Of a stretch of 64,000 nt of DNA, positions 1 to 64,000 are shown piece after piece. Source of the DNA: an uncultured Pelagibacteraceae bacterium. GTDB lineage: Bacteria > Pseudomonadota > Alphaproteobacteria > Pelagibacterales > Pelagibacteraceae. Within the stretch, counting starts at the first letter, position 1, and every line of letters starts with the position of its first letter. The translations under genes were made by a program, and so were the position numbers. The stretch covers positions 1 through 64,000 of the forward strand of contig CACJQT010000001.1 of assembly GCA_902595635.1 (NCBI GenBank), read 5' to 3'. The notes below the pieces were generated by a model that ran no database searches, was not told the DNA's origin, and was given only the letters and a program-made list of their open reading frames with translations.

Positions 1-7
1 AATTTCA

Positions 8-1093
8 TTATCTAAGTTTCAAAGTTGCCAATCCAATCATCGCTAGAATAATTGAAATTATCCAAAACCTAATTACAACAGTTGACTCTGGCCATCCTTT
101 TTTTTCAAAATGATGGTGTATTGGAGCCATTTTAAATATTCTTTTACCTGTTAATTTATAGGAAATAACTTGAACTATCACAGAAACAGCTTCCAAAACA
201 AACAATCCACCTGTTATTGCTAACACAATTTCGTGCTTAGTTATTATACCAACCGCTCCAAGTGAACCACCTAATGATAAAGATCCAGTGTCCCCCATAA
301 AAATTTTTGCCGGTGGTGCATTAAACCATAAAAAACCTAAACAAGCCCCGATTATTGATCCACAAAAAATCGAAGCTTCTCCTACACCCTCTATATATGC
401 GATCTGAAGATAATCAGAAAAAATTATGTTACCAGAGACGTAACTAATAAATGCAAAACAAGCGGCAACTAACATAACGGGAACTGTTGCTAAGCCGTCT
501 AAACCATCTGTTAAATTAACTGCATTTGAAGCTCCAACTAATATGAACATATAAAAAGGTATAAAAAACCAGCCAAGATTGATTACTAAGTTTTTGAAAA
601 AAGGAAAATATAGATTGTTTATTTGATCAGAATTACTTGTGATATAAAGTATAAATATACCAATCAAAGCTAAAATAATTTGTAGAGAGAACTTTAGTTT
701 AGAAGAAATTCCATTCGAACTTTTTAACTTTATTTTTTTATAATCATCATAAGCTCCCAATAATCCAAAAGAAGCTGCAATAAACATTAAAAACCAATTG
801 TAAGGATTTGATAAGTCACCCCATAGCAAAACTCCTGAAAAAACACCTAGTAATATTATTAGTCCTCCCATTGTAGGTGTTCCAATTTTTCTAATTATAT
901 GATCGCTAGGTCCATCTTCTCTGATTGGATTATGAATCTGTTTTGAAGAAAAAAAATTAATTAATGGGTTTCCAACTAAAAAAACAACAACCATAGCTGT
1001 AAACATAGAAAGACCAGTTCTTACTGTTAAATATTTAAAAACATTCAAAAAACTAAATTGATCTACTAGAATTGAAAAAAGTTCAAACAACAT
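8..1093 (-). CDS. mraY: Phospho-N-acetylmuramoyl-pentapeptide transferase
   Basis: MraY moves phospho-MurNAc-pentapeptide from UDP to undecaprenyl phosphate, making lipid I at the inner membrane. The 361-residue protein has about ten hydrophobic segments. Family motifs are visible: the Asp pair in GAYDDYKK (D116/D117), NLTDGLDGLA near residue 190, MGDTGS near 265, and the HHHFE signature near 325. Length is normal for the family. Its ATG overlaps the stop of the upstream murE-murF gene by one base (TAATG), so the two are probably translationally coupled. It is the last dcw gene visible; the rest of the cluster would lie beyond the left edge. Confidence 0.97.
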   Translation of the reverse strand: MLFELFSILVDQFSFLNVFKYLTVRTGLSMFTAMVVVFLVGNPLINFFSSKQIHNPIREDGPSDHIIRKIGTPTMGGLIILLGVFSGVLLWGDLSNPYNWFLMFIAASFGLLGAYDDYKKIKLKSSNGISSKLKFSLQIILALIGIFILYITSNSDQINNLYFPFFKNLVINLGWFFIPFYMFILVGASNAVNLTDGLDGLATVPVMLVAACFAFISYVSGNIIFSDYLQIAYIEGVGEASIFCGSIIGACLGFLWFNAPPAKIFMGDTGSLSLGGSLGAVGIITKHEIVLAITGGLFVLEAVSVIVQVISYKLTGKRIFKMAPIHHHFEKKGWPESTVVIRFWIISIILAMIGLATLKLR

Positions 1094-3921
1094 TAAGATT
1101 TTGATCCAATTTGTTTGGTTATTTGATTTAGACCAGTAGAATTTGAGCCCTTTATCATTAAAAAATCACCATTATTTAAATCATTTTTTATTATATTAAG
1201 AATTTCACTAGTTGATTTAAGTATTTTTCCTCTTTTTTGTGTTCTAATTTTGTTAAATGTTTCTGTGATATAATTCCCATAAACAAACAACTTTTTGAAC
1301 TTTGCTTTATTGATATTTTTTGCAGCTTCAATATGAAGTTTTTTTGAAAATTTTCCTAATTCTAACATGTCACCTAGTAGCATAAATTTTTTATTTGGAT
1401 TTACTTTTAAATTATCAAATTTCTTAATTGAGAAATTAAGGGATAATGGATTTGAGTTATAACTTTCATCTATTATATTAACTTTTTTAGAGCCGACAGT
1501 GAATTTTTTTATATTTCCTCTACCACTTGGTATTTTATAATTAGAAAAAAAGTTACTTTTTATTTTATCAATGATATTTAAACTTTTACAAACTGCAATG
1601 GAAGCCAATATATTATCCAAATAAGGTAATAAGTTATTATTAATTTTAAAATTAAAAGTTTTAGAATCTACGTCAATATAAATGATATAAGATTTTGTAG
1701 ATTTTTTTAATTTAGATAATCTAATATTAGAATTTTTATGTTTACCAAAAGAAATGATATTTAAATTATTTTTGTTTGCTAAATTTGAAAAAAAATCAAA
1801 AAATTTATCATCTTTATTCAGTACAATTGTACCATTTTTTCTTATGTTATAAATAATCTCTGATTTGGCTTTAGCTATATCCAATAAAGATTTAAAATTT
1901 TTGGCGTGCGCATAACTAATATTTGTAATAACTCCAACATCTGGTTTAATTATTTTTGACAAATAGTCTATTTCTCCCTTTTTATCCATTCCAATTTCAA
2001 ATATTCCGTAAGTCGTATCCTTATTTAAATTTATTAATGAAATCGGTAAACCGAATTTATTATTGAATGAATTTTTTGAAAATATTGTGGAATAATTTTT
2101 TTCAAGACATTGTCCTAACAATTCTTTCAGCGAAGTTTTGCCTGAAGATCCTGTAATTGCAACTTGAGATGCATTAGAAGAAATTCTTATCTTTTGTGAA
2201 AATTTAACTAATAATCTTAGAGTACTTTTAACATTAATCTTTTTTTTACTATCATTTTTGTTATTTTGAAGTATTGCTAATTTTGCTCCATTTTTTAAAG
2301 CTTCGTCTACAAAATCATTTCCATTAAAAGATTTCCCTTTAATTCCAAGGAAAATTTTATCTTTATTTTGTTCTTTCGAATTAGTGCTAATTTTTAAATT
2401 TTTCATTCTATCTAATTTTTTGTTGTTTATAATTTCTTTAAGAATATTTAATTTCCAATCATTTGATAAAATTCTATTTTTTAAAATTATTGATTTTTTT
2501 ATATTATCTTTGTCAGAAAATTTATTTTTCTTAATATATTCTTGAGTGTTTTCATGTCCCTTTCCTGCAATAATTAAAACCTCATCAGACTTACTATTTA
2601 AAATTGCTTTTTTTATAGCTAGTTTTCTTGATGGTATTTCAATCATTTTAGATGGTAAAATTGATTTCTTAATACTTGCTCTGATATTTTCTGGATTTTC
2701 ACTTCTAGGATTATCGTCTGTAAGATAAATATAATTACATAGTTTGTTGGCAATTTTGCCCATTATTGGTCTTTTTTCTTTATCTCTTTCACCGCCGCAT
2801 CCAAATACAATATTAATTTTTCTTAAACCAAATTGTTCTTTAATATTTTCTATGCTGGTTTTAAGAGCCTCTGGAGTATGAGCATAGTCTAAAATAAAAA
2901 TTGAATTATCTTTGGTTGTTCCGATTATCTCGAGCCTTCCTTTTGCGGGTTTAATATACTTGAGTTTTTTAACAATATCATCAATTTTTAGATTACTTTT
3001 AATTGCTGCCGCAATAGCCATCATCAAATTCTTAATTTGTATTTTTCCAATTAGGCTTGTTTTAAATTGGTATTCTTTATTTTGAAAAGTAAACTTTATA
3101 TGTTGGTAGTTATTTAAAATTTTAATTGAATTAATTTTTAAATGACTATCTGATGTACCAATGTTTAATAAATTTAATTTTTTTCTTTTGGCTATTTTTT
3201 TAAAGATTTGCGAATATTTTAAATCATTATCAAATATCAAATTTCCATTTTTATTTGTCAACTCATTAAATAAAATTAATTTTGAATTAAAATAATTTTT
3301 ATAATTTTTGTGATAATCTAAATGATCTCTGCTTAAATTTGTAAATATAGATGTGTTAAATTTAATGCCATGTAATCTTTTTTGATGAAGGCCATGACTT
3401 GATGCTTCTAAAATTACATTTTCAATTTTTTTTTTCTTTAAATTTGCAAGTATTTTATTAATTGTAATGGCATCAACAGTTGTATTATTAAGTTTTAAAC
3501 TAACACCATTCGATTTGACGCCTAAAGTTCCAATTGAAGCTACCTTTTTTTTATTAAGTTTTAATATCTGGTAATAAAAATTGACTATAGATGATTTACC
3601 GTTTGTCCCCGTTACAGCAATTATATTATTAGGTTTTTTATTATAATATTTATTTGCAAAACTTGATAGGGCTAATCTAGGATCGCTTACTTTTATATAT
3701 AATACACCTTTGTTGACTCCAGTTTTAAATTTATTTGATACAATTATTCGAGCTCCTCTTTTAATGGCATCATTTATGAAATTATTTCCATTAAATTTAC
3801 TACCCTGTGTTGCAAAAAATATATAATTTTTTTTTATTTTTTTTGAATTAAATTCAAATCCATTAAAACTTTTATTAATAAAATCTTTTTTAAGATTTTT
3901 ATAAAAGCTTTTTAATATCAT
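1093..3921 (-). CDS. murE-murF: MurE-MurF fusion: UDP-MurNAc-tripeptide synthetase / UDP-MurNAc-pentapeptide synthetase
   Basis: One 942-residue reading frame holds two Mur ligases. Residues 1 to about 490 are MurE, which adds diaminopimelate: Walker A TGTNGKSS at 104-111, the carbamylated-Lys region, and DNPR at 403-406, which in the family marks meso-DAP rather than lysine. Residues from about 500 are MurF, which adds D-Ala-D-Ala, with its own Walker A GSSGKTS at 591-597. Both ligases act consecutively in the cytoplasm before MraY. No internal stop separates them. It begins 11 nt after ftsI and ends overlapping mraY by 1 nt. MurE-MurF fusions are known in some bacteria; here the fusion itself is seen directly. 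Confidence 0.95.
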   Translation of the reverse strand: MILKSFYKNLKKDFINKSFNGFEFNSKKIKKNYIFFATQGSKFNGNNFINDAIKRGARIIVSNKFKTGVNKGVLYIKVSDPRLALSSFANKYYNKKPNNIIAVTGTNGKSSIVNFYYQILKLNKKKVASIGTLGVKSNGVSLKLNNTTVDAITINKILANLKKKKIENVILEASSHGLHQKRLHGIKFNTSIFTNLSRDHLDYHKNYKNYFNSKLILFNELTNKNGNLIFDNDLKYSQIFKKIAKRKKLNLLNIGTSDSHLKINSIKILNNYQHIKFTFQNKEYQFKTSLIGKIQIKNLMMAIAAAIKSNLKIDDIVKKLKYIKPAKGRLEIIGTTKDNSIFILDYAHTPEALKTSIENIKEQFGLRKINIVFGCGGERDKEKRPIMGKIANKLCNYIYLTDDNPRSENPENIRASIKKSILPSKMIEIPSRKLAIKKAILNSKSDEVLIIAGKGHENTQEYIKKNKFSDKDNIKKSIILKNRILSNDWKLNILKEIINNKKLDRMKNLKISTNSKEQNKDKIFLGIKGKSFNGNDFVDEALKNGAKLAILQNNKNDSKKKINVKSTLRLLVKFSQKIRISSNASQVAITGSSGKTSLKELLGQCLEKNYSTIFSKNSFNNKFGLPISLINLNKDTTYGIFEIGMDKKGEIDYLSKIIKPDVGVITNISYAHAKNFKSLLDIAKAKSEIIYNIRKNGTIVLNKDDKFFDFFSNLANKNNLNIISFGKHKNSNIRLSKLKKSTKSYIIYIDVDSKTFNFKINNNLLPYLDNILASIAVCKSLNIIDKIKSNFFSNYKIPSGRGNIKKFTVGSKKVNIIDESYNSNPLSLNFSIKKFDNLKVNPNKKFMLLGDMLELGKFSKKLHIEAAKNINKAKFKKLFVYGNYITETFNKIRTQKRGKILKSTSEILNIIKNDLNNGDFLMIKGSNSTGLNQITKQIGSKS

Positions 3922-3932
3922 TATGAAATTTC

Positions 3933-5564
3933 TTAATATTTTATGGCTAAAATAGGCCCAATTTTTTCAATTATATTTTTGGCAACCTCAACAGATGTCC
4001 AGCCAGCAGTATTAAAAGGTGTACCTATTATCTTCCTTTTTTTACCATCATTATATTCATAAATATAGGTTTCACTCAATTTTGGTTCATCTAACAAAAC
4101 AATTAAAACATATTTTGGAGAAGATATTGGAAAAATTGAAGCAAAAGTATTTATTTTTTTTTTAGAATATTTACCCTTTATAGATTTTTGAGCTGTTCCT
4201 GTTTTTCCAGCAATTTCATATCCAGCAATATTTGCTAAATTAGCTGTGCCCTGTTCGGATGTTACAATTTTTCTTAATATTTCATTAATTTTATCCGAAT
4301 TTTCTTGTGTTATTATTTGCTCACCTCTTTTTAAATTTTTCTCTTTTTTAATTAAAGTTGGTTTTATTTTATATCCACCATTTGCAATTATTGCATAGGC
4401 TTTTGCAAGTTGAAGTGGTGTGGTTGTTATACCATGACCATATGCTGATGTAGCTAATTTACATTTTCCCCATTTAAACGGAATTGGATTTCCAACTTCT
4501 TCAATATCAAATTGTATTTTATTTAATAGATCTAAATTTTCTAGAAAATCTTTAAAATTTTCTAAACCGACTTTCTGAGCAATTTTGATTGAACCAATAT
4601 TTCCAGATCTAATTAATATTTCTTCTGCAGTAAGACTAGATGGAATATCCATATCATATTCAGAGATTGACCTTCCCGCACATTTTATTTTTTTTGGTAG
4701 ATTTTTAAAAAGGGTATCTTCTTGGATAACATTTTGTTGAAGTCCAGCAGCCAGTGTAAATGTTTTAAAAACTGATCCAAGTTCATAGACACCTTTTGTG
4801 GATCTGTTTATAAATTTTTTATCAGAAATATCTTCTCTTTTATTTAAATCAAAATCTGGTATAGAAACCATTGATATAATCTCACCGCTGTTAACGTTCA
4901 TTAAAATAGATGTACTTCCATAACTATTAAAAATTTCTTGAAATTTTAACAATTCTTCTCTTATCAAATATTGTATTTCAGTATCTAAAGAGAGTTTTAA
5001 TGGCTTGTTTGAAGTTGTTAATTCATAGTCAAAAGATTTTTCTATACCAGACACACCATTGTTATCTGTATCAATCTGTCCCAATATATGACTGAAAAGA
5101 TTACCGTTAGGATAAACACGAGCAATGTTTTCTTCCTCTTTAAACGATTTTTCTCCCAGTAATTTTATTTTTTCAAGTTTTGCTGGAGATATTTTCTTTT
5201 TGACATAAAAAAACTTTTTTCCGTTGATTTCCTTTTCAAAATCTTTGTCAGGAAATATTAATTTTAAAGAAATTAATAATTTTTCTTTGTTAATTATTTG
5301 ATTTGGATTTATGCCCAAATTTGTAACACGTACAGTTTTAGCAATAATATTTCCATTTCTATCCATGATAGATGCTCTATATTTCTCTTTTTCTTTTACA
5401 GGTTGAGCTTCGTTTGTTTTTTTAAACCCTAAATAAATAGTTTTAGACGTAAAAATTATTGTAATTATAAAAAATATGAAAAAAATAAATGATATACGTT
5501 CAAAAGATATTTTTAAATTTGATCTATTCGCTTCAAATTTAAAATTTTCGTCAATATTATTCAT
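3933..5564 (-). CDS. ftsI: Peptidoglycan transpeptidase FtsI (PBP3-type)
   Basis: Septal class B penicillin-binding protein that cross-links new wall at the division site. The 543 residues have one N-terminal transmembrane segment at about 25-46, a PBP dimer domain, then the transpeptidase domain. Catalytic motifs are intact: SVFK with nucleophile S264, SGN at 320-322, and KTG at 454-456. The start overlaps ftsL by 8 nt, as expected for translationally coupled dcw genes. Identification rests on the motifs and on the position between ftsL and murE. Confidence 0.95.
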   Translation of the reverse strand: MNNIDENFKFEANRSNLKISFERISFIFFIFFIITIIFTSKTIYLGFKKTNEAQPVKEKEKYRASIMDRNGNIIAKTVRVTNLGINPNQIINKEKLLISLKLIFPDKDFEKEINGKKFFYVKKKISPAKLEKIKLLGEKSFKEEENIARVYPNGNLFSHILGQIDTDNNGVSGIEKSFDYELTTSNKPLKLSLDTEIQYLIREELLKFQEIFNSYGSTSILMNVNSGEIISMVSIPDFDLNKREDISDKKFINRSTKGVYELGSVFKTFTLAAGLQQNVIQEDTLFKNLPKKIKCAGRSISEYDMDIPSSLTAEEILIRSGNIGSIKIAQKVGLENFKDFLENLDLLNKIQFDIEEVGNPIPFKWGKCKLATSAYGHGITTTPLQLAKAYAIIANGGYKIKPTLIKKEKNLKRGEQIITQENSDKINEILRKIVTSEQGTANLANIAGYEIAGKTGTAQKSIKGKYSKKKINTFASIFPISSPKYVLIVLLDEPKLSETYIYEYNDGKKRKIIGTPFNTAGWTSVEVAKNIIEKIGPILAIKY

Positions 5565-5832
5565 TATTAAATTTAAAAATTTTTAAATCTGTAATTTTTT
5601 TTTTTTTTAATTCTTTATCAAAATATATTTTGGAATATTCCATTAACTTACTTGGTGATGTAAGATAGTTGTAATCAAATAAAACCAACTCATAAATATC
5701 ATTGAGAGCTCTGATATCTTCTTGAATTTCAAAAATTTGTTTATCAAGTTTTTTTGTTGAATTTTTTGTAAAAGCAGTTGAAATTATAAGAATAATAATT
5801 GTTATAAATAAAAGAATTTTTTTATGCATCAA
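5557..5832 (-). CDS. ftsL: FtsL-like cell-division protein
   Basis: A 91-residue protein with one N-terminal membrane segment (about residues 4-20), then a Lys/Glu-rich, probably coiled periplasmic part. Sequence similarity for FtsL is always weak, so the call rests on this topology and on its place between rsmH and ftsI, which it overlaps by 11 and 8 nt. FtsL joins the FtsQBL complex that activates septal wall synthesis. Near its 3' end the coding strand has a run of 14 A (5595-5608), a potential slippage site. Confidence 0.8.
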   Translation of the reverse strand: MMHKKILLFITIIILIISTAFTKNSTKKLDKQIFEIQEDIRALNDIYELVLFDYNYLTSPSKLMEYSKIYFDKELKKKKITDLKIFKFNNE

Positions 5833-6814
5833 AGTTCAAATTTTCTATGTCTTTTAAATAATTAAAATTAGTAACAAATTTTTTAAAGTTGCATCCATTC
5901 TCTAATTTATATGCAAATCTAAGTTTTGCTGACCTTGAGGGAGGATTAATATTAATCTCACCAGATGATGGAACTATTGGTTTTTTTTTGGTTAAATTAA
6001 AATACTTTTTAGTTGAAATACTTTTTGGTAAATATCTAGAAGAATTTTTTACTTCTGAGTATTCTTTAAAAAAAAACTTTACAATTTTATCCTCAATAGA
6101 ATGAAAAGTAACAACTGCTATTATTCCACCAATTGGTAAAATATTATATGCTTTTATTAAACCATATATCAACTCGGTTATCTCTTTATTAACAAAAATT
6201 CTAAGAGCTTGAAAAATTTTAGTTGATTTGTTTTTTCCACTTTTCTTTTTTTTTACACCTTCAATAATTTCTACTAAATTTTCAGTTTTAATTTTTTTAT
6301 TTTCTCTTAATTGTGCTATTTTTTTTGAAATTGGTTTTGCATATTTTTCATCGCCGAAATACTTGAAAATTTTATAGAGATTTTGTTGGCTCATTTTTGA
6401 AATTACATCATCACAAGAAAAATCATTTAATCCCATTCTCATGTCTAGTTTGCCTTTGCTATTAAAAGATATGCCTCTATTTAGATCAGAAATCTGATTT
6501 AATGAATATCCCAGATCAAAAATAATTGCTTTAATGTTATCTTCCTTTATTTGATCAATATCTGAAAATTTTTTGTTATAAAATTTAAATCTTTTTTTAT
6601 ACTTTGTGTGAAATTGATTAGCTACACTGTTGACAGAATTATCTCTATCTAGTGCTACAATATTATTTAAGTTATTCTCTAATATCTTTTTTGAATAACC
6701 GCCTGCACCAAATGTGCAATCGATAAATGTGCCACCATAAAGAGGGGAAATAATACTAACTAATTCGTTTAGTAATACTGGAAAATGTTTTTCCAGATTT
6801 ATGGTGGCATTCAT
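5822..6814 (-). CDS. rsmH: 16S rRNA (cytosine1402-N4)-methyltransferase
   Basis: RsmH (MraW) methylates C1402 in the decoding centre of 16S rRNA using S-adenosylmethionine. The 330 residues include the SAM-binding stretch DCTFGAGGYSKKIL near residue 33, LDMRMG near 123, and the C-terminal NPPSRSAKLR motif typical of the family. It lies 18 nt downstream of ftsZ and overlaps ftsL by 11 nt. In most bacteria it directly follows mraZ; here ftsZ is inserted between them. Confidence 0.96.
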   Translation of the reverse strand: MNATINLEKHFPVLLNELVSIISPLYGGTFIDCTFGAGGYSKKILENNLNNIVALDRDNSVNSVANQFHTKYKKRFKFYNKKFSDIDQIKEDNIKAIIFDLGYSLNQISDLNRGISFNSKGKLDMRMGLNDFSCDDVISKMSQQNLYKIFKYFGDEKYAKPISKKIAQLRENKKIKTENLVEIIEGVKKKKSGKNKSTKIFQALRIFVNKEITELIYGLIKAYNILPIGGIIAVVTFHSIEDKIVKFFFKEYSEVKNSSRYLPKSISTKKYFNLTKKKPIVPSSGEININPPSRSAKLRFAYKLENGCNFKKFVTNFNYLKDIENLNFDA

Positions 6815-6832
6815 TTATTTTTTTGAAGACCA

Positions 6833-8278
6833 TTAATTCTTTTGTCTTCTCAAAAATGCTGGAATTTCTAAATCTTCTTCTTCATCAGAGTTTATCTCTT
6901 GTGGTGAAGTAGATAGCTCCTCGTTAGCATCTGAATTAAATAGCTCTGGGGCATCATCATCACTCAACTCAAAATTCTCCAAACCATTATTTTCAGATAC
7001 TTGCTCATCTATATTGCTTTCAAATTCAGAGTTTACTGAGCTGGCTACAGGTGCTTCAGTTTGAACTAAATCGTCGCCATTTAGAGAGTTTGATGACTCA
7101 TTTGCATAATTAGTATCTATACTTTTAGAACTCAATTCTTCATTTTTCTCTTCTTCCTCTATTTTAAGAGCGTTAGCTCCATTAGTAATAATTGAATTAT
7201 TATTTGTAAATTGGAAAGATTGAGTTGATGCAGAATTTGAAAACTCAGAATAACCAGGATTTCTATTTTGAATTCTATGCACCATGTTTATTACTGATTT
7301 AGGCTCGGGTTGTTGTCCATCTAATGCAGTAGCAACAATAGAAACTCTCATTAATCCATCCAAACTATCATCCGTTATAGCTCCTATAATTAATTCTGCC
7401 TCTGGATCGACTTCGGCTCTTACTTTATTCACTGCTTCATCTACTTCAAATAATTTTAAATCTTTACCTCCAGTAATATTAACTAAAAGTCCTTTTGCCC
7501 CTTTTAAAGAATAATCGTCAATCAATGGATTATTAATTGCTGATTCAGCAGCTTTGACAGCTCTTCCTTCTCCTTCGGCTTGACCTGTGCCCATCATAGC
7601 TTTGCCCATTGAACTCATAACAGTTTCAACATCAGCAAAATCAAGATTTATAAGCCCTGGTCTAACCATTAAATCAGTTATACTTTGAACACCATGAAGC
7701 AAAACATCATTTGATAAAGCAAAAGATTCTTCAAAAGTTGTTTGTTCACTTGCAATCTTAAATAAATTTTGATTTGGAACAACTATAATAGTATCAACAT
7801 GCTTTCGAAGTTCCTCTAAGCCTTGTTGAGCTTTTCTCATTCTAGATGGACCTTCGTATAAAAATGGAAGTGTTATAACCCCAACTGTTAAAATATTTAA
7901 TTCTTTTGCTGCTCTAGCGATAACATGAGCAGATCCAGTTCCAGTTCCACCACCCATTCCAGCTGTAATGAAAACCATATTTGCACCCTGCAATATATTT
8001 ACAATTTCATTTAAAGACTCGTCTGCAGCAGCTTGACCTATATCTAATTTTGCACCTGCTCCTAACCCTTTAGTTAAATTTAATCCCATTTGTATTTTTG
8101 TTTGTGCTTTACTTAATCTTAAATCTTGAGCATCTGTATTGACTGCAATAAACTCTACACCCTGAAGACCAGCATCAATCATTCCATTTATTGCATTTCC
8201 TCCAGCTCCCCCTACGCCTAATACTAGAATTCGTGGTTTAAGTTCTTTTATATCTGGTGTTTTAAAGTTTATTGTCAT
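6833..8278 (-). CDS. ftsZ: Cell division GTPase FtsZ
   Basis: Tubulin-like GTPase that polymerises into the Z ring. The N-terminal nucleotide-binding fold starts at about residue 15. The tubulin signature GGGTGTGS is at 109-116, and the T7-loop region follows the core. After about residue 320 comes an acidic, Ser/Asn-rich linker of roughly 140 residues, ending in the conserved tail [10 protein letters not shown] that binds FtsA and other partners. At 481 residues the size is normal for an alphaproteobacterium. Unusually, it directly follows mraZ (11 nt gap) and precedes rsmH instead of closing the cluster after ftsQ-ftsA. Confidence 0.98.
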
Positions 8279-8289
8279 TTTCTCCCCTT

Positions 8290-8745
8290 TTAGTTATTAA
8301 ATTGCTTTTCCCATTTAAGACTTGCTCTGTTAATATTTGATTTTTTTCTAGCGTTTGCCCTAAATTTTTCAAAAAGTGTTGGTTCCCAGATTTGAAATGT
8401 TTTACCTTGACCAACAAATAACATGCTATTCTTAATTTTTGCATGTTTTAATAATTTTGTAGTTATTTGAACCCGTCCTTCACTGTCAAATTGTAAATTT
8501 ATACTTTCAGATAATATAGAAGTTGCAAAATAATCTTTTTTTTCTTCAAAAGGGTTGAGAGAGTCAATTGCATTTGAAATTTTTTCTATTCGATCTTGAG
8601 GCCATGCCTCAATACACTGATTATTAAAAGATGGATAACAAATTACTCCATTATAACCTATATTTGACAAATATGATCTATATGATGCAGGCACTGAAAC
8701 CCTTCCTTTTTTGTCCAATTTGTTTTCGTAGGTTGATAAAAACAT
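8290..8745 (-). CDS. mraZ: Transcriptional regulator MraZ
   Basis: A 151-residue protein with two SpoVT/AbrB-like MraZ repeats. The first starts [20 protein letters not shown] and the second centres on [18 protein letters not shown] near residues 83-100. In Escherichia coli MraZ binds TGGGN direct repeats in its own promoter and represses the dcw operon. Matching repeats lie just upstream here (8766-8790). It is the first gene of the operon, with ftsZ 11 nt downstream, so control by MraZ would fall directly on FtsZ supply. Confidence 0.96.
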
Positions 8746-8765
8746 AAACCATATTATCCCTAATT

Positions 8766-8790
8766 TGGGTATTTATGGGATATTATGGGT
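8766..8790 (-). promoter_or_regulatory. Putative MraZ operator: three TGGGN repeats, 10-bp period
   Basis: On the plus strand TGGGT (8766-8770), TGGGA (8776-8780) and TGGGT (8786-8790) are spaced by exactly 5 nt each. This is the arrangement reported for E. coli MraZ binding. They lie 21-45 bp upstream of the mraZ ATG and overlap the candidate -10 region. The TGGG reads on the strand opposite to mraZ. Function is inferred. Confidence 0.75.
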
Positions 8791-8808
8791 TTTATTTGTT
8801 AGCGTCAA
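8780..8808 (-). promoter_or_regulatory. Candidate mraZ promoter
   Basis: Read on the minus strand, TTGACG (8808-8803) serves as -35. It is followed after 17 nt by TAATAT (8785-8780), or after 15 nt by CATAAT, as -10. The MraZ repeats surround the -10, consistent with repression by occlusion. The -35 hexamer is the same as at the ccrM promoter. Predicted by eye only. Confidence 0.45.
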
Positions 8809-8871
8809 TAGCTAATATTGTGGAACACCAATGTAAAAAATTAATAATTATTTGGATTTATTTTAATGAAA

Positions 8872-9229
8872 TGCCAGATAAACTATAAGCCGGGTTCTGT
8901 CATTTAAACTTATCATTTATCTAGGCTTTAAATCACTTTAAAGCTCAAGCAACTAACCCTGATGACTAGCCAAAGACTGCTTTTAGTTATTGCTAACAAT
9001 GTCATCTCTACTCAGTCTTGCTCCCAGTGGGGTTTTCCATGCGCTAGCTGTTACCAACTTAGCCGGTGTGCTCTTACCACACCTTTTCACCCTTGCCTTG
9101 ATAAGGCGGTTTATTTTCTGTGGCACTATCCCTGGGGTTTCCCCCGCCAACTGTTAACTGGCACTGTGTCTTTGTAGAGCCCGGACTTTCCTCTTTAATA
9201 AATTAAAGCGATAAGTCATTTATCTGGCA
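8872..9229 (-). ncRNA. rnpB: RNase P RNA (M1 RNA)
   Basis: Bacterial RNase P RNA of about 358 nt, the catalytic subunit that trims tRNA 5' ends. On the minus strand the 5' part contains the conserved GAGGAAAGTCCGGGCTC. The 3' part contains ACAGAACCCGGCTTATAG, the universal end signature. The two termini pair perfectly over 11 bp (TGCCAGATAAA with TTTATCTGGCA), which defines helix P1 and sets the boundaries. It lies between the amidase gene and mraZ on the same strand. A 71-codon open frame on the plus strand here is a chance shadow. Confidence 0.95.
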
Positions 9230-9268
9230 CTTAAGAATTATTCTTTTTTTTCCAAATTTCAACTATTA

Positions 9269-9997
9269 TTAACTTAAGTAAATCAAGGATTTTAAAATAG
9301 CATAACTTTCTTTATCAACAATACTACTTATTAATTGTGGCCTGAATCTTCTTTGAAAATTTTTGTAAATTTTAGTTTTATCAGACGATTTTTCTGCAAA
9401 TTCATAACCAAATTTAAATAATAAACTATAAAAATTTCTTGTATCACTTATTCGTACATTCCTTAATTTCTTACAGTTTGTCTGTGTTAAATTATGCCAT
9501 ATACAAATTTTTTTTTTGTAAAGAATTTTCCACGGAAATTTTTCTCCTGGATCTTTTTTTCTTAATGGTGCTATATCTGAATGCCCTAATACATTATTTT
9601 TTTTTATTTTATATTTTTTTATTAAAAATTTAGATAATCTGATTATTGCTTTAACTTGATAATTACTAAAATTTTTGTAACCATGCTGGTGTCCTGGGTT
9701 AGATATTTCTATACCAATTGAATTAGAGTTAATGAGCCGATCCTTTTTCCAAGATGATATTCCAGCATGCCAAGCGACATATAAATCTGGAATCATTCGA
9801 ATAATCTGCCCATTTTTTCTTATAAAATAATGACAACTTACATTTGAATTTTTGCTAGTTAGTTTTCTTATTGCCCCTCTTTCAGATTTCATTCCTGTAT
9901 AGTGAAAAACTATGTATTTCACTTTAGATTTTGGTCTTTTTTTTAAATTAAAATTTGGAGAGTAATTTATAGACATTTTTTCAACATTTTTCTGCAT
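9269..9997 (-). CDS. AmpD-like N-acetylmuramoyl-L-alanine amidase
   Basis: Amidase_2 family zinc enzyme that cleaves the bond between MurNAc and L-Ala in wall fragments. In the 242 residues, zinc-ligand motifs are visible: VFHYTG (first His) and GHSDIAPLRKKDPG (second His and Asp), with CHYFIRKNG and AWHAG between. No signal peptide is apparent, so a cytoplasmic role in muropeptide recycling, like AmpD, is the simplest reading. The C-terminal 60 residues resemble a peptidoglycan-binding-like tail but are not clearly assignable. It is divergent from mlaA with 52 nt between starts. Confidence 0.88.
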   Translation of the reverse strand: MQKNVEKMSINYSPNFNLKKRPKSKVKYIVFHYTGMKSERGAIRKLTSKNSNVSCHYFIRKNGQIIRMIPDLYVAWHAGISSWKKDRLINSNSIGIEISNPGHQHGYKNFSNYQVKAIIRLSKFLIKKYKIKKNNVLGHSDIAPLRKKDPGEKFPWKILYKKKICIWHNLTQTNCKKLRNVRISDTRNFYSLLFKFGYEFAEKSSDKTKIYKNFQRRFRPQLISSIVDKESYAILKSLIYLS

Positions 9998-10049
9998 AAA
10001 TTAAAACAATTTATCTTTATATTACTAATTAATATAATATAACTATTTT

Positions 10050-10850
10050 ATGAACAAATTTGTATCAGCAATATTAATTATAATATTTTCTCTTATATAT
10101 ACAAATTCTATTGCAGGGGATGACGGAAAATTAAAAGTAAATGGTAATAATAATAACGGATATGTTGAAGCAAAAGACTGTTTCGAAAAAGTTAATAGAG
10201 GTATTTTTGCATTTAATCAAGTTCTAGATAAAGTAATATTTAAACCTCTTGCTAAAGGTTACCGAATGTTTCCACAGCCAATAAGAGCAGGAACAAGTAA
10301 TGCACTTACTAACTTAAGTAATGTTGTAACAATACCGAACAATGTTCTTCAGGGACAATTTAAAGACGCTGGGGTAAATTCCGCAAGATTAATTATTAAT
10401 TCAACTTTAGGTATCGCGGGAATATTTGATGTAGCTTCTTATTATGGATTAAAAAAACGAGACAAAGAAGACTATGGGCAAACATTAGGTGTTTGGGGTT
10501 CGGGCACGGGCTGTTATTTTGTTCTACCAATTTTAGGACCAACAACGGTTAGAGACTCTGTAGGATCTCTAGCAGGTATAATTGGAGGAGATGCTTGGTA
10601 TAATATTACTGTTGCTAGAGACACTCAATATTTTTCAGAAGCTGACTATTATGCTTCAAAGTTATTAGATGGGGTTGATTTTAGGGCAAAAAATTTGGAG
10701 TCTTTTGATAGTTTAGAAAATAATTCAGTTGATCTATATGCATCTGTTAGAAGTCTTTACTTACAAGATAGATATAGAAAAATTAAAAACATAGACAAAA
10801 CAACTGAGACCCTCAGCGATGACGACTGGGAAGAGTTAGATACTCAATAA
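10050..10850 (+). CDS. mlaA: MlaA/VacJ family outer-membrane lipid-asymmetry protein
   Basis: MlaA removes misplaced phospholipids from the outer leaflet of the outer membrane and passes them to MlaC. The 266 residues start with a signal peptide ending near SIAGDDG. The conserved MlaA core follows, with FNRGIF-like VNRGIFAFNQ, the YRMFPQPIR segment, and DYGQTLGVWGSGTGCYFVLPILGP near 150. No cysteine follows the signal peptide, so the usual lipoprotein anchor is absent. mlaC begins 11 nt downstream, which supports the assignment; mlaDEF are not in the window. Confidence 0.93.
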   Translation: MNKFVSAILIIIFSLIYTNSIAGDDGKLKVNGNNNNGYVEAKDCFEKVNRGIFAFNQVLDKVIFKPLAKGYRMFPQPIRAGTSNALTNLSNVVTIPNNVLQGQFKDAGVNSARLIINSTLGIAGIFDVASYYGLKKRDKEDYGQTLGVWGSGTGCYFVLPILGPTTVRDSVGSLAGIIGGDAWYNITVARDTQYFSEADYYASKLLDGVDFRAKNLESFDSLENNSVDLYASVRSLYLQDRYRKIKNIDKTTETLSDDDWEELDTQ

Positions 10851-10861
10851 TTAATCAATAA

Positions 10862-11452
10862 ATGAAACTTTTAAAATATTTAATTTTTTTTATATATATT
10901 ACTAATTTTAATAATGTTTCTTTATCTAAAAACCCAAGTGATTTAATTAACGAAATTGTTGATGAGGCAGCTTCGATACTATCAAGCAACGATCCTGTAG
11001 AGTCAAAAATAATTAAATTAAATTCTATAGCAGAAAGAAGTGTCGATATAAACGGTATTGGAATGTATACACTTGGCAAGTATAGAAAGACCATTGATGA
11101 TGATCAAAAATCAAAATATCAAAAATTATTTAAAAGCTATTTTTTAAAAAGCTTCTCTAGTAGATTGGTAGATTATACAAACCCTAGAATAAATGTTGTT
11201 TCTGAAAAGAAAGTAAATGAAAAGTACACTATTGTTAATAGCATTTTAGAAGCCACAACTAAGAGACCTCAGGTTAAAATTGACTGGAGAATATATACAA
11301 AGAATCCAGAGAGGCCTCTTATAAGAGATTTGATTGTTGAAGGCTTAAGTTTAGCCAGAACTCAAAAAGAAGAGTTTAATTCAATAATTCAAAATAATGA
11401 TGGTGATATAAATGCATTATTTAAAACACTTGAGGAATTTTTAATTAAATAA
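10862..11452 (+). CDS. mlaC: MlaC/Ttg2D family periplasmic phospholipid-binding protein
   Basis: A 196-residue secreted protein (hydrophobic signal at residues 1-22) of the MlaC family, which ferries phospholipid between MlaA and the inner-membrane MlaFEDB transporter. Family features include the LGKYRKTIDDDQKSKYQKLF helix near 70-95, followed by VDWRIY-like VKIDWRIYTK and the DLIVEGLSLARTQKEEF segment near 160-178. It follows mlaA by 11 nt, evidently as one operon. Its stop lies 1 nt from the end of the convergent CIA30 gene. Confidence 0.92.
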   Translation: MKLLKYLIFFIYITNFNNVSLSKNPSDLINEIVDEAASILSSNDPVESKIIKLNSIAERSVDINGIGMYTLGKYRKTIDDDQKSKYQKLFKSYFLKSFSSRLVDYTNPRINVVSEKKVNEKYTIVNSILEATTKRPQVKIDWRIYTKNPERPLIRDLIVEGLSLARTQKEEFNSIIQNNDGDINALFKTLEEFLIK

Positions 11453-11453
11453 T

Positions 11454-12038
11454 TTAATAAAATCCTACTTCACCTAAGCATATATCTGATTTAAAATCAC
11501 TAAAGCCAGCAACAAGAGCAATAGAGTTTAAAGTTTGCCCCACTATACTTTTTGGTTGATAAAAATTAGATTTTTTAAATTCGATAAAAGGTGCTCTAAT
11601 CTCTTTCCAATTTTTTGTTGAAGTAAATGAAAAACTATAGAACTGCCAAGGAGCCAATGTTAAGCCTGTTCTTAAATGAAGATTATAATTTTTATCATTA
11701 CCATAAACCTTTATATATATCCCATTATAATCTATAGTATTTATTTTAGGTTTTAGATTTGCTCTAATCTGAATAAATCCACCATTATTTTTTGTAGATA
11801 CATTTCCAGTCATTCTATAACAATAAAATCCTTTCACTTCTTCAACTTGAAAATCTCCTGATGATATTCCGCCCATAACTTGATCAGTTATAAAATTCCA
11901 TTTTTGAAATTGATTTGTAAAATTTGGATTTTTTAAATCATCTAATATCATTTCTTTAGAAAAACTACTATTTTGAAATAATATAAGCAAAGCTAAAAAT
12001 ATTATTTTTTTCAAAAGATAATTATTTTTTTTTTGCAA
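11454..12038 (-). CDS. CIA30-domain protein (NADH:ubiquinone oxidoreductase intermediate-associated 30-like)
   Basis: A 194-residue protein with an N-terminal hydrophobic signal (about 10-26) followed by a CIA30 domain. It has the characteristic W-x-x-x-x-DxVMGGxS pattern (WNFITDQVMGGISSGDF) and FRSYxF-like WQFYSFSFTS. In mitochondria CIA30/NDUFAF1 helps assemble complex I. Bacterial homologues are common in alphaproteobacteria but their role is not established. The signal suggests an exported location, unlike the mitochondrial matrix protein. It overlaps the upstream membrane-protein gene by 17 nt. Confidence 0.82.
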   Translation of the reverse strand: MQKKNNYLLKKIIFLALLILFQNSSFSKEMILDDLKNPNFTNQFQKWNFITDQVMGGISSGDFQVEEVKGFYCYRMTGNVSTKNNGGFIQIRANLKPKINTIDYNGIYIKVYGNDKNYNLHLRTGLTLAPWQFYSFSFTSTKNWKEIRAPFIEFKKSNFYQPKSIVGQTLNSIALVAGFSDFKSDICLGEVGFY

Positions 12039-12477
12039 GTTGCTGCAGTAAGTAAATTTCTTTTTCTGTAAGCGTATTTTTTTCCTCTTTAATTTGATCT
12101 TCTAAGCTAAATAATGTAATTAAAGAAAAAAAGGATACTAGAGCAGTTAATACAATAAAGTAAATTGAGCTTAAGTTTACAATTACTAATATTATAAAAA
12201 CACTGGTCCATCCAATAAAAATTCCCCTTAAAATTGTTCTATGACTTTTTAAATCAGGAATTTTTATAAATTGTATAAACAAAAGTATCAAAAGAAGCAT
12301 TATTCCAGATATAGATATTCTTAATAAAACCAAAGTATCAAAACCCCCGCCATATAGTTCTCTGTGAATTAAATACGCAACAATACCTTTATAAGCAAAA
12401 TAACTCAGAATTATAAAACAAACTAATATTGAAATATGATATGAAATTTTGGGTTTTATTTTAATTCTAAATTTCAT
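12022..12477 (-). CDS. Uncharacterised four-helix membrane protein
   Basis: I do not recognise this family. The 151 residues from the ATG at 12477 show four hydrophobic segments (roughly residues 13-33, 49-65, 85-102 and 105-121) and a charged C-terminal tail rich in Lys and Glu. A TTG two codons upstream (12483) is also possible. It overlaps the CIA30 gene by 17 nt and is probably co-transcribed with it, so the two may share a function. It lies downstream of the tRNA-Ile2 gene on the same strand. Confidence 0.7.
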   Translation of the reverse strand: MKFRIKIKPKISYHISILVCFIILSYFAYKGIVAYLIHRELYGGGFDTLVLLRISISGIMLLLILLFIQFIKIPDLKSHRTILRGIFIGWTSVFIILVIVNLSSIYFIVLTALVSFFSLITLFSLEDQIKEEKNTLTEKEIYLLQQLAKKK

Positions 12478-12544
12478 TGACAAAAAAATTTAGATATAAT
12501 TATCATGATTAATAATAAATTACTTGTAATTTTATTGATAATTA

Positions 12545-12621
12545 TGGTGGGCCCGCCAGGACTCGAACCTGGGACCAATACATTATGAGTGTACTGCTCT
12601 AACCAACTGAGCTACAGGCCC
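12545..12621 (-). tRNA. ileX: tRNA-Ile2 (CAT anticodon, lysidine type)
   Basis: A 77-nt cloverleaf: 7-bp acceptor stem (GGGCCTG/CGGGCCC), D-loop AGTTGGTTA, anticodon loop CTCATAA, T-loop TTCGAGT and encoded CCA. CAT could be Met or Ile2. The acceptor pairs C4-G69 and C5-G68 are known determinants for TilS, which converts C34 to lysidine, so Ile2 is favoured over elongator Met. It is the second tRNA after rpoD on the same strand. Confidence 0.9.
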
Positions 12622-12681
12622 TAAATTGAACTCTTAATTATATCATTTTTTTTAAGTTAGCAATTGAAGAAAGCTTAATTA

Positions 12682-12756
12682 TGGTGGGCCGTGTTGGTTA
12701 CGCTCCAACTACCCCTGCAATGTCAATGCAGTACTCTACTATTGAGCTAACGGCCC
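12682..12756 (-). tRNA. tRNA-Val (GAC) with non-canonical D/T-loop elbow
   Basis: A 75-nt cloverleaf with well-paired acceptor (GGGCCGT/ACGGCCC), anticodon (CTGCA/TGCAG) and T (GTTGG/CCAAC) stems, anticodon loop TTGACAT and encoded CCA. The T-loop is AGCGTAA instead of TTCRANN, the D-loop AATAGTA lacks G18, and position 48 is A. Intact stems and CCA argue for a working molecule, but the elbow is very odd. Its first base is the last base of the rpoD stop codon. Confidence 0.85.
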
Positions 12757-14582
12757 TAACTTTCAAGGAAACTTTTTAATTGTTTTGATCTACTTGGATG
12801 TTTTAATTTTCTTAGAGCTTTTGCTTCTATTTGTCTTATTCTTTCTCTCGTAACAGAGAACTGCAGTCCAACTTCCTCTAGAGTGTGATCTGTGTTCATT
12901 CCAACACCAAATCTCATTCTTAAAACCCTTTCTTCTCTTGGGGTAAGAGTAGATAAAATTTTTGTAGTAGCTTCACTTAAATTTGACTTGATTGCTTGTT
13001 CAAGTGGTGCCAATGCTTTTGTATCTTCAATGAAATCTCCTAAACTACTATCTTCTTCATCCCCAACAGGTTTTTCTAAAGAAACAGGTTCTTTTGAAAT
13101 TTTTAAAACTTTTCTGACTTTCTCAAGAGGCATTCTTAATTTTTTTGCAAGTTCTTCTGGAGTTGCTTCCCTTCCAAATTCACTTAGTATAAGTCTCTGG
13201 GTTCTAACAATTTTATTAATCGTTTCTATCATATGAACAGGTATTCTTATTGTTCTGGCTTGATCAGCTATTGACCTTGTTATCGCTTGTCTAATCCACC
13301 AAGTTGCATAAGTTGAAAATTTATACCCTCTTCTATACTCAAATTTATCAACGGCTTTCATTAAACCAATGTTTCCCTCTTGAATTAAATCTAAAAATTG
13401 TAAACCTCTATTAGTGTATTTCTTCGCGATCGATATTACTAGTCGCAAATTAGCTTCAACCATTTCTTTTTTTGCAATCCTTGACTCTTTCTCACCCTTT
13501 TGAACTCTACTAACTAATTTTTTAAATTCAGTTACTGATACGCCCAGTTTAAAACTAATTTCAATAAGTCTATCTTTTATGTTTTTAAATTCAGATTTAT
13601 TTTTTTGAAAGAATTTTCCCCATGTCTCATTTGTATCTAAGAAATCTTTAAAATTTGGATTTATTTCATTTCCTATATAAAATTTAATAAATTCATCTCT
13701 AGAGATTTTAGCGTCTATAGCCAATCTCAATAAGTTTCCCTCGAGTGAAACTATTTTTTTATTTTCAGAATAATGTTTTTGAACTAATTCCTCTAAAACT
13801 GATGGAGAGAGTTGAAGAGATTTTATATTTTCTAAAATATCATCAACAATTTTTTTGTAATTTTTCTCTTTTGAAGTAGAAAATTTTTTTCTATCTAAAA
13901 TACAATTAAGTTTTTCTTTTTGATACTTAATTAATTTATTGTAATCTTTCGTTAGGTCATGAACTGTTTGTAAGACTTTTGGTTTAATCTCTGTTTCCAT
14001 TGCAGCCAACGTTGGATTAAATTCGTCTTCTTCAATGTTACTTTCCTCAGAATTTTGTGCATCGTCATTGTCTTTTTTTTGTTTTGTATTGTTACTATTA
14101 TCGTCATCATCCATATAATTAGTATCAATATCAATTATCTCTCTAACTAAAATTTCATCATTTTGGAGTTTTTGATCCCATTCAAAAAATTGTTGTGCGG
14201 TTATTGGGCTCTGAGATAATGCATTTAACATAACATCTTTTCCAGCCTCAATTCTTTTAGCAATGGCTATTTCACCCTCTCTTGAAAGAAGTTCCACTCC
14301 ACCCATTTCTCTGAGATACATTCTTATTGGGTCATCACTTTTATCAAGTGTTTTACCTTCTTCTTTTGATGAAGAGTCTTTTTTCTTTAAAACTTTAAAG
14401 TCTGACTTTTTTTCAACAAGCACTATATTTTCGTCAAGGATATGTATGAATGCCTGTGCAAGATTTTCACTAGATAAGTTTCTTTTTCCTAAGGATTTGT
14501 TTAATTCTTCATGAGTTATAAATCCTCTATGAATTCCCCTGCCCATTAATCTGGCAAATGATTTTGTAATAATTCGTTCCAC
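12756..14582 (-). CDS. rpoD: RNA polymerase primary sigma factor (sigma-70)
   Basis: The housekeeping sigma factor that directs RNA polymerase to -35/-10 promoters. At 608 residues it has a short region 1.1 ([14 protein letters not shown]), region 1.2 ([11 protein letters not shown] near 85), an acidic non-conserved insert, and regions 2.1-2.4 ([20 protein letters not shown] and [11 protein letters not shown]). Region 4.2 ends in [17 protein letters not shown]. The start is GTG at 14582, chosen because no ATG upstream is in frame. The stop codon TAG shares its G with the first base of tRNA-Val. dnaG lies 66 nt upstream, the classic macromolecular-synthesis order without rpsU. Confidence 0.97.
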
Positions 14583-14648
14583 AATAAAAAAGTTTGATGG
14601 TCTTATATAATGTCTAATACAAAAAAATCTATGTGATTTTTTTTAAAT

Positions 14649-16424
14649 TTAGTTGATTTTTTGTTGTTTTTTTAACTCTTTTATCTCATTAAAAGTTTTC
14701 TCACTAAAATCTTGGGAAAATTTTGATTCTAATTCGGATATCCTTTGCTCCAATTCATAATTCTTAAGATCTTGAATAATTTCCATAAGAATCTCTAAAA
14801 TTTTTTCATTATCATTTAAATTTTTTGAAATAATGTGTTTAACTGAGGCATAATTTGTTACTCTACTAATCAAACTTTTATCAATATCTAATTTTTCAAC
14901 ATTTAAGTTCAATAAATTTTCAGATTGATTTAAAATTTCATTATATAACTGCTTATTTTCGTCACTATATAGTTTTACATTATCTAATAAATGAAAATTT
15001 TCGTAAATTAATTTCGGTTTAGTAATTAAAATATATAAAAATGAGAATTCTTTAATTTCAAAAGATCTTAAAGATTTTGTTTCATTAAAGTAACTTTTAG
15101 TTTTAGCAAGAGATTTGGGAAATGTTTTATATTTTTTATTAAATTTTAAATTAATATTTGGCGTCAAATCAGATACTTTTTGTAGAAAATATTCTAAAGT
15201 ATATTTTTTTACAAAGCTATCTTGAATATTTGATGCAATTTCTCTTAATTTTTTTTCAAAAATAGCTTTTGAGCTAGGATTTTCATTTGTCTGGCTTAGA
15301 TAGTGTTCAAATATAAATTTATGTATTTGTATGGACTTTTGTTTTGTAATTTCTATAAAATTTTCTTTTCCAAATTTATTTACATAATTATCAGGATCTA
15401 AATTATCTTCTAAGAGCAAAAAAGAAATTTTTTTGTCAGGTTTTAACTCGTCAATAATATTCTCTGCAGCTCTTAATGCAGCTTTATAGCCACTTTGATC
15501 ACCATCGAAACATATAATAATATGATTATAAAATTGATTTAAAATTTGTATCTGTTTGCTTGTCAAAGCAGTTCCTAGGTTTGCAACACAATTTTCTATT
15601 CCATTTTTTGATAAACTAATAACGTCCATATACCCCTCTACCAAATAAACATCTTCTAATTTATTTGATAATTTTCTTGCTTTATCAAGATTATATAAAT
15701 TTGATCCTTTTTTAAAAAAAGGAGTCTCGGGTGAATTAATATATTTGGCTAAATTTTTATTATCATCTAAAATTCTTCCACCAAAACCTATTACATCCCC
15801 TGATATATTATTTATTGGAAAAATGATTCTATTTCTAAATCTCGAAATAAATTTTTTTTTCTTCTCATCAAAGTAAAATAGCCCTGTATCTTTAATAATT
15901 TTATCATCAAAATCTTTTTTCAAATTTTCATAATAATCATAATCTTCTGTTACAAAACCAAGATTAAAATTTTTAACATCTATTCCTGATAGCCCTCTTT
16001 CTTTAAGATAATTTTTTGCTTGATATGATTTTTCATTTTTAAATAATTCATTTTTATAAAATTCAGAAAAATTCTTACATATAGATTTGTATAATTTCCA
16101 TTTTTTTTCTCTTTCTTCATCTTGTTTTGAAAATGTATAAGGTTGCATTCCTGCCAGATTTGAAAGCATTTTGACTGCCTCACCAAATCTAAGATTTTGT
16201 GTTTTCATTACAAAATCAAAAATATTTCCATGCTCACTTGTGCTGAAACAGTGATAAAATTCTTTTTCATCGTTAACTGTAAATGAAGGAGTTTTCTCTG
16301 TTTTAAATGGAGATAAACCAACAAACTCTTTACCTCTTTTTTTGAGTTTAACAGTTTTAGAAACAACTGTAGAAACTTTTAATCTATTTTTAATTTCGTC
16401 TAAATATTCCTTTGGATATTTCAT
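14649..16424 (-). CDS. dnaG: DNA primase DnaG
   Basis: Primase makes RNA primers for the replisome. The 591 residues include an N-terminal CHC2-like zinc-ribbon fold (about 25-95), the TOPRIM catalytic core with EGYMDVISL near 265 and FDGDQSGYKAA near 310, and a C-terminal helicase-binding part. The zinc ligands are largely replaced: SPFK at 38-41 instead of CPFH, and CFST at 59-62 instead of CxxC. Its ATG overlaps the yqeY stop by one base (TGATG). It precedes rpoD on the same strand. Confidence 0.96.
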   Translation of the reverse strand: MKYPKEYLDEIKNRLKVSTVVSKTVKLKKRGKEFVGLSPFKTEKTPSFTVNDEKEFYHCFSTSEHGNIFDFVMKTQNLRFGEAVKMLSNLAGMQPYTFSKQDEEREKKWKLYKSICKNFSEFYKNELFKNEKSYQAKNYLKERGLSGIDVKNFNLGFVTEDYDYYENLKKDFDDKIIKDTGLFYFDEKKKKFISRFRNRIIFPINNISGDVIGFGGRILDDNKNLAKYINSPETPFFKKGSNLYNLDKARKLSNKLEDVYLVEGYMDVISLSKNGIENCVANLGTALTSKQIQILNQFYNHIIICFDGDQSGYKAALRAAENIIDELKPDKKISFLLLEDNLDPDNYVNKFGKENFIEITKQKSIQIHKFIFEHYLSQTNENPSSKAIFEKKLREIASNIQDSFVKKYTLEYFLQKVSDLTPNINLKFNKKYKTFPKSLAKTKSYFNETKSLRSFEIKEFSFLYILITKPKLIYENFHLLDNVKLYSDENKQLYNEILNQSENLLNLNVEKLDIDKSLISRVTNYASVKHIISKNLNDNEKILEILMEIIQDLKNYELEQRISELESKFSQDFSEKTFNEIKELKKQQKIN

Positions 16425-16879
16425 CAGCTATTAAGTAAATTTTTAATAATCTGACCTGCTTTAGAAAAATCAATTGTATCAGAATGTTTTTTTTTCAATT
16501 CACCCATGACTTTACCCATATCCTTAATTGAAGAGGCACCAGAACTTTTTATAATATCTTCACATATCTTTTTTGTATCTGCCTCAGATAATTGCTTAGG
16601 CAAATATTCGGATAAAACATCAAGCTCCCCTTGTTCAATTTCTAATAAATCTGACCTGTTATTCTTTTTATATATTTCGATTGATTCGGACCTTTGTTTT
16701 ATCATTTTTTTTAAGAGTTTTTTTATATCCTCATCGTCTGTCTCCTTTTTATTTGGGCCAGATCTGTTGTTAATATCTAAGTCCTTAACTCCAGATAAAA
16801 TTAACCTATAAGTTGATATCTTATTTTTATCTTTTGATTTTAAAGCATTTTTGTAATCGTTATCTATTTTATCTCTCAT
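16424..16879 (-). CDS. GatB/YqeY domain protein
   Basis: A 151-residue YqeY-family protein, similar to the tail domain of the GatB amidotransferase subunit. The precise role is unclear; it often sits beside dnaG-rpoD or rpsU. Seen here: the N-terminal MRDKIDNDYKNALKSKDK typical of the family, and the GKVMGELKKKH motif near the C-terminus. I chose the ATG at 16879 because family members begin there; in-frame starts at 16885, 16903 and 16909 would add up to ten residues. It overlaps dnaG by 1 nt. Confidence 0.88.
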   Translation of the reverse strand: MRDKIDNDYKNALKSKDKNKISTYRLILSGVKDLDINNRSGPNKKETDDEDIKKLLKKMIKQRSESIEIYKKNNRSDLLEIEQGELDVLSEYLPKQLSEADTKKICEDIIKSSGASSIKDMGKVMGELKKKHSDTIDFSKAGQIIKNLLNS

Positions 16880-17008
16880 GGTCATAATCAGAATGTACTT
16901 CATAGACAAAATTGTTCAAAAGAAAAAATTGTATTTTTAAAAAATTATTATAGATCTGTTGCGGATAAATACGTTTTATTGTATTAACCTTTAACTTATG
17001 AGTTGTAA

Positions 17009-18202
17009 TTGACTTTAAAACGAAAAAACAAAAATTCACATCTCTCCAATTTTAACACAGCTATTTTAGTTCTTGAAAATAAATCAGTCTTTAAAGGAAT
17101 TGGACTAGGACATACAGGAGAGGCAACTGGAGAGGTATGCTTTAATACATCATTAACTGGATACCAAGAAATAATATCTGATCCATCGTATGCAGGACAG
17201 ATAATAAATTTTACATTTCCGCACATTGGGAACGTTGGGGCTAACAAAGAGGACATAGAGTCTGATAAAATATGGACAAGAGGAGTTATTTTTAATTCAG
17301 AGATAACAAGTCCTTCAAATTATAGGTCTCTTCAAAATTTAGATAAGTGGCTTAAAAAAAATAAAATAGTAGGCATAACTGGTCTTGATACTAGAAGTTT
17401 AACAAATTTTATCAGAGATAAAGGGGCTCCAAAAGGAACAATATCAAACAATAAAAATGGTAAATTTAATATTAATAAACTAATAAATAAATCAATAAAA
17501 TGGCCTGGTTTAAATGGAATGGATCTTGCTCAAGAGGTATCAACTAATAAAACTTATATTTGGAAAGGATATAAAACGTGGAAAAAAAATAAGGGTTATG
17601 AAAAAAATAAAAAAAAAAAATTTAGGGTTGTGGCGATAGATTATGGAATTAAAAAAAATATACTTAGGTATTTTTCTGATTTTGATTGCGAAGTTAAAGT
17701 CGTTTCCTGCAAAGAAAATGCAAATAATATACTTAATCTGAAACCTCATGGAATTTTTTTGTCAAACGGTCCTGGTGATCCTGCTGCAACAGGGAAGTAT
17801 GCGATTAAAGTTGTTAAAAATTTAATAAAAAAAAATATTCCATTATTTGGGATATGTTTGGGTCATCAAATATTAGCTTTAGCATTAGATGCAAAAACTA
17901 AAAAAATGAAATTGGGGCATAGAGGTGCAAATCATCCAGTAAAAAATTTAATTACAAAGAAAGTTGAAATTACCAGTCAAAATCATGGATTTGAAGTTGT
18001 TAAGCAAAGCTTAAAAAAAAATACAGAAATAACTCATCTATCATTATTCGACAATTCTATTGAAGGAATAAGATTAAAAAATAAACCAGTTTTCTCAGTC
18101 CAATATCATCCTGAAGCTAATCCTGGACCACAAGATAGTAAATATTTATTTAGTAATTTTGTTAAAGACATAAAAAAATATGCCAAGAAGAAAAGACATT
18201 AA
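17009..18202 (+). CDS. carA: Carbamoyl-phosphate synthase small (glutaminase) subunit
   Basis: CarA releases ammonia from glutamine for CarB, supplying carbamoyl phosphate to arginine and pyrimidine synthesis. The 397 residues have the N-terminal CPSase domain ([22 protein letters not shown]) and a class I amidotransferase domain with [14 protein letters not shown] (catalytic Cys) and [11 protein letters not shown] (catalytic His/Glu). The start is TTG at 17009; no ATG fits. A four-codon ATG mini-frame (16998-17012) ends in a TGA that overlaps this TTG. A lysine-rich linker coded by long A runs joins the domains near residue 200. It overlaps carB by 23 nt. Confidence 0.96.
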
Positions 18203-21200
18203 AAAAATTTTAGTCATTGGAGCTGGACCAATTATTATTGGTCAAGCTTGTGAATTTGATTATTCAGGAACACAAGCATGCAAAGCACTAAAGGACGAGG
18301 GTTATAAAGTAATATTAATCAACTCAAATCCAGCAACTATAATGACTGATCCTGGTGTTGCTGACAAAACTTATATCGAACCAATATCTTTGGAAGTGCT
18401 TGAGGAGGTCATCAAAAAAGAAAGGCCTGATGCTATTCTACCTACAATGGGTGGTCAAACAGCATTAAATCTTGCAATAAATGCGGAAAAAATTGGTTTG
18501 CTTAAAAAGTATAGAATTGAACTTATTGGAGCAAACTCCAAAGCAATAGCGAATGCTGAGGATAGAAAAAAATTTAGAAAGAATATGTCTGATATTGGTA
18601 TTGATTTACCAAAATCAGAGGTTTTGAATAAATTTTCAAACGCGAAAAAAAGTTTAAACAAAATTGGTCTTCCTGCAATTATTAGACCTTCATTTACTTT
18701 GGGGGGATTGGGTGGAGGAATTGCTAGAACACAAAAAGATTTTTTTAAAATTGTTAAAGAGGGGATGAACGAGTCTCCCCAAAATCAAGTTTTGGTTGAA
18801 GAATGTTTAGATGGCTGGAAAGAATTTGAGATGGAGGTTGTTAGAGATCGAAATGATAATTGTATAATTATCTGCTCAATAGAAAATGTTGATCCAATGG
18901 GAACTCACACGGGTGACTCTGTTACTATAGCTCCAGCATTAACATTAACAGATAAAGAGTACCAAGTAATGAGAAATGCATCTATTGCTTGCTTAAGAAA
19001 AATAGGTGTTGAAACTGGAGGTTCGAATGTTCAATTTGCCATAAATCCAAAAAATGGAAGAATGGTAATTATTGAGATGAACCCTAGAGTTTCGAGATCT
19101 TCTGCATTAGCCTCTAAAGCAACGGGTTTTCCTATTGCAAAAGTAGCGGCGAAATTAGCAGTTGGTTATACTCTTGATGAACTACAAAATGAAATAACAA
19201 AAGTAACACCAGCTTCTTTTGAACCAACGATTGATTACGTGGTAACAAAAATTCCTAGATTTACATTTGAAAAATTTTCAGACACGGAAGCAATTTTAGG
19301 AACATCAATGAGATCAGTTGGCGAAGCAATGGCAATTGGGAGAAACTTCAAAGAATCTTTTCAAAAAGCCCTGGTTTCACTTGAAACTGGTTTGTCAGGA
19401 TTAGATAATATTTTTAACTATTCAAAAAAAGAAATACTGAAAAATTTAAAAATCAATATTCCAAACAAATTACTTCTGATTGCTGAGGCTTTTAGAAAAA
19501 AAATTTCTTTAGATGTTATATTTAAATTATCAAAGGTAGATCCTTGGTTTTTAAATCAAATTAAGGAAATAGTTGATGAAGAAAATATATTAATTTCCAA
19601 AGGGCTGCCCAAAACTTTTGAGAAATTTAATAGAATAAAATCAATAGGGTTTTCTGACAAAAAGATCTCGCAATTGACTGGTAAAAAAGAAACAATCGTC
19701 AAAACAAGAAGAAAAGCGCTAAAAGTTATGCCCGTTTTTAAGAAAGTTGATACCTGTGCTGCTGAATTTAAATCTTTTACACCTTATATGTATTCTACGT
19801 ATCAAAGAAATTTTTCTATTAAAACTGAATGCGAAGCAGAGCCAAGCAATAAAAAGAAAATAATAATTTTAGGTGGAGGCCCAAATAGAATTGGCCAAGG
19901 TATAGAGTTTGATTATTGCTGTTGTCAGGCTAGCTTTTCTTTAAAAGAAGCAGGTTTTGAAACAATAATGATAAATTGTAACCCGGAAACTGTTTCTACA
20001 GATTATGATACAAGTGATAGATTATACTTTGAGCCTTTAATTGAAGAGTATGTTGAGAATATAATTTTAAAAGAAAAATCAAAAGGCAATCTTATTGGGA
20101 TTATTGCGCAATTTGGAGGTCAAACTCCTATCAAATTAGCTAAATTTTTAGATGAAAATAAATTACCTATTTTAGGGACACAATATAAATCGATTGATCT
20201 TGCAGAAGATAGGGACAGATTTAGAGAGTTGCTTATAAAGCTTAAATTAAAACAAGCTGAAAGTGGAATAGCCTACAAATTCGATCAAGCTATTAATGTT
20301 GCTGAAAAAATTGGATTACCAGTAGTTGTGCGACCTTCTTATGTTTTGGGAGGAAGGGCTATGGAAATTGTTCATGACAAAAGTCAAATGAAACAATTTA
20401 TTAATGAGGCCTTCAAAGCATCAGAACAAAATCCAATCTTAATTGATAAATTTATCGACAATGCAATGGAAGTGGATGTAGATGCAATTTCTGACGGAAA
20501 AGACGTTTATGTTGCTGGAATAATGCAACATATTGAAGAAGCCGGGATTCATTCTGGAGACTCAGCTTGTTGCTTGCCGCCAGTATCAATAAAAGCGAAC
20601 CTTTTAAGAGAATTAAAAATACAAACTAGAAAATTGGCTTTGGCTTTAAAAGTCAAAGGATTTTTAAATATTCAATTCGCAATTAAAAATGATGAAATTT
20701 TTGTCATTGAAGTTAATCCTAGAGCAAGCAGAACCGTTCCTTTTGTTTCAAAAGCAAACGGTATTCCGCTTGCAAAAATTGCATCAAGAATAATGTCTGG
20801 GGAAAAGTTAAGTAAATATAAATTAAAATATAAAACCAATAAAAAATTTGCTGTTAAGGAAGCAGTATTTCCATTTAATAAATTTCCAGATAGTGATTTA
20901 TTACTTGGCCCTGAAATGAAGTCTACTGGTGAGGTAATGGGTTTCGATGATGATTTTGGAATGGCTGTTGCAAAAAGTCAAATTGCTGCTTCTAATTCAT
21001 TGCCAACTAAAGGAATGGCATTCTTATCAGTAAAAGACTCTCACAAGCAGGAAATAGTAGGTGTTGCACAAAGACTAATAAAACTTGGATTCACACTTTC
21101 TGCAACCAAAGGAACTTCAGAGATTTTAAAACAAAACGGAATGAAATGTAAAAAAATTAATAAAGTTAGCAGTGGTAGACCACATATAGTAGATGTTTTA

Positions 21201-21404
21201 AATTCTAAAAAAATATCTTTGGTAATAAATACTGGAGGTGGAAATTCTGAACACAGAATTAGTGATGCAAGAGCATTAAGAAGAGGAACTCTTGCAAACA
21301 AAATCCCTTATTGTACGAATATGTCTACAGCCTATTCATTCTTAGAAGCAATTAAATCCTTAAAAACAACCAAGATAAGAGTTAAATCTCTGCAGGATAA
21401 TTAA
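18180..21404 (+). CDS. carB: Carbamoyl-phosphate synthase large subunit
   Basis: CarB makes carbamoyl phosphate from bicarbonate, ammonia and two ATP. The 1074 residues show the duplicated ATP-grasp architecture: [20 protein letters not shown] at the start of half one, and [20 protein letters not shown] near 560 at the start of half two. A C-terminal MGS-like allosteric domain follows from about 930. Length is normal. It overlaps carA by 23 nt and is clearly co-translated with it. Its stop is 2 nt from the end of the convergent gene at 21407. Confidence 0.98.
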
Positions 21405-21406
21405 TT

Positions 21407-22069
21407 TTAATTGACTTTCCAATCCGTCTCAAATGTAACATAATTTACTTGAAGACATCTTCTCTCTTTTACTATTTCTTTTTTTTCCATACCATGCCAA
21501 GTGTTAGGACCACTTGAAAAGAAATAGCCATAATTATCCTTATAAGGAACAGTTTTTGCTAATTTTAGATTTTCATCATAAAAATCTGTGCCTAAATCTT
21601 CTTTTTCATTATGTTTATTTACGAATAATAAACATGACATCAATTTTTCTTTAATATCGCAATGCGGTTTTAACCAGAATCCTTTTCTGTCACAGATAAC
21701 TTCAACTCTTACATATGAATTAGAAAGGTCTTTATTTATCATTTCGGAAATTTTTTTGTAGGTTGATGGATTTTGCAGTTCTTTAATAAATTCTACAAGA
21801 TTAGGGAATTGATTTGAATTTTCTTTGGTCACAAAACATCTAAATTTTAATGCCTTACCTCCATCTGATATACCTTCTCTAAAGTTACCTTCACCCCCAT
21901 CAATTGCTCTTGTGCCATCATAATTTAAATTATGTTCTATCGGATTAGCTATATCAGCGTTTACAATTTCCTGAACTTGTAGGTCGGTTAGTGGTTGTTT
22001 TAATTCCCAATGTTCAAAAGGATTTTTGTGATTTGACGAATTGTTTAATATTGAATTTAAAAATGCCAT
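21407..22069 (-). CDS. Putative 2-oxoglutarate/Fe(II)-dependent oxygenase-like protein
   Basis: A 220-residue soluble protein with the facial-triad pattern of 2OG-Fe(II) oxygenases: H136-x-D138 in KPHCD and a distal H192 in NTWHGM. R203 or R204 lies about 11 residues later, suited to bind 2-oxoglutarate. That spacing supports the call; the substrate is unknown. Its ATG overlaps the stop of the ELM1-family gene by 1 nt (TAATG), so the two are likely coupled. Paired with a sugar- or envelope-type ELM1 protein, it may modify a cell-surface component, but this is inference. Confidence 0.72.
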   Translation of the reverse strand: MAFLNSILNNSSNHKNPFEHWELKQPLTDLQVQEIVNADIANPIEHNLNYDGTRAIDGGEGNFREGISDGGKALKFRCFVTKENSNQFPNLVEFIKELQNPSTYKKISEMINKDLSNSYVRVEVICDRKGFWLKPHCDIKEKLMSCLLFVNKHNEKEDLGTDFYDENLKLAKTVPYKDNYGYFFSSGPNTWHGMEKKEIVKERRCLQVNYVTFETDWKVN

Positions 22070-23016
22070 TATAATTGAATTTTATCTTTAATGATATTTG
22101 CTACTCTATTCGTTTCATCTAATTTTTCATAGTTCCAATTTTCTAATTTTTCTCCTAATTCTCTAACAATATTCATTTCTTGAAATAATTTTCTAAAATA
22201 TTTAAATCTTTTATCGCTTTTTTTGGGTGGAATAGTGGCAATATAAATTGGCTTACCTGTTAAAGCTGCCTCTGAAATCATAGAGCTTGAATCGCAAGTA
22301 ATAACCAAATGTTTTGATTGTGAAAGAGCACTTAAATAGGCTTTTTTATCAACACCATCTAATACTAAATGATCATTTCCAAAATATATTTTTGCATGTT
22401 CTATAGTTCCCTTTGGCGTTCTCATAGAAGGGATGACTACTAAATTAAGATTATTTTCTTTTACTAAATAATTTACTTTTGAAAAAATTTCTTGGATATT
22501 TCTATCTGAATAATCATAATATTGGGTAGGACCACCAATTATTAATGAAATTATATTTTTATCCCTCAATTTACTTGAAATACCAAACAAATATTCTTTG
22601 CCTTTTTCAATTTCTTCACTTGTTAAATAATGAATAGCTCCTTTTGTTTTTAATACATTATGTCCATCAATATTATCGTGCTCGGGCACTACTACTAGAT
22701 CAAAATTATCTAGTTTTATCTTTGGGTTTTGAATATGAATGTTAAATACTTTTTTCTTTGAATTTTTTTTTAAAAATAATGATGGAATAATACTTTTTCT
22801 TCCACATGAAATTATTAAATCAACATCTTCACATTCAATTTTTTTAAAAACTGAGTCGGATATTGGAGTGAATTTTGGCGGTATAACTTTCCAGAAACCT
22901 TTTGTTTCAACTGTGTGGTGAGAATAATTTATATCTAAAGCTTTAGCCAAACCTTCTACTTGGCTAATCATCCCATGCATACCTTCTGTTAATAATATAC
23001 CTTTCAATTTAGTCAT
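22069..23016 (-). CDS. ELM1-family (mitochondrial-fission ELM1-like) protein
   Basis: A 315-residue protein resembling the Mito_fiss_Elm1 family: an N-terminal LLTEGMHGMISQVEGLAKAL, a central SLIIGGPTQYYDYS, and a C-terminal VITCDSSSMISEAALTGKPIYIATI that looks like a GT-B nucleotide-sugar site. Plant ELM1 recruits fission machinery to mitochondria. Bacterial members are widespread in alphaproteobacteria, with unknown and perhaps glycosyltransferase-like activity. It is co-directional with and overlaps the oxygenase-like gene. It is divergent from trxB, with only 21 nt between start codons. Confidence 0.82.
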   Translation of the reverse strand: MTKLKGILLTEGMHGMISQVEGLAKALDINYSHHTVETKGFWKVIPPKFTPISDSVFKKIECEDVDLIISCGRKSIIPSLFLKKNSKKKVFNIHIQNPKIKLDNFDLVVVPEHDNIDGHNVLKTKGAIHYLTSEEIEKGKEYLFGISSKLRDKNIISLIIGGPTQYYDYSDRNIQEIFSKVNYLVKENNLNLVVIPSMRTPKGTIEHAKIYFGNDHLVLDGVDKKAYLSALSQSKHLVITCDSSSMISEAALTGKPIYIATIPPKKSDKRFKYFRKLFQEMNIVRELGEKLENWNYEKLDETNRVANIIKDKIQL

Positions 23017-23037
23017 TAATCATTATATAGCTTTCAT

Positions 23038-23982
23038 ATGAGTGAAAATCCAACTAAACACACAAAAGTGTTAATAATTGGGTCAGGTCCCGCTGGATAT
23101 ACAGCAGCAATTTATGCTGCAAGAGCAATGTTAAAACCAATATTAGTTCATGGTATGGAACCTGGTGGCCAGTTAACAACTACAACTGATGTTGAAAATT
23201 TCCCTGGATTTAAAGATGTAATACAAGGGCCGTGGCTTATGGATCAAATGAAAGGTCAGGCAGAAGTTGTTGGAACTGAAATGATACAAGATCATATAGC
23301 GTCAGTAGACTTAAAATCTAAGCCATTTAAAGCTGTTGGTGATAGCGGCCAAATTTATGAAGCAGACTCAATTATTATTTCAACTGGAGCTCAAGCTAGA
23401 TGGTTGAATATAGACTCTGAACAAAATTTTAGAGGTTTTGGTGTATCTGCATGTGCAACATGTGATGGATTTTTCTTTAAAGACAAAACTGTTGCTGTTG
23501 TTGGGGGAGGAAATGCTGCAGTTGAAGAAGCTATGTTTTTAACAAAATTTGCCTCAAAGGTTCAGCTTATACACAGAAGAGATAGTTTGAGAGCAGAAAA
23601 ATTACTTCAAAAGAAATTAATGGAAAATAAAAAAATTGAAATAATTTGGGACTCTGTTGTTGATGAAGTTATTGGGGATAATGATCCTAAAAATGTAACT
23701 GGATTAAAAATTAAAAATGTTAAAACAAATAAAATAGACGAACTAAAAATTGATGGATTGTTTATAGCTATAGGGCATGATCCAGCAACATCATTATTTA
23801 AAGACCAACTAGAAATGGATAATGAGGGTTATTTAATAACAAAACCAGAATCCACAGAAACAAATATACCAGGAGTTTTTGCTGCTGGTGATGTAAAAGA
23901 TAAAATATTTAGACAGGCCGTTACAGCAGCTGGTATGGGATGTATGGCGGCATTAGAAGCTGAAAAACATTTATCCGAATAA
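23038..23982 (+). CDS. trxB: Thioredoxin reductase
   Basis: NADPH-dependent flavoprotein that reduces thioredoxin. The 314 residues contain the FAD-binding IIGSGPAGYTAAIYAARA at 13-30, the redox disulfide C139-A-T-C142, the NADPH-binding VVGGGNAAVEEA near 155, and the C-terminal GVFAAGDVKDKIFRQAVTAAG. Size and motifs are canonical for the low-molecular-weight type. The epimerase gene begins on the very next base after its stop. The intergenic space to the divergent ELM1 gene is only 21 nt, so its promoter probably extends into that coding region. Confidence 0.98.
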   Translation: MSENPTKHTKVLIIGSGPAGYTAAIYAARAMLKPILVHGMEPGGQLTTTTDVENFPGFKDVIQGPWLMDQMKGQAEVVGTEMIQDHIASVDLKSKPFKAVGDSGQIYEADSIIISTGAQARWLNIDSEQNFRGFGVSACATCDGFFFKDKTVAVVGGGNAAVEEAMFLTKFASKVQLIHRRDSLRAEKLLQKKLMENKKIEIIWDSVVDEVIGDNDPKNVTGLKIKNVKTNKIDELKIDGLFIAIGHDPATSLFKDQLEMDNEGYLITKPESTETNIPGVFAAGDVKDKIFRQAVTAAGMGCMAALEAEKHLSE

Positions 23983-25002
23983 ATGAATGAAACAGTATTG
24001 TTAACGGGCATAAGTGGATGGATCGCTAAACACACCGCAATTGAACTATTAAATTCAGGATATAAGGTTTTAGGAACTGTTAGAAACTCCAAACTAATTG
24101 ATCAAACAAAAAAAACCATAAATAAATATGCATCAATTGATAAATTATCATTTGTCGAATTAGACCTTTTGAAAGATGAAGGTTGGGATGAAGCATTAAA
24201 AGGTTGTAAATATGTAATGCACGTTGCTTCCCCTTTCCCTTTAAAAACTTCTAGAGATCGTGAAAGTCTTGTTCCAACTGCTAAAGATGGGACCATAAGA
24301 GTTTTAAAAGCTGCTGTTAATGCGGGAGTCGAACGTATAATTAAAACATCATCAATTGTAGCAATGTTTAGAAAGCCTAATAGGACAAATCCATATACAT
24401 TTGGTGAAAATGATTGGAGTGACGAAAATTGGCATGGTTGTAATGATTACTTTGTTTCAAAAATAAAAGCTGAAAAAGCTGCTTGGGAATTTATGGAAAA
24501 TAAAGGTTTAAAAAATAAGTTGATATGTATATGTCCTGGAGGTGTTTTTGGTGACGCGTTAGATGCAAAAGAAAAAACTTCAATAAGCTATATAAAATTA
24601 TTTCTTAAAGGTAAATATCCGGGTGCTCCTGATTTTAGCATCTTGGTATCTGATATGAAGGATGTTGTAAAAGCTCACATCAATTCTTTAACAAGACCAG
24701 ATGTTGGTGGAAGACGACTGATAATTGGCTCAGAGGTCAAAAGAATGATAGATTTTTCTAATATTATGTCTGAAGCATTACCTGAATATTCAAAAAAACT
24801 TCCAAAAAGAGTTTTGCCAAACTTTTTGATAAAAATAATTAGTCATATAGATACAAGTGCAAAAATGATGGTCCCTGACCTAGGAATTCAAATGCAAACC
24901 GATGCTTCGTATGCTGAGGATTTGTTAGGATTTAAATTTCAGCCAGCAAAAGGGTGTATCGAAGAAGCAGCAAAATCAGCAGTTAGACTCGGATTAGTAT
25001 AA
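23983..25002 (+). CDS. NAD(P)-dependent epimerase/dihydroflavonol-reductase-like protein
   Basis: A 339-residue extended short-chain dehydrogenase with an N-terminal Rossmann motif TGISGWIAKH, MHVASPFP near 85, and a YFVSKIKAE catalytic YxxxK near 155. The layout resembles dihydroflavonol-4-reductase-type aldehyde/ketone reductases, but the substrate cannot be told from sequence. It starts immediately after trxB with no gap, suggesting one transcript. No adjacent pathway genes narrow the function. Confidence 0.85.
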   Translation: MNETVLLTGISGWIAKHTAIELLNSGYKVLGTVRNSKLIDQTKKTINKYASIDKLSFVELDLLKDEGWDEALKGCKYVMHVASPFPLKTSRDRESLVPTAKDGTIRVLKAAVNAGVERIIKTSSIVAMFRKPNRTNPYTFGENDWSDENWHGCNDYFVSKIKAEKAAWEFMENKGLKNKLICICPGGVFGDALDAKEKTSISYIKLFLKGKYPGAPDFSILVSDMKDVVKAHINSLTRPDVGGRRLIIGSEVKRMIDFSNIMSEALPEYSKKLPKRVLPNFLIKIISHIDTSAKMMVPDLGIQMQTDASYAEDLLGFKFQPAKGCIEEAAKSAVRLGLV

Positions 25003-25068
25003 TATCAGTAATTTACAAGCTATTTCAGTATAGAATAAAAAGTTATTATAAATTATAAAAGAATGTAA

Positions 25069-25443
25069 ATGGAAAACATTGTAAAGCAAATCCAGCTTGT
25101 AGCATTAGTAATCATTTTAGTAAGTACAGTTATTGCTTTTGGGCAAGAGATGTATCAGATGATACTCGTGCAAAGAGTTACTTTAGCAGATCTACTTTTG
25201 CTTTTTCTATATCTTGAGGTGCTTGCAATGGTTAGAGTTTTTTGGGAGAGCCAATCAATTCAAATTACACTGCCGTTATTTATTGCTATAACTGCACTTG
25301 CTAGATTTATTATTTTACAAGGAAAATCTCTAAATCCGGAGATATTACTATATGAAGCTGGTGCGATTGTTTTAATTGCTTTAGCAATTGTGATTTTAAG
25401 ATTTAGAAATTCTTCTCTAATTGGACTAAATAAAAAAAAATAG
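25069..25443 (+). CDS. PsiE-family membrane protein
   Basis: A 124-residue inner-membrane protein with four hydrophobic segments, matching the phosphate-starvation-inducible PsiE family. The clearest family feature is YLEVLAMVRVFWES near residues 50-63. The role of PsiE is unknown; in E. coli it is phosphate-regulated. It stands 66 nt downstream of the epimerase gene and could be separately transcribed. Its stop is 2 nt from the end of the convergent aminotransferase gene. Confidence 0.85.
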   Translation: MENIVKQIQLVALVIILVSTVIAFGQEMYQMILVQRVTLADLLLLFLYLEVLAMVRVFWESQSIQITLPLFIAITALARFIILQGKSLNPEILLYEAGAIVLIALAIVILRFRNSSLIGLNKKK

Positions 25444-25445
25444 GT

Positions 25446-26633
25446 TTATCCTAAATTCTCACAAAACTTTTTAATTCTAGACATTGCTATTTTAAGTTTT
25501 GCCATTGAAGTTGCATATGAAATTCTAAAATATCCATCTAAACCAAATGCTGAGCCTTGAACAGCTGCAACATTTTGTTTTTCTAAGAGTTGTTGGACAA
25601 AATCAGTATCTTTTTTAAGTTTAGTTCTTTTATTTAGTAGTTTTTTACAATTCGGAAATACGTAAAATGCACCATTAGGTTTCAAGCAGCTGATACCATC
25701 AATATTATTTAAACTTTTGACAACAAAATCTCTTCGTTCTTTAAATGATTTTGCTCTTTTTTTAATAAAATCTTGTTTGCCATTCAAAGCTTCAACAGCT
25801 GCTGCTTGACTAATTGATGAAGGATTAGAAGTAGACTGAGATTGAATTTTTCTAATTGCAGAAATTATTTCTTTTGGTCCAGCTGCATAACCAATTCTCC
25901 ACCCAGTCATTGCATATGACTTGCTCACCCCATTCATTGTTAATGTTCGAGATTTTAATTTTGAAATTTGTGCAATAGTAAAGAATTTAAAATTATCATA
26001 TTTAACATGCTCATAAATATCATCGCTCAAAATGTGAACATTTTTGTATTTGATTAAAACCTTAGCTAATTTTTGAATTTCTGATTTGCTGTATCCAGAT
26101 CCGGTTGGATTAGATGGTGAGTTAAGGATTATCCATTTCGTTCTTTTTGTAATTGCAGCTTTTAATTTTGCAGGGGTGATTTTAAATCCATCTTTTTCAT
26201 CACATTTTACTATTTTTGGTTTTCCACCTGCTAAGAGAACCATATCCGGATATGAAACCCAGAATGGCGCCGGAATAATAACTTCGTCTCCTTTATTTAA
26301 AGTTGCCATAAAAGTGTTATAGAGAACTTGCTTCCCTCCAGTTCCAACTGTGATTTCATCTAGTTTATAATTTAGTTTATTTTCTCTTTTAAATTTTTTT
26401 AAAATTGCTTTTTTTAATGCTGGAGTTCCATCGACTGCAGTATACTTTGTATCTCCGTCTCTTATTGCTTTAATGGCTGCATTTTTAACATTGATAGGAG
26501 TATCAAAATCTGGTTCCCCTGCCCCAAGTCCAACTACATCTTTTCCTGCAGCTCTTAATTCTCTTGCCTTTTGAGTAACTGCAATAGTTGGGGATGGTTT
26601 AATTCTTTTTAAATTATTAGATATTATGCTCAT
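25446..26633 (-). CDS. aspC: Class I pyridoxal-phosphate aminotransferase (aspartate aminotransferase type)
   Basis: Transfers amino groups between aspartate and 2-oxoglutarate, linking oxaloacetate to amino-acid synthesis. The 395 residues show VGLGAGEPDFDTP near 35 and LNSPSNPTGSGY near 170. The PLP lysine lies in NGVSKSYAMTGWRIGYAAG near 233, and the C-terminal FRISYA arginine binds the carboxylate. This is the I-gamma subgroup typical of alphaproteobacteria and Thermus, sometimes able to use prephenate as well. It is divergent from uvrB with 36 nt between. Confidence 0.92.
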   Translation of the reverse strand: MSIISNNLKRIKPSPTIAVTQKARELRAAGKDVVGLGAGEPDFDTPINVKNAAIKAIRDGDTKYTAVDGTPALKKAILKKFKRENKLNYKLDEITVGTGGKQVLYNTFMATLNKGDEVIIPAPFWVSYPDMVLLAGGKPKIVKCDEKDGFKITPAKLKAAITKRTKWIILNSPSNPTGSGYSKSEIQKLAKVLIKYKNVHILSDDIYEHVKYDNFKFFTIAQISKLKSRTLTMNGVSKSYAMTGWRIGYAAGPKEIISAIRKIQSQSTSNPSSISQAAAVEALNGKQDFIKKRAKSFKERRDFVVKSLNNIDGISCLKPNGAFYVFPNCKKLLNKRTKLKKDTDFVQQLLEKQNVAAVQGSAFGLDGYFRISYATSMAKLKIAMSRIKKFCENLG

Positions 26634-26669
26634 TGAATTATGAAATTATTCAATTACGTTGTTTAATAT

Positions 26670-28844
26670 ATGGAGAATACATATCAAGACCTAATTACAG
26701 ACATTCAGAGTAAAAACCCAAAAATCGGTGGAAAACTCGAAGGTGGAAAAAAATTCAAAATAAAGTCAGATTTTACCCCAGCTGGTGACCAGCCAGATGC
26801 AATTAAGAAGCTTGTCCAAGGAGCTAAAAAAAATGAGTTTAATCAAGTATTATTAGGAGTAACTGGATCTGGAAAAACTTTTACAATGGCAAAAGTTATA
26901 GAAGCTACAAATAGACCAGCATTAATATTGGCACCAAATAAAACTTTGGCAGCTCAACTTTACGGTGAGATGAAAACTTTTTTTCCAGATAATGCTGTTG
27001 AGTATTTTGTATCTTACTATGATTATTACACTCCAGAAGCTTACGTTCCAAGATCAGATACGTACATAGAGAAAGAAGCATCTATAAACGAGCAGATTGA
27101 TAGAATGAGACACTCAGCAACAAGATCCCTTCTTGAAAGAGACGATGTTTTAATTGTTGCAAGTGTTTCCTGTATTTATGGTTTGGGATCAGTCGAAGCT
27201 TACAGCAAAATGACTTTAACTCTTCAGAAAAACTATGAATATAATAGAGAACAAATAATAAAATCTCTTGTTGCTCTTCAGTACAAGAGAAATGATCAAA
27301 ATTTTTTTAGAGGAACATTTAGGGCAAGGGGAGAATATTTAGAAATATTTCCATCTCATCTAGAGGATAGAGCATGGAGGCTAAGTTTATTTGGTGATAA
27401 ACTTGAGAAGATTGAGGAATTTGATCCTTTGACAGGAGATCAAGTTAGAGATCTTAGTTTAGTAAAAGTTTATGCTAATTCTCATTACATCACTCCTAAA
27501 CCAACTGTAGAACAAGCAGTTATTAAAATAAGAAAAGAATTAGAGGAGACTTTAAAAAAACACAAATCAGAAAACAAATTATTAGAGGCGCAACGATTAG
27601 AAGAGAGAACTAAATTTGATTTAGAAATGATTGAGGCAACTGGATCTTGTGCGGGAATTGAAAATTATTCAAGATTTTTATCTGGTAGAAAACCAGGAGA
27701 GCCGCCACCTACTCTTTTTGAATATTTTCCTGATAACACATTAGTTTTTGTAGATGAGTCTCATGTTACAGTTCCCCAACTTAATGGTATGTTTAAGGGA
27801 GATAGATCTCGAAAAAGCACGTTGGCTGAGTATGGTTTTAGATTGCCTTCTTGCATGGATAACAGACCTTTAAAATTTGAAGAGTGGGATTTGATGAGAA
27901 CACAAACTGTATTTGTTTCAGCAACTCCTGGCCCATGGGAAATGGAACAGACTAAAGGTAAATTTATTGATCAAGTCATAAGACCTACAGGCTTAATTGA
28001 TCCACCAGTTGAGATTAGACCAGCTAAAAATCAAGTAGATGATCTTATGCATGAATGTAAAAAAGTAGTTGAAAATAATTATAGAGTTTTGGTTACAACA
28101 CTTACAAAAAAAATGGCAGAGGATTTGACCGAGTATCTTCATGAGAATGGGATAAAAGTAAGATACCTTCATTCTGATATAGATACACTTGAGAGAATAG
28201 AGATTATGAGAGATCTCAGAATGGGTGTATTTGATGTTCTAGTTGGAATAAATTTATTAAGAGAAGGTTTAGATATTCCAGAATGTGCATTAGTTGGAAT
28301 ACTAGATGCTGATAAGGAAGGATTTTTGCGATCTGAAACATCACTAATTCAAACAATAGGAAGAGCCGCAAGAAACGTAGATGGAAAAGTTATTCTTTAT
28401 GCCGATAAGGAGACAAAAAGTATAAAGAAAGCAATTAAAGAAACTGAGAGAAGAAGAAAGATTCAATTAGAGTACAATAAGAAAAATAAAATCGATGCTA
28501 AATCTGTAAAAAAAGAAATAAGTGATATTTTAGAAAGTGTTTATGAGAAAGATTACGTCAAAATAAGTGAAGGTTCCAATATTGGTGGTAACCTTAAAAA
28601 ACATTTAAAAGGATTAGACAAAAAGATGAAAGAAGCTGCATCTAATTTGGAATTTGAGGAAGCGGCTAAAATTAGAGATGAGATGAGAAAGCTTCAAAGT
28701 ACTGAATTAGAAATTACTTTAAACCCCAAAATTAGACAGTACGATGTTAAAAATAAAATTTATCCTAAAGGTAGATCAACACTTGGTATGCCTGGTACGA
28801 GAGTTACAAAAAAAAGAGATAAAAAATGGAAGCACGGAAGATAA
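26670..28844 (+). CDS. uvrB: Excinuclease ABC subunit B
   Basis: UvrB verifies damage and loads UvrC in nucleotide excision repair. The 724 residues include Walker A GVTGSGKT near 63, the beta-hairpin [20 protein letters not shown] near 112, DEAD-like DESH near 360, helicase motif [11 protein letters not shown] near 565, and a C-terminal UVR motif ([13 protein letters not shown]) that contacts UvrC. All are intact. It overlaps the following SDR gene by 19 nt; uvrC lies two genes downstream, so the cluster links repair with folate genes. Confidence 0.98.
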
Positions 28845-29581
28845 TAATTACTGGAGCAGCAACTCGAATGGGAGCTGCGATAGCTAAAAAATTATCTGGG
28901 CCTAATATTGAAATTGTTATCCATTATAACAAATCTAAGTCCAAAGCAGAGAGTCTTAAAAAAGATTTAAATAAAAGTGGTACAAAAATTCATTTGGTAA
29001 AAGCAGATTTGACTAAAGAAAAAGAGATTGAGAAAATGTTAAAGTTTTCAAAATCAAAAATGAAGTATTTTGATTGTTTAATTAATAATGCTTCATTATT
29101 TGAGAACGATAAACTTGAAAATTTTACAACAAAAAGTTGGGAAAGCCATTTAAAAGCTAATTTAAAAGCGCCAGCTTTATTATCAAAGGGTTTTGCGAAA
29201 AATGCTAGAGGAAAAAACAATAATATTATTAATATAATTGATCAAAGAGTATTTAAACTAACACCGCATTTTTTTTCATATACATTAAGTAAAACTGGTC
29301 TTTACACTTTAACCAAAACTAGCGCTATGAGTCTTGCCCCAAATATTAGAGTAAATGGAATTGCTCCAGGTCCAACTATTAAAAATAAAAGACAGTCTGA
29401 AAAGCACTTTAAAAAGCAATACATGGCAACACCTCTTAAAAGACAGACAAATGTGGAAGAAATCTGCAATGCTGTTGACTTTTTTATTAAAAATAGATCT
29501 ATTACCGGTCAAGTTTTAGCAATTGATAGTGGCCAAAACTTAAACTGGCAAACTCCGGATATAATGGGTGGTAAGGAATGA
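28826..29581 (+). CDS. SDR oxidoreductase, pteridine-reductase (FolM/PTR1)-like
   Basis: A 251-residue classical short-chain dehydrogenase. Seen: [12 protein letters not shown] cofactor motif near 9-20, [12 protein letters not shown] near 34, NNASLFEND near 88, and catalytic YTLSK (YxxxK) near 152. The arrangement of the glycine motif with the following basic HY-x-x-S segment resembles PTR1 and FolM, which reduce dihydropterins or dihydrofolate. It overlaps folB by 4 nt, which strongly suggests a pterin or folate role. No folA is in this window. Confidence 0.75.
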
Positions 29582-30003
29582 AAAAGAATAACTTAAAGAT
29601 TGTTAAAATAAATAAAACAAAGAGCTTATTTAATTACGAAAAAAAAGTTTTAATAAAAGAATTAATACTGGGATTAAAACTTGGTTATTTTGATTTTGAA
29701 AAAGAAAAGCCTCAAAAAGTAAAATTTAATTTAGAGGTAAATTATCAAGATAAACAGCCGTCTAACGATAAAGATATTAAATCGATAGTTAATTACGCTA
29801 AAATAGTAAAATTAATAAAAAAACTTGTAAAAAATAAACATTACAATTTTCTTGAAACATTGGCAGAAGATGTTTTTGATGAGCTATTCAAAGATAAAAG
29901 AATAGATAAAATTACTCTTCAAATCGAAAAATTAGAAATAATGAAGGATTGTAGCTCAGTTGGGATCCAAATTTCTAAAAAAAGAAGCCATGATCAGCTC
30001 TGA
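29578..30003 (+). CDS. folB: Dihydroneopterin aldolase family protein
   Basis: FolB converts dihydroneopterin to hydroxymethyl-dihydropterin in folate synthesis. The 141-residue protein has the FolB fold pattern: [28 protein letters not shown] and [14 protein letters not shown], where the Glu in FLETLAE is a substrate-anchoring residue. The N-terminal 20 residues precede the usual start of the family. It overlaps the SDR by 4 nt and the uvrC start by 14 nt. It could instead be the related dihydroneopterin-triphosphate epimerase, but context favours FolB. Confidence 0.85.
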
Positions 30004-31825
30004 TATAGGTAAAGAAGTAATTAAAAAAGAATTGCCCTTGGTTCCTAAGCTGCCAGGTGTTTATAGGATGCTAAATTCAAAAGGAGAAATTCTTTATGTG
30101 GGTAAAGCAAAAAACCTTCCAAATAGACTCAAAAGTTATGTGTCAGAAAAAAATCATATTATTAGAACTGAAAGAATGCTCTCTCAAACAAAAAGACTCG
30201 AAATTACTACTACTTCAAATGAAAGTGAGGCTTTACTTTTAGAGGCAAATTTAATTAAAAAGTTTAAACCAAAATTTAATATTTTATTAAGAGATGACAA
30301 ATCCTTTCCTTTTATTTTTATAGGTGACAAAGATAAATGGCCACAAATCAAAAGGCACAGAGGAAAAAAAGGCAAAGAAGGATTTTATTTTGGACCATTT
30401 GCATCAGCTGGATCTGCAAATTGGACTATAAAAATGATCCAAAAAATATTTCATCTCAGAATTTGCGATGATACTGTTTTCAAAAATAGAGAAAGACCCT
30501 GCATACTTTATCAAATTAAAAGATGCTCAGGACCTTGCGTTGGTTACGTAACTGAGAGTGATTATAAACAAACTGTTGATGATGCAATTGAGTTTGTGTC
30601 AGGCAAATCTAGAAAAATTCAGAAAAGCTTATCTAACCAAATGGAAAAGGCTAGTGAGGATTTAGACTTTGAAAAAGCAGCAATATTAAGAGATCGAATT
30701 AAATCATTAAATATTATTCAATCTTCTCAAAGAATTAATGAAGCAAATTTAGTCGAAGCAGATGTTATCGCAGGATATAAAGAATCTGGAAAAACTTGTA
30801 TTCAAGTTTTTTTTTATAGGTCAAAACAAAATTGGGGTAATCAAGCTTTTTTTCCAAAGCATGATCCAGAAGAAAATCTAAGTGATATCATTAATTCTTT
30901 TGTCTCTCAATTTTATGAAAATAAAAGTGTGCCATCTTCAATAATTTTATCAAATGAAATTAAAGAGAAAGAATTAATTGAGAAAACACTTACACAAAAA
31001 GAAGGTAAACAAATCACAATTACTGTCGCAAAAAAAGGGACGAAACTAAAAGTTATGAATCAAGCAATAAATAATGCAAAAGATAGTTTGAATAGAAAAC
31101 TTTACGAGAGTCAGAATAATAGAGATCTTTTTGATGCAGTATCAAAAAAATTCAATCTTGAAACTAATATTAATTTAGTCGAGGTTTATGATAATAGCCA
31201 TATTCAAGGTACAAATAGTGTGGGCGCTTTAATTACTTATGGCGATGAAGGATTTGTTAAAAAAAGATATAGAAAATTCAATATAAAAATTCAAAAAAAT
31301 TCCCAAGATGATTATGGAATGATGAGAGAAGTTCTTAACAGAAGATTTAAAAGAGCAGTTCAAGAGAAAGATAATTATTTAACTTTCCCTGACTTAGTTT
31401 TAATTGATGGAGGGAAAGGTCAATATTCAGTGGCAAGAGAAGCGATGAATGAGCTAGGTCTACATGAAATTCCTATTGTTGCAATAGCTAAGGGTAAAAT
31501 GAGAAATAGTGGAAATGAAACATTTTTTCATAATGGAAAAGAGTTCAAATTTGAGAAAAATGATCCAACATTATTCTTTTTACAACGATTAAGAGATGAG
31601 TCTCATAGATTTGCTATAAGTGCTCACAGAGCAAAGAGAAAAAAAGGTATAAGCAAATCATTATTAGATCAAATTGATGGTATTGGATCTATCAGAAAAA
31701 GGGCTTTATTAAATCATTTTGGTTCAGCTAGAGCTGTGGAGTCAGCTAGTTTAGATGAAATAAAATCAGTTGATGGAGTTGAGGAAAAAGTTGCAAAAAA
31801 AATATATAACTTCTTTCACGAATGA
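29990..31825 (+). CDS. uvrC: Excinuclease ABC subunit C
   Basis: UvrC makes both incisions in nucleotide excision repair. The protein has an N-terminal GIY-YIG nuclease ([20 protein letters not shown]), a Cys-containing middle ([17 protein letters not shown]), a UVR motif ([13 protein letters not shown]), an RNase H-like nuclease ([27 protein letters not shown]) and C-terminal helix-hairpin-helix units ([16 protein letters not shown]). I chose ATG 29990 over TTG 29960 because it is ATG and has an AAGAAG ribosome site. It overlaps folB by 14 nt and pgsA by 4 nt. Confidence 0.96.
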
Positions 31826-32406
31826 AATTTAAAATACCTAATTATTTAACAATTGGACGAATAATAATTGTTCCAATATTTGTTTTTACATTCTACCTTC
31901 CTGGATTTTATGGAGACGTTATACCATTTGCTCTTTTTTTAATTGCCTCATTTACAGATTTTTTAGATGGCCTTTTGGCGAGGATGTTTAAAGAAGAATC
32001 TAAACTTGGAGAACTTTTAGATCCAATAGCTGATAAGATAATTGTTGCAACTGCACTAATTTTATTAGTTATGGATCAAACAATAAAAAATTATGAAGTT
32101 ATTGCAGCTATTATAATTCTTACAAGGGAAATACTAATTTCAGGATTAAGAGAATTTCTGGCGAAAGGAAAAATAAAGCTCCCTGTTTCTAATTTAGCAA
32201 AACTTAAAACATTCTTGCAGATGTTTTCGATAGCAATACTTCTAACTGGGGAAACAGGAAATAAATTAATAAATTTTCAAGATTATAATGCTCAAACAAT
32301 TGGCATCATTATTTTATGGCTATCCGCATTTTTAACACTTTATACTGGATATGATTATCTTAGAAAAGGAATAGACCATGCAATATCTGAAGATAATAAA
32401 GATTAG
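31822..32406 (+). CDS. pgsA: CDP-diacylglycerol--glycerol-3-phosphate phosphatidyltransferase
   Basis: Makes phosphatidylglycerol phosphate, the committed step to phosphatidylglycerol and cardiolipin. The 194-residue membrane protein has the CDP-alcohol phosphatidyltransferase signature D-G-x2-A-R-x8-G-x3-D-x3-D ([11 protein letters not shown]...[10 protein letters not shown] near 46-72). About five hydrophobic helices follow. The start overlaps the uvrC stop by 4 nt (ATGA). The stop overlaps the convergent ilvE stop by 4 nt. uvrC-pgsA pairing is also seen in other proteobacteria. Confidence 0.95.
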
Positions 32407-33284
32407 GCAGCTTTTTTTTGTCTAACTAACTGATCAAAGCTTTTTGATAATCCTAATATAACATCACAAATTTTGTATTTATGATCTGCTATGCTTGCAA
32501 CAGGTGTTATTTCAGCTGCAGTACCAGTTAAGAAACATCCATCAAAATTACTTAGTTCATCTGGAGAAATTTTTCTTTCATGAACTTTAATATTTTTTGA
32601 TTTGGCCAATTCAATTACAGCTTGTCTCGTAATACCATTTAAAAAAGAATCTGGTGTTGGTGTATGTAATTCATTATTTTTATCTTTAAAAAAAATGTTT
32701 GCACTTGTTCCTTCTGCAACATTACCTTCAAAATCTAACATTAATGATTCAGAATACCCTTGTTGTTCAGCTTCGTGTTTTGAAAGTGTACAAATCATAT
32801 ATAATCCGGCTGCTTTTGCATCCCAAGGAATAGTATTTGGGGCCGGTCTTCGCCATTTAGAAATATTTAATCTTATTCCTTCAGCTTTTAATTTTGGATC
32901 AAAATACGCAGGCCATTCCCAAGTAGCTATTGCTACATTAATTGTATTTTTCTGTGCAGACACACCCATCATCTCACTCCCTCTCCATGCAAAAGGTCTT
33001 ACATATCCATTTTGAATATTTTGAACCGCCACTATTTTTTTAGAAGCTTCATTTATTTCATCTTTTGTATAAGGAATATTAATGTCTAATCTTTTTGCAG
33101 AATAAAATAATCTATCTGTGTGCTCTTCTAGCTTAAATATTTCTCCGTCGTATACTCTTTCACCTTCAAAAACTAAACTTGCATAATGAAGCCCGTGACT
33201 GATTACATGGCATTTTGCATCTTGCCATTCAACAAGATCACTATTGTACCAAATTTTTCCTGATCGTTTATCGAAAGGTATCAT
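32403..33284 (-). CDS. ilvE: Branched-chain amino-acid aminotransferase
   Basis: PLP enzyme (class IV fold) for the last step of valine, leucine and isoleucine synthesis. The 293 residues include HGLHYASLVFEGERVYDG near 31, AFAWRGSEMMGVS-like PFAWRGSEMMGV near 98, the PLP lysine region PWDAKAAGLYMICTLSK near 155-170, and EGTSANIFF near 192. It is divergent from the MarR-type regulator with 59 nt between starts. Its stop overlaps pgsA's stop. The ilvE-petP-petR neighbourhood recurs in other alphaproteobacteria. Confidence 0.95.
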   Translation of the reverse strand: MIPFDKRSGKIWYNSDLVEWQDAKCHVISHGLHYASLVFEGERVYDGEIFKLEEHTDRLFYSAKRLDINIPYTKDEINEASKKIVAVQNIQNGYVRPFAWRGSEMMGVSAQKNTINVAIATWEWPAYFDPKLKAEGIRLNISKWRRPAPNTIPWDAKAAGLYMICTLSKHEAEQQGYSESLMLDFEGNVAEGTSANIFFKDKNNELHTPTPDSFLNGITRQAVIELAKSKNIKVHERKISPDELSNFDGCFLTGTAAEITPVASIADHKYKICDVILGLSKSFDQLVRQKKAA

Positions 33285-33343
33285 TATTTAATTTTATAAA
33301 AAAATATATTTGTATATATAATATGTCAATATAACTTACCAAT

Positions 33344-33787
33344 ATGAAAAAACTTTTATATTTAAAAGATGAGGATCTCAAACAATATATTGAAAAAATA
33401 TTTCTTGGCTACAGAGAGACGGTCTCAGATGCTAGAAATGTGTTGAATAAATACTCCATAGGTGTCGCACATAACAAGGTTATTCATCTAATTTCATTAT
33501 ATGAGGGCATCACAATATCAGAACTTTTAAGAAAATTGAAAGTTACAAAGCAAAGTTTGAATAGAGTTTTGAAAGATTTAATAAATTTAAAAGCTATAAA
33601 ATATGAAAAAGATCAAGTAGATACGAGAATAAAACATGTCTTCTTAACAGAGGAAGGGGAAAAATTATTTAACGAAATTTTCTCAGCTCAAAAGAAAAGA
33701 ATTTACCAAGCATTCTCCGCATCAAAAGCAAATGAGGTTGTTAGTTTTGATAATGTTTTAAAAAAAATAATTAATGGAAAAATTTAA
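33344..33787 (+). CDS. petP: MarR-family transcriptional regulator (PetP-like)
   Basis: A 147-residue winged-helix regulator: LISLYEGITISELLRKLKVTKQSLNRVLKDL is the DNA-binding region, split here into an ordinary MarR recognition helix plus wing (DTRIKHVFLTEEGEKLF). In Rhodobacter the MarR protein PetP lies next to the response regulator PetR, and this gene has the same neighbour. It overlaps petR by 14 nt. Targets are not evident; the AT-rich 59-bp gap to divergent ilvE could hold its operator. Confidence 0.8.
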   Translation: MKKLLYLKDEDLKQYIEKIFLGYRETVSDARNVLNKYSIGVAHNKVIHLISLYEGITISELLRKLKVTKQSLNRVLKDLINLKAIKYEKDQVDTRIKHVFLTEEGEKLFNEIFSAQKKRIYQAFSASKANEVVSFDNVLKKIINGKI

Positions 33788-34451
33788 AGCACATATTTTA
33801 GTTGTAGATGACGATGATGGCATAAGAGAATTAGTTAAAGAATACCTTTCCCAAAATGAATATCTTGTAACTAGTTCTAATAGTGCCGAAGATGCTCTTG
33901 AGAAAGTTAAAATTATAAAATTTGACTTAATAGTGCTTGATATAATGATGCCAGGAAAGAGTGGTTTAGAATTTACAAAAGAAAATAAAGATAAAATTTC
34001 GACCCCTATAATTCTTTTAACTGCGAGGGGTGAAGCTTCAGAGAGAATAGAGGGTTTGGATATTGGTGCAGACGATTATCTTCCAAAACCTTTTGAGCCT
34101 AAAGAATTAATACTTAGAATTAATAATATCTTAAATAAAACAAAATATAAAAATACAAAGAGAAAATTTAAATTTGGTAAAATTGAAATAGATCTTAATA
34201 AGCAGTTTATTTTGAAAAATGATAAATCAATAAAAATCAATAATACAGAAAAAATAATTTTAGATAAAATGGTTAATTCCCCTGGAAAAATTTTTAAAAG
34301 AGAGGAGATTGGAAATCTTATAAAAATTGATAAAGAAAGATCAGTTGACGTAATCATTACAAGACTTAGGAAGAAAATTGAAGAAAACCCCAAAAGCCCA
34401 AATTATTTACAAACAATAAGAGGTGAAGGTTATGTTTTATGGATTGAATAA
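33774..34451 (+). CDS. petR: OmpR/PetR-family response regulator
   Basis: A 225-residue two-component regulator: receiver domain with acidic pocket VVDDDD (10-15), phosphoacceptor D56 in LIVLDIMMPG, LLTARGE near 84 and KPFEPKEL near 108, then an OmpR-type winged helix (VDVIITRLRKKIEENPKSP, TIRGEGYVLW). It overlaps petP upstream and the histidine kinase downstream, so the three are one operon. PetR in Rhodobacter is needed for cytochrome bc1 expression. Here petABC lie about 8 kb away, so the regulatory link is plausible but unproven. Confidence 0.9.
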   Translation: MEKFKAHILVVDDDDGIRELVKEYLSQNEYLVTSSNSAEDALEKVKIIKFDLIVLDIMMPGKSGLEFTKENKDKISTPIILLTARGEASERIEGLDIGADDYLPKPFEPKELILRINNILNKTKYKNTKRKFKFGKIEIDLNKQFILKNDKSIKINNTEKIILDKMVNSPGKIFKREEIGNLIKIDKERSVDVIITRLRKKIEENPKSPNYLQTIRGEGYVLWIE

Positions 34452-35745
34452 ATATATAAAAAATATCTTGCCTAAAAGACTTTTTTATAGAGGTTTACTC
34501 ATAGTCGCTGTTCCAATAGTAGTTATGCAAATAACTATCTCTTTAGTTTTTTTTGATAGTCTTTGGATCAAAACTAATTCTGGAATGACAAGAGCATTGG
34601 TCTCTGAAGTCAAAACTTTTGTAGATGCTTATGATAACGACGAAACTAACAAAGATTTTATAATAATTTTATTCAAAGAACACTTGGGTTTTAATATCAA
34701 ATATGAAAAAGATAAAATCTTACCAGATAAAATACCAGAAAGATGGTTCAGTCCGGTGGATCGATCACTAAGAAGAGAATTAAAGAAAAAAAATTTAACT
34801 TATTGGTTTGATACAACAAACTTCAAAGAAGTTGTTGACTTGAAAATAGGATATTCAAAAGGATATTTTCAATTTTATATTCCAAGGGACAGACTAACTA
34901 CAAGTTCGGCTAGATTATTTGGTCTTTGGATAACATTGCCAGCATTGTTAATGATAGCAGTAGCAATAATTTTTTTAAAAAATCAAACTAGACCCATAAC
35001 TAAACTTGCAGAGGCATCTGAAAGATTTGGTCGAGGAGAGGATATTGACGAATTTAGACCTTCTGGAGCACTCGAAATCCGAAAAGCTGGTTTAGAGTTT
35101 GACAAAATGAGAAAAAGAATAATTAGACATCTTAATCAAAGATCTGAGATGCTTTCAGGTATCAGCCACGATTTAAGAACACCTTTGACAAGGATAAAAC
35201 TTCAAATAGCGATGATTAAAGATAAAAGTGTTGTTGAAAAATTATCAAGAGATGTTGACGAAATGGAAAAAATGTTAAATGAATATCTTCAATTCGCAAG
35301 ATCTGGAGCAAAAGATAAAACTGAGACGTTTGATATATCTGTCCTTCTTGAAGATATATGCAAAAAATATGAGAAACCAAATATAAAATATTTTTTAAAA
35401 GAAAAGGTTTATTTTGATGGAAGAAAAAATTTAATCAGTAGATGTATCAATAACCTTATAGATAATTCTTTAAAATTTGCTGATAATGTTGAATTGTATC
35501 TAAAAAAAGGAAGATCAACTATTAATATTTTAATAGAAGATGATGGTCCAGGCATACCGCAAAAAGAACATCAAAATGTTTTGAAGCCATTTTATAAAAT
35601 TGACAAAAGTAGATCAGAAACAAAGTCAAGTGTTGGCCTTGGCTTAGCTATATCATCTGATGTAGTAAAATCACACGGTGGAGATCTTAAATTCGATAAG
35701 TCTAGTTTAGGTGGATTAAAAGTTATTATTTCCTTGCCCGTTTAG
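34432..35745 (+). CDS. envZ: EnvZ-like sensor histidine kinase
   Basis: Inner-membrane sensor kinase. Two transmembrane helices (about 22-44 and 163-182) flank a periplasmic domain of about 120 residues. HAMP, HisKA with SGISHDLRTPL (His about 246) and an HATPase domain (NNLIDNSLKFAD, EDDGPGIP, VGLGLAISSDVV) follow. I prefer ATG 34432 to GTG 34423 because AGGTGAAGG lies just before it. It overlaps petR by 20 nt and should phosphorylate it. The stimulus is unknown. Its 3' end overlaps the convergent UbiK-like gene by 20 nt. Confidence 0.9.
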   Translation: MFYGLNKYIKNILPKRLFYRGLLIVAVPIVVMQITISLVFFDSLWIKTNSGMTRALVSEVKTFVDAYDNDETNKDFIIILFKEHLGFNIKYEKDKILPDKIPERWFSPVDRSLRRELKKKNLTYWFDTTNFKEVVDLKIGYSKGYFQFYIPRDRLTTSSARLFGLWITLPALLMIAVAIIFLKNQTRPITKLAEASERFGRGEDIDEFRPSGALEIRKAGLEFDKMRKRIIRHLNQRSEMLSGISHDLRTPLTRIKLQIAMIKDKSVVEKLSRDVDEMEKMLNEYLQFARSGAKDKTETFDISVLLEDICKKYEKPNIKYFLKEKVYFDGRKNLISRCINNLIDNSLKFADNVELYLKKGRSTINILIEDDGPGIPQKEHQNVLKPFYKIDKSRSETKSSVGLGLAISSDVVKSHGGDLKFDKSSLGGLKVIISLPV

Positions 35746-35968
35746 TTTTTTTTTTTATTTTTTTTTCAGCAATTTTTTTTTCCAATTTTTCAATTCTTTT
35801 ATTTAATATATCAATTTCATCTTTACTTACTAAATTCATTTTAAGTATAATTTCTTCTTTTTTTGAGCGTAAAATATTTACGACTTCATCACTAAAATCT
35901 TTGTAGTTGACCAGTCCTTCTTCCAAAAATTTTGCAAATTTATCAAATACGAATCTTGATTTTGACAT
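35726..35968 (-). CDS. UbiK/BMFP-family accessory protein
   Basis: A small, 80-residue, highly charged protein with a C-terminal coiled coil (DEIDILNKRIEKLEKKI) and a Lys-rich tail, matching the BMFP family. UbiK (YqiC) is an accessory factor of the ubiquinone-biosynthesis complex, and Brucella BMFP shows membrane fusogenic activity in vitro. The call rests on size, coiled coil and the conserved position next to lgt in alphaproteobacteria. It is divergent from lgt by 48 nt. Confidence 0.78.
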   Translation of the reverse strand: MSKSRFVFDKFAKFLEEGLVNYKDFSDEVVNILRSKKEEIILKMNLVSKDEIDILNKRIEKLEKKIAEKKIKKKTKRARK

Positions 35969-36016
35969 AATAATTTCTTATCAAAGTTTAAGTAATATTT
36001 ATAATATTACAATTAA

Positions 36017-36793
36017 ATGTTTATTAATAATTTTGACCCAGTCGCTTTTGAGATCTTTTCATTAGAAATTAGATGGTATTCCTTGTCTTATATATTTGGC
36101 TTAGTATTTGGTTGGTATTTTGCAAAGAACAAACTAATCAAAGATAGTACTCAAAAAGAATTTTTCGACGATTATATAACTTATTTGATCATAAGTATCA
36201 TCCTTGGTGGAAGACTTGGATATGTGATTATTTATGACCCAATTTATTTTATAAGTAACCCAGTTGAGATTATAAAAATTTGGCAAGGAGGCATGTCTTT
36301 TCACGGTGCACTAATTGGAATTATTATAGGAACTCATTTCTTCTGCAAAAATAAAAATCAAAATATTTTTAGTTATTTAGATGTGGTTGCTGTTTGTTCT
36401 CCTATAGGAATTTTTTTAGGAAGAATATCAAATTTTATAAACTCAGAACTTTATGGCATAGAAACAAATGTACCATGGTCAGTAAAGTTTATAAAAATTG
36501 ATGATTTAAATCGACATCCTTCACAAATTTATGAGGCAATATTTGAGGGGGTTGTTCTATTTATTATTTTAAGAATGTTGTTTAATAGATTAAGGAATAC
36601 ACCTGGTATTATTTCAGGTTATTTTTTAATTTTATACTCATTTTTTAGATTTGTTATCGAGTTCTTCAGAGAACCTGATCAACAAATAGGTTATTTATTT
36701 TTCAATTTAAGTATGGGGCAAATAATAAGTTGTATAGCACTAACCTGCGGATTAATTATCATCTATTATAAAAATGCTAATAGGACACAATAA
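36017..36793 (+). CDS. lgt: Prolipoprotein diacylglyceryl transferase
   Basis: Lgt attaches diacylglycerol to the lipobox cysteine of prolipoproteins. The 258 residues form about seven membrane segments. Family marks are RWYSLSYIFGL near 19, the HGALIG motif near 97, and the Lgt signature GRISNFINSELYG near 136-148, followed by RHPSQIYEA near 167. Its presence shows the cell makes lipoproteins, although MlaA in this window lacks a lipobox. It overlaps the MidA-like gene by 20 nt. Confidence 0.96.
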   Translation: MFINNFDPVAFEIFSLEIRWYSLSYIFGLVFGWYFAKNKLIKDSTQKEFFDDYITYLIISIILGGRLGYVIIYDPIYFISNPVEIIKIWQGGMSFHGALIGIIIGTHFFCKNKNQNIFSYLDVVAVCSPIGIFLGRISNFINSELYGIETNVPWSVKFIKIDDLNRHPSQIYEAIFEGVVLFIILRMLFNRLRNTPGIISGYFLILYSFFRFVIEFFREPDQQIGYLFFNLSMGQIISCIALTCGLIIIYYKNANRTQ

Positions 36794-37814
36794 AAAAATC
36801 TCATTGGATAGATTTATTTACAAATCTTTGTATGACAAAGATAATGGTTATTATATAAAAAAAAATCCTTTCGGAAAAAAAGGTGACTTCATAACATCTC
36901 CTAATATTTCTGTTCTTTTTTCAGAAATGATATCTATTTGGTTAATTTCATTTTGGGAGAATTTAAAAAAACCAAAAAAAATAAATATTATAGAGCTGGG
37001 TGCAGGTAATGGTGAGATGATGTCACAAATTATAAAAACTTTAAATAATTTTAGTGAAATTAGTTTATCTGCTAATTTCTTAATTTTAGAAAAAAGTCCA
37101 TTACTGATAAAAATTCAGAAGAGTAAAATAGATAAGAAAAAAGCAAGTTGGATAAAAAATTTAAAAGAAATTCCAAAGGCTCCAACTATATTCTTGGCTA
37201 ATGAGTTTTTTGATGCTTTTCCTATCAAACAGTTTTTAAAAAAAAGTGATAATTGGTATGAAAAATATGTAGCATACAAAAAAAATAAGTTTGAAGTTTG
37301 TGATCAAAAAGTGTCGTCAAAAATAATTGAGAAATATTTAGGCAAAAATATAGAAAAAGAAAAATTTGTTGAATATTCACCTTCGGCAATGAAATTTGTT
37401 AACGAAATAGCTAATTTTATTTTTAAAAATAATGGTGGTTTATTAATGATAGACTATGGCTTTACAAGTGGAAAAATGAAAAATACTTTGCAAAGTGTTG
37501 AGAAGCACAGAAAAATTAGTTTTTTAGAAAATCCCTATAACTCGGATATTACTCATTTGATAAATTTTAAAATGTACAAGAAAGAGTTTGCAAATTCTAA
37601 TTTGAAATCTTTAATAACTACCCAAGGTAATTTCTTAACTAAATTAGGAATATTAAAAAGAGCTGAGATAATAAGTAAAAATTTACAATTTAGTAAGAAA
37701 GCGGACATATTCTATAGAATAAAAAGATTAATTGATGAAAAATATATGGGCTCTTTGTTTAAAGTTTTATTTGTAAGCAAATCCAAAAATAATTTTAATT
37801 TGGGTTTTAAGTGA
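36774..37814 (+). CDS. MidA/NDUFAF7-family SAM-dependent methyltransferase
   Basis: A 346-residue class I methyltransferase. Seen: the N-terminal LDRFIYKSLYDKDNGYY typical of the family, GDFITSPNISVLF, the SAM loop IIELGAGNGEMM near 73, and LANEFFDAFPIKQF near 140. Human NDUFAF7 dimethylates an arginine of complex I; a comparable role in bacteria is inferred only. It overlaps lgt by 20 nt and pgeF by 4 nt, in an order conserved among alphaproteobacteria. Confidence 0.9.
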   Translation: MLIGHNKKISLDRFIYKSLYDKDNGYYIKKNPFGKKGDFITSPNISVLFSEMISIWLISFWENLKKPKKINIIELGAGNGEMMSQIIKTLNNFSEISLSANFLILEKSPLLIKIQKSKIDKKKASWIKNLKEIPKAPTIFLANEFFDAFPIKQFLKKSDNWYEKYVAYKKNKFEVCDQKVSSKIIEKYLGKNIEKEKFVEYSPSAMKFVNEIANFIFKNNGGLLMIDYGFTSGKMKNTLQSVEKHRKISFLENPYNSDITHLINFKMYKKEFANSNLKSLITTQGNFLTKLGILKRAEIISKNLQFSKKADIFYRIKRLIDEKYMGSLFKVLFVSKSKNNFNLGFK

Positions 37815-38563
37815 TTAAGTCAAAAATTTTTAGAGATCAAAAATCCATTTCACATTATTTTTTCAATAGATTAGGAGGTACTTCAAAAGGAATCTACAAA
37901 AGTTTAAATTGTGGAAAAGGTTCAAAAGATAAAATTGCTAATATAGGTAAAAATTTAAAGATAGTTTCAAGAAAAATAGGCTGCACAAGTGAGAATCTAG
38001 TTTCTCTTAATCAAATTCACAGCAATAAAGTTCTTAAAATTAATAATGTTCCGAAAAAAAAATTGACTGGAGACGCGATGATTACAAATAAGCAAAATAT
38101 TGCCATTAGTATACTTACTGCAGATTGTGCGCCAATTCTAATTATAGAAAAAAAGCAAAAATTTGTTGGTGCAATACATGCTGGGTGGAAAGGTGCTTTT
38201 AAGGGAATAGTAAAAAAAACAATTCAGCTTTTAAAAAAAAATGGATGCTCAGAGAAAGATATGATTGCTTGCATTGGACCATGTATAAAAAAAAATAGTT
38301 ATGAAGTAAAAAATGATTTTTTTAAATTGTTTAAGGACAAAAATAAAAAAAATGTGAGTTTCTTCACATTTAAAAGGAAAAAAATTTATTTTGATTTAAG
38401 CGAATATATAAAATCTCAATTTTATGAAAATGGAGTTAAAAAAATAGATATAATAAGAAAAGATACGTACACTCTAGAAAATAACTTTTTTAGTTCTAGG
38501 AGATCAAAAAAAAATAAGCATAACGATTATGGTAGAAATATTTCTGCAATTATGATTAAATAG
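37811..38563 (+). CDS. pgeF: Peptidoglycan-editing factor PgeF (laccase-domain protein)
   Basis: A 250-residue YfiH/PgeF protein. E. coli PgeF removes wrongly incorporated L-Ser from UDP-MurNAc; other members have been described as purine-processing enzymes. Zinc-site motifs are intact: VSLNQIHSNKV near 64, LTADCAPILI near 100 and GAIHAGWKGAFKGI near 118. CIGPCIKKNSYEV follows. Overlap with the MidA-like gene by 4 nt and closeness to prs (10 nt) indicate one operon from lgt onward. Confidence 0.92.
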   Translation: MIKSKIFRDQKSISHYFFNRLGGTSKGIYKSLNCGKGSKDKIANIGKNLKIVSRKIGCTSENLVSLNQIHSNKVLKINNVPKKKLTGDAMITNKQNIAISILTADCAPILIIEKKQKFVGAIHAGWKGAFKGIVKKTIQLLKKNGCSEKDMIACIGPCIKKNSYEVKNDFFKLFKDKNKKNVSFFTFKRKKIYFDLSEYIKSQFYENGVKKIDIIRKDTYTLENNFFSSRRSKKNKHNDYGRNISAIMIK

Positions 38564-38573
38564 GACATCTCGG

Positions 38574-39506
38574 ATGAAAATTCTCACAGGAAACAGCAAT
38601 AAACATCTTAGTCAAAAAATATCTAAATTTTTAAAAAATAGACTAGTGAATTCAAACATAAGAAAATTTGCAGACGGAGAAATCTATATAGAAATTAATG
38701 AAAATATTAGAGGCAATAGTATTTTTTTAATTCAATCCGTTTCATCTCCTGCAAATGATAATTTAATGGAATTACTACTATCGATTGATGCTTTAAAAAG
38801 ATCATCGGCCAAAAACATAACTGCTGTGATCCCATATTTTGGATATGCAAGACAAGATAGAAAAGTGGTTCCTAGGACATCTATATCTGCAAAACTTGTA
38901 TCTAATCTTATTGCAAAAGCAGGGGCAGATAGAGTCGTTACAGTTGATTTACATTCTGGACAAATTCAAGGATTTTTTGATATTCCAGTAGATAACTTAT
39001 TTGCAACTCCAATATTTGCTAGACATATAAAAAAGAAATTAAAAAAAAATAATATAATCTGTGTTGCTCCAGATGTCGGTGGTACTGCAAGAGCAAGGGC
39101 TTTAGGAAAATTGTTAAATGTAGATTTAGCAATAGTAGACAAAAGGAGACCTGCTCCTGGAAAGTCAGAAGTAATGAATGTAATTGGAAATGTGAAAAAT
39201 AAAACTTGTATATTAGTTGATGATATAATCGATTCTGGTGGAACAATTGTAAATGCAGCTTCTGAATTAAAAAAAAGAGGAGCTAAAGATGTTCATGTGT
39301 ATGTAACACATGGTGTATTAAGTGGTAATGCTGTTGAAAAAATTAAGAAATCTTCGATAAAAAATTTAGTTGTAACTGATACAATAGATAATTCGACAAA
39401 AGTTAAAAAAGCTAAGAATATTGAGGTATTAACAATCTCTAATTTGGTTGGAGAAGCTATTAAAAGAATATCAAATTCTACCTCAGTATCAGATCTATTT
39501 AAATAA
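38574..39506 (+). CDS. prs: Ribose-phosphate pyrophosphokinase
   Basis: Makes PRPP from ribose 5-phosphate and ATP for purine, pyrimidine, histidine and NAD synthesis. The 310 residues include FADGEIYIEINENIRG near 32, YFGYARQDRKVVPRT near 95, VTVDLHSGQIQGFF near 124, and the PRPP loop VDDIIDSGGTI near 214. All active-site elements are present. It follows pgeF by 10 nt. Confidence 0.97.
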   Translation: MKILTGNSNKHLSQKISKFLKNRLVNSNIRKFADGEIYIEINENIRGNSIFLIQSVSSPANDNLMELLLSIDALKRSSAKNITAVIPYFGYARQDRKVVPRTSISAKLVSNLIAKAGADRVVTVDLHSGQIQGFFDIPVDNLFATPIFARHIKKKLKKNNIICVAPDVGGTARARALGKLLNVDLAIVDKRRPAPGKSEVMNVIGNVKNKTCILVDDIIDSGGTIVNAASELKKRGAKDVHVYVTHGVLSGNAVEKIKKSSIKNLVVTDTIDNSTKVKKAKNIEVLTISNLVGEAIKRISNSTSVSDLFK

Positions 39507-39552
39507 TTTACTTGTAAAATTTAGTTTCATAAGTTAAAAAACCCGACACTTT

Positions 39553-40269
39553 ATGAGTTTATTAGCAGCCACAATAAGAGAAACAAAAACTAAGGGTGAA
39601 GTAAAATCTCTTAGAAGTAAAGGTATGGTTCCAGGAATAATTTATGGAGGTGAGGAGCCAAATCAAAAAATCTCTGTCTCTGTCAAAGAAGTAAAAGATT
39701 TATTAAATAAAGAAAATATTTTATCAAATATTATTTCAATTAATATTGATGGGAAAGAACAAAAAGTTTTACCAAGAGTTATTGATTTTGATACAGTTAC
39801 AGATGAGCCTATACATTTAGATTTTTTAAGAATTGTTAAAGGTGCAAAAGTAATTTTAGAAATACCAGTTAAGTTTATAAACCATGAATTATCACCAGGA
39901 TTAAAAAGAGGTGGGGTTTTGAATATCGTAAGACGAAAAGTTGAATTAAGATGTCCTACAGAAAACATACCAACAGAGTTAGTTGTAGATTTAAATAACC
40001 TAGATATTGGAGCAAGTATTAAAATATCTTTTATAAATTTACCTGAAAATGTAACACCTACAATTCAAGGGAGAGACTTTGTAATCGCAACAGTCGCAGC
40101 ACCAACGGTTGTTAAAGAACCTGAAAAACCAGCAGAAGCTGAGGGAGAAGGTGGAGAAGCTGCAGAGGCAGCTGCAGATGGAGATGCTAAACCTGAAGAA
40201 GGTGCAGAAAAAACTTCAGATGGCGATAAAGGAAAAGAAGAAGGAAAAGCTCCAGCAGAGAAAAAATAA
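39553..40269 (+). CDS. rplY: 50S ribosomal protein L25 (Ctc type)
   Basis: L25 binds 5S rRNA. The 238 residues contain the L25 RNA-binding domain (about 5-90; GMVPGIIYGG, LHLDFLRI-like IHLDFLRIVKG), then the TL5/Ctc C-terminal beta domain (about 95-185). The tail of about 45 residues is Ala/Glu/Gly/Asp-rich and probably disordered. That acidic tail is common in alphaproteobacterial Ctc proteins. It is followed by pth 28 nt downstream, a widely conserved pair. Confidence 0.95.
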   Translation: MSLLAATIRETKTKGEVKSLRSKGMVPGIIYGGEEPNQKISVSVKEVKDLLNKENILSNIISINIDGKEQKVLPRVIDFDTVTDEPIHLDFLRIVKGAKVILEIPVKFINHELSPGLKRGGVLNIVRRKVELRCPTENIPTELVVDLNNLDIGASIKISFINLPENVTPTIQGRDFVIATVAAPTVVKEPEKPAEAEGEGGEAAEAAADGDAKPEEGAEKTSDGDKGKEEGKAPAEKK

Positions 40270-40297
40270 TAATCTGTGAAAATAATAATAAAATAAA

Positions 40298-40858
40298 ATG
40301 TTGTTACTCGTAGGTTTGGGCAACCCAACCCCAAATAGTCATAATAATAGACATAATATAGGTTTTAAAGTTGTAGATGCAATAAATCAAAAATTTGGTC
40401 TTTCAAAGCAAAAGCCAAAATTTAAGGGTCTACTTACAACAGGTAATATCGGGGAAAAGAAAATTTATGCTATCAAACCTCTGACTTTCATGAACAACTC
40501 AGGAATATGTATCAGAGAATTACTTGAATATTTTAAAATAGATGCAGAAGATGTAATTGTTTTTCATGATGATCTAGATGTAGAGTTTGGAAAAATAAAG
40601 GCAAAATTTGGTGGATCAAGTGCAGGTCACAATGGAGTTGCTTCAATAGATAAATTTATTGGAAAAGACTATTCAAGAGTGAGGATTGGGATTGGAAAGC
40701 CAGAGAATAAAATGTCTGTATCAGACTTTGTTTTAAATGACTTTTCAGATGATGAACAAGAACACTTAGAAAAAATTACTCACAATATAATAGACTCTAT
40801 TGCTATTTTGATAGATAAAAAATTAGATTTATTCTCAAGCAAAGTTAACAATAATTAA
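40298..40858 (+). CDS. pth: Peptidyl-tRNA hydrolase
   Basis: Recycles peptidyl-tRNAs dropped from ribosomes. The 186 residues include LVGLGNPTPNSHNNRHNIGF (N and catalytic His near 24), KPLTFMNNSG near 63, HDDLDVEFGKIKAKFGGSSAGHNGV near 91, and RVRIGIGKP near 127. All are canonical. ychF starts on the next base after its stop, so they are translationally linked. The rplY-pth-ychF order is common in proteobacteria. Confidence 0.97.
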   Translation: MLLLVGLGNPTPNSHNNRHNIGFKVVDAINQKFGLSKQKPKFKGLLTTGNIGEKKIYAIKPLTFMNNSGICIRELLEYFKIDAEDVIVFHDDLDVEFGKIKAKFGGSSAGHNGVASIDKFIGKDYSRVRIGIGKPENKMSVSDFVLNDFSDDEQEHLEKITHNIIDSIAILIDKKLDLFSSKVNNN

Positions 40859-41932
40859 ATGGGTTTTAAGTGTGGTATAGTTGGTTTACCAAATGTTGGT
40901 AAGTCTACTTTATTTAATGCACTTACAAATTCAAGTAAAGCCCAAGCAGCAAATTTTCCTTTCTGTACGATAGATCCAAATATAGGTGTAGTTCCTGTAC
41001 CAGATTATAGGTTAGATGAATTGGTTAAAATTTCAAATTCAAAAAAAAAAATAAATACTACAATATCTTTTGTTGATATAGCAGGATTGGTCGAAGGAGC
41101 CTCTAAAGGTGAAGGATTAGGTAACAAATTCTTATCCCACATAAGAGAAGTAGATGCTGTTATTCATTTAATTAGGTGTTTTGATTCAGATGATATTCAA
41201 AATGTAAATCCAACAGTTGATCCCATTAGAGATTTAGAAATAATTGAAACAGAAATGTCTTTAGCTGATTTGGAGTCTATCCAAAAAAGACTTGATAGGA
41301 AAAATAAAAAAAATAATGACGAAAATCAAAACCAAATTCTAGAAAGAGCTCAAAATTTAATTAATGATAACAATGATATAAATAAATTATACGAAGAATT
41401 TGATAAAAAGGATGTTAAATTATCAGGATTATTGTCAACAAAACCTAAATTGTATGTTTGTAATGTTGATGAAAATAGCATTGATAAAGGCAATAATTAT
41501 ACAAAAAGTTTTATTGAAAAATATGGTTCTAAAAACACTCTAACTATTTCAGCTGAAATAGAAAATCAATTAAATGAATTAGAAAATGAAGAAAGAAAAA
41601 ACTATATGAAAATGATCAACGTTGATGATACTGGATTAAATTTATTAATCAAAAAAGGATATGACCTTTTATCTTTAGAGACGTTTTTTACTTCAGGAGT
41701 TGAGGAGACAAGGGCTTGGACAATTAACAAAAATTGCATGGCGCCTCAAGCAGCAGGCATAATTCATACAGATTTTGAAAAAGGTTTTATAAGAGCAGAA
41801 ACTGTGTCGTATCAAGATTTCGTTGGTAATGGGGGTTGGTTAAAATCTAGAGAAAATGGTAAAATGAGATTAGAAGGTAAAGATTATATCGTTAAAGATG
41901 GGGATGTTCTAAACTTTAGGTTCAACACGTGA
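40859..41932 (+). CDS. ychF: Ribosome-associated GTPase/ATPase YchF
   Basis: An Obg-related P-loop NTPase that prefers ATP and is involved in stress control and leaderless-mRNA initiation. The 357 residues have GLPNVGKSTLFNALTNS (G1), NFPFCTIDPN (G2), DIAGLVEGASKGEGLGNKFL (G3), a coiled insertion near 130-180, and a C-terminal TGS domain. Its last 24 nt overlap the end of petC on the opposite strand, the largest overlap among the convergent pairs here. Confidence 0.97.
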   Translation: MGFKCGIVGLPNVGKSTLFNALTNSSKAQAANFPFCTIDPNIGVVPVPDYRLDELVKISNSKKKINTTISFVDIAGLVEGASKGEGLGNKFLSHIREVDAVIHLIRCFDSDDIQNVNPTVDPIRDLEIIETEMSLADLESIQKRLDRKNKKNNDENQNQILERAQNLINDNNDINKLYEEFDKKDVKLSGLLSTKPKLYVCNVDENSIDKGNNYTKSFIEKYGSKNTLTISAEIENQLNELENEERKNYMKMINVDDTGLNLLIKKGYDLLSLETFFTSGVEETRAWTINKNCMAPQAAGIIHTDFEKGFIRAETVSYQDFVGNGGWLKSRENGKMRLEGKDYIVKDGDVLNFRFNT

Positions 41933-42691
41933 CCATATCTTCTTCATTGTAAAGTAAACCAATACAGTCAATATTATCAAATAAGCTATAACTCTAAATC
42001 CTGTTTTATGTCTTTGTTCTAAATGTGGTTCCGCTGACCACATCAAAAAATTTGTAACATCTTTGGACATTTGCTCAGCTGTTGCTTTTGTTCCATCTGT
42101 ATACTCAATTAAATCATCAGATAAAGGAGCTGGCATTTTAATTTTATTACCATACATATACTTATTGTAATAAACACCATCATCAAGTTCTACACCCTCT
42201 GGTGGTTCAGAATATCCTAACAATAAGGAATAAATATAATCTGCTCCACCTTTTCTAGCCTTAACTAGAACAGACATATCTGGTGGATAAGCACCACCAT
42301 TAGCAGCTTTAGCTTCTTGTTCATTAGCATAGGGCATCACGAATTTATCAGATAATTTAGCTGGTCTTACAAACATCTCTCCAGTGCTGTCAGGACCATC
42401 TGTTACTTCAAAACTTGCAGCTATTGCTTTAGCCTCTGCTTCAGAAAATTCTGGTCCACCCTTTTCTGCCAAATTTCTATAGGTTAAATATTTCATAGAA
42501 TGGCAAGATGCACATACTTCTGTATATACTTGATAACCCCTTTGAAGTGATGCTCTATCAAATTTTCCAAAGAGACCTTTGAAAGTCCATTTAGTCTCTA
42601 AAAAAGGAGGTGATTTTTCGGCAGAATTTGATGAATTTAGTACGATAATTGAGAATATTAAGACAATTAAAATATTTTTTAACTTGCTCAC
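41909..42691 (-). CDS. petC: Cytochrome c1 of the bc1 complex
   Basis: Haem c subunit of ubiquinol:cytochrome c reductase, facing the periplasm. The 260 residues begin with a signal peptide (about 1-24). The haem motif is C60-A-S-C63-H64, with a [13 protein letters not shown] segment and Met ligand region further on. A C-terminal transmembrane anchor lies near 235-252. The start overlaps the petB stop by 4 nt. Last gene of petABC. Confidence 0.97.
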
Positions 42692-43959
42692 TTTATTGTT
42701 TTTTCTATTTTTTCATCACTCCTTGCTGCAGCTAAATTTGGCGAGCCTCCTAAAATTGGCTCAGTAATACTTAAAGGCAACGGTGTAGTTTTTTCTTTCC
42801 AACCTAAAATTGGGAGAATAATTAAAAAATGTGCAAAGTAATATGCTGTAGCAACTCTTGCAATTAACAGGTACAATCCTTCAGCTGGCATCGCTCCTAC
42901 ATATCCAAGAATTAAAACATCAGCTACCAAGATCCAATAGAACTGTCTAAATAATGGTCTGAATACTGCTGATCTAACTTTTGAAGTATCCAACCATGGT
43001 AAAGCAGCTAAAATTAAAATAGCTGATAACATAGCGACAACACCCATAAGTTTGTCAGGTACTGATCTTAAGATCGCATAAAAAGGTAATAAGTACCACT
43101 CAGGAACTATATGAGCAGGAGTTACAAGTGGATCCGCCTCGATATAATTATCAGCATGTCCTAAAATATTTGGCTGATAAAATACAAACATTGCAAAAAC
43201 AATACAAAACATTAATAACGCAAAAGCGTCTTTAATTACTATGTATGGATGAAACGGAACCGTATCTTTAGAAGGTTTTTTAATATCAATACCAACTGGA
43301 TTGTTATTTCCAGGAACATGTAACGCCCATATGTGAAGTACTACAAGCCCTAGTATTAAAAACGGTATCAAGTAATGAAGAGTAAAAAATCTTGTTAAAG
43401 TTGGATTGTCAACTGAGTAACCACCCCATAACCAAGTTGTTATACTCTCCCCCACAAGTGGGATTGCACTAAATAAATTGGTTATTACTGTTGCTCCCCA
43501 AAAACTCATTTGTCCCCAAGGAAGAACATATCCCATAAAAGCAGCTGCCATCATTAGCAGATAAATTATAATTCCAAGTATCCAAATTATTTCTCTAGGA
43601 GATTTGTATGATCCATAAAATAAAGATCTAAAAATATGGATATAAACTGCTAAGAAAAACATAGAAGCACCATTTGCGTGAACATATCTTAACAACCATC
43701 CATAATTCACATCTCTCATTATATGTTCAACACTGCTGAACGCCATATCTGCATGAGCAATGTAGTGCATAGCCAAAACTAATCCTGTAACTATTTGAGT
43801 AATTAAGCAAAAAGTTAATATTCCACCAAAAGTCCACCAATAATTCAAATTTTTAGGTGTGGGGTAGTCTGTTAAGTGATTTGCCAATGTAAGTAAAGGC
43901 AGTCTATCATTAAACCACTTACCAAACTTTGAACTAGGTGTGTATTCGTGATCACTCAT
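42688..43959 (-). CDS. petB: Cytochrome b of the bc1 complex
   Basis: Membrane core subunit holding two b haems and both quinone sites. The 423 residues show eight membrane helices, haem-ligand histidines in AMHYIAH-type and VHIWALH segments, [17 protein letters not shown] near 143, and the Qo-site PEWY motif ([13 protein letters not shown] near 274). Length is normal for an undivided alphaproteobacterial cytochrome b. It lies 2 nt after petA and overlaps petC by 4 nt. Confidence 0.98.
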
Positions 43960-43961
43960 AT

Positions 43962-44483
43962 TTATCCAATCTTAATCGTGTTAGTATTTACAAATTCGTA
44001 TTTAGGTATCTCCATATTAGTTGGAGCTGGTCCTTTTCTAATTCTACCAGATGTATCATAATGAGAACCATGGCAAGGACAAAACCAACCTTCATAATCA
44101 CCTTTATCTGTTAATGGAACACATCCTAGATGAGTACAAATCCCAAGCATCACTAACCATTCAGGATTCTTTGCTCTATCTTCATCTTTTTCAGGATGCT
44201 TAAGATCATTAATATCAACTGCTCTCGCTTTTTTAATTTCATCATCCGTTCTTCTCTTTATAAAAACAGGTTTACCTCTCCAAAGAACCGTTAAAGATTG
44301 TCCTGGTTGCATTGAACTTACATCTACTTCTGTGCTTGCTAATGCTTTTACAGAGGCATCTGGGTTCATTTGATGGACTAATGGCCAAACAGCAGCACCT
44401 ACTCCAACTGCACCTGCTGCGGCAGTAGCAGTAAACAAGAAATCTCTTCTGTTGGTCTTTTTTTCGTCTTTTTGATCTGACAT
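43962..44483 (-). CDS. petA: Rieske iron-sulfur protein of the bc1 complex
   Basis: Carries electrons from ubiquinol to cytochrome c1. The 173 residues have a twin-arginine export signal (RRDFLF, R12-R13) joined to a hydrophobic anchor. The [2Fe-2S] ligands are C116-T-H118-L-G-C121 and C135-P-C137-H138. First gene of petABC, it is divergent from trmL with 60 nt between starts. The PetR-type regulator 8 kb upstream may control it. Confidence 0.98.
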
Positions 44484-44543
44484 CTTTAATATTTTATAAC
44501 TTTGGTAATATATGATTTCATATAATAAAAAAGAGATATTTCT

Positions 44544-45020
44544 ATGGTAACAATGACACAGAAACCTTTAAAACACGGTCTAAAAGTAGCTCTATATCAG
44601 CCGGATATTCCTCAAAATACAGCTTCAATTATTCGAACTTGTTCTTGCCTTGGTGCTAGTTTAGAAATCATTGAACCTTGTGGGTTTTTATTTAGCGATA
44701 AAAGGTTCAAGAGAGTTGTTATGGATTATTTAGATTACAGTGAAATTAAATTTTACAAGAGCTCTAAAGAATTCTTTGATGAAAATAGTAAAAATAGAGT
44801 AGTTTTAATGACGACAAAAGCTAGCAAAGTTTATACAAAGTTTAAATTTAAGCGTAATGATATATTGCTCTTTGGCAGAGAAAGTGCTGGTGTTCCAGAA
44901 GATGTACATTCTAAGGTTAATGAAAGAATTAAGATTCCAATGCTAAAAAATAAAAGATCGTTAAACATTTCAATATCAGTGGCCATAGGGGCTTCAGAAT
45001 TTATAAGACAGTTAGGTTAA
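44544..45020 (+). CDS. trmL: tRNA (cytidine/uridine-34-2'-O)-methyltransferase TrmL
   Basis: A 158-residue SPOUT enzyme that methylates the wobble ribose of certain tRNA-Leu. Seen: [17 protein letters not shown] near 18, [15 protein letters not shown] near 109 and [16 protein letters not shown] near 138, which form the trefoil knot and SAM pocket. The compact size means no extra RNA-binding domain. hemF begins on the base after its stop. It is divergent from petA. Confidence 0.94.
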
Positions 45021-45845
45021 ATGGATCAATATATAAAAAAGAAATTAGCAAAAAATTGGTTTAAAACTTTACAAGAAGTGCTTTGTAGAGAAATAGAGGA
45101 AAAGGAGGGCAAAAAAACCAAATTTAAAATTACTAATTGGAATAGAAGCAAAAGTAATGATGAAGGTGGAGGACAATATAGAATTTTAGAAAACGGTAAA
45201 ATTTTTGATAAAGTTGGAGTAAATTTTTCAGAAGTTTATGGAAAATTTTCAAATGAATTTAAAAATAAAGTTCCAGGCACCAAAACAAGCTCTAAATTTT
45301 GGGCATCTGGAATATCTGTTGTTATGCATATGAAAAACCCTCATGTGCCAGCAATGCATTTTAACACGAGGTATATAGTTACTTCATTTGGTTGGTTTGG
45401 AGGTGGAATGGATGTTACACCTTGTATGAAAGATAAGAAATTAGAAAATTGGTTTCATTCAGAACTAAAAAAATCATGTAATAAACATAACAAAAATTAT
45501 TACAAAAAATATAAAAAATGGTGTGATGAATATTTTTATTTGCCACATAGGAAAGAGCCAAGAGGTATTGGCGGAATTTTTTTTGATTATAAAAAAAATA
45601 ATTGGGAAAAAGATTTTTCTTTTGTTCGAGAAGTGGGGATAAGTTTTAAAAATATTTCTAATGAAATAATTGAGAAAAAAAATAAATTAAAATGGACAAT
45701 TAAAGATAAAGAAATCCAATACAAAAAAAGAGGTAGATATGTTGAATTTAATTTATTACATGATAGAGGGACAAAATTTGGTTTACAAACTGGTGGAAAT
45801 GTTGAAGCTATACTTATGTCATTACCACCAACAGCTAAATGGTAA
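45021..45845 (+). CDS. hemF: Oxygen-dependent coproporphyrinogen-III oxidase
   Basis: Converts coproporphyrinogen III to protoporphyrinogen IX using O2, for haem synthesis. The 274 residues include SGISVVMHMKNPHVPAMHFN near 94-113, FGGGMDVTP near 125, HRKEPRGIGGIFFD near 177, and the C-terminal YVEFNLLHDRGTKFGLQTGG. It is a little shorter than E. coli HemF. It joins end-to-end with trmL and is followed by greA after 3 nt. Haem supply matches the neighbouring bc1 genes. Confidence 0.97.
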   Translation: MDQYIKKKLAKNWFKTLQEVLCREIEEKEGKKTKFKITNWNRSKSNDEGGGQYRILENGKIFDKVGVNFSEVYGKFSNEFKNKVPGTKTSSKFWASGISVVMHMKNPHVPAMHFNTRYIVTSFGWFGGGMDVTPCMKDKKLENWFHSELKKSCNKHNKNYYKKYKKWCDEYFYLPHRKEPRGIGGIFFDYKKNNWEKDFSFVREVGISFKNISNEIIEKKNKLKWTIKDKEIQYKKRGRYVEFNLLHDRGTKFGLQTGGNVEAILMSLPPTAKW

Positions 45846-45848
45846 ATT

Positions 45849-46325
45849 ATGGATAAAGAACCAATTACTACTGAAGGATTAGAAAAATTAAAAAGTGAAT
45901 TAATTTTTTTGAAAGAAAAAAAGAGACCTGAAATTGTTGCAGCCATTGCTGAAGCAAGATCACATGGAGATTTGAAAGAAAATGCTGAATATCATGCTGC
46001 AAAAGAACAGCAATCTCATAACGAAGGAAGAATTCAAGAAGTTGAAGATTTAATTGCAAGAGCAAATGTAATTGATATCACCAAGATTAGTAATGATGGG
46101 AAGGTGATATTTGGATCTACAGTCTACCTTCAAAATTTAGATACAAATGAAAAAATAAATTACAAAATTGTTGGTAAAGACGAGGCAGATCTAAAACAAA
46201 AACTTCTTTATTTTCAATCACCAATAGGAAAAGGTCTTATAGGTAAAAATAAAGGGGATCTTGTAGAGATAAATACACCAGCAGGGACAAAAAATTTTGA
46301 AATAGTAGACGTAAAATACGTTTAA
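45849..46325 (+). CDS. greA: Transcription elongation factor GreA
   Basis: Stimulates RNA cleavage by stalled RNA polymerase. The 158 residues have the N-terminal coiled coil with the acidic tip ([15 protein letters not shown] near 41-55) and the C-terminal FKBP-like domain ([18 protein letters not shown] near 120). Length is canonical. It follows hemF by 3 nt. Its stop overlaps the convergent cca stop by 4 nt. Confidence 0.97.
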
Positions 46326-47593
46326 TTTGATAAAACTTTTTCCATATCTTTTTTTGATAAATTAAAATTATTTTCAATCCATTTAATTTCTAAATTTTTT
46401 AATTTTTGACCCAATTCCCTTCCCTCCTTTAATCCATAATCATTTATTAATAACTGAGCTTTTATTGGAAATTCTGGTTTATCTAATTTTTCAAAGTAAG
46501 TTTTTAATTCTGAAAGTTTTTTACTTTGTTTAAAATATAACAAATTGAAATCAATTAAATCGATTGTGCTAGATTTACCCTCATAATAAAATATTTTTTG
46601 TAAATCTTTCTTGTTAAAAATTTTAGTACTATCTTTATTTAGCGAATTATTTTTTAGAAAATTAATTTTATCTTTTAACTCATTGGGTAAATTATATTTA
46701 TACACAAAATAGTCAGAATTGTCAGTTTCATCGATTACAAGAAAAGAAATGACAAAATTTAAACTTTTATTTTTTAATATCTTTTCTTGTGGTTTTGATA
46801 ACTTGCTCAATTTTTTAAAATTTTTTAGTTGAGGGAAAATTAATGAAAATAATTCACAAGAGGTTTTATTTTTAAATAACTTTAAAAAGTTATCCAATTT
46901 GAGAATTTTTTTTAATTCATTGAATTGTCTCTCTTTTGATATTTTTCCTAAACCCTCTATATTTTTTTTAATGATTTTTATTATATTAATTTCATGATCG
47001 ATTTTGCTATATTCAGTATAAAATCTTAAATATCTAATAATTCTTAAATAATCTTCTTTTATTCTAGTTTCTGGATCACCTATAAATTTAATTATTCCAA
47101 CATTTAAATCTTTATGACCAGAATTTGGATCATATAAATTCCCGTCTAAATCTGAATATATTGAATTTATTGAAAAATCTCTCCTTAATGAATCTTCCTT
47201 CCAATTAGTTGTATATTCTACGACAGCATGCCTTCCATCTGTTTTTACATCTTTTCTTAATGTTGTAATTTCAAAATTTTGATCATCAATCACTGCTGTG
47301 ATTGTGCCATGTTCAATTCCTGTTTCAAAAAACTTTATTTGGTTTTTATCTAAACATTGCTTAACCTGATCAGGAGTTAAATTAGTTGCAAGGTCGATAT
47401 CATCTGTTTTTTCATCATTTAAAATTTTTCTTACACAACCACCAACATATCTAATCTCGCTGGTTTCATTGTAGTTATTTATTGCACCAAATATTTTATT
47501 TACCCCCTTATTATTTTTTAAATCTAGAAATTTGAGATCTTTATCGCTTGAAATTTTTTTGTTTTGAAAAATTTTTTTAAGTAAAGCTTTCAT
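46322..47593 (-). CDS. cca: tRNA nucleotidyltransferase (CCA-adding / poly(A) polymerase family)
   Basis: Class II nucleotidyltransferase that builds or repairs tRNA CCA ends. The 423 residues include [10 protein letters not shown] (GGxVR motif, 49-58), the metal-binding DDIDLATN near 63, [20 protein letters not shown] near 137, and [16 protein letters not shown] near 179. The last is typical of the bacterial family. The tRNAs here already encode CCA, so repair is its main role. The start codon lies only 3 nt after the encoded CCA of tRNA-Gln on the same strand. Confidence 0.92.
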
Positions 47594-47596
47594 AAA

Positions 47597-47671
47597 TGGC
47601 TGGGGTGCTAGGATTCGAACCTAGGAATGGCGGTACCAAAAACCGCTGCCTTACCACTTGGCTACACCCCA
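47597..47671 (-). tRNA. tRNA-Gln (TTG)
   Basis: A 75-nt cloverleaf: acceptor TGGGGTG/CACCCCA, anticodon stem GCGGT/ACCGC with loop TTTTGGT (anticodon TTG), canonical T-loop TTCGAAT, discriminator G and encoded CCA. It lies between ispE (32 nt upstream) and cca (3 nt downstream) on the same strand, so it is probably processed out of the ispE-cca transcript. Confidence 0.97.
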
Positions 47672-47703
47672 AGATGTTTTTCGTATAACACAAAAAAAAA
47701 GCT

Positions 47704-48546
47704 TTATATAGTTTTAGAGTAAATACACCAATAGTTTTTATATTTATTTTTTAATTTTTTTTGAGCTTTTATTGCCGCATTTTTGGTTAAAAAATAACCA
47801 ATTATAGTAGAACCCGACCCTGTCATATTTGCAAAGTAAATATTATCTAAATTTTGCAAGTAACTTTTGATCTTTCTTAAAATTGGATATTTATTAAAAG
47901 CTGCTCTTTCTAAATCGTTATTAGAAACTTTTAATAAATCTCGTCTGTTAATCTTGTTTGATTTATGGAATAGACTCTTTGAAAATCCTTTGTGTTTTGC
48001 ATAAATCATTTTAGTAGAACATCCAAAATTAGGCTTTATTATTAACAAATGAAAATTTAATTTTTTATTAATTTTACTTATATTTTGCCCTTGTAGGATA
48101 ATTGGACTTTCATAAAGACCCAAAATTACATCTGAACCAACTTTATTTGCAATTTTTATTAAATTATTTTTTGTAGTTTTAATTATTCTTTTTTTAAATA
48201 AATAGTTCAAAATGGATGCTGCATTCATTGATCCTCCTCCCATACCAGAGGATTGGGGTATATTTTTTTTTACTTTGATATTGAATTTTTTATTTTTAAT
48301 ATAATTTTGATCATTTAAGATTTTTAGTAGTTTTGAAATTGTATTTGTATTTGAAATATTTGGGGAAAATTTCCCACTAAACGATATTCTATTTTTTGAA
48401 CCTTGTATCTCTTTTATTAAAATCTCATCAGCCAAATTGATCTTAGATATTAAACTTTCGATTTTATGATAACCATTTGAGTATTTATTTAAAATTTTTA
48501 AAGTTAAGTTTACTTTTGCAAATGATTTTATTTTATGAAACTTCAT
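47704..48546 (-). CDS. ispE: 4-diphosphocytidyl-2-C-methyl-D-erythritol kinase
   Basis: GHMP kinase of the MEP pathway to isopentenyl diphosphate, which also feeds the carotenoid genes at the right end of the window. The 280 residues show AKVNLTLKIL near 10, the ATP loop NIPQSSGMGGGSMNAASIL near 91, and the C-terminal MTGSGSTIIGYF near 240. It begins one base after the TPR gene's stop and precedes tRNA-Gln and cca, apparently as one transcription unit. Confidence 0.96.
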   Translation of the reverse strand: MKFHKIKSFAKVNLTLKILNKYSNGYHKIESLISKINLADEILIKEIQGSKNRISFSGKFSPNISNTNTISKLLKILNDQNYIKNKKFNIKVKKNIPQSSGMGGGSMNAASILNYLFKKRIIKTTKNNLIKIANKVGSDVILGLYESPIILQGQNISKINKKLNFHLLIIKPNFGCSTKMIYAKHKGFSKSLFHKSNKINRRDLLKVSNNDLERAAFNKYPILRKIKSYLQNLDNIYFANMTGSGSTIIGYFLTKNAAIKAQKKLKNKYKNYWCIYSKTI

Positions 48547-50226
48547 TTAAGAATTATTATTTAAGCCATTATATAATTTTTCCTTAACTTTAATTTTCAA
48601 TTCTTCATCTGCTTCATCGCTATTTAAAGCACTTTTCCAAAAATAATTAGCTTGGATTTTTCTATTTAATTGCCAAAGAACATCTCCATAATGATCACTT
48701 GCAACAGGATCACTTGGTAACAATTCAACAGCTTTTCTTAAATATTTTTCTGCTTCAATATAATTTCCTGTCAAATAATAACCCCAACCAACAGAGTCTG
48801 TTATGTAAGGATCTTCTTCTTTCCCTTTGTAAGCTTGATTTAACATTTCTATTGCTTCTTCAATTTTATATCCTCTTTCTAACCAACTATAAGCGAGATA
48901 GTTAAGTGTATAGGGTTCGTCAGGTCTAATTTTAATTGAATTTAGCAAATCCTTATCCGCCAAATCATAATTTTTTAATCTTTCATACGCTCCACCTCTG
49001 CGATAAAGAACATCTGCATAAGCCATAGAATTTTTATCCAAATTTTTTAAGGCCAAAGTATAATAATTTATAGCCTCATCATATTTTTTAAAGTTTTTGT
49101 AAATATTTGCCAAATCATAAATCATCTTTGTCGATTTATTATTAAATTTTTTAAGATTTTTTAATATATAGTTCAAACTTGCATCATAATTTTCTTCCTC
49201 TGCTATAATTCTGGCAATCTTCTTTGTTTTGTACCAAAAAAAAATTTCATCCTTATCATCAAATTTTTCGAAAGTCTTTTTTGCTAGATCATAATTATTA
49301 TTAGACTGATAGTTTTCAGCTATTAATGATAAATTAAAATAAAATTTTGGATTTAAATAATTTGAAATATTTAAATATATGTTTGAGTAATCAAATCTAC
49401 TTTGAGATGAATAAAAATTAGATATAAGGAAAAAGAATTCTGCCAAAATATCATTCTCATTTTGACATGAAAAATGCTGTGTTAATTTTGTATATTTTTT
49501 TTCATCTACCCATTTTTTTACTTGAGAAATAAGCAAACTACTTCTTAAAGGATCTATTGTATCTGCAAAATTATCAACTGTTGCAAGGTCATTATTAGAC
49601 ACTTCGTTACTCAAATAAAAAAAAGTATATCTAGAGTAATCACTTTGAGGATCGTTAATTAAATTTAAAAAATAAGGCTCAGTTTTTTTGGAATTCAAAT
49701 AACAATTTTGAAAAGCCATGTTAATCAAATCTAATTTTCCAAATTGCTCAACAATGTCAGATTTTTTATATATAAAAAGATCAATGTAACTTTTTAAGCT
49801 AGAATAAATTATAAATTTGTATGAGTCGTCCTCTTTGAACTTTTCCAATTTTTTTAACTTCAAAGCTGCTTGTTTAAACTTTTTCTTGTTAATGCTATCT
49901 AAAATTAATAATAAATTTCCTTCAAAAAAATCTCCTCCTATTGAGGTATTAGAATATTTTACTTGTTTAATTGCTTTTTTAACCTGTCCGTCCAAAAGTA
50001 AAGAAAATACATATTCTTGCAAAAAACTATCATGTGATTGAATTAATATTTTTGAATTTTCAAAAAACTTAAGAGCATCGTTATTTTTCTGGTTATCAAA
50101 TGATAATAATGCTGAAAGATAATTTGATAGATACTTCTGGTTGAATTCTTTTTCATTCGCTGCTTTTGAATAGAGATTTGTTTGGTATAGAATTAATATT
50201 ATAAAACAAAAAATTTTTAAGAACAT
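48547..50226 (-). CDS. Exported TPR-repeat protein
   Basis: A 559-residue protein with a signal or anchor at residues 1-20, a helical body, and several tetratricopeptide repeats in the C-terminal half. Examples are KKYDEAINYYTLALKNL, NYDLADKDLLNSIKIRPDEP and NYIEAEKYLRKAVELLPSDP. TPRs mediate protein-protein contacts. The architecture matches alphaproteobacterial TPR proteins often found beside ispE, probably in the periplasm; the partner is unknown. It is divergent from the uracil-DNA glycosylase gene with only 10 nt between start codons. Confidence 0.85.
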   Translation of the reverse strand: MFLKIFCFIILILYQTNLYSKAANEKEFNQKYLSNYLSALLSFDNQKNNDALKFFENSKILIQSHDSFLQEYVFSLLLDGQVKKAIKQVKYSNTSIGGDFFEGNLLLILDSINKKKFKQAALKLKKLEKFKEDDSYKFIIYSSLKSYIDLFIYKKSDIVEQFGKLDLINMAFQNCYLNSKKTEPYFLNLINDPQSDYSRYTFFYLSNEVSNNDLATVDNFADTIDPLRSSLLISQVKKWVDEKKYTKLTQHFSCQNENDILAEFFFLISNFYSSQSRFDYSNIYLNISNYLNPKFYFNLSLIAENYQSNNNYDLAKKTFEKFDDKDEIFFWYKTKKIARIIAEEENYDASLNYILKNLKKFNNKSTKMIYDLANIYKNFKKYDEAINYYTLALKNLDKNSMAYADVLYRRGGAYERLKNYDLADKDLLNSIKIRPDEPYTLNYLAYSWLERGYKIEEAIEMLNQAYKGKEEDPYITDSVGWGYYLTGNYIEAEKYLRKAVELLPSDPVASDHYGDVLWQLNRKIQANYFWKSALNSDEADEELKIKVKEKLYNGLNNNS

Positions 50227-50236
50227 TTTTTACTTT

Positions 50237-50941
50237 ATGACTTTAAATGAAAAAAATCAAAATGACATATTTGATAATGATTTAATAAACGAGCTAGGTA
50301 TTGAATATGAATTTAGCAATGAACCAATAAATAGATTTAAAAATAATGCTTCTAATGAGGAAAAATCTGAAGAATTAGCAAAACTTAGAGTTGAAATAGA
50401 AAAGATTGAAGATTGTGAACTAAAAAATAGTGCAAAAAATCTTGTTTTCAGTGATGGAAATTCATCTTCAAAAATAATGATTGTAGGTGAAGGACCTGGA
50501 CAAAAAGAAGATGAATTGGGAAAACCTTTTGTTGGTGATGCAGGAATGCTTTTAAATAAAATGTTGAAAGCTATTAATTTAGATAGAACTAAAGTTTATA
50601 TAACTAATGTTGTAAATTATAGACCTCCAAATAACAGAAAGCCTGAAATATCAGAAATAAATAGATACTCTGAATATTTAAGAAAACATATTTCGATTAT
50701 AAATCCAGAAATACTTATTTTAATGGGAAGCACAGCAATGGAAGCGCTCTTCGGGAATAAAATTAAAATTTCTAAAGAAAGAGGAAAATGGAAGGAAGTA
50801 ATAATTAATAATAAAACATATTTAACAATGATAACTTTTCACCCAGCATATCTGCTAAGACAAGCAGAGCAAAAAAAATATTCTTGGGCAGATCTAAAAG
50901 AAATTAGAAAAAAAATAGACGAAAATGGTTTAGAGATTTAA
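50237..50941 (+). CDS. Family 4-type uracil-DNA glycosylase lacking cluster cysteines
   Basis: A 234-residue uracil-DNA glycosylase that removes deaminated cytosines. Active-site motifs are present: VGEGPGQKEDELGKPFVGDAG (catalytic loop near 83-103), NVVNYRPPNNRKP near 128, and TFHPAYLLRQ near 200. Family 4 enzymes normally hold a [4Fe-4S] cluster. Here the usual cysteines are replaced (NYRPP for KCRPP, RYSEYL for ACRPFL) and only one Cys remains, so the cluster is probably absent. The N-terminal 70 residues are charged and variable. rnhB follows 19 nt downstream. Confidence 0.88.
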   Translation: MTLNEKNQNDIFDNDLINELGIEYEFSNEPINRFKNNASNEEKSEELAKLRVEIEKIEDCELKNSAKNLVFSDGNSSSKIMIVGEGPGQKEDELGKPFVGDAGMLLNKMLKAINLDRTKVYITNVVNYRPPNNRKPEISEINRYSEYLRKHISIINPEILILMGSTAMEALFGNKIKISKERGKWKEVIINNKTYLTMITFHPAYLLRQAEQKKYSWADLKEIRKKIDENGLEI

Positions 50942-50960
50942 ATTTATAATAATATTTTAT

Positions 50961-51536
50961 ATGAAAAAAATTATTGCTGGGGTTGATGAAGTTGGAAGAG
51001 GAAGCCTTGTAGGACCAGTTTATGCAGCTGCTGTTATATTAAATAAAGAAATTAATAGAAAAATTCTTAAAGATTCAAAAAAACTTAATAAAATTCAGAG
51101 GGAAACTTTAGCTAAATATATAAAAAAAAATTCAGTTTGGGCGTTAGGGTCTGCATCAATAAAGGAAATTGAAAAAATTAATATTTTAAATGCTAGTCTG
51201 CTTTCGATGAAAAGAGCAATTATGAAACTCAAATTTAAACCTAGAAAAGTTTTAATAGATGGTAATAAACCACCAGACTTAAAAAATTATGTTATTAAAA
51301 CTATTGTAAAAGGTGATGAAAAAATTCCTGAAATTTCAGCCGCATCCATTATTGCTAAAGTTGAAAGAGATAAGCTAATGAAAAAGATGTCTTTTTCTTT
51401 TAAAAAATACGGCTGGGATAATAATGCAGGTTATGGAACTAAGGATCATATTAAAGCTATTAAAAAATTTGGAGTGACTAAATTTCATAGGAAAACCTTC
51501 CAACCAATACACAAGATATTGAGTCTTAAAAAATAA
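50961..51536 (+). CDS. rnhB: Ribonuclease HII
   Basis: Removes ribonucleotides from DNA:RNA hybrids. The 191 residues have GVDEVGRGSLVGPVYAAAVIL near 5-25 (catalytic Asp-Glu with the GRG substrate loop), SKKLNKIQRETL near 49, the third acidic residue in VLIDGNKPP near 106, and ISAASIIAKVERDKLM near 133. It precedes ccrM by 78 nt, a neighbourhood common in alphaproteobacteria. Confidence 0.97.
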   Translation: MKKIIAGVDEVGRGSLVGPVYAAAVILNKEINRKILKDSKKLNKIQRETLAKYIKKNSVWALGSASIKEIEKINILNASLLSMKRAIMKLKFKPRKVLIDGNKPPDLKNYVIKTIVKGDEKIPEISAASIIAKVERDKLMKKMSFSFKKYGWDNNAGYGTKDHIKAIKKFGVTKFHRKTFQPIHKILSLKK

Positions 51537-51572
51537 TCATAACAATTATCAATCAATAAATTCAATCACAGG

Positions 51573-51601
51573 TTGACGTAGACTCCTGACTGGAGTCTAA
51601 T
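51573..51601 (+). promoter_or_regulatory. ccrM promoter with two GANTC sites in a perfect inverted repeat
   Basis: -35 TTGACG (51573-51578), a 17-nt spacer, and -10 TCTAAT (51596-51601, five of six consensus bases). TAGACTCC (51579-51586) and GGAGTCTA (51592-51599) form a perfect 8-bp inverted repeat around a 5-nt centre. They contain GANTC at 51581-51585 (spacer) and 51593-51597 (overlapping the -10). The predicted start of transcription lies only about 7 nt before the ATG. Regulation by CcrM methylation is inferred. Confidence 0.7.
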
Positions 51602-51614
51602 TGAAAAATATAAA

Positions 51615-52688
51615 ATGATCATTTCAGACATAAAAAATAAAATTATTAATGGAGATAGTATTAAGGAATTAAAAAAAATTCCTGCTGAAAGTTTTGATCT
51701 GATATTTGCAGACCCACCTTACAACCTTCAACTGAAAAAAGAATTAAGTCGACCTGATAGATCTAAAGTCGATGCTGTAGACGATGGGTGGGATAAATTT
51801 GATAGTTTTAAAAGTTATGATGAGTTTTCAGTTCAATGGCTTAAAGAATGTAAAAGAATTTTAAAAAAAAATGGATCTATATGGGTCATAGGAAGTTATC
51901 ATAATATTTTTAGAGTTGGTTCAAAAATGCAAGATTTAGGTTTTTGGATACTAAATGATGTGATTTGGAACAAAAATAACCCTATGCCAAATTTTAGAGG
52001 AACACGTTTTACGAATGCACACGAAACACTTATATGGGCATCAAAAAGTGAAGGCTCAAAATATACTTTTAATTATCAATCACTTAAATGTTTAAACGAT
52101 GATCTACAGATGAGATCTACATGGAATTTACCTATATGTAATGGAAAAGAAAGACTTAAAAATAATGGTAATAAAGTTCACTCAACGCAAAAGCCAGAGT
52201 CTTTATTGCACAGAATTATATTAGCATCGTCTAATAAAGAGGATTTAATATTGGACCCGTTTCTCGGTACGGGAACAACTGCTGTAGTTTCAAAAAAGTT
52301 AGGTAGAAATTATTTTGGGATAGAAAAAGAAAAAAACTATTTTGAAGCTGCAAGTAAAAGAATTAAAAATACAAAAATTATAGAAGATGAATATTTAGAT
52401 ACTATAAAAAATAATAGATCCAAACCAAGAGTGCCATTTGGATCTTTGGTTGAATTAGGAATTATTAAACCTGGTACTGAAATTTTTGATCAAAAAAAAC
52501 AAATCAATGCGAAAATTATGATTGATGGTAGTATAAAATATCGGAAATCAGAAGGATCAATTCATAAAGTTGCTGCACAAATATTAGGTGCTGAGAGCTG
52601 TAACGGTTGGACTTTTTGGTATTATAAATCAGGTAATTCACTCAAACCAATTGATGATTTGAGGCAAAGACTAAGGCCAACTACTTAA
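51615..52688 (+). CDS. ccrM: Cell-cycle DNA adenine methyltransferase CcrM (GANTC)
   Basis: Beta-class N6-adenine methyltransferase that methylates GANTC and times alphaproteobacterial cell-cycle transcription. The 357 residues include catalytic DPPY at 33-36, HSTQKPESLLHRII near 190, the SAM motif DPFLGTGTTA near 213, and the C-terminal RAMA-like domain (VPFGSLVELGIIKPG) that is typical of CcrM and helps DNA recognition. Its promoter carries two GANTC sites. Its stop overlaps the convergent FAD monooxygenase by 4 nt. Confidence 0.96.
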   Translation: MIISDIKNKIINGDSIKELKKIPAESFDLIFADPPYNLQLKKELSRPDRSKVDAVDDGWDKFDSFKSYDEFSVQWLKECKRILKKNGSIWVIGSYHNIFRVGSKMQDLGFWILNDVIWNKNNPMPNFRGTRFTNAHETLIWASKSEGSKYTFNYQSLKCLNDDLQMRSTWNLPICNGKERLKNNGNKVHSTQKPESLLHRIILASSNKEDLILDPFLGTGTTAVVSKKLGRNYFGIEKEKNYFEAASKRIKNTKIIEDEYLDTIKNNRSKPRVPFGSLVELGIIKPGTEIFDQKKQINAKIMIDGSIKYRKSEGSIHKVAAQILGAESCNGWTFWYYKSGNSLKPIDDLRQRLRPTT

Positions 52689-53809
52689 TTTCTATAAATT
52701 TTTCCAAGATAACTCTCTAGAAATTTTTTATTTTTTGATAAAAATTTCAAAACAATATTTCTAATTAATATTATTATTGGATTAGTTAAATGGAAGGCAA
52801 AATGATTTAATTTTGATCTTTTATTTACTAGTAATATTTTACTTATCTTATCTTTATAAATACTATTTGAATTTGTAATATTTTCTAAAATACCATTTGC
52901 TGTTTCAATACTTTGAGAAGCACCTTGTGCAAAAGAAGGTGGAAAAGCAAATAAAGCATCTCCACTCAAATAAGTATTTTGATATTTTAGTGTGGGTAAT
53001 TCAGTGCTTACAAATACAGGAAAACACTTTATATTTGCTAAATTTTCCAAATTTATAATAGAATTTTGTGAAATAAAGTCTTTTAAAGATTTTATAAATG
53101 TTTCTGAATTAAGAACATTTTTATCTTCAATTTCTTTAGTAGTTAGTTTCTTTTTGATTATAGCTACGAAATTATATTCGAGTTTTTGATTTACAGGATA
53201 AGTTACATAGTGAAAATTTGAGCCCATATAAACAGAAATATTATCTTTTTCATGTTGTTTTAAATTCGCCCTTAAAGCAATATTCCCATTAAAAATTGGG
53301 TTTAAATGATTATTGGATATTTGGGATTTTAATTTTGAAAAAACACCGTCTGCAATTACTACATAATCGAAACTTTCATTCTTATTATTCCAAGAAATCT
53401 TTATTTGTTCATTATATTCGATATTTTGAATATCGGCTTTAAATTGAATTTTTTCCTCAGGTATATTACCAATTAAAAACTTTATTAATGTTGATCTTTT
53501 AAGTGTTGTGTAACGATCGTTTACATTATTAAATTGCTTTAAATCAATTTCACAAATCTTTTTAATATTATTAGCCTGGAAAAAATTAACTTTTGTTGGA
53601 TAATAAACATCTGAGGCTGAAATATTTTTAAATCCGATTTTATTCAACAAATTAATACTATTAACTGAAAGTTGAATGCCATAACCGTCATTTAAATTGA
53701 GATAATCTTTTTTTTCAAAAATTTTATAGTCTATTTCAGTATTTTTGTTTAATTCATTTGCAAGATACAAACCAGATATACCAGCTCCAACAATTGCAAC
53801 TTTTTTCAT
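52685..53809 (-). CDS. FAD-dependent aromatic monooxygenase-like protein
   Basis: A 374-residue class A flavin monooxygenase: FAD-binding AIVGAGISGLYLANEL at 4-19, ADGVFSKLKS (the DG motif) near 149, and GDALFAFPPSFAQGASQSIETA near 285 (the GD motif that binds the ribityl chain). The group includes UbiH/UbiF ubiquinone hydroxylases and salicylate-type hydroxylases; the substrate cannot be set from sequence. The start overlaps the mutY stop by 4 nt. A C-terminal hydrophobic stretch (NPIIILIRNIVLKFL) may dock at the membrane. Confidence 0.82.
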   Translation of the reverse strand: MKKVAIVGAGISGLYLANELNKNTEIDYKIFEKKDYLNLNDGYGIQLSVNSINLLNKIGFKNISASDVYYPTKVNFFQANNIKKICEIDLKQFNNVNDRYTTLKRSTLIKFLIGNIPEEKIQFKADIQNIEYNEQIKISWNNKNESFDYVVIADGVFSKLKSQISNNHLNPIFNGNIALRANLKQHEKDNISVYMGSNFHYVTYPVNQKLEYNFVAIIKKKLTTKEIEDKNVLNSETFIKSLKDFISQNSIINLENLANIKCFPVFVSTELPTLKYQNTYLSGDALFAFPPSFAQGASQSIETANGILENITNSNSIYKDKISKILLVNKRSKLNHFAFHLTNPIIILIRNIVLKFLSKNKKFLESYLGKIYRN

Positions 53810-54798
53810 TCAGATTTTGAGATGGTGTAAAATATTTTTTTAGTAAATGATGGAATTATTTCTGAGCTTAATTTATCTTCTTTGATTAGTATTTTATTTT
53901 TAATCTTTGGAGGTCTTTTTGAGTTATTTAACAAAATTTTCATTTCCATATTAGATAATTTTATATTAATTTTTTTATTATTTGAATAATTATACTTACT
54001 TTCTCGAACTTCAGTCATAGGAAAAATTGGCATATTTTTTAAAAATTTAAATTTATCATTTTTGACTAATAAGTAGTTATTATGTTTTTTGTAAATAGTC
54101 GCCTCGAAATATTTAGTTTTTATTTCTTTATTAATTTTAGTTAACTCAAAATCATTTTTTTTTAGAGATATACAATTTTTATTTAAAGGACATTCCTTAC
54201 AACCTGGGTTTTTTGGTTTGCATATTAAAGCACCCATCTCCATGATTGCTTGGGAGTAATCACTAGCGCGATTTGACAGTCCAAAAAAATTAATTTTTGT
54301 TTTTAAAAAATCTTTAGATATTTCATTCTGCTTTTTTAAATATAGAGTTCTTTTAAGAATTCTCTCAACATTTCCATCTAAAGGAATAGTTTTAAGGTTA
54401 AATGCTATAGACATTATTGCTTTAGATGTATATTCACCTACTCCTGGTAATTGTAACAACTTTTCATAGGATCTTGGCAACTTACCATGGAAATCTCTAA
54501 CAATTATAATTGCACTTTTTTTTAGATTTCTTGCTCTTGAATAATAACCAAGACCTTCCCAATGTTTCATTAAGATCTTTTCGTCGACATTTGCCAATGA
54601 TTGAAAGGTTGGAATTTGTTTTACAAATTTTTTAAAATAAGGAATAACAGTTTTTACTTGAGTTTGCTGCAACATAAATTCACTAACAAACGTAAAATAT
54701 TCTTTTTGCTTCTGAGAAACTTTTTTTCTCCAAGGTAAAATTCTTTTATTATTATCGTACCAAAGTAGAATTTTATTTGATATGTTTTTATTATTCAT
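53806..54798 (-). CDS. mutY: A/G-specific adenine glycosylase MutY
   Basis: Removes adenine opposite 8-oxoguanine. From the ATG at 54798 it has 330 residues: SEFMLQQTQVKTV with catalytic Glu, the HhH motif LPGVGEYTSKAIMSIAF, VDGNVERIL with catalytic Asp, and the [4Fe-4S] loop C-x6-C-x2-C-x5-C (CKPKNPGCKECPLNKNC). A C-terminal MutT-like domain follows. A start at 54843 would add 15 hydrophobic residues not seen in the family. Its ATG abuts the divergent dciA ATG (CATATG). Confidence 0.95.
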   Translation of the reverse strand: MNNKNISNKILLWYDNNKRILPWRKKVSQKQKEYFTFVSEFMLQQTQVKTVIPYFKKFVKQIPTFQSLANVDEKILMKHWEGLGYYSRARNLKKSAIIIVRDFHGKLPRSYEKLLQLPGVGEYTSKAIMSIAFNLKTIPLDGNVERILKRTLYLKKQNEISKDFLKTKINFFGLSNRASDYSQAIMEMGALICKPKNPGCKECPLNKNCISLKKNDFELTKINKEIKTKYFEATIYKKHNNYLLVKNDKFKFLKNMPIFPMTEVRESKYNYSNNKKINIKLSNMEMKILLNNSKRPPKIKNKILIKEDKLSSEIIPSFTKKIFYTISKSE

Positions 54799-55281
54799 AT
54801 GAGTCAAAAATATAATACTAAGCAGAGATATAACTCCATTCAAGGTTTAAGATCTTTTAAAGATACTTTACCCACAGAAGCAAAAAGAATAATTAGTAAA
54901 AAAGGTAAAATTTATAATGAAACTTTAGATAATTGGAAATATTTAGTAGGTAAAGATCTATTTAAAGTAAGCTTTCCTAAGTCATATAAAAGTTCAAACA
55001 AGTTATCGGGCAGTCGTTTAAATATTTTAGTAAAGAGGGGAAATGAAGTTGACGTTGAGTATTCTAAAAAAGAAATAATAAAAAAAATTAATGCTTTTTT
55101 TGGCTATCATGTTTTAGATGACATTAAATTGAATACATTTGATGGAAAAATTGAAGAAAGCCATAAAAATACCGCTATTAATGCGACAAAAAATAAACAT
55201 ATAAAGAGCATAAATAATATTAAAAATGACAAAATAAAAAACTCACTTTTAGAGCTAAGTAAACATTTTAAAATAAAATGA
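54799..55281 (+). CDS. dciA: DUF721/DciA-family protein
   Basis: A 160-residue DUF721 protein. In bacteria lacking DnaC or DnaI, DciA loads the replicative helicase DnaB. The KH-like domain pattern LDNWKYLVGKDLFKVSFPKS followed by RLNILVKRGNEVDVEYSKKEIIKKINAFFG is visible at about 40-115. A charged, probably disordered tail follows. The position between mutY and the DsbA-like gene is conserved in alphaproteobacteria. It overlaps the DsbA-like gene by 4 nt. Its start codon abuts the mutY start on the other strand. Confidence 0.88.
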   Translation: MSQKYNTKQRYNSIQGLRSFKDTLPTEAKRIISKKGKIYNETLDNWKYLVGKDLFKVSFPKSYKSSNKLSGSRLNILVKRGNEVDVEYSKKEIIKKINAFFGYHVLDDIKLNTFDGKIEESHKNTAINATKNKHIKSINNIKNDKIKNSLLELSKHFKIK

Positions 55282-55853
55282 AAAAAATAATTCTTGTCTC
55301 AATTTTAATTTTTTTTAATTTCATTAATGCTAATTCTGAAGTTAAACCAATTTTAGTAGGAAATGCAGACTCAAAAGTTAAGTTGATGGTTTTTGAATCT
55401 TTAACTTGCAGTTTTTGTGCAAATTTTCATAAAAATATTTATCCTAAACTAAAAGAGGATTTTATTGATAAAGGATTGATTTCAATAGAATTTAAAAGCT
55501 TCCCATTAGATATCATTGCATTTAATGCAACTAAATTAGCGCATTGTAGAAATGATGGTGAGCATGAAATTTTGCATCACCTTTATTTAAATCAAGATAA
55601 GTGGATCAAGGGAAAAAATGAATTAGAAGCAAATCAAGCAATGAAAAAATTTATTGATAATACTGAATATAATCTTGATTTTGATAAGTGCTTGGCTGAT
55701 AAAAAGATAGAGGATCACATTTTAGAAGACCGAATCGAAGGTGTTAAAAAGTATAAAGTGAACGCCACTCCTACAGTCATAATTAACGGAAAAAAGTTTG
55801 AAAATCACTCAAACTACAAAAAATTAAAAAAATACATTGAAAAACTGATATAA
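55278..55853 (+). CDS. DsbA-family thiol:disulfide oxidoreductase
   Basis: A 191-residue exported thioredoxin-fold protein: signal peptide 1-20, active site C44-S-F-C47 in SLTCSFCANFHKN, an inserted helical domain, and the cis-proline loop VNATPTVIINGKKF near 165. Additional cysteines lie at about residues 93 and 134. It probably oxidises or isomerises disulfides of secreted proteins, but no DsbB is seen here. It lies in the conserved mutY-dciA-dsbA-smc cluster and ends 8 nt before smc. Confidence 0.9.
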   Translation: MKKIILVSILIFFNFINANSEVKPILVGNADSKVKLMVFESLTCSFCANFHKNIYPKLKEDFIDKGLISIEFKSFPLDIIAFNATKLAHCRNDGEHEILHHLYLNQDKWIKGKNELEANQAMKKFIDNTEYNLDFDKCLADKKIEDHILEDRIEGVKKYKVNATPTVIINGKKFENHSNYKKLKKYIEKLI

Positions 55854-55861
55854 ATCAGTGA

Positions 55862-58435
55862 ATGGAATTTAAAAAAATTCAACTAAATGGATTTAAGTCT
55901 TTTGCTGAAAAAACAAATTTCCTGATTGAAGAAGGTTTAACTGGGATAGTTGGCCCAAACGGTTGTGGCAAATCAAATATAGTGGAGTCTTTGCGATGGT
56001 GTATGGGTGAGACATCAGCAAAAAGTATGAGAGGTTCAGGAATGGAAGACGTTATATTTTCTGGAACTTCAAACAAACCATCAAAAAATATTGCAGAAGT
56101 TTTAGTGAGCTTATCAAATGACAACAAGGATGGTCCTCTACAATATAATGAGCTCGATGAAATTGAAATAAGAAGAAAAATAGAAAAAGATAAAGGCTCA
56201 AAATTTTATATAAATGGCAAAGAAGTTAGAGCAAAAGATGCTCAGATGTTTTTTGCAGACTTATCAACAGGTGCTCATTCACCTTCGATTATTAGTCAAG
56301 GTAGAATTGGAGCATTAGTCACAGCAAAGCCTTCTGATCGAAGAGCTATCTTAGAAGAGGCAGCTGGTATAGCAGGTTTACATGTTAGAAGACACGAAGC
56401 AGAATTAAGATTAGGCGCGGCAGAAAATAATTTAAAAAGGGCAGATGAATTAAGAAGACAACAGGAAAGACAATTAGCAAATTTGCAAAAGCAAGCTGAA
56501 GAGGCTGCAAAATACAAATCTATTTCAGAAGAAATAAAAAAAGTTGAGGCAGGTTTATATTATTTACGTCTTTTAGAAATTGATAATGAAATTAAAGTAG
56601 AAAACGAGATCAATAATGAGGCTGATGATCAAGTTAAGTCCTTCAATGATAAATTAGAGGATTTAAGCATGAAAATTATTGAAAAGAATAAAAATGTAAA
56701 TCCTATAAGAGAAAAAAATCAAGAAAACTTGTCAAAAATACAAAGATTAAATTTAGAGTTAAAGAGCTTAGATGAAGAAAAAGACAGGGTTAATGATGAA
56801 ATACAATCAATTAGAAAGGCTTTAAGTGTAATAGATGAGGATATTGTTAGAGAAAAAAGCATAATCATTGATGCAAACTCTAATGAAAAAAGACTTAGAG
56901 AAGAAAAAGAAAATTTAATTACAGTTGACTCCAAATATTATGAAACTGAAAAACTGTCTGGTTTAGATTTGGTAAATGCAAAAAGTAAATTAAAAGATGA
57001 GCAAGATAAGTTAGAGAGAATACTAGAAAATCTAAACCTTGATACTCTAAAAAAGAACTCAGAAACTATTGATTTAGCAAGTGAGCAGTTAGATAAAGCA
57101 AAACAAATGCTCTCAGAGAACAATATCAATGGTGCAACTAATTTAATAGATGAATGCAAAATAAATCTTTCATTTTTAAAAATGAAAATTAATGAAATGC
57201 ATGACAACGATTTAGCGATAACAGTAACTAAGAAAAACGAAGAAATCAAAAGTCTACAAGAAGAATACGCTGAAGCATTTAGTACAAATCAAAATATTAA
57301 AAAAGAGTCAATAAAAAGAAGTGAAAGAATTAAAATCATTGATCAAGAGATAGAAAGTTGGAAAAACTTATTGGTAAATTCTGAAAAAATGATTAATGAA
57401 TTAAATAGTAGAAAAGATACTCAACAAAAAAAATTAGATAGCCTTGAAAAACAACCTCAAACACAAGCTGAAAGAAAAGGACAAATATCTGAAAGTTTAA
57501 GAATTTCTGAAAAAGAAAAAAGTGATAATGAAATATTAATAGATGAACTAGATAAAGAGATTAACGAATTGAGAAGCAATCTTAATACAACAAAGGAAGA
57601 GTCTATTGAAATAAGAGAACGAAAAGCAAGCTCTGGAGCAACAATCGATGGTTTGAATAAAAGAAGAAATGATTTGTTAGAAAGAGTATCAACAGAACTT
57701 AATTTAAAAGAAGAGGAGATACTTAATTTTTCAAATTTAAAAGATGCATCTGAATATCCAGATACAGTAACACAAGAGGAATTGCTTGATGAAAAAAAAA
57801 GAGAAAGAGAAAAATTAGGCTCAGTTAACTTAAGAGCAGACGAAGAGACTTCAAAATATGAAGATGAAATTAAGAAAATGGAAAAAGATAGACAAGATTT
57901 AGTAACTGCAATTATAAAATTAAAAGAAAGTATTACTGAACTCAATCAGAAAGGTAGGGAAAGACTTCTAGATGCTTTTGAAAAAGTGAATAGAAAGTTC
58001 AATGAAGTTTATACCAAACTATTTAATGGAGGTAGTGCAAAACTAGAACTAGTAGACTCTGATGATCCTTTAGATGCAGGATTAGAAATGTTGGTAAGTC
58101 CTCCAGGAAAAAGATTGCAATCAATAACTTTATTATCTGGAGGTGAACAAGCCCTTACTGCTTTATCTTTAATCTTTGCAGTGTTTCTTACTAATCCAGC
58201 TCCAATATGTGTTCTCGATGAAGTAGACGCACCTCTAGATGATGCGAATGTAACAAGATTTTGCAATCTTTTGACGGAACTAACTAAAATTACATCTACA
58301 AGATTTATTATTGTAACTCACCACGCTCTAACCATGTCTAAAATGGACAGACTATATGGTGTAACAATGCCAGAAAAAGGAATTAGCCAACTAGTTGCTG
58401 TAGATCTTCAAAAAGCAGAGAGTATGGTTGCTTAA
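55862..58435 (+). CDS. smc: Chromosome segregation ATPase Smc, short and apparently hinge-less
   Basis: SMC ATPase for chromosome organisation. The 857 residues have an N-terminal head with Walker A GPNGCGKS (31-38), coiled coil from about 175, conserved LGSVNLRADEE (652-662), and a C-terminal head with signature LSGGEQ (759-764) and Walker B ICVLDEVDAPLDD. The family is usually about 1150 residues with a hinge of about 180 residues in the middle. Here the middle (about 385-450) is helical and has no recognisable hinge motifs, and no CxxC hook. The synteny mutY-dciA-dsbA-smc supports orthology with normal alphaproteobacterial Smc. Confidence 0.93.
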   Translation: MEFKKIQLNGFKSFAEKTNFLIEEGLTGIVGPNGCGKSNIVESLRWCMGETSAKSMRGSGMEDVIFSGTSNKPSKNIAEVLVSLSNDNKDGPLQYNELDEIEIRRKIEKDKGSKFYINGKEVRAKDAQMFFADLSTGAHSPSIISQGRIGALVTAKPSDRRAILEEAAGIAGLHVRRHEAELRLGAAENNLKRADELRRQQERQLANLQKQAEEAAKYKSISEEIKKVEAGLYYLRLLEIDNEIKVENEINNEADDQVKSFNDKLEDLSMKIIEKNKNVNPIREKNQENLSKIQRLNLELKSLDEEKDRVNDEIQSIRKALSVIDEDIVREKSIIIDANSNEKRLREEKENLITVDSKYYETEKLSGLDLVNAKSKLKDEQDKLERILENLNLDTLKKNSETIDLASEQLDKAKQMLSENNINGATNLIDECKINLSFLKMKINEMHDNDLAITVTKKNEEIKSLQEEYAEAFSTNQNIKKESIKRSERIKIIDQEIESWKNLLVNSEKMINELNSRKDTQQKKLDSLEKQPQTQAERKGQISESLRISEKEKSDNEILIDELDKEINELRSNLNTTKEESIEIRERKASSGATIDGLNKRRNDLLERVSTELNLKEEEILNFSNLKDASEYPDTVTQEELLDEKKREREKLGSVNLRADEETSKYEDEIKKMEKDRQDLVTAIIKLKESITELNQKGRERLLDAFEKVNRKFNEVYTKLFNGGSAKLELVDSDDPLDAGLEMLVSPPGKRLQSITLLSGGEQALTALSLIFAVFLTNPAPICVLDEVDAPLDDANVTRFCNLLTELTKITSTRFIIVTHHALTMSKMDRLYGVTMPEKGISQLVAVDLQKAESMVA

Positions 58436-58437
58436 TA

Positions 58438-58713
58438 ATGGATGAAGACCAGTTTAAAACTCGCCTAAAAATTGCAAAAAATAAAACCGATAAAGACAAA
58501 AAATCTGAAAAGGAAAATAAAGGCTCAAGTATGGGATCAGCCTTCAAAATGAGCACGGAATTGGTATCTGCAGTGGCTGTTGGGACAATTATTGGGTTTA
58601 TTTTAGACAATTGGTTTGGTACTAAACCCTGGTTAATTTTAATATTTTTTTTTATTGGTGTAGTAGCTGGAATTATGAACGTTATTAGATCAGCAAAAAA
58701 AATGCAAAAATAG
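58438..58713 (+). CDS. atpI: ATP synthase accessory protein AtpI
   Basis: A 91-residue protein with a charged N-terminus and two membrane helices (about 42-58 and 63-82). It is similar to AtpI/AtpZ, which helps assemble the c-ring or bring in Mg2+. The pattern GSAFKMSTELVSAVAVGTIIG and LDNWFGTKPWLILIFFFIGVVAGIMNV is typical. It is the first gene of the Fo operon, 2 nt after the smc stop, so no separate promoter is obvious. Confidence 0.9.
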   Translation: MDEDQFKTRLKIAKNKTDKDKKSEKENKGSSMGSAFKMSTELVSAVAVGTIIGFILDNWFGTKPWLILIFFFIGVVAGIMNVIRSAKKMQK

Positions 58714-58720
58714 TAGGCAA

Positions 58721-59452
58721 ATGGCAGCAAATCCAATGTACCAATTCAACGTGTACCGAATTGGTCCAGAAATTAAAATAAATAACATAGATATTTCATT
58801 CACAAATGCGAGTTTGTTTATGGTCATAAGTTCACTAGCAATATTAATTATTTTTAACTTAGGCACGAAGAGATCTATCATACCAAATAAAATTCAATTA
58901 CTTGCGGAACTCAGTTACTCTTTTATTTCAAAAATGATAAGTGATACAGCTGGATCGAAAGCTAAGCCTTACTTTTCTTTCATATTTTCTTTATTCATGT
59001 TTGTTTTATTTTGTAACATGTTTGGGATGATACCATACTCTTTTACTGTCACTAGCCACATCATTGTAACTTTTGTATTAGCAGCATTTATATTTATAGG
59101 AGTAACAATAATTGGATTTATTAAACATGGACTTGGATACTTAAAACTTTTTGTGCCAAGTGGAGTTCCAATGGTTTTATTGCCATTAATAGTTGTTATA
59201 GAAATAATTTCATACTTAAGTAGACCAATTAGTTTATCAGTTAGATTGTTTGCAAATATGATGGCAGGCCATACGATGATGAAAGTTTTTGGAGGTTTCG
59301 TAGTTAGCTTAGGAATTGTTGGGGGCTGGCTACCACTAGGTTTTTCAGTTGCATTAACAGGTTTGGAGATATTAGTTGCTTTTCTTCAAGCATATGTATT
59401 TGCAATTTTAACATGTATCTATTTGAATGATGCATTAAATTTACACCATTAA
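58721..59452 (+). CDS. atpB: ATP synthase Fo subunit a
   Basis: Membrane stator subunit forming the two proton half-channels against the c-ring. The 243 residues span about six helices. The essential arginine lies in ISLSVRLFANMMAGHTMMKVF near 168-188. ALTGLEILVAFLQAYVFAILTCIYL near 210 is the last conserved helix. Standard length for proteobacteria. It lies 7 nt after atpI and 19 nt before atpE. Confidence 0.98.
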   Translation: MAANPMYQFNVYRIGPEIKINNIDISFTNASLFMVISSLAILIIFNLGTKRSIIPNKIQLLAELSYSFISKMISDTAGSKAKPYFSFIFSLFMFVLFCNMFGMIPYSFTVTSHIIVTFVLAAFIFIGVTIIGFIKHGLGYLKLFVPSGVPMVLLPLIVVIEIISYLSRPISLSVRLFANMMAGHTMMKVFGGFVVSLGIVGGWLPLGFSVALTGLEILVAFLQAYVFAILTCIYLNDALNLHH

Positions 59453-59459
59453 TTAACAT

Positions 59460-59466
59460 AAGGAGG
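59460..59466 (+). promoter_or_regulatory. Perfect Shine-Dalgarno site of atpE
   Basis: AAGGAGG lies 5 nt before the atpE ATG (59472). It is a full match to the anti-Shine-Dalgarno sequence, while most starts in this window have weak or no such site. Strong initiation fits the many c subunits needed per ATP synthase. Confidence 0.9.
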
Positions 59467-59471
59467 ATATA

Positions 59472-59699
59472 ATGGAATTAGAAGCAGCAAAAATGATAGG
59501 AGCAGGACTAGCAGCAATTGCACTTGCAGGTGCAGGAGTTGGAATTGGGATAATTTTTGGAAATTATCTTTCAGGTGCAATGAGAAATCCATCTGCAGCT
59601 CAAAAGCAGTTTCCAAACTTGCTATTAGGCTTTGCATTAGCGGAAGCGACTGGTTTATTTGGATTAGTTGTTGCATTAATTATTCTTTTCGCGTTTTAA
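59472..59699 (+). CDS. atpE: ATP synthase Fo subunit c
   Basis: Proteolipid that forms the rotating ring. Its 75 residues make two helices joined by the polar loop MRNPSAAQK (37-45). The first helix has a Gly/Ala-repeat, AGAGVGIGIIFG. The proton-binding carboxylate is E58 in LGFALAEATGLF. I see no polar residues suggesting a sodium site, so it is proton-coupled. It is preceded by a perfect ribosome-binding site. Confidence 0.98.
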   Translation: MELEAAKMIGAGLAAIALAGAGVGIGIIFGNYLSGAMRNPSAAQKQFPNLLLGFALAEATGLFGLVVALIILFAF

Positions 59700-59702
59700 T
59701 TA

Positions 59703-60293
59703 ATGTTGAAAAAGATAATTTTTCAATTTCTAGCTTTAAGTCTTATCTTTACTTATAGTGCTCAAAGCGCTGAGAGTGGAGGTATGCCCCAGCTTAATCC
59801 CGAGTTTTGGATATCTCAAATTTTTTGGTTAGTACTTACCTTTGGATTATTGTTTATAATTTTATCTAAGTTCATACTACCAAAGATTAGTAACAATCTT
59901 GAAACCAGAAAATCACAAATCTTAGAGAATATCGAAACTGCAGACAAGCAACGGGAAGAAACTGAAAAAAAAGTTAAAGAATTTGATAAAATTATCAATG
60001 ATACAAAAGTCGAAGCAAAAAATTATTTTAATAGTGAAAGACAAAAAGTTTTGGACGATATAAACAATAAAAGATTATCTTTAGAAAAGGATATCGAAAA
60101 AGAAATAATAAAAGCTGAAGAAGAAATAGACCAATTAAAAAAAACTTCTCAAGAGAAAGTTACTAAAATTGCAATTGAGACATCCTCCGATCTAGTTAAA
60201 CAATTAATTGGTGAAGATATAAATAAAAGTAGTCTTTCAGCCATAGTTGAAGATCTTTCTAAAAAAGAAATGGAAAAACATAATGGCATTTGA
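59703..60293 (+). CDS. atpF': ATP synthase Fo subunit b'
   Basis: One of the two unlike b-type peripheral-stalk subunits found in alphaproteobacteria and cyanobacteria. The 196 residues begin with a signal-like hydrophobic segment (1-20), then a membrane helix (about 37-56, IFWLVLTFGLLFIILSKFILP). A long charged coiled coil follows to the C-terminus. It follows atpE by 3 nt. Its last 11 nt overlap the start of atpF. Confidence 0.94.
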   Translation: MLKKIIFQFLALSLIFTYSAQSAESGGMPQLNPEFWISQIFWLVLTFGLLFIILSKFILPKISNNLETRKSQILENIETADKQREETEKKVKEFDKIINDTKVEAKNYFNSERQKVLDDINNKRLSLEKDIEKEIIKAEEEIDQLKKTSQEKVTKIAIETSSDLVKQLIGEDINKSSLSAIVEDLSKKEMEKHNGI

Positions 60294-60780
60294 TGCAACA
60301 TTTTGGGTAGCAGTATCTTTTGTAATATTTTTTGGGGCGCTGATTTATTTAAAAGTTCCACAAAACGTTAATAATTTATTAAGCAAAATGATAACTGATA
60401 TCAAAAATGAAATTGATGAAAGTGAAAAACTACGAGCTGAATCTAAAAGACTATTGGATGAGGCGCAAAAGAAGCTAGATACTGCAAAAATTGAGAGTGA
60501 AAAGATTATGCAGCAGTCAAAAGATGAAACTGAAAGATTTGTAATTGAAATGAATGACAAATTTCATAAATCAGCTGAACTCAAGAAAAGTCTAGCAGAA
60601 ACTAAAATCTCTCAAATGAAGGATAATGCCATTAAAGAAATTAAAGATACATCAATTAATATTGCTGTAGAATCTGTAAAAAAAATTATTACTACATCTG
60701 TTGATAAGTCTAAACTTGACAACTTGTTTAATAAAAATCTTGAAGAAACAAAGACAGAATTAAAGAAAATCAGTTCTTAA
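60283..60780 (+). CDS. atpF: ATP synthase Fo subunit b
   Basis: Second b-type stalk subunit: 165 residues from the ATG at 60283, with a short membrane helix (MAFDATFWVAVSFVIFFGALIY) and a long amphipathic coiled coil. An in-frame ATG at 60247 would add 12 basic residues ahead of the membrane helix, which the family does not have. Overlap with b' by 11 nt indicates coupled translation and equal dosage. It is the last Fo gene; F1 genes are not in the window. Confidence 0.94.
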   Translation: MAFDATFWVAVSFVIFFGALIYLKVPQNVNNLLSKMITDIKNEIDESEKLRAESKRLLDEAQKKLDTAKIESEKIMQQSKDETERFVIEMNDKFHKSAELKKSLAETKISQMKDNAIKEIKDTSINIAVESVKKIITTSVDKSKLDNLFNKNLEETKTELKKISS

Positions 60781-60828
60781 ACTAAGATAGTTTATTAAAT
60801 TTTATAAAAATAATGTAAATTAAGAAAT

Positions 60829-62286
60829 ATGAATTCCATTGTAATTGGATCAGGTTTTGGTGGTATGGCGGCAGCTCTTAGACTTCGAGCAAAGGGTCAT
60901 AAAGTTACTTTAATTGAAAAACAAAAAGATTTAGGTGGAAGAGCGAGAGTATTTAAAAGTAATGGGTTTACTTATGATGGTGGACCAACTGTAATAACTG
61001 CTCCTTATTTAATTTATGAAATTTTTAAACTTTTTAATAAAAATCCAGATGATTATATAAAAATAAAAGATTTGGATACTTGGTACAGATTTGTTTTCGA
61101 AGATGGAAGTCATTTTGATTATTCAGCTGATGAAAAGAAAATGGAAGAACAGATTGCAATAATTAATCATAAAGATGTTGTGGGTTACAGAAATTTACTT
61201 AAATTTACAAAAAAAATATTTGATAAGGGTTATTCAGAATTATCAGATGTGCCATTTGATAAACCTTCATTTATGTTTAAGCAAATTCCTGCGTTGCTAA
61301 GTTTAAAAAGCTATAAATCTGTTTATTCTTTGGTTAGTGGCTTTATTAAAAATGAAAAACTAAGAAGGCTATTTAGTATGCACCCATTATTGGTGGGTGG
61401 GAACCCTTTTACTACAACCTCTATATATGGATTAATTTTGTATTTAGAAAAAAAATGGGGAATTCATTATTCTATGGGTGGAACGGGACAAATCATAAAA
61501 GGTTTTGAGAAATTGATGTTAGAAGAAGATGTTACAATTATTAAAGGTAAAGAAGTTAAAAACTTGCTTACAGAAAATAAAAAGGTTGTCGGGGTTGTGA
61601 CAAGTGAAGATGAGGAAATTAAAGCAGATAACGTAGTTTGTAATGCAGATCCTCCAGGTGTTTATTCAAAAATGCTAAATAATCAAAAATATAACACCCT
61701 ATTTAATTGGAAGATAAATAGAATGGAATATTCAATGGGATTGTTTGTTTATTATTTTGGAACGAAGAAAAAATATGAAAATGTTGAACATCATACTATA
61801 AAGTTTGGCGATAAGTACAAAGAACACTTGGATGATATATTTGTAAACAAAAAATTAAATAATGATATTAGCTATTACCTACATAGACCTACCGCAACAG
61901 ATTCAAGTATGGCACCAAAAGACCATGATTGCTTTTATGTATTAGTACCTGTACCTAATAATAAATCAGGAATAAACTGGTCAATCGAAGGAGAGAATCT
62001 AAAAAAACTTGTGATAGATAAAATGGAAAAAAGTTTATTACCTAACTTAAGAGAAAATATTGTAGATGATTTTTATTTAACTCCTGATTATTTTGAGAAT
62101 GAATTAAACACAAAATATGGCTCTGGTTTTTCAATTCAGCCAAAATTTTCTCAATCAGCATACTTTAGATTTCATAATAAATCTGAGGTTTATGACGGTT
62201 TATATTTTGTTGGAGCGGGCACTCATCCTGGAGCTGGTGTTCCAGGGGTCCTATCATCCGCAAAGGTCTTAGATAAAATTTTGTAA
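60829..62286 (+). CDS. crtI: Phytoene desaturase
   Basis: FAD-dependent desaturase that converts colourless phytoene to lycopene. The 485 residues have the N-terminal dinucleotide motif VIGSGFGGMAAALRLRAKGHKV at 5-26, GGRARVFKSNGFTYDGGPTVI near 37-57, and the C-terminal bacterial-CrtI signature GLYFVGAGTHPGAGVPGVLSSAKV. It starts 48 nt after atpF and overlaps crtB by 1 nt. In SAR11 and other marine bacteria this pathway leads to beta-carotene and retinal for proteorhodopsin. Confidence 0.97.
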   Translation: MNSIVIGSGFGGMAAALRLRAKGHKVTLIEKQKDLGGRARVFKSNGFTYDGGPTVITAPYLIYEIFKLFNKNPDDYIKIKDLDTWYRFVFEDGSHFDYSADEKKMEEQIAIINHKDVVGYRNLLKFTKKIFDKGYSELSDVPFDKPSFMFKQIPALLSLKSYKSVYSLVSGFIKNEKLRRLFSMHPLLVGGNPFTTTSIYGLILYLEKKWGIHYSMGGTGQIIKGFEKLMLEEDVTIIKGKEVKNLLTENKKVVGVVTSEDEEIKADNVVCNADPPGVYSKMLNNQKYNTLFNWKINRMEYSMGLFVYYFGTKKKYENVEHHTIKFGDKYKEHLDDIFVNKKLNNDISYYLHRPTATDSSMAPKDHDCFYVLVPVPNNKSGINWSIEGENLKKLVIDKMEKSLLPNLRENIVDDFYLTPDYFENELNTKYGSGFSIQPKFSQSAYFRFHNKSEVYDGLYFVGAGTHPGAGVPGVLSSAKVLDKIL

Positions 62287-63137
62287 TGAATGAACAAAAT
62301 TATTTGTCGATATACGCTAAATCTTTTAATTGGGCAGGTTTCTTTTTACCAAAACAAGTCTATTCTGATTGCTCCAATTTGTACGATTTTTGCAGATACA
62401 TAGACAATATAGCAGATGAAAAAGGTGATCTTGATACGAAATTAAAAAATTTCAATACTTTCAAAGAAGATTTCAAATTAAAAAATGAAAATAACCAAAT
62501 AATTAAAAATATGTGGGCTTTAATAAATAAATTTGGAATATCACAAAAAATAATTGATGATTTATTCGATGGCGTAGAGGCTGATATAAAATCAAAAGTA
62601 GAAATCAACACTGACAAAGATCTATATGTTTATTCATATAGAGTGGCTGGAACAGTTGGATTAATGATGGCAAAAATTTTAAATGTCAAAGAAAGATCAG
62701 CACTTTTAGGAGCGATTGACTTAGGTATTGCAATGCAATTAACTAATATTTCAAGAGATGTTATTGAAGATGAAAGCAATAATAGGTTTTATATAAAAAA
62801 GAATTTTGATGAAATTAAAAGAATTCTAAAAATCGCTGACAAATTTTATAGTAATTCTTTTATATCAATTAAAAAAATTCCATTCTTTTTAAGATTTTCG
62901 ATTTTGGTTGCAAGACGAGTATATAGACAAATTGGAAATGAAATCTTAAAAAAAGGAAACTTAGAAAATTATAATAAATCAGGAAAAATTTATGTAAACA
63001 ATTTGGGAAAAGTCTTACATACAGTGCTATCTATTGGTGATTTAATTAAATTATATTTTGTAAAGGAAGATAAAAAACTTACAATAAAAGAGCATGAGAT
63101 AATAATGCAAGATATTGAGTATAATGAAAGATTTTGA
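62286..63137 (+). CDS. crtB: Phytoene synthase
   Basis: Condenses two geranylgeranyl diphosphates into phytoene. The 283 residues have both Asp-rich substrate-binding motifs: FCRYIDNIADEKGD near 32-45 and LTNISRDVIEDESNNRFYI near 152-170. VAGTVGLMMAKIL near 120 is also typical. Its start overlaps the crtI stop by 1 nt (TAATG), and its end overlaps crtY by 14 nt, so the three are one operon. Confidence 0.96.
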   Translation: MNEQNYLSIYAKSFNWAGFFLPKQVYSDCSNLYDFCRYIDNIADEKGDLDTKLKNFNTFKEDFKLKNENNQIIKNMWALINKFGISQKIIDDLFDGVEADIKSKVEINTDKDLYVYSYRVAGTVGLMMAKILNVKERSALLGAIDLGIAMQLTNISRDVIEDESNNRFYIKKNFDEIKRILKIADKFYSNSFISIKKIPFFLRFSILVARRVYRQIGNEILKKGNLENYNKSGKIYVNNLGKVLHTVLSIGDLIKLYFVKEDKKLTIKEHEIIMQDIEYNERF

Positions 63138-64000
63138 TTACATAATTATTGGAGGTGGCTGTGCAGGTTTAACATTGGCTTATGAGTTAGAGTATCACGA
63201 TAAACTTAAAAATAAGACTTTAGCAATTATTGAAAAAAGAGATGAATATAAAAGAGATAAAACTTGGTCATATTGGAAAACTGTACCTCACAAGTTTGAT
63301 GACTGTGTAAAAAAAAGATGGAAAGATTATACAATCAATTTTAAAGGAAATGTTGAATATAAAGATTGTAAAGAAACTCCTTACGAAAGTATTGATAGTG
63401 GACTATTCTACAAAAAAATTTTAAATAAAATCAATAAAAATCCTAATATTCAATTCTTTAAAGATATTAGTGAAGTTAATACAGAAAACGCAATTTTATT
63501 TAACAGTCTGCCAAATCTTGAGAATAAAGATTCTAATTTATGGCAACACTTTCAAGGTGTTGAGATTGAAACTGAAAAAGATTTTTTTGATGATCAAATA
63601 ATGAATTTAATGGACTTTGATTGCGATCAAAAAAAAAGCGTTCATTTTTTCTATACACTACCCTATTCAAAAAAATCAGCTTTAATTGAAACCACGTGGC
63701 TTTCAAAAATGGAAGATGATAGTGAAAAAGATTATGATAAACAAATTACTGATTACATAGAAAACACTTTAAAATTAAAAAAATATAAAATTAATTACAA
63801 AGAAGTTGGGGCCATACCATTATTTTATCCGAAATTTAAAAACGATAAAAATACGATTAATATCGGAACTGCTGGCGGTATGACGCGTTTGAGTACTGGC
63901 TATACTTTCCTAAATATTCAAGAACAAGCAGAATATATTACCCAAAATATTGATAGAATAACCCAAACTAGAGCTTTCAATATAAAAAATAAGTATAAGT
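63124..64000 (+). CDS. crtY: Lycopene beta-cyclase (partial, cut by the window end)
   Basis: Cyclises lycopene to beta-carotene. The frame opens with ATG at 63124 and runs without a stop to base 64000 (292 codons). Seen: the FAD-binding DYIIIGGGCAGLTLAYEL, the TWSYW motif near residue 49 typical of bacterial CrtY, SVHFFYTLPYS near 175, and GTAGGMTRLSTGYTF near 255. It overlaps crtB by 14 nt. The missing C-terminus should be about 80-100 residues. Expected neighbours beyond the edge (for example blh) cannot be seen. Confidence 0.94.
   Translation, partial: MKDFDYIIIGGGCAGLTLAYELEYHDKLKNKTLAIIEKRDEYKRDKTWSYWKTVPHKFDDCVKKRWKDYTINFKGNVEYKDCKETPYESIDSGLFYKKILNKINKNPNIQFFKDISEVNTENAILFNSLPNLENKDSNLWQHFQGVEIETEKDFFDDQIMNLMDFDCDQKKSVHFFYTLPYSKKSALIETTWLSKMEDDSEKDYDKQITDYIENTLKLKKYKINYKEVGAIPLFYPKFKNDKNTINIGTAGGMTRLSTGYTFLNIQEQAEYITQNIDRITQTRAFNIKNKYK

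Follow-up and report, generated by a model that had tools for sequence, protein, structure and literature searches.

A hinge-less Smc orthologue in SAR11 (Pelagibacterales)

SMC machines are taken to require the hinge as their joint, and the loss of this domain in SAR11, the kind of bacterium most abundant in the ocean, challenges the idea that such a machine needs it. The protein described here is encoded in the window, i.e. the whole stretch of 64,000 nucleotides that was analysed, and is referred to below as the window Smc. It resembles the canonical Smc of Smc-ScpAB (TIGR02168) in its heads, its proximal arms, its gene order and, as far as most near-complete genomes of its family are concerned, its ScpAB partners, and differs from it by the absence of the hinge and of the hinge-proximal coil. 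Rad50/SbcC likewise lacks a globular hinge and has an antiparallel coiled coil on an SMC-like head, but carries a CxxC hook that the window Smc lacks. Rad50 models reached at best 44.6 on the window Smc against a cut-off of 1087, and no RecN model was present among the best 25 of its 34 NCBIfam rows. A Bacillus subtilis Smc engineered to carry the Rad50 zinc hook in place of the hinge is reported to grow normally and is thus functional without the hinge fold, which is therefore dispensable (PMC5344682). That engineered protein has a strong dimerisation module, however, whereas the natural SAR11 tips have no known one.

'Hinge-less' oceanic SMCs were published in 2025 (Sussfeld et al. 2025, PMC12153180) and the kind is therefore already known. 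As here, these proteins are described as having SMC heads and a coiled coil with neither hinge nor CxxC, and they come from the ocean. They were nevertheless assigned to Actinomycetes, near the base of the actinobacterial Smcs, whereas gene order and head similarity place the window Smc in the Alphaproteobacteria, the two sets being compared by description. The terms SAR11, Pelagibacter and ScpA have 0 occurrences each in the main text of that paper, and no report of hinge loss in SAR11 was found in the literature searched, which covered few subscription papers. Surveys using the hinge as the query, as reported in PMC5344682, would miss hinge-less Smcs.

The smc gene spans positions 55862..58435 on the + strand, as do all the protein features given below, and encodes 857 aa with no internal stop across its 857 codons. 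The SMC_prok_B model (TIGR02168) scored 679.5 bits, above the curated cut-off of 567.35; several relatives of ~800 aa score below this cut-off. Both ends of the protein match solved Smc heads, and a split ABC ATPase head with Walker A, signature and Walker B motifs is present. Its N-terminal half (residues 1-172, 55862..56377), delimited from this match and from AlphaFold2 elements, contains Walker A at residues 31-39 (55952..55978), in invariant alignment columns. The C-terminal half, delimited likewise (residues 691-857, 57932..58432), contains the signature motif at 758-762 and Walker B at 785-787.

The gene is preceded by a divergent mutY-like glycosylase gene (53806..54843, - strand; HhH-GPD and HHH), by dciA (54799..55281, +; PF05258) and by a gene for a dsbA-like thioredoxin-fold protein (55278..55853, +), which has a strong match to Thioredoxin_4, its match to the DSBA model being below cut-off. 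It is followed by an atpI-like gene (58438..58713, +; ATPase_gene1) and atpB (58721..59452, +; ATP-synt_A), so that Pfam backs the order mutY-dciA-dsbA-smc-atpI-atpB. The dciA and dsbA-like genes also precede smc at a locus of the sister family (f154, L199), at one of a further family (f24, L198) and at one with a full-length, hinge-bearing Smc (L201). At another locus (L196), mutY, dsbA-like and atpB genes surround the hinge-bearing Smc L105, and the gene in the dciA position has no Pfam match. The original prediction that this is the normal, single, syntenic Smc was therefore upheld by both the SMC_prok_B score and the gene order, and the protein is shown to be the vertically inherited Smc of its order, SAR11/Pelagibacterales to judge from the record titles of named relatives. 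Since the hinge of a canonical Smc is lacking, it is filed as a hinge-less Smc orthologue and not as a canonical Smc. Further downstream, at 60829-63999, the translations of three genes that follow the ATP synthase genes resemble, by eye, phytoene desaturase, phytoene synthase and lycopene cyclase, and look like a set for carotenoid synthesis.

The Pfam SMC_hinge model (PF06470) found no match in the window Smc and none in its own genome. This model detects a hinge in only 58 of the 190 genomes of the class (Alphaproteobacteria) and was dropped as a hinge test. Long alphaproteobacterial Smcs do have a hinge, and annotation consequently understates the presence of hinges. Because of this insensitivity, a class-specific profile was derived from 31 long alphaproteobacterial Smcs, using their hinge columns. 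On 12 held-out rows with a hinge (two from one genome), among them Smcs of 864 and 875 aa, it scored 77.9-167.3 bits. The short Smcs comprised 92 rows: 61 from the window's family (f1), 29 from the sister family and two from f24. The profile gave -0.1 bits or less on the 63 rows of f1 and f24, window Smc included, and at best 1.4 bits on the 29 of the sister family. The original prediction had presented a single odd gene; the hinge loss proved instead to be a trait of the window's family and of its sister family. A set of 80 named-record loci, 12 of which had no full Smc frame and were left uncounted, gave a similar picture: all 15 full Smcs from records titled Pelagibacteraceae (798-863 aa) were without a hinge match, and all 53 from the other named records (1136-1217 aa) were hinge-bearing, with at least 67.8 bits.

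A hinge encoded elsewhere in the genome could in principle be added in trans. A 32-row hinge alignment was searched against whole genomes and matched none of 64 (50 of the window's family including its own, 12 of the sister family and two of f24; the assemblies of two of them, G319 and G393, contain no strong Smc match), whereas all 12 control genomes outside the alignment matched with E values of 1.1e-25 or better. No support for such an arrangement was found; it was dropped for this profile and is considered very improbable. Together with the AlphaFold2 model described below, these searches bear out that the hinge is truly absent: the hinge-profile search suggested in the original prediction was run and the window Smc matched neither PF06470 nor the class-specific profile.

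The possibility of a truncated, decaying or misassembled Smc deserves attention, as the window comes from a draft genome of 45 contigs with 81% completeness, in which scpAB was not found. The same architecture is nevertheless found in the 92 distinct short rows and in the 15 named records, and the Walker and signature motifs are invariant across the alignment. Median dN/dS was 0.035 in the N-head, 0.059 in the N-arm, 0.164 in the apex, 0.085 in the C-arm and 0.023 in the C-head, these being rough values from 60 pairs drawn randomly out of 112, with dS mostly above 1. By these substitution ratios, purifying selection acts on all parts of the hinge-less Smc, with low values in both heads and arms. 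Among the matches listed, family frames are at most 891 aa long (147 genomes searched), and the Smc of a relative (G289, L136) differs from the window Smc at 4 of 857 residues. The frameshift or assembly deletion that the original prediction had named as its possible undoing is thereby excluded. Pseudogene, frameshift and assembly deletion were ruled out by the open reading frame, the family frames, the dN/dS values and the near-identical relative, and the chance that the gene is such a product is negligible. The hinge-less Smc is a lineage trait and not an artefact.

The extent of the loss was measured between two conserved arm stretches, used as anchors. In the window Smc, the N anchor covers residues 278-350 (56693..56911), at a distance from the N-terminus equal to that of hinge-bearing Smcs, and the C anchor covers residues 484-560 (57311..57541), with W500 and P532. 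The last residue of the N anchor is 350 in nearly all groups and 343-352 over the 92 short rows, in all of which 353-384 residues separate the C anchor from the C-terminus. Full-length spacing is thus preserved over ~350 N-terminal and ~375 C-terminal residues. The stretch in between, where the hinge is expected (residues 351-483, 56912..57310), has 133 aa in the window Smc. It has 74-160 residues in the 61 rows of the window's family, 128-129 in the 29 of the sister family and 91 in the two of f24, against 373-435 in 32 long, hinge-bearing Smcs and 142-257 in five rows that are short but keep the hinge. The measurement leaves out six long rows with a hinge (L019, L160-L164), which had no anchor match. 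As the hinge alone takes roughly 113-133 residues according to hinge-profile matches, the shorter hinge-less forms have no room for it beside any coil. The tryptophan of the C anchor is found at 500 in the window Smc, at 441 in a 798-aa form and at 793-794 in full-length relatives. The hinge and the hinge-proximal part of both coiled-coil arms were lost in an ancestor of the window's and the sister family. Arms of about 217-260 residues are obtained for the window's family by adding 350 to half the inter-anchor length and subtracting 170. A natural arm-length mode of 238 residues has been reported (PMC5344682), and the proximity of the two may be due to chance.

Two relatives, L105 (864 aa) and L112 (875 aa), are similar to the window Smc in size, anchors and loss of the hinge-proximal arm but keep the hinge (77.9 and 99.9 bits), and provide a matched comparison for the hinge-less forms. 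L105, which lies outside the order, also retains its hinge in an AlphaFold2 control: a helix and strand element at 371-472, with strands 441-444, 462-465 and 470-472, is placed between two long helices. This control used 38 rows, mostly hinge-bearing; confidence over the hinge region was low to moderate (block means 34-84). Since a protein of 864 aa can retain the hinge, shortness does not explain its loss, and the alpha/beta element of L105 has no counterpart in the window Smc.

The AlphaFold2 model of the window Smc is a monomer built from 47 alignment rows, of moderate confidence (mean pLDDT 75.5, pTM 0.45). The N-arm occupies residues about 173-418 (56378..57115; helices 173-247, 255-389 and 393-418) and the C-arm residues about 422-690 (57125..57931; helices 422-445 and 448-529 next to the tip), in rough agreement with the arm limits originally proposed. 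Short breaks at 390-392 and 446-447 interrupt the helices, and the chain reverses at a turn (419-421) within a few residues of the midpoint between the anchors. No strand of at least 3 residues is present between 134 and 724; at 385-450, where a compact hinge had been sought, the monomer model displays helices and no strands. The remaining arms are therefore predicted to be joined by a short helical hairpin (residues 414-432, 57101..57157). A motif around the turn is common to 24 of the 63 rows of f1 and f24, against 0.5% of shuffled apex segments. In these 24 rows, the motif lies 35-37 or 64-65 residues from the N anchor and 38 or 68 from the tryptophan, and between forms of 798-800 aa and forms of 857-858 aa the length changes by 27-30 residues before the tip (N side) and by 30 after it (C side). 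A near-equal change of length on both strands is what would be expected of a plain antiparallel hairpin, not of a globular domain. A Foldseek search with the full model recovered heads (Smc, Rad50, MukB) and long arms and was uninformative on the tip.

As originally predicted, the apex of the window Smc has no CxxC, and a zinc hook was ruled out for this protein. CxxC occurs in the apex of 1 of the 92 short Smcs. This exception (L151, genome G195, from the window's family) has it at 414-417, just before the tip turn and where a zinc hook would sit; it is perhaps a chance occurrence, perhaps an incipient hook.

The coiled-coil tips of RecN probably dimerise. By analogy, the helical tips might form a specific dimer that replaces the hinge one for one, as suggested by the predicted hairpin, by the enrichment of the turn motif and by the precedent of unrelated modules replacing the hinge (PMC5344682), hook and hinge being reported as interchangeable in Rad50 (PMC6969161). 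The motif is nevertheless lacking in 39 of the 63 rows, and the apex of the sister family is different. The apex is also the most variable part of the protein in terms of alignment conservation and, with the motif confined to these 24 rows, no single conserved dimer interface is visible. A RecN-like tip dimer is regarded as possible, on the unlikely side.

The partners of Smc were examined next to the protein itself, as scpA and scpB had been named in the original prediction as genes to look for. Neither ScpA nor ScpB has a match in the window's own draft assembly. Each of them is present in 108 of the 147 family genomes and in 48 of the 53 near-complete ones, mostly side by side; five of these 53 have no match to ScpA and five none to ScpB, and at least four near-complete genomes (G285, G190, G224, G252) match neither. 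The draft also lacks the whole 6,254-base scpAB region of G289, of which 4 stray matches, none longer than 68 bases, were all that was obtained. The absence of scpAB from the draft is thus most likely an assembly gap. A loss of ScpAB, suspected from the window's own genome, was abandoned in view of the 48 relatives out of 53 and of the missing region.

The proposed reading is that of a working Smc-ScpAB condensin closed by its heads and kleisin, in which distal contact, if any, is made by arm or tip; a probability of about 60% is assigned to it, its function being inferred. The protein would still act as Smc in the Smc-ScpAB condensin. ATP binding would join two heads, the kleisin ScpA would connect one Smc at its neck with the other at its head cap, and ScpB would sit on ScpA. 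DNA could then be retained by the compartments that heads and kleisin enclose, with no ring closed at a hinge. At their far ends the Smc molecules would be held together, if at all, by the coiled-coil arms or the hairpin tips, through a contact less firm than a hinge or opened more readily. Long arms are reported to help keep the Smc dimer together (PMC5526789). Counting against the proposal, B. subtilis Smc is reported to be non-functional once hinge dimerisation is abolished (PMC5344682). The variability of the apex, with no single conserved dimer interface in sight, the moderate confidence of the monomer model and the missing ScpA and ScpB matches in the window's draft and in five near-complete genomes each also speak against it.

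The B. subtilis result also weighs on the idea that distal dimerisation is absent altogether, the Smc monomers meeting only through ATP-bound heads and ScpAB, with free tips, as an open clamp and not a ring. Such a clamp would accord with the retention of ScpAB without hook or hinge, with an apex that is the least conserved region and with the fact that, within one genus, both strands change in length symmetrically by ~30 residues each, a change poorly compatible with a specific tip interface. The apex dN/dS of 0.164 is nevertheless well under 1 and the tip hairpin is common to some lineages; the open clamp is held to be possible, on the unlikely side. Within the proposed condensin, contact through arms and tips is preferred, at slightly better than even odds, over the lack of any distal contact, which is deemed appreciably less probable. 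A tentative and less likely reading is that SAR11 segregates its chromosome with a condensin that has no constitutive SMC-SMC joint, its arms being free hairpins and its motor working via heads, kleisin and ScpB alone. If such a jointless condensin were true, SMC action could do without hinge closure and, with it, the classical tripartite ring. A lineage with Smc and ScpAB but no hinge constitutes a natural experiment on the question of whether distal ring closure is needed for loading, segregation or loop extrusion.

In a tree of head sequences, the window's and sister families group together as a clade (100/99), with f24 placed apart, which requires 2 changes; the bootstrap had not converged, and a single clade of all hinge-less rows was not rejected (p-AU 0.423). 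The short hinge-bearing L105 and L112 sit elsewhere in this tree, and arm shortening without hinge loss has therefore also occurred. Several small alphaproteobacterial genomes that are 99-100% complete (e.g. G005, G010, G068, G110) display weak matches only to the Smc model and may be without a canonical Smc. Arm length is very variable in the class: two other families, f27 (L160, L161) and f131 (L162, L163), possess Smcs of about 1341-1522 aa in which the hinge is kept.
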